A model generated the notes under the pieces. That model did not search any database. It saw only the letters and a program-made list of their open reading frames with translations, and was not told the DNA's origin. A DNA stretch of 13,969 nt from Oscillospiraceae bacterium (GTDB lineage: Bacteria; Bacillota_A; Clostridia; Oscillospirales; Ruminococcaceae), in NCBI GenBank assembly GCA_018109965.1, contig JAGBFE010000266.1, forward strand, positions 1-13,969, written 5' to 3'. Both the position numbers and the translations under genes were made by a program. The first letter of the stretch is position 1, and every line of letters begins with the position of its first letter. Below, one piece after another: positions 1 to 13,969 of this stretch.

Positions 1-872
1 AGCTCCCAGTCTTTAACCTGTTTTTGTTTTTCGTACAAAGCAACATAGCTGTCATAGCGTGACTGCGATATTTCGCCTGCTTCCACCGCCGCTTTTACGC
101 TGCATCCGATTTCGGATGTGTGGCTGCAGTCAGCAAATTTGCAGTCATCAAGATGGTCGCCGAATTCAATAAACACATGCGGAAGGTCATATTTAGAGAT
201 AAAGTTGTCCCTGTCAAGTTCAATGGATGAAAAACCGGGGGTGTCGGCAACCATACAGTCACCCATATCAAAAATTTCCACCTGACGGGTTGTGTGCTTG
301 CCGCGGCCAAGCTTTTGGCTGATTGCATTTGTTTCCAGCTGCAAATCAGGGAACAATCTGTTGAGCAGTGTTGATTTACCTACGCCCGAGTTGCCCGCAA
401 AAGCACAAACCTTGTCCTTCATCAAGGCTTTAAGTGCCTCCAGTTGTTCAGTCTGTTCTTCCCCTGTGATAAATACATTGTATCCTGCTTTGGTATAAAT
501 TTCTTTTATTTCATCACAATGTGCGAGGTCTGCCTTGGTAATTGCAATTGCAACCTCAACATTTTTGTGCTGTGCAATAGCACACATTTTGTCAATAACA
601 AAATAATTTGGATTTGGCTCGGTAGTTGATATAACCAATATGAGCAAATCCAGATTTGCAAAAGGCGGACGGATGAACTGATTTTTTCGCTGGTGAATTT
701 TTGTGATAACATTTGTTCCCTGTTCGAACTCGGTTTCCACAATATCCCCTGCAAGCGGAGAAAGGGCAAGCTTTCTGAACTTGCCCTTTGCTTTACATTC
801 TATAATTGTTCCATCTTCGGTTTTTATATAATAAAACCCGCCTATGCTTTTTAAAACAATATTATTTTTCAT
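1..872 (-). CDS. rsgA: Ribosome small-subunit-dependent GTPase RsgA (3' end cut by window edge)
   Basis: Circularly permuted GTPase that helps mature the 30S ribosomal subunit. I translated 290 codons from an ATG at 872; no stop occurs before the window edge, so only a few C-terminal residues should be missing (family about 290-300 aa). Order: N-terminal OB-fold (about 1-65), then the permuted GTPase domain with G4 TKAD (112-115), the P-loop GNSGVGKST (160-168), switch I GRGKHTT (189-195) and G3 DTPG (210-213). A C-terminal zinc site follows, with C244, C249, H251 and C257 in the usual C-x4-C-x-H-x5-C pattern. A modest AGGAT sequence precedes the ATG. It lies 53 bases after prkC with no terminator between, so it is probably co-transcribed. 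In Bacillus subtilis the orthologue (CpgA) is a reported PrkC substrate, which fits this neighbourhood. Confidence 0.95.
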   Translation of the reverse strand, partial: MKNNIVLKSIGGFYYIKTEDGTIIECKAKGKFRKLALSPLAGDIVETEFEQGTNVITKIHQRKNQFIRPPFANLDLLILVISTTEPNPNYFVIDKMCAIAQHKNVEVAIAITKADLAHCDEIKEIYTKAGYNVFITGEEQTEQLEALKALMKDKVCAFAGNSGVGKSTLLNRLFPDLQLETNAISQKLGRGKHTTRQVEIFDMGDCMVADTPGFSSIELDRDNFISKYDLPHVFIEFGDHLDDCKFADCSHTSEIGCSVKAAVEAGEISQSRYDSYVALYEKQKQVKDWE

Positions 873-925
873 ATAATCCTATTTAAACAATTTATTGTAG
901 CACTGTAATGACTGAAATCATCATT

Positions 926-3004
926 TTATGTTCCACTGCTTGAGCTGTCTGAACTGCTGTTTGTACTGTCTGAACTGCTACTTGAATTATCAGTGCTGTT
1001 ACCGTTGCCTGTAGAAGGTCTGTTTACACATGTTACACCATCTGCATTTGCACTGTGTCCTCTTGTACCGCATACACTGCAAACAGGCACTGTTGGGCAG
1101 TTTGCAGATGTATGTCCTTCATCGTTACAGATTGAACAAGGCATTGCTTTATTACAGTTATCACATACCTGACCTTCAGTTAAGTTTGTATGATCACAGT
1201 TTGGACAAACACCATTTTCATCCTCATGTCCTTCTTTGCCGCAAACATCACATTTTTTAGGATGTTCTACGTGATCTTTGGAACCACAAACAGGACAGGT
1301 TGGATGCACTGTATGGTCAGTGGAACCACAGTCAGGACATTTTGGAGGGCCAGAGCTGATAACCAGTGTAACGCCACCACCTGCCTGAAGTTCAGAGCCA
1401 GCCTCAGGTGACTGTGCAATAACCACACCAACAGGTTCATAACTTTCTGCCTGAGTATAGTTTTCAACACGAAGTCCTGCTGCAGTTATAGCTCTTCTTG
1501 CTGTTGCAAGGTCAGCACTGCCAACAACATTAGGTACTTCACGGGTATTCTTTTCCTGGTCAATTGCGATATAAATTGTTACTGTGCTGCCGCTTGTAAC
1601 AAGTTCGCCTGCCTCAGGACTGGTTTTTACAACATTTCCGTCAACTACATCCTTTGTTTCTATGGTATCAATCGCAATGTTTACACCCATTTCTTCAAGG
1701 ATTTTTTGTGCTTCTGCCCTTGTGAAGTTTTTAAGTTCAGGCATTTCGCTTGTCATAACACCTTTGCTGACTTTAAGAGTTACTGTGCTGTTTTCTTTTA
1801 CAGTTCGTGGTGCTTTTGGTGTCTGAGCAAAAATTATATCTTTTTCATACTCATCGTTATATTGATATTCATATTCAAAATTAAGATTATAGCCGCTTTG
1901 TTTTACCTGACTTTCAGTCATACCAACAAAGCTTGGAAGTTCAATTTCCGGCTGATTTGAGAGCAAGGAGTTACCGCTCATTTTGAATATAAAAGTAATT
2001 GCAACCACAGCACTTATCATAAATGCTGCTGCAAGGCCTGCCATTACAGGCAAAAGCAATCTCTTGCCTTTTTTCACCTTTATCTTGCTTGTTTTCTTTT
2101 TCGCCATTGTATTCACCATTACTGTTTTTGTCTGTTCTTCGGCAACAGCTGCTTTACCATAGTCAAAAACAATTGCAGGGTTTTCTTTAAGTTTTTTCAA
2201 ATCCGCACGCATTTCGGCAGCGGACTGATATCTGTTTTCAGGTTCTTTTGCAATTGCTTTCATAATTATCTGTTCCATTCCTTTAGGAACACCATCAGCA
2301 TAAGTACTTATCGGTGGTGCTTCTTCAGAAAGCTGCTGCAGTGCAACTGAAACTGCGGTTTCTGACTGGAAAGGAAGTTTGCCTGTAAGCATCTCGTACA
2401 TCATAATACCGATGCTGTAAATATCGGAACGGTTGTTGGTACTTTGACCGCGTACCTGTTCAGGGCTGATATAGTGTACAGAACCGATTGCTTTGTCTGT
2501 TACTGTTCTCTGGTTTGCTGTAGAAAGTCTTGCAATACCAAAGTCCATTATTTTAAGGTCACCTTCACGGGTGAGCATAATATTCTGCGGTTTAAGGTCT
2601 CGGTGAATAACACCGTTTTCATGAGCATGTCCAAGCGCACCAAGAATTATGTTTGCAAAAACCAAAGTTTCTTCCCATGTAAGTTTGCCGCGGTTTTCGA
2701 TAAATTCTTTAAGTGTTAAACCTTTTATATATTCTACTACTAAGTATTTTTCGCTGTCTGTTATATTAAAATCGAGAACCTTGATGATACATTCGTGGTT
2801 GAGCAGGCTGATTGCCTTGCTTTCGTTTTTAAAACGTCTTACCAGTTCTTCATTTTCAAAAAATTCTTCTTTCAGGAATTTTACAGCAACTTCCTGACCT
2901 GACTGTTTATCAACAGCTTTATATACATTTGACATACCGCCAACCCCGATAAGAGAGATAATTTCATAGCGATTGTCAATAATCTTTCCTATATAATTTT
3001 CCAT
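926..3004 (-). CDS. prkC: PASTA-domain Ser/Thr protein kinase with a Cys-rich, zinc-knuckle-like extracellular tail
   Basis: Membrane Ser/Thr kinase of the PrkC/Stk1/PknB family, which senses cell-wall fragments outside and phosphorylates cytoplasmic targets. 692 aa. Kinase domain about 12-275: glycine loop near 20-27, ATP-binding K42, catalytic HRDLKPQN (134-141), DFG (154-156), activation-loop T162, T167 and T169, SPE 180-182. A basic juxtamembrane stretch (302-315) precedes one membrane helix (316-340). Three PASTA domains follow (about 354-415, 420-482, 488-552). Unusually, residues 556-659 carry 16 Cys in repeated C-x2-C-x4-H-x(4-8)-C units, then a Ser/Asn/Asp-rich tail (663-692); family members normally end at or soon after the last PASTA. 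A strong AGGAGG at 3009-3014 abuts the prpC stop and sets the start. The function of the kinase core is secure; the tail's role is unknown. Confidence 0.96.
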   Translation of the reverse strand: MENYIGKIIDNRYEIISLIGVGGMSNVYKAVDKQSGQEVAVKFLKEEFFENEELVRRFKNESKAISLLNHECIIKVLDFNITDSEKYLVVEYIKGLTLKEFIENRGKLTWEETLVFANIILGALGHAHENGVIHRDLKPQNIMLTREGDLKIMDFGIARLSTANQRTVTDKAIGSVHYISPEQVRGQSTNNRSDIYSIGIMMYEMLTGKLPFQSETAVSVALQQLSEEAPPISTYADGVPKGMEQIIMKAIAKEPENRYQSAAEMRADLKKLKENPAIVFDYGKAAVAEEQTKTVMVNTMAKKKTSKIKVKKGKRLLLPVMAGLAAAFMISAVVAITFIFKMSGNSLLSNQPEIELPSFVGMTESQVKQSGYNLNFEYEYQYNDEYEKDIIFAQTPKAPRTVKENSTVTLKVSKGVMTSEMPELKNFTRAEAQKILEEMGVNIAIDTIETKDVVDGNVVKTSPEAGELVTSGSTVTIYIAIDQEKNTREVPNVVGSADLATARRAITAAGLRVENYTQAESYEPVGVVIAQSPEAGSELQAGGGVTLVISSGPPKCPDCGSTDHTVHPTCPVCGSKDHVEHPKKCDVCGKEGHEDENGVCPNCDHTNLTEGQVCDNCNKAMPCSICNDEGHTSANCPTVPVCSVCGTRGHSANADGVTCVNRPSTGNGNSTDNSSSSSDSTNSSSDSSSSGT
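945..979 (-). repeat. 21-base-period direct repeat in the Ser-rich tail of prkC
   Basis: The 14-base word ctgtctgaactgct (plus-strand reading) occurs at 945-958 and again at 966-979. The 21-base period equals seven codons and encodes part of the Ser/Asp low-complexity tail. Such a repeat could expand or contract by slippage without shifting the frame. Confidence 0.7.
1028..1339 (-). other. Cys/His-rich repeat region encoded at the 3' end of prkC
   Basis: Codes for residues 556-659 of the kinase. Cysteines are at 556, 559, 570, 573, 585, 588, 600, 603, 614, 617, 623, 626, 636, 642, 645 and 659. Units: C556-x2-C-x4-H564-x5-C570; C570-x2-C-x4-H578-x6-C585; C585-x2-C-x4-H593-x6-C600; C623-x2-C-x4-H631-x4-C636, exactly classical CCHC zinc-knuckle spacing; and C642-x2-C-x4-H650-x8-C659. 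The pair C614/C617 has no matching His. The first two units also resemble each other in DNA: a 10-bp word (tggaaccaca) at 1279 and 1321 gives a 42-base period, suggesting local duplication. Predicted outside the cell because it follows the single membrane helix and the PASTA domains. Metal binding is inferred from spacing only. Confidence 0.8.
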
Positions 3005-3014
3005 TATGCCTCCT

Positions 3015-3737
3015 CTATACTGCTATAACAACTGCGGTTATATTGTCTGTTGCCTGATTTTTAAGTGCCGACTGTATCAGTCTGTCAGGCATTGCAAAAA
3101 TATTTGGCTGAGTTAATATTTCCACTATTTCGTGCGGGGACACAAAATTTGTAAGTCCGTCTGTTGCGCACATAAGTATATCTCCCGGGTATACCTCAAG
3201 TTCCGCCACATCTACCTGAACGGTTTCTTCCACGCCAACTGCGCGTGTTATAAGATTTTTTTGCGGATGATTGGTCGCTTCTTCTTCACTTATCTTGCCT
3301 TGAATCAAAAGCTCCTGCACAACCGAATGGTCACTTGTAATAAGTGCCAGTTTTGAGTCCCTCACTATATAAACACGTGAGTCTCCTGCATGATAGACTG
3401 TGCATTTGCTGCCATTTATGGTTACGCCTGCAACAGTTGTTCCCATTCCCTTATATTCGCTGTTCTTTTCGCCAAGATTGTATATTGCCCTGCAGGCGTC
3501 TTCGATTGCAGCAAGAACAGTTTTTTCTTCATTGAAAGATGTGCTTTCGTTGTGGACATACAGTGAATCTTCAATGTATTTTGCCAGCAGGTCACTGGCG
3601 ATTTTCCCGCCTTTGACACCGCCCATTCCGTCACACACAAAACCAAAGCTGACGTTGTTAAGCAGTCTGCCCGCTATATATTTGTCCTGATTTTCACTTC
3701 TTCGGTTGCCAATATTGGTAGCCCCTGAAATTTTCAT
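3015..3737 (-). CDS. prpC: PP2C-family Ser/Thr protein phosphatase (PrpC/Stp)
   Basis: Cytoplasmic metal-dependent phosphatase that reverses phosphorylation by the adjacent PASTA kinase. 240 aa, close to the 245-255 usual for bacterial stand-alone PP2C enzymes. Visible motifs: SENQD (14-18), CDGMGG (35-40) with metal-binding D36 and G37, GMGTT (97-101), HAGDSR (116-121), SDHS (135-138), TRAVG (164-168), ATDGL (191-195) with D193, and DNIT (231-234) with metal-binding D231. All the key acidic residues are present. The start at 3737 has AGGTGA just upstream, four bases beyond the rlmN stop. Its stop lies 10 bases before the kinase start, so the two are translated from one message as a kinase/phosphatase pair. 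Confidence 0.96.
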   Translation of the reverse strand: MKISGATNIGNRRSENQDKYIAGRLLNNVSFGFVCDGMGGVKGGKIASDLLAKYIEDSLYVHNESTSFNEEKTVLAAIEDACRAIYNLGEKNSEYKGMGTTVAGVTINGSKCTVYHAGDSRVYIVRDSKLALITSDHSVVQELLIQGKISEEEATNHPQKNLITRAVGVEETVQVDVAELEVYPGDILMCATDGLTNFVSPHEIVEILTQPNIFAMPDRLIQSALKNQATDNITAVVIAV

Positions 3738-3741
3738 TTAA

Positions 3742-4767
3742 TCACCTGTGTTCATTTCTCAGCTGTCCGCAGGCAGCAGAAATATCCTGCCCAAGACGGC
3801 GTCTGATTGTAGCATTGACATTTAACTGTGTAAGCTTTTGCTGAAAATCCCTGATTATCTTTGCGTCACTCTGTGTAAACGGAGAGCCGTCCACAGGGTT
3901 GACAGGGATAAGGTTGACATGGTTTATAAAACCGCTTAAAAGTTTTGAAAGACGCACAGCATCTTCCTGTGTGTCATTTTCACCTTTAATCATTGCATAT
4001 TCAAAACTGATTCGGCGGCCTGTTGTTTTTGTATAGTCTCTGCAGGCCTGCATAAGCTGCTCCAACGGATATGCATTTGTAACAGGCATAGTGCGTTTGC
4101 GAGCTTCGTTTGTGGTTGCATGGAGAGAGATTGAAAGTGTTATGCCCAGTTTGAGTTTTGCAAGCTCATATATTTTTGGAACTATGCCGCAAGTGGAAAG
4201 GCTGATGTTTCTCTGACTGATATTTTTGCCCTCTGCAGAGGAAATAATCTTTATAAAACGGATAACATTGTCATAGTTGTCGAGCGGCTCGCCTATCCCC
4301 ATAAGCACGATATTGCTTATGCGCTCACCTGTGTCAGCTTCGGTAGTGTAAATCTGGGACAAAATTTCGCTTGTTGCAAGGTCACGCACCTTGCCACCCT
4401 GTGTGGAAGCACAAAATTTGCATCCCATACGGCAACCGACCTGACTGGAAACGCATATGCTGTTGCCGTGCTCATATTTCATAAGTACAGATTCGATACA
4501 GTTTCCGTCGGCAAGACGATAAAGATATTTGATTGTTCCATCTTTTGAAACCTGTTTTTGTGCAATTTCCAGTTTTGTGAGAGTGCAGCTTTCGCCAAGC
4601 TGTTCTCTGACAGCCTTTGAAAGGTTTGTCATTTCATCAAAGGATTCTGCATTTTTCTGGTGCAGCCAGGAATAAATCTGCTTTGCATTGAAGCTTTTAA
4701 GCCCCATTGAAATAACATATTCGGTAAGCTGCTGCATATCCAGGCTTTTAATATCTACTTTTTCCAT
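3742..4767 (-). CDS. rlmN: Dual-specificity 23S rRNA/tRNA adenine-C2 methyltransferase RlmN
   Basis: Radical-SAM enzyme that methylates C2 of A2503 in 23S rRNA and, in E. coli, A37 of some tRNAs. 341 aa, typical length. The iron-sulfur motif C112-x3-C116-x2-C119 is intact. C105, seven residues before it, and C333 near the C-terminus match the two mechanistic cysteines of E. coli RlmN (C118 and C355). GEPL is at 159-162. The C-terminal AACGQL context around C333 is typical of RlmN. The Cfr resistance enzyme shares the chemistry but not this operon context, so RlmN is the better call. The start lies four bases after the rsmB stop; the ribosome binding site is weak, suggesting translational coupling. 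Confidence 0.97.
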   Translation of the reverse strand: MEKVDIKSLDMQQLTEYVISMGLKSFNAKQIYSWLHQKNAESFDEMTNLSKAVREQLGESCTLTKLEIAQKQVSKDGTIKYLYRLADGNCIESVLMKYEHGNSICVSSQVGCRMGCKFCASTQGGKVRDLATSEILSQIYTTEADTGERISNIVLMGIGEPLDNYDNVIRFIKIISSAEGKNISQRNISLSTCGIVPKIYELAKLKLGITLSISLHATTNEARKRTMPVTNAYPLEQLMQACRDYTKTTGRRISFEYAMIKGENDTQEDAVRLSKLLSGFINHVNLIPVNPVDGSPFTQSDAKIIRDFQQKLTQLNVNATIRRRLGQDISAACGQLRNEHR

Positions 4768-4771
4768 TCTA

Positions 4772-6079
4772 TCACATTTTTCTCAGCACTGCCACAAAAA
4801 AGCCGTCGAAACCTGTCAAATGTGATAAAAATGTAACCTTTTCATCACTATTGATTACGTTTTCAACAGGACAATGCTGTTTTTCAAGTTTAAAATTTAT
4901 ATTTTCTTTTAAAAATCTGTCCACAACCTGCTCGTTTTCCTGTCTGTTTATGGTACAGGTTGAATAAACTATTGTGCCATTGGCTTTAAGATATTTTGAT
5001 GCTGTTGTCAGAATATCATACTGAAGCTGTGCAAGATTGTCAACTTCAGTCATTGATTTATATCTCAAGTCAGGCTTTTTGGGGATAATACCTATACCGG
5101 AACAAGGCACATCACAGATTATGACATCATATTTTTTTAATTTATCGTTATAGATTTCACCGCTGTTTTGTACAGTAGTTATATTTGACAGTCCAAGCCT
5201 TTTTGCACCGTCCTGTATCAGCTTTAACCTTGAAGCGTTTGGGTCACAGCTGGTAACACTGCCGCTGCCACCAAGTTCAATAGCCGCCGCAAAACTTTTT
5301 CCTCCCGGTGCGGCACACAAATCAAGAACATCATTATCTTTTTGTATGCCCGCTGCCCTGACTGCATACTGGCTGGTAATCCCCTGCACATAGAAATAAC
5401 CTTCTTTAAAACCGGGGATATCTGTAACACTGCCTTTGTGTATTATCTCTATACCGTCATCAAGTGGCATCTGATTGTATGTAAGTCCACTGTCAGCAAT
5501 AAGCTTTTTGAAATCCTGTGCTGATATCTTTGTTGTGTTTATCTTCACTGTAAATTTAGGTGTGATAAACATTCCTTTTAAAATATCTTCGGCACTGTCA
5601 GGATAATCTCTGAGAATTATTTTTACAATATCGGTATTAACGGAATATTTTACCGACAGTTCAGTGAGCTTATCTTTGAAAGTTTCTTTGTCAATATCAA
5701 ATTTCTGACATTTCCTTAAGACAGCATTAACCAAGCCCTTGGCACTGGTCTTTTTAAATACAGGACACAGTCCAACCGCCTGGTTAATGGCCGCATAAGC
5801 CGGCACAGATTGCATATATAAAAGCTGATAAAGCCCGCTTTGCAGAATTGCAACAATTTCTTTGTCCATTTTTGCAATTGGCTTGGAAAGCTGTTTTTGC
5901 AGGATGTAGTTGAGGGTGAGTTTTCGCTCAACTGTGCCGTAAAACAGCTTTGTCGCAAAGGCTTTATCCTGATTTGTAAGGCTGTGATTGTCTATTTCTG
6001 ACAAAAGCACAAGATTTGAAAATCCCGATGACTCCACCTTCAAAAGACAGTCCACAACCAGTTTTCTTGCTGTATCCAT
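4772..6079 (-). CDS. rsmB: 16S rRNA (cytosine-967-C5) methyltransferase RsmB
   Basis: SAM-dependent m5C methyltransferase acting on 16S rRNA C967. 435 aa, normal for the family. An N-terminal NusB-like RNA-binding domain covers about 1-135. The Rossmann methyltransferase domain follows, with the SAM-binding LCAAPGGK (254-261) and the two cysteines of m5C enzymes: C326 in PCSG (325-328) and C375 in STCT (373-376). By family knowledge the second forms the covalent adduct with cytosine and the first assists product release. It starts three bases after the YugP-like peptidase stop and ends four bases before rlmN, so two rRNA methyltransferases sit back to back. Its own ribosome binding site is poor (AAGAGAC-like), again pointing to coupling. 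Confidence 0.96.
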   Translation of the reverse strand: MDTARKLVVDCLLKVESSGFSNLVLLSEIDNHSLTNQDKAFATKLFYGTVERKLTLNYILQKQLSKPIAKMDKEIVAILQSGLYQLLYMQSVPAYAAINQAVGLCPVFKKTSAKGLVNAVLRKCQKFDIDKETFKDKLTELSVKYSVNTDIVKIILRDYPDSAEDILKGMFITPKFTVKINTTKISAQDFKKLIADSGLTYNQMPLDDGIEIIHKGSVTDIPGFKEGYFYVQGITSQYAVRAAGIQKDNDVLDLCAAPGGKSFAAAIELGGSGSVTSCDPNASRLKLIQDGAKRLGLSNITTVQNSGEIYNDKLKKYDVIICDVPCSGIGIIPKKPDLRYKSMTEVDNLAQLQYDILTTASKYLKANGTIVYSTCTINRQENEQVVDRFLKENINFKLEKQHCPVENVINSDEKVTFLSHLTGFDGFFVAVLRKM

Positions 6080-6082
6080 AGC

Positions 6083-6775
6083 TTAGTCTCTTCTTCTGCC
6101 GCCAAAGCGTAAAATGAGTCTCAAAAGGTTTGCCACCGCAACAGCCAGTGCTGCTACATAAGTCATAGCTGCAGCTCCAAGCACCTTTTTCACACCATAA
6201 AGTTCTTCATCACCGATGCTGCCGCTCATTTCCAGCGCATTTACAGCACGTCTGCTTGCATTGAACTCAACAGGCAGTGTAACAAGCTGAAAAACTGCAA
6301 CTGTAGCAAACAGCAGCAGACCAATGTTGATAAGCGGATCCATACCCATAAATGCACCGATAAGCACAAGCGGAATGGAAAGCTGTGAACCGATATTGGT
6401 AACAGGGATAATTGCTGAACGCAGTTTTATAGGTGCATAATTCTGTGCATACTGCACTGCATGGCCTGCTTCGTGAGCTGCAACACCAACTGCTGCAACA
6501 CTGTTGGAGCCAAAAACACTGTCTGACAGACGGATTACATTTGTTTTTGGGTCATAGTGGTCGGTAAGATTGCCTGCCACTCGTTCCACCTGAACATTAT
6601 AAAGTCCGTTTGCTGCAAGGATACGGCGTGCTGCTTCGTATCCTGTCATACCGCTGTATGTTCTTTGCTGTGAATATCTTTTGAATGTGCTGTTTACCTT
6701 TGCCTGTGCCCACATTGAAAAAATCATTGCAGGAATGACAAGAATAAGGTAATAAGTGTCAATTCCGTAATACAT
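6083..6775 (-). CDS. YugP-type membrane zinc metallopeptidase
   Basis: Integral-membrane metalloprotease of the Zn_peptidase_2 (B. subtilis YugP) family; physiological substrate unknown. 230 aa from the ATG at 6775. N-terminal membrane helix about 6-24, the zinc motif HEAGH (101-105), hydrophobic segments about 121-142 and 147-167, then E170 in LPVEFNASRRA as the probable third zinc ligand, a last helix about 199-222 and a basic C-terminal end. The frame is open up to 6838, but the extra 21 residues would run into fmt; AGAGGTGA at 6780-6787 and the family's usual N-terminus make 6775 the start. It lies 20 bases after fmt and 3 bases before rsmB. The family is common at this locus in Firmicutes. 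Confidence 0.9.
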   Translation of the reverse strand: MYYGIDTYYLILVIPAMIFSMWAQAKVNSTFKRYSQQRTYSGMTGYEAARRILAANGLYNVQVERVAGNLTDHYDPKTNVIRLSDSVFGSNSVAAVGVAAHEAGHAVQYAQNYAPIKLRSAIIPVTNIGSQLSIPLVLIGAFMGMDPLINIGLLLFATVAVFQLVTLPVEFNASRRAVNALEMSGSIGDEELYGVKKVLGAAAMTYVAALAVAVANLLRLILRFGGRRRD

Positions 6776-6779
6776 CAAG

Positions 6780-6787
6780 TCACCTCT
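6780..6787 (-). promoter_or_regulatory. Ribosome binding site for the YugP-type peptidase
   Basis: Minus-strand AGAGGTGA ends four bases before the ATG at 6775. It rejects the longer open frame starting at 6838, which would overlap the end of fmt. Confidence 0.75.
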
Positions 6788-6795
6788 GATTTGTA

Positions 6796-7731
6796 TTAAA
6801 GTATATCGCCTTTTGCAAAGCGTCTGCCAAGGCTCCATGCTGTGCCGTCCATAGCTTTTGAGCCCTCTGGCTGAACAGTTACAAACTCCAGTGCACCGTC
6901 AGCAAACGCCACCACCAACGGCTTTGTGGAAATAATTTCCCCTGCTTTGCCACTGCCCTGTGCAAGTTTTGTCTTTATAACCTTGACCTTTTTGTCACCA
7001 TACATAAAATGTGCACTTGGCCATGGGTTTTGCCCTCTTACTTTATTATGAATAACCTTTGCGGAATTATTAAAATCGAAAAGTGCCATTTCTTTTGTAA
7101 GCGGCGGTGCAAGTGTTGCTTTTGAATGGTCCTGCGGAGTACGTGTTGCTGTACCGTTTATAATATCTTCGCACACTTTGGAAAGGAAAATTTTGCCTTT
7201 TTGTTCAACGTCGGCAAAAAGTTCCTCCTGGGTTTCGTTTTCACCTATTTCAATTGGCAGTACATCAATAATATCACCTGTATCAAGGCCTTCATCAATG
7301 TGCATTACAGTAACACCTGTCTGTTTATCGCCGTTGATAAGTGCCCACTGAATAGGTGCGGCACCACGGTACTGCGGCAAAAGTGAAACGTGGAGGTTTA
7401 CGCAGCCAAACTGCGGAACCTCGATAACCTCTTTTGGCAAAATTCTGCCATAGGCAACGACCACAATAAGGTCTGGTGCAAGCTCTTTTATAATTTCAGC
7501 TGCCTCTCCTCTGACTGTTTTTGGCTGATAAACAGGGATATTGTGTTCCATTGCACACACCTTTACAGGCGGTGGAGTCATTATCTGTTTTCTGCCCACA
7601 GGTTTGTCTTCACGGGTAAATGCCCCGATAACATTCCATCCGTCATTTACAAGCTGCTCCAGGCACCCTCTTGCTATTTCAGGTGTGCCCATAAACAGCA
7701 CTTTTACATCTTTTTTAGTCATAGTCTTCAT
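6796..7731 (-). CDS. fmt: Methionyl-tRNA formyltransferase
   Basis: Transfers a formyl group from 10-formyl-tetrahydrofolate to initiator Met-tRNA. 311 aa from the first ATG. The N-terminal Rossmann catalytic domain has LFMGTPE (12-18), SLLPQYRG (116-123) and the catalytic triad N112, H114 and D150, whose spacing matches N106, H108 and D144 of E. coli. The C-terminal OB-like tRNA-binding domain spans about 212-311. Two starts are possible: the ATG at 7731 overlaps def by 17 bases, whereas the ATG at 7722 overlaps it by 8 bases as ATGACTAA. The second matches the family N-terminus better and mirrors the remA/gmk junction, so it may be the true start. With Def it forms the formylation/deformylation pair. 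Confidence 0.96.
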   Translation of the reverse strand: MKTMTKKDVKVLFMGTPEIARGCLEQLVNDGWNVIGAFTREDKPVGRKQIMTPPPVKVCAMEHNIPVYQPKTVRGEAAEIIKELAPDLIVVVAYGRILPKEVIEVPQFGCVNLHVSLLPQYRGAAPIQWALINGDKQTGVTVMHIDEGLDTGDIIDVLPIEIGENETQEELFADVEQKGKIFLSKVCEDIINGTATRTPQDHSKATLAPPLTKEMALFDFNNSAKVIHNKVRGQNPWPSAHFMYGDKKVKVIKTKLAQGSGKAGEIISTKPLVVAFADGALEFVTVQPEGSKAMDGTAWSLGRRFAKGDIL

Positions 7732-8242
7732 CCAGATTGAGTTCTTTGATTTCTTCAGGTGTCAGATCTTCGTAGAATTTTGTTGCGTGATCCATAATTG
7801 TGATACCGTCAAGATGGTCTGTTTCATGACAGATTGCTCTTGCAAGGATATCTTCCGCTTCAATGATAAATTCATTGCCGTAACGGTCCTGTGCCTTTGC
7901 TTTTACATACTGAGGACGTGTGATTGCACCGTTTCTGTTTGGGAAAGAGAGACAGCCTTCAAAAAGGGTAACTTCGCCTTCTCTTTCGAGAATTTCCGGG
8001 TTTACAAGTTCGATGATTTCATCAACTTCGTTGTCATCTTCATCAAGATACTGGTCAAGCACAACACACACACGGCGCATTACACCAACCTGAGGACCTG
8101 CAAGACCAAGACCGTGAGCTTCCATCATTGTGTCGCCCATATCTTCAAGCAATGTTGCAAGTTTTTCGTTGAATTCTGTTACAGGACGGCAAACTTTTTT
8201 AAGGATTGGGTCACCGTCTTTTACAATAGTTCTGATAGCCAT
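7715..8242 (-). CDS. def: Peptide deformylase
   Basis: Metalloenzyme that removes the N-formyl group from nascent proteins at the ribosome. 175 aa. All three motifs are present: motif 1 GLGLAGPQ (44-51), motif 2 EGCLS (95-99) with metal ligand C97, and motif 3 HETDH (139-143) with ligands H139 and H143 and catalytic E140. Motif 1 has Gly where many enzymes have the second Ala (GLAAPQ), a tolerated variation. The C-terminal tail is strongly acidic. AGGAGA precedes the ATG at 8242, and priA ends 24 bases upstream. Its end overlaps the start of fmt, so translation of the two is probably coupled. Confidence 0.97.
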   Translation of the reverse strand: MAIRTIVKDGDPILKKVCRPVTEFNEKLATLLEDMGDTMMEAHGLGLAGPQVGVMRRVCVVLDQYLDEDDNEVDEIIELVNPEILEREGEVTLFEGCLSFPNRNGAITRPQYVKAKAQDRYGNEFIIEAEDILARAICHETDHLDGITIMDHATKFYEDLTPEEIKELNLDEDYD

Positions 8243-8266
8243 AATATTTCTCCTGAATAATATAAT

Positions 8267-10486
8267 TTAATCGTTTGTCGGGTTCATATTTACATATATA
8301 CCCGATTTGTTGTCCGTATCTTTAAGATATTCATCAATTGCACACCTTAAAAAATCACGGAATTTTTTTGTATTTTTACATTTTATAGTCAAACGGTAAC
8401 GGTAAATACCGCTTACCATTGAAACCGAAAATGGTGCAGGGCCAAGGACAACCAGAGGCATGCCCTCAAGTTTTTCGGCCTGCTGTTTTATTATTTTAAG
8501 AAACCTTGCAGCATCCCTTGCCGCACTGATTTCCTTTTCGTTTGTGAACGCCACCTGACACATTGTGCAGAACGGCGGATAAATGTTGAGTTTTCGGAAC
8601 GCAATTTCGTTCTGATAGAATTTCTCGTAGTCACCCCTGCGCGCAAGATTGATAACGGGATTTGTGCTGTCATAGGTCTGTATAACCGCCAGGGCATCCT
8701 TTGTCCATCTGCCTGCACGACCGATAACCTGTGTAAGCAGATTGAACGCTGTTTCGTTGGAATTATATGAAACCTGATTGAGTGCACCGTCCATACCAAG
8801 CACACAAACAAGGTTAACATCCTTAAAATCAAGCCCTTTGGCCACCATCTGCGTGCCGACAAGGATATCATACTTTTTATCTGCAAAAGCTTTTAACATT
8901 TCACTGTGGGCATCGGTTTTGCCTGTAGTGTCGGCATCCATACGCAGCACTCTTGCCTTTGGTATGCAGGAGAGAATATATTCCTCCACCTTTTGCGTAC
9001 CGTAACCGACATACTGAATTTCGCCTCCGCAGTGCGGACATTTTTCAATCACAGGGTAGCTTGCAGAACAGTAGTGACAGCTGAGCTTGTTTGCATTTTT
9101 GTGCTTTACAAGATTTACACTGCAGCTGTTGCACTGCAAAGTTTCCCTGCATTCCTTACATACCCCCACTGTGGAATATCCGCGGCGGTTTATAAGGATA
9201 ATGCTTTGTTTTTCCTGACGTATGTTATCGGATAAATATTTTATTACCGAATCGGACAAAACACCTGTATCACCGATTTTTGCCTGCATACGCATATCGA
9301 TAATTTCAACGCGCGGCATAGGCATATCGTTGTAGCGTTTATCCATTATATGCAGATGATAAAACCCATTTTTTGCAAGATGGTAACTTTCGATACTTGG
9401 TGTTGCCGAAGCAAACACCAGCTTTGCATTTTTTTCCTTTGCTATAAAGGTTGCCACACGGATTGCCGAATAACGCGGGCTGTTTTCTGACTTAAAGGTT
9501 TTTTCGTGCTCTTCATCAATAATAATGATGCCTATATTTTCCACAGGTGCAAACACTGCACTGCGGGTGCCGATGATAACCTTTGATTTTCCCTGCTGTA
9601 TAAGTCTGTGCTGATGCAGTCTTTCAGTATGGGAAAGCTTTGAGTGCAGCACACTGACAATGTCTCCAAAATAACCTGTGAGCAGATTTATCATCTGGGG
9701 TGTCAGTGAAATTTCCGGCACAAGCAGCATTGCGCTTTTGCCTTTGTCCAGTGTATGCTGTATAAGTTTTATAAAAACCGATGTTTTCCCGCTGGAGGTT
9801 ACTCCGTGGATAAGGTGCGGTTTTGAGTTATCCTGTAACGTAATTTCTTCAAAAACTTTTTTCTGCTGCTGTGACAGAACGATATCCTTTTTCGCCACAT
9901 CATAGCTTTTGGAAGTGTATTCCTTTTCGCAGTCTGTGGCGACAACAAGATTTTTTTGTGCCAGTTTGTCAACTACTGCTTTGGTTACATTACAATCATC
10001 GCATATTTGTTTGATTGTTTTGTGTGAATTCAAAAGATAGTTATATACAGCCTTCTGTTTTGCTGTAAGCTTTTCGGCTGTTGTATCACCGCACGCAGTA
10101 TATCTTTTTTCTGTAGGCAATCGGTGTTTTGCTTCCAGTTTGCCCACAGCAATTTTATACTGACCGCTGTATGGGATAACTGCCTTTGCGGCTTCGTAAT
10201 ATGTGCAGAAGGTGGTTTCCCTGATATAGTCCACCATTTTGCGGGCAAAAGGTGTAACAAGCCAGTCTTCTGTTTTTACATCAACAATTGTTTTGAGTTT
10301 TTTTACATCATCCTTGTCATTGAGGCTGAGCACAACACCCATGCGCAGCGCACTGCTGTGGCCAAAAGGTACAAGCACAATGGACCCAACCTGTATTTCA
10401 TTTTTAAAAACGTCAGGAACAATATAAGAAAACTCTTTGTCAAAGTTCAAGGTAGCTTTGTCCACTGCTACGCCTGCTGTCAACAT
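8267..10486 (-). CDS. priA: Primosomal replication-restart helicase PriA
   Basis: 3'-to-5' superfamily 2 DNA helicase that reloads the replisome at stalled forks. 739 aa, near the E. coli length of 732. An N-terminal 3'-DNA-binding domain (about 1-110) is followed by a winged-helix linker, the Walker A GVTSSGKT (228-235) and Walker B DEEH (324-327). The zinc-binding insertion has eight cysteines in four pairs: 443/446, 452/455, 470/473 and 483/486. Then come GTQMVAKG (544-551, motif V) and QVIGRAGR (586-593, motif VI). Nothing is degraded. A GGGAGGG sequence precedes the ATG. In many Firmicutes rpoZ and coaBC lie between gmk and priA; here only 20 bases separate those two. Confidence 0.97.
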   Translation of the reverse strand: MLTAGVAVDKATLNFDKEFSYIVPDVFKNEIQVGSIVLVPFGHSSALRMGVVLSLNDKDDVKKLKTIVDVKTEDWLVTPFARKMVDYIRETTFCTYYEAAKAVIPYSGQYKIAVGKLEAKHRLPTEKRYTACGDTTAEKLTAKQKAVYNYLLNSHKTIKQICDDCNVTKAVVDKLAQKNLVVATDCEKEYTSKSYDVAKKDIVLSQQQKKVFEEITLQDNSKPHLIHGVTSSGKTSVFIKLIQHTLDKGKSAMLLVPEISLTPQMINLLTGYFGDIVSVLHSKLSHTERLHQHRLIQQGKSKVIIGTRSAVFAPVENIGIIIIDEEHEKTFKSENSPRYSAIRVATFIAKEKNAKLVFASATPSIESYHLAKNGFYHLHIMDKRYNDMPMPRVEIIDMRMQAKIGDTGVLSDSVIKYLSDNIRQEKQSIILINRRGYSTVGVCKECRETLQCNSCSVNLVKHKNANKLSCHYCSASYPVIEKCPHCGGEIQYVGYGTQKVEEYILSCIPKARVLRMDADTTGKTDAHSEMLKAFADKKYDILVGTQMVAKGLDFKDVNLVCVLGMDGALNQVSYNSNETAFNLLTQVIGRAGRWTKDALAVIQTYDSTNPVINLARRGDYEKFYQNEIAFRKLNIYPPFCTMCQVAFTNEKEISAARDAARFLKIIKQQAEKLEGMPLVVLGPAPFSVSMVSGIYRYRLTIKCKNTKKFRDFLRCAIDEYLKDTDNKSGIYVNMNPTND

Positions 10487-10506
10487 AAAGCTACCCTCCC
10501 TTTTTA

Positions 10507-11070
10507 TTAGTCTCTGTTGTCAAATATATCAATAATGGACTGTGCACACTGTTCTATGTAGTTGTTTTCCACTATGTAGTCATAGCTGCTCTGGAAACCA
10601 AGTTCTTCCTTTGCTTTGAACAGACGCTGTTTGATTTTGCTTTCATCCTCTGTGCCTCTGTTTTTAAGACGGCGTTCAAGCTCTTCCAGGGATGGTGGTG
10701 CAAGAAAGATTGTAAGGCAGTCCGGATAAACCTTTTTAACGTTCTGTGCGCCTTCAACTTCAATTACCAATATAACAACTCTGCCAGCTTTTACCTTATC
10801 TTCAATCTGCTGTTTGAGTGTGCCGTAGTAGTTGCCGCAGTAGTTTGTGTATTCAAGAAATTCGTTGTTTTCCAGTTTTGCTTCAAATTCTTCCGTTGTA
10901 AGGAATATATAGTCCACACCGTCAGTTTCGATAGGACGGCGCTGTCTTGTTGTTGCAGAAACCGAAAGAATAAATCTTTCGTCCATACTTAAAATCTTTT
11001 TAACAACGGTGTCTTTGCCGCAGCCTGAAGGGCCGGAAATAACAACGATGCTTTTATCAATATTATTCAT
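10507..11070 (-). CDS. gmk: Guanylate kinase
   Basis: Phosphorylates GMP to GDP with ATP, feeding GTP, dGTP and (p)ppGpp pools. 187 aa from the ATG at 11070. P-loop GPSGCGKDT (13-21), GMP-binding TTRQRRP (40-46) with the following DGVDY (50-54), and the EFLEYTNYCGNYYGT stretch (70-84). The VIEVEGAQ motif (102-109) holds the usual acidic and glycine residues of the family. The frame is open to 11157, but the added 29 residues would lie entirely within remA, and the shorter start gives the normal guanylate kinase N-terminus. GGAG lies about 7 bases upstream, inside remA. The ATG overlaps the remA stop by 8 bases (ATGAATAA), implying translational coupling. Confidence 0.95.
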   Translation of the reverse strand: MNNIDKSIVVISGPSGCGKDTVVKKILSMDERFILSVSATTRQRRPIETDGVDYIFLTTEEFEAKLENNEFLEYTNYCGNYYGTLKQQIEDKVKAGRVVILVIEVEGAQNVKKVYPDCLTIFLAPPSLEELERRLKNRGTEDESKIKQRLFKAKEELGFQSSYDYIVENNYIEQCAQSIIDIFDNRD

Positions 11071-11329
11071 CTTCTGTCTCCATAAATTTAATAAGATTGT
11101 CACTTGCCTGACCAAATATTCTTTCGGCTGAAAACGCACACAGGATAATGTGTTCACAGTCGGTCACCACAACCGTTTTGGTTTTTCGTCCAAAAGTTGC
11201 ATCGATAAGACGGTTTTCGGTTTTTGCTTTGGTAATCATACGTTTTACCGGTGCAGATTCCGGGCTTAACGCTGCAACAATTTTGTCAGGATTTATCATA
11301 CTTCCAAAGCCTATATTCATCATTGCCAT
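11063..11329 (-). CDS. remA: RemA/YlzA-like DUF370 regulator
   Basis: Small DNA-binding protein of the DUF370 family. In B. subtilis RemA activates extracellular-matrix and osmoprotection genes; whether that role holds here is unknown. 88 aa, usual for the family. Conserved NIGFGS (5-10), SPESAPVKR (22-30) and LIDATFGRKT (41-50) are all present. Met codons at 1, 3 and 4 are all possible starts; AGAGGT seven bases before the first favours 11329. It lies 11 bases after yicC, and its stop overlaps the gmk start by 8 bases. The order yicC-remA-gmk is standard in Firmicutes. Confidence 0.93.
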   Translation of the reverse strand: MAMMNIGFGSMINPDKIVAALSPESAPVKRMITKAKTENRLIDATFGRKTKTVVVTDCEHIILCAFSAERIFGQASDNLIKFMETEDE

Positions 11330-11340
11330 ACCAAAACCTC

Positions 11341-12219
11341 TTATTCCATATTCTGGATCTGTTCTCTGATTTTTTCAATTTCAGATTTTATATCAACAAC
11401 CCTTCTGGTAACTTCCAGGTCATTTGATTTTGAGCCGATTGTGTTTGCTTCGCGGTTGAGTTCCTGTGTGAGGAAGTCAAGTTTTCTGCCCTGACGCGCA
11501 TCACCGTTGAGAATGTCACGGTACTGTGCAATGTGGCTGCGAAGGCGTACAGTTTCTTCGTCAACTGCAACTTTATCAGCAAAGATTGCTGCTTCTGTCA
11601 GAATTCTCTGGCTGTCAATCTGTGTATCCTGCAGGATTGTCTGCAGTTTCTGATAAAGTCTGTCCTGATATTTCTGTGTGCGCAACGGTGCAATTGTTTC
11701 AATTTCGCCCACAATATTTTCAATTGCAGCAAGGCGGCCCATAACATCATCATAAAGTTTTTCGCCTTCTGCTTTTTTCATTTTTACAAATTCTTCCAGA
11801 GCCATAGCCACGACACTGCTTACATCGGCAGCAAGCTGTTCGGCATCTTCTTCACTTTTGTTCTGTGTAAGCACACCCTCGTAACGGGAAATTGCATTTA
11901 CATCACAGGGCTTTTCAAGGCCAAGTTCTTCACTGATGGCACAAAGAGCTTCGTAATAACTTTTTGCCAGCGCAACATCAGCTTCAACAACTGTGTCACT
12001 CTGTTCCACAGTTTTTATTGTCAGCGACATTTCCACTTTACCGCGGCTTACTGTTTCGTTAATCTGTTTTTTGATTTTGTCATCAAGAAAGGAAAAGAAG
12101 CGGGACATTCTGCTGGAATATTCAAAATATCTGTGGTTAACAGATTTGATTTCCACTGTGATATCCTTGCCGTTTAAAACAGCATTTCCCTTTCCGTATC
12201 CGGTCATACTGTATACCAT
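11341..12219 (-). CDS. YicC/YloC-family endoribonuclease
   Basis: Member of the YicC_N/DUF1732 family, whose E. coli (YicC) and B. subtilis (YloC) members have been shown to be endoribonucleases. 292 aa from the ATG at 12219. The N-terminal signature MTGYG (5-9) and the EIKSVNHRYFE stretch (23-33) are present. A long alpha-helical middle follows, then the conserved C-terminal block from G244 to S265 (KLDFLTQELNREANTIGSK core), with the acidic segment near 215-229 before it. The frame opens further to 12246, but GGAGGT at 12226-12231 and the family N-terminus fix the start at 12219. It is the first gene of the long operon and lies directly downstream of the visible promoter. Confidence 0.94.
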   Translation of the reverse strand: MVYSMTGYGKGNAVLNGKDITVEIKSVNHRYFEYSSRMSRFFSFLDDKIKKQINETVSRGKVEMSLTIKTVEQSDTVVEADVALAKSYYEALCAISEELGLEKPCDVNAISRYEGVLTQNKSEEDAEQLAADVSSVVAMALEEFVKMKKAEGEKLYDDVMGRLAAIENIVGEIETIAPLRTQKYQDRLYQKLQTILQDTQIDSQRILTEAAIFADKVAVDEETVRLRSHIAQYRDILNGDARQGRKLDFLTQELNREANTIGSKSNDLEVTRRVVDIKSEIEKIREQIQNME

Positions 12220-12225
12220 TTTATT

Positions 12226-12231
12226 ACCTCC
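12226..12231 (-). promoter_or_regulatory. Strong ribosome binding site for yicC
   Basis: Minus-strand GGAGGT sits six bases before the ATG at 12219. It lies inside the nine-codon longer frame, so it decides the shorter start. Confidence 0.85.
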
Positions 12232-12234
12232 GAA

Positions 12235-12280
12235 AGATAATAGCATTTATTTAATTAAATATATAATTCACCTATTATCT
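12235..12280 (-). promoter_or_regulatory. Leader stem-loop (9-bp inverted repeat) in the operon 5' UTR
   Basis: Minus-strand AGATAATAG (12280-12272) pairs perfectly with CTATTATCT (12243-12235). The 28-base interior is AT-rich and holds its own palindrome around TTTAATTAAA. The stem begins within a few bases of the predicted transcription start and ends just before the yicC ribosome binding site. It could protect the 5' end of the mRNA or affect initiation at yicC. Folding is inferred from complementarity only; the stem is weak (two G-C pairs). Confidence 0.5.
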
Positions 12281-12289
12281 TAATATTAA

Positions 12290-12319
12290 ATTATACATAA
12301 AAACCATAGTCTTTGTCAA
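12290..12319 (-). promoter_or_regulatory. Housekeeping sigma-factor promoter of the yicC-rsgA operon
   Basis: Minus-strand TTGACA (12319-12314) and TATAAT (12295-12290) are exact consensus -35 and -10 hexamers with an 18-base spacer. The expected start point is near 12284-12281, giving a leader of about 60 nt before yicC. It lies between the terminator of the preceding unit and the first gene of a twelve-gene run, where an operon promoter is expected. Confidence 0.88.
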
Positions 12320-12331
12320 TTAAATACACTG

Positions 12332-12347
12332 CCGAAAGTCATTTCGG
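12332..12347. promoter_or_regulatory. Palindrome upstream of the -35 box
   Basis: CCGAAA and TTTCGG form a perfect 6-bp inverted repeat around a 4-base centre, 12 bases upstream of the -35 hexamer. The position would suit an activator or repressor site, but no matching regulator is recognised. It is not followed by a T-run, so it is not a terminator. Confidence 0.3.
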
Positions 12348-12376
12348 TATGGCATGGTTAGCTGCGATATATGCAC

Positions 12377-12410
12377 AAAAAAAGCCCTTATATTTTTGAA
12401 TATAAGGACT
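12377..12410 (-). terminator. Intrinsic terminator of the AI-2E/hypothetical unit
   Basis: Read on the minus strand, AGTCCTTATATT pairs with AATATAAGGGCT over 12 bp (one G-T wobble) around the loop CAAA, and a run of seven T residues follows. It begins 9 bases after the stop of the small exported protein gene and separates that unit from the downstream operon. Confidence 0.93.
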
Positions 12411-12418
12411 GATTTTAT

Positions 12419-12907
12419 TTAAGCAATTGTATGGTTTTGTTTTACATTAAGGGCAAAATAATGCACTATTGTTCCCTGTTCAAACTGCGCTACAACCTTG
12501 TAAATGTACTCTCCCTCTTCTACAGGAGTTGTCATTCCGTAGCGTTTTTCATTGTACACTTCAGGTTCGGTTGCCTTGCTTTCGTAAAGAGTTATATTTT
12601 CTGCCTGTGTTGAAAATTCTATAAGAATAGGCATATCCGGCAAAACCTCATAAACAATAAGCGGTACGTCAATGCTGGAAACAAATGGTGATTTTACTGT
12701 TTTTGTAGTGTAAGACCATTCATAACCTGCCCTTGGTACATTTGTAATAACATTATATCCCGTTGTTACACTTATTACAGGCAAAGATACTTCCGGATTT
12801 TTTGCATCGATAGAGTCTTTAATAAAAACCGATATATATCCCGACAATATAAGCATTATTACCGCAAGAATATATCTGCGAATTTTTCTTTTATGAATTC
12901 GGTTCAT
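12419..12907 (-). CDS. Unrecognised membrane-anchored exported protein
   Basis: I do not recognise a named family with confidence. 162 aa: a basic N-terminus (RIHKRKIRR, 3-11), one hydrophobic helix (about 12-29), then a cysteine-free, beta-strand-like extracytoplasmic part. With no cysteine there is no lipobox, so it is an uncleaved anchor or signal peptide rather than a lipoprotein. The layout, with a GYEW motif (61-64), a PDMPILIEF strand (90-98) and a closing EEGEYIYKVVAQFEQG block (130-145), recalls small exported single-domain beta proteins of Gram-positives; this is a loose resemblance. The ATG overlaps the end of the AI-2E-family gene by 17 bases, and AAGGAGA lies upstream with a long spacing. 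The terminator follows directly. It may act with the transporter-like neighbour. Confidence 0.8.
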   Translation of the reverse strand: MNRIHKRKIRRYILAVIMLILSGYISVFIKDSIDAKNPEVSLPVISVTTGYNVITNVPRAGYEWSYTTKTVKSPFVSSIDVPLIVYEVLPDMPILIEFSTQAENITLYESKATEPEVYNEKRYGMTTPVEEGEYIYKVVAQFEQGTIVHYFALNVKQNHTIA

Positions 12908-13969
12908 CTTTGACTTCTTCTCCTTTCGGTGTCAGAGTCATTGCATCTTTATCAGCAATAATTTTTTTTGCAGCAAGACGCTTGTCCATATTTTCGGACA
13001 AAAGACTGTAGATAACAGCAAATGTAGGTACACCCGCAACCATACCGACAAACCCAAACATACCGCCGCCGATTGTAATTGCAACAAGCACCCGGATTGG
13101 TGCAAGACCTGTTGAGTCGCCAAGAATTTTCGGTCCCAGAATGTTGCCGTCAAACTGCTGCAGGGCAAGCACGAAAATAGCAAATATGAGGGCATCCCAC
13201 GGACTTACCATAAGCAGAATGAGAATTGATGGAACAGCACCGATAAACGGACCAAAGAAAGGAATAATGTTTGTTACACCTACAATAACACCAAGCAGAA
13301 TTGCATACGGGGAGTAAATAAACAATGTACCTATAAAACACATTATCCCAATGATGATACTGTCAATAATTTTGCCGATGATAAATTTTGAGAACATCAG
13401 ATTTGCTCTCTGACCTATTTCAATAACACGGTCAGCACGTTTTTTCTTGAGGAAGGAATAGAGTATTTTTTTTATCTGAAAAATAAGACGTTCCTTTGAT
13501 GCCAGCATATATATCGAGGCAATAACTGCCATAAACAAGTCTATAATAAGAGAACCAAGGGAAACAGATGCATTAAATATCTGCGGAATAAGATTGAGTG
13601 CTATTGCACTTAATGATTTGAAAGCTGAAGACAATGTTTCGGTGATTGTCTCAACAATTTTAGGGTCAAGATTATAATCCGTTGTCAACTTCTGAAGTAA
13701 TATAGAAACCTGTCTGATATATTCAGGAACAGAGTTTACCACATTAAGTATGCTGTCACGCACCTGCGGAGCTACCATAACCGCCAAAACGGTAATTGCA
13801 AGAGCCGTAATAAGATATGCACAGAAAATGGCTGTTCCGCGTTTGCCTTTTGAAACTTTAAGCATATTGTTTTCAAACCACTTTACCGGAGTATTAAGCA
13901 AAAAAGCCAGAACAAATGCCACTACAAACGGCGAAATAATGCCATACAAATGGCTTGCTATGTTTTTTA
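12891..13969 (-). CDS. AI-2E family transporter-like membrane protein (5' end cut by window edge)
   Basis: Multi-pass membrane protein of the AI-2E_transport family (B. subtilis YtvI/YueF-like, E. coli TqsA/PerM-like). Members have been linked to autoinducer-2 export or Na+(Li+)/H+ antiport, so the substrate cannot be assigned. The frame stays open to the window edge, where the codons before the first hydrophobic segment read KNIASH. A TTG at 13949 could start but would remove the usual N-terminal lead, so the true start probably lies outside. Signatures are intact: an early PFVVAFVLAFLLN segment, the conserved NIIPFFGPFIGAVP loop, and the ILGPKILGDSTGL motif before the last helices. The C-terminal tail is charged and cytoplasmic (KGEEVKDEPNS). 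It overlaps the next gene by 17 bases. Confidence 0.92.
   Translation of the reverse strand, partial: KNIASHLYGIISPFVVAFVLAFLLNTPVKWFENNMLKVSKGKRGTAIFCAYLITALAITVLAVMVAPQVRDSILNVVNSVPEYIRQVSILLQKLTTDYNLDPKIVETITETLSSAFKSLSAIALNLIPQIFNASVSLGSLIIDLFMAVIASIYMLASKERLIFQIKKILYSFLKKKRADRVIEIGQRANLMFSKFIIGKIIDSIIIGIMCFIGTLFIYSPYAILLGVIVGVTNIIPFFGPFIGAVPSILILLMVSPWDALIFAIFVLALQQFDGNILGPKILGDSTGLAPIRVLVAITIGGGMFGFVGMVAGVPTFAVIYSLLSENMDKRLAAKKIIADKDAMTLTPKGEEVKDEPNS

Follow-up and report, generated by a model that had tools for sequence, protein, structure and literature searches.

Domain organization and genomic context of the kinase

The stretch of DNA analysed here (the window, 13,969 nucleotides from an Oscillospiraceae genome) contains a reading frame, open throughout according to the ORF call, that encodes a PrkC/Stk1-type PASTA serine/threonine kinase (Table 1). 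It scores 514.9 bits with the NCBIfam equivalog PknB_PASTA_kin (NF033483), above the curated cut-off of 450, and a Pfam scan recognizes PASTA in three stretches (E 2.2e-35). For the kinase domain, Stk1 of S. aureus is the best Foldseek match and PknB of M. tuberculosis the second. The structure model has a single membrane helix, in agreement with the hydropathy maximum at residues 315–334 in the close orthologues P0001, P0003 and P0004, and shows PASTA-like secondary structure until about residue 550. The protein combines the kinase domain, transmembrane segment and PASTA repeats that characterize PrkC-type kinases.

In Gram-positive bacteria, PASTA kinases govern growth of the wall, cell division and tolerance of beta-lactams, and their extracellular input is still debated. 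Their prkC genes are usually located between phosphatase and RsgA-like genes. The frames that flank the window kinase are presumably PP2C-like and RsgA-like, judging from sequence and gene order, and for this reason the kinase is taken to be the housekeeping PrkC. It shares this gene neighbourhood, as well as the kinase domain, transmembrane segment and three PASTA domains, with the PrkC, StkP and PknB kinases of NF033483, but differs from these in the Cys/His array that is added behind its third PASTA domain.

This tail covers residues 556–659 (coordinates 1028–1339) and contains 16 Cys and 8 His residues. The first-pass annotation had reported 104 residues with 16 cysteines behind three PASTA domains, and this is confirmed: 16 of the 17 cysteines of the kinase fall within 104 of its 692 residues, the PASTA region has none, and the only other one is C72 in the kinase domain. 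The annotation also placed the tail outside the membrane. Since the kinase domain is N-terminal to the helix, the PASTA domains and the tail should indeed be extracellular; by architecture, the tail is exported.

Table 1. Genes, domains and Cys/His units of the PASTA kinase locus, with positions in the window.
Feature	Coordinates	Strand	Basis
RsgA-like frame	3-872		ORF; name presumed from gene order
PrkC/Stk1-type PASTA Ser/Thr kinase, 692 aa	926..3004	-	ORF; NF033483, 514.9 bits
Ser/Asn/Asp-rich end, predicted disordered, res 660-692	929..1027	-	pLDDT 31-38
Candidate unit 6, knuckle-like C-x2-C-x4-H-x8-C, res 642-659	1028..1081	-	Ligand positions and unit-pattern sorting
Candidate unit 5, exact CCHC zinc knuckle C-x2-C-x4-H-x4-C, res 623-636	1097..1138	-	Positions; PDB sequence matches
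Candidate unit 4, C-x-H-x8-C-x2-C, res 603-617	1154..1198	-	Spacing recurs in other proteins
Candidate unit 3, C-x2-C-x4-H-x6-C, res 585-600	1205..1252	-	Positions; 4/4 ligands kept in L001
Candidate unit 2, C-x2-C-x4-H-x2-H, res 570-581	1262..1297	-	Ligand positions and unit-pattern sorting
Candidate unit 1, C-x2-C-x4-H-x2-H, res 556-567	1304..1339	-	Ligand positions and unit-pattern sorting
Three PASTA domains, about res 353-552, no Cys	1349..1948	-	PF03793, 3 stretches
Transmembrane helix, res 317-343	1976..2056	-	Structure model; orthologue hydropathy
Cytoplasmic protein kinase domain, res 13-260	2225..2968	-	PF00069, E 1.6e-56; Foldseek
Adjacent upstream gene, presumed PP2C-type phosphatase (partner PrpC)	3015..3737	-	ORF; name from sequence and gene order

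Candidate four-ligand units in the tail

The tail cysteines are located at positions 556, 559, 570, 573, 585, 588, 600, 603, 614, 617, 623, 626, 636, 642, 645 and 659, and the histidines at 564, 567, 578, 581, 593, 605, 631 and 650. Together these 24 potential ligands can be divided into six candidate four-ligand sites. We group such sequences here as exported CCHH/CCHC quartet repeats, defined by a C-x2-C-x4-H core with a fourth ligand, in tandem, after a transmembrane or signal segment; the window tail belongs to this group. The exact CX2CX4HX4C knuckle that had been noted before is present at residues 623–636 according to the ligand positions, and it is the one window unit with CCHC spacing, the remaining units being different. 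The Cys and His residues had also been described as regularly placed; they do form an array of units, with several spacings rather than one (two CCHH units, CCHC variants and a C-x-H-x8-C-x2-C unit). The latter spacing is found in the window, L001, P0001–P0004, P0006, P0007 and L082, the last being an exported protein in which it occurs twice, each time standing alone. With His as the first ligand (H-x-H-x8-C-x2-C), it also occurs in L008 and P0044.

In 71 proteins (56 from databases that have units, the window protein and L001–L014), Cys and His residues were counted over the whole stretch between the start of the first unit and the C-terminal end. The sum of Cys and His is a multiple of four in 60 of these 71 exported tails, some of which are near-copies of each other (e.g. 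P0011 and L002, P0043 and L003), with remainders of one, two and three in 9, 1 and 1 tails, respectively. In control counts on the same tails, the remainders 0/1/2/3 are distributed as 22/14/26/9 for Cys alone, 22/9/24/16 for His alone and 24/16/18/13 for Asp plus Glu. Tails that consist of the unit with two Cys and two His only are trivially multiples of four, and therefore this commonest unit was stripped from 34 PASTA-kinase tails before a recount. Nothing was left in P0049, and the residual sum is a multiple of four in 30 of the other 33 tails, with a remainder of one in L014, P0009 and P0015; the unit-type patterns used for stripping were written after the sequences had been seen, while the plain Cys plus His counts are independent of them.

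The multiples of four are reached via different ligand orders: CCHH with the last His at +3 or +5, CCHC, C-x2-H-x3-H-x4-C, H-x-H-x8-C-x2-C or C-x-H-x8-C-x2-C, and longer C-x2-C...H...C arrangements. Among 299 distinct C-x2-C-x4-H cores, 293 have a further potential ligand three or five residues on (His at +3 in 203, His at +5 in 72, Cys at +5 in 17 and Cys at +3 in one). Cys and His replace each other at the same ligand site, both at the fourth position of the core and at the first ligand of the C-x-H-x8-C-x2-C unit. The number of cysteines is odd in 23 of the 71 tails, and 18 of these 23 nonetheless have a Cys plus His sum that is a multiple of four. The number of units per tail varies from three to about eight among PASTA-kinase relatives.

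These quartet counts, odd Cys numbers and Cys/His swaps fit tetrahedral metal sites better than disulfides, as disulfides do not require His, would leave an odd Cys unpaired and show no exchange of Cys for His. The best explanation would be that selection keeps complete four-ligand sets rather than a fixed surface.

Conservation and turnover of the tail

The closest genome locus with DNA available, L001, allows a codon comparison that does not depend on motif picking. Over residues 553–617, the 16 Cys/His codons are the same in ten cases, differ synonymously in six and non-synonymously in none, and the 49 other codons are the same in 18 cases, synonymous in 14 and non-synonymous in 17. Past residue 617 the tails of the window protein and L001 differ in make-up, and three aligned Cys/His positions differ. 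A similar codon comparison of units among seven sequences of the genus was not used for selection, as the ligands are constant by construction in motif-picked units. In an alignment of 31 rows, mean conservation over residues 553–600 is 0.94 for the 12 Cys/His columns and 0.54 for the 36 others, compared with 0.69 for the PASTA region. His578 is invariant, and His564, His567 and His593 are conserved in at least 90% of the rows, as are the surrounding cysteines.

In the tree, the window kinase has P0004 as its sister (100/97 support), and the identity of the two is 99.7% over residues 1–340, 99.1% over 341–552 and 97.7% over 553–595, and then drops to 46% over 596–660. The outer tail was thus rebuilt recently between these two proteins. 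Complete fours are kept in both tails, with 32 Cys plus His in P0004 and 24 in the window. A near-identical orthologue lacking the Cys/His spacing had been named as evidence against a functional array; P0004 does depart from the window over the outer tail, but its Cys plus His number is still a multiple of four, and the outcome of the comparison is mixed, though favourable overall. A recent set of unit duplications is found in L013 (DNA identity 0.90–0.95), while the remaining 19 of the 22 unit pairs compared are older (0.54–0.79).

Distribution of the tail

In genome contigs 36 loci were found, and in L001–L015 a Cys/His tail follows the last PASTA domain. These loci, from Oscillospiraceae or Clostridia MAGs, are those of the 15 kinase-positive genomes of one uncultured Oscillospiraceae genus. 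No Cys/His core is present in L016–L023, L025–L034 and L036, and L016–L023 have other C-terminal stretches instead; the kinase end is not readable in L024 and L035, which are outside the tally. Within the genus the kinase was detected (E ≤ 1e-150) in 15 of 16 genomes, the sixteenth of which may simply be incomplete, and the tail is present on all 15 kinases; the gene of L015 is broken into two open frames. A gut site of goat, sheep, roe deer or water buffalo is named in nine of the 15 record titles. No cultured host was seen, as L001–L015 are MAG or uncultured-bin records and the few relative names shown begin with MAG.

The first-pass annotation considered a sequencing artefact unlikely, and we agree. 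An artefact or frameshift is rejected because the frame is open and related tails occur in 15 different genomes, and chance is made unlikely by the 15 orthologous loci together with the synonymous-only change of Cys/His codons relative to L001 over residues 553–617.

A profile of four CCHH units (A1), which is blind to other unit types, matched 5 of 197 genomes of the family at E ≤ 1e-3, i.e. the genus members G001, G005 and G007 and, weakly (about 1e-4), G097 and G110. At E ≤ 1e-6 it matched 4 of 391 genomes of the class, one of them G001; in the other three the units are on kinases without evident PASTA domains. The commonest unit is rare outside the genus, and these numbers rule it out as a common feature of family or class. 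Within the genus, A1 matched the kinase alone in 10 of the 15 genomes, had more than one match in G008, G011, G012 and G015, and had none in G014, whose kinase does carry the tail. A phage origin is not backed, as a tblastn search of 50,697 phage records with a five-unit stretch gave no match.

Similar units on other exported proteins

Other proteins of the same genus also bear such units. L082, from the genome that contains L001 (G001), has a membrane segment near residue 70 and ends in a stretch with 16 Cys and 8 His, and quartet-like units are found on L083 (G011) and on L085 and L086 (both G015). They were read at places that the whole-kinase query also matched and, in G015, at two non-kinase A1 matches. 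The kinase is thus not always the sole unit carrier of its genome.

A search with P0005, an SLH-type exported protein that is not a kinase, in which 7993 candidates sharing most words and with lengths of 0.55–1.75 times the query were scored, identified at least 58 proteins, 54 with units and four without; P0055, P0056, P0058 and P0060 have neither a membrane segment nor a Cys/His unit. Among the 54 unit-bearing matches listed, 14 lack a kinase domain, including SGNH hydrolases, a TIR protein, LRR proteins, a CAP protein and lipoproteins, and 40 are kinases that span the membrane and have PASTA or other domains outside. The same kind of end is thus found both on PASTA kinases and on kinases with different outer domains. 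By a plain hydropathy rule, a hydrophobic segment is located N-terminal to the units in all 56 unit-bearing database proteins, and the units are usually near the C-terminus of the exported proteins.

Structure models and relation to known families

In the full-length AF2 model, pLDDT is 64–79 over residues 551–650, 47 over 651–660 and 31–38 from residue 661 onwards, and a model of the tail alone has a mean pLDDT of 73 and a pTM of 0.37. The tail is predicted to form a string of beads rather than a single domain. A fold search with the tail model gave no significant match; its weak list (E ≥ 0.5) has many zinc proteins, which is not taken as evidence. In sequence searches of the PDB the tail matched Nop10 (2.3e-4), the knuckles of Air2 (6.5e-4, residues 582–652) and nucleocapsid p7 (0.007), all of them zinc proteins. 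These matches give soft support, since Cys-rich queries easily score against Cys-rich targets.

The Pfam scan recognized the related exported units only as scattered zinc-ribbon or knuckle matches. For zf-CCHC (PF00098) the window protein scores 14.9 bits, below the cut-off of 20.8, which is passed by the orthologues P0004 (21.1) and L014 (22.7). The double zinc ribbons are also below cut-off in the window (DZR_2, 16.3 versus 27; DZR, 16.2 versus 27.3), while P0005 is above the cut-offs of both PF18912 (DZR_2) and PF12773 (DZR), and P0020 above that of PF18912. With the CCHC knuckles of PF00098, such as those of Air2 and retroviral nucleocapsid, the window tail shares C-x2-C-x4-H-x4-C at residues 623–636. 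In contrast to these nuclear or cytoplasmic knuckles, the tail is exported, and most units have His at +3 or +5 instead of Cys at +5; a nucleic-acid role would not be expected outside the cell. The earlier description of a zinc-knuckle-like array remains the best reading of the chemistry, yet most units are CCHH variants or quartets of another order. Double zinc ribbons likewise have tandem CxxC knuckles, but they typically use Cys4, whereas the exported units are mostly CCHH and are outside the membrane. Zinc ribbons in YARHG proteins are reported to be on the cytoplasmic side (PMC3355149).

PrkC-type kinases had been said to usually end at the last PASTA domain or a short tail. This does not always hold, in view of the other C-terminal stretches in L016–L023 and of B. 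subtilis PrkC, which has a C-terminal Ig-like domain (PMC5786024; PMC3601408). Peptidoglycan binding by this domain has been suggested (PMC3601408). It can be likened to the window tail in that it is also an extra domain at the distal end of a PASTA stalk, but the chemistry differs, the window tail being a Cys/His array. The kinase and an extra C-terminal PrkC domain are of known kinds, while literature text searches found no Cys/His tail in PASTA kinases and no exported zinc-knuckle arrays, an absence that is weak evidence as subscription journals were thinly covered. The Cys/His metal-finger tip was likewise not found in these searches.

Putative role of the tail

We propose that, behind the last PASTA domain, the protein continues outside the cell as a row of some six short metal-binding units, most likely for Zn(II), which together form a metal-stapled tip; from the sequence evidence we consider this probable. 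The identity and occupancy of the metal, the structural role and any effect on kinase activity are what we infer from these patterns. Zn(II) would be bound by Cys2His2 and Cys3His sites, and each segment of some 12–18 residues, unstructured on its own, would fold into a compact bead around the metal. The metal-stapled distal tip may then carry the receptor deeper into the wall or past it, and the fast-evolving loops between the fixed ligands may contact a varying wall polymer or partner. The common occurrence of units on kinases leans to a signalling role, while the variable unit number and the units on hydrolases and lipoproteins lean to a structural one.

If correct, a genus-wide metal-finger tip would add metal (or redox state) as an input or structural requirement of the kinase, and zinc-knuckle chemistry could work outside an anaerobic cell. 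Related units also occur on other kinases, on TIR, SGNH and SLH proteins and on lipoproteins, which suggests an exported module that can be reused. In a broader and doubtful version, the units would represent an undescribed exported class of mini zinc fingers in which ligand orders are interchangeable and only full four-ligand sets are conserved; this class would have been attached repeatedly to the outer ends of transmembrane kinases in gut Clostridia, including the housekeeping PrkC, and would make these receptors respond to extracellular zinc or thiol state.

Alternatively, the tail could be a metal or thiol sensor, in which Zn(II) occupancy or its oxidative loss is the signal that alters receptor clustering and thereby kinase activity. 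The position of the units on the outermost part of a receptor kinase, the 40 kinases among the 54 unit-bearing matches listed for a non-kinase query, and the three other class genomes matched at E ≤ 1e-6, whose units are also on kinases, all agree with this. We nevertheless regard it as rather unlikely, since the Zn affinity of Cys2His2 and Cys3His sites is usually too high for ordinary changes to register, a range of three to about eight units among PASTA-kinase relatives would be odd for a tuned sensor, and hydrolases, lipoproteins and other exported proteins bear units too. The non-kinase carriers within the genus genomes lower both the sensor and the zinc/thiol-response readings, and raise that of a shared surface tag or metal-bridged adhesion, in which units of neighbouring receptors or of different proteins share metal sites. 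Metal is known to hold chains together in Zn-dependent G5 domains, and related units do occur on many exported proteins, including L082, L083, L085 and L086. Such sharing is still improbable, because the ligands come in complete fours per chain without evident open half-sites, and A1 finds nothing but the kinase in 10 of the 15 genomes of the genus, although this profile misses other unit types.

Exported cysteines often form disulfides, and the many CxxC pairs could accordingly staple the tail by pairing in an oxidizing exterior, with the His residues incidental. This is highly improbable given the odd Cys counts (23 of 71), the conservation of tail His like neighbouring Cys in the 31-row alignment and the Cys/His swaps at single sites. 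The genomes point in the same direction: profiles for VKOR, Thioredoxin_4 and DSBA each matched none of the 15 genus genomes, which as MAGs may be incomplete, while control genomes were positive in 3, 9 and 8 of 14 cases, respectively. Full disulfide pairing is disfavoured by these missing matches together with the odd Cys counts, and the ruminant gut, the source in nine of the 15 titles, is largely anoxic. A low-complexity repeat expansion of little function, retained as harmless, is extremely improbable: tail make-up does turn over rapidly between P0004 and the window and L013 has its recent duplications, but 19 of 22 unit pairs are older, the Cys/His codons changed only synonymously relative to L001 (residues 553–617), and the tail is retained in all 15 genus kinases found.

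A PASTA-only protein adjacent to the kinase

In five of the loci in which the PASTA kinase carries the Cys/His tail, the kinase gene is directly followed by a gene for a membrane-anchored protein of 220–252 residues (counted from the first Met) that contains PASTA domains, but neither a kinase domain nor a Cys/His tail. No such protein follows the kinase in L001, L006, L008, L010 and L014, among the loci read, and in the window the open frames leave too small a gap between the kinase and RsgA genes to accommodate one. The PASTA-only protein is probably a duplicated ectodomain, with a possible role as decoy or partner receptor. In another locus of the genus, L015, the kinase gene is divided over two open frames of 419 and 263 residues, which could be a genuine interruption of the gene or a fault of the assembly.

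Coordinates of PASTA-only proteins and of the divided kinase gene
Locus	Feature	Start	End
L002	PASTA-only protein	10059	
L003	PASTA-only protein	10051	
L004	PASTA-only protein	10099	
L005	PASTA-only protein	10039	
L013	PASTA-only protein	9723	
L015	kinase gene, two open frames	7965	9925

Other proteins with quartet-like Cys/His units

Units resembling the sets of four Cys/His ligands were also identified on other proteins of the genus (L043, L052, L054, L055, L082, L083, L085 and L086). These include a lipoprotein in which the motif C-x4-H-x5-C-x2-C is repeated, L083, which has CCHC units and a signal-like start, proteins which we take to be SGNH/Big_2-like, and one with what are presumably cell-wall-binding and BMP-like parts. 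A very long frame in genome G012 (L084, contig C108), of which 1500 residues lie inside the stretch read, contains 93 cysteines arranged as repeats of the type C...GLTEG.HC..C...GH, each holding three Cys residues together with one or two His. This repeat may represent another kind of Cys/His quartet repeat, possibly on a surface protein.

Two database proteins have CCHH units (a C-x2-C-x4-H core with His as fourth ligand) in other arrangements. P0029 combines a TIR domain with a single membrane segment, after which six such units follow, an architecture that is unusual among TIR proteins. P0027 is a kinase with Cys pairs preceding the membrane segment, likely a ribbon in the cytoplasm, and eleven CCHH units following it, and hence could bear zinc modules on either side of the membrane.
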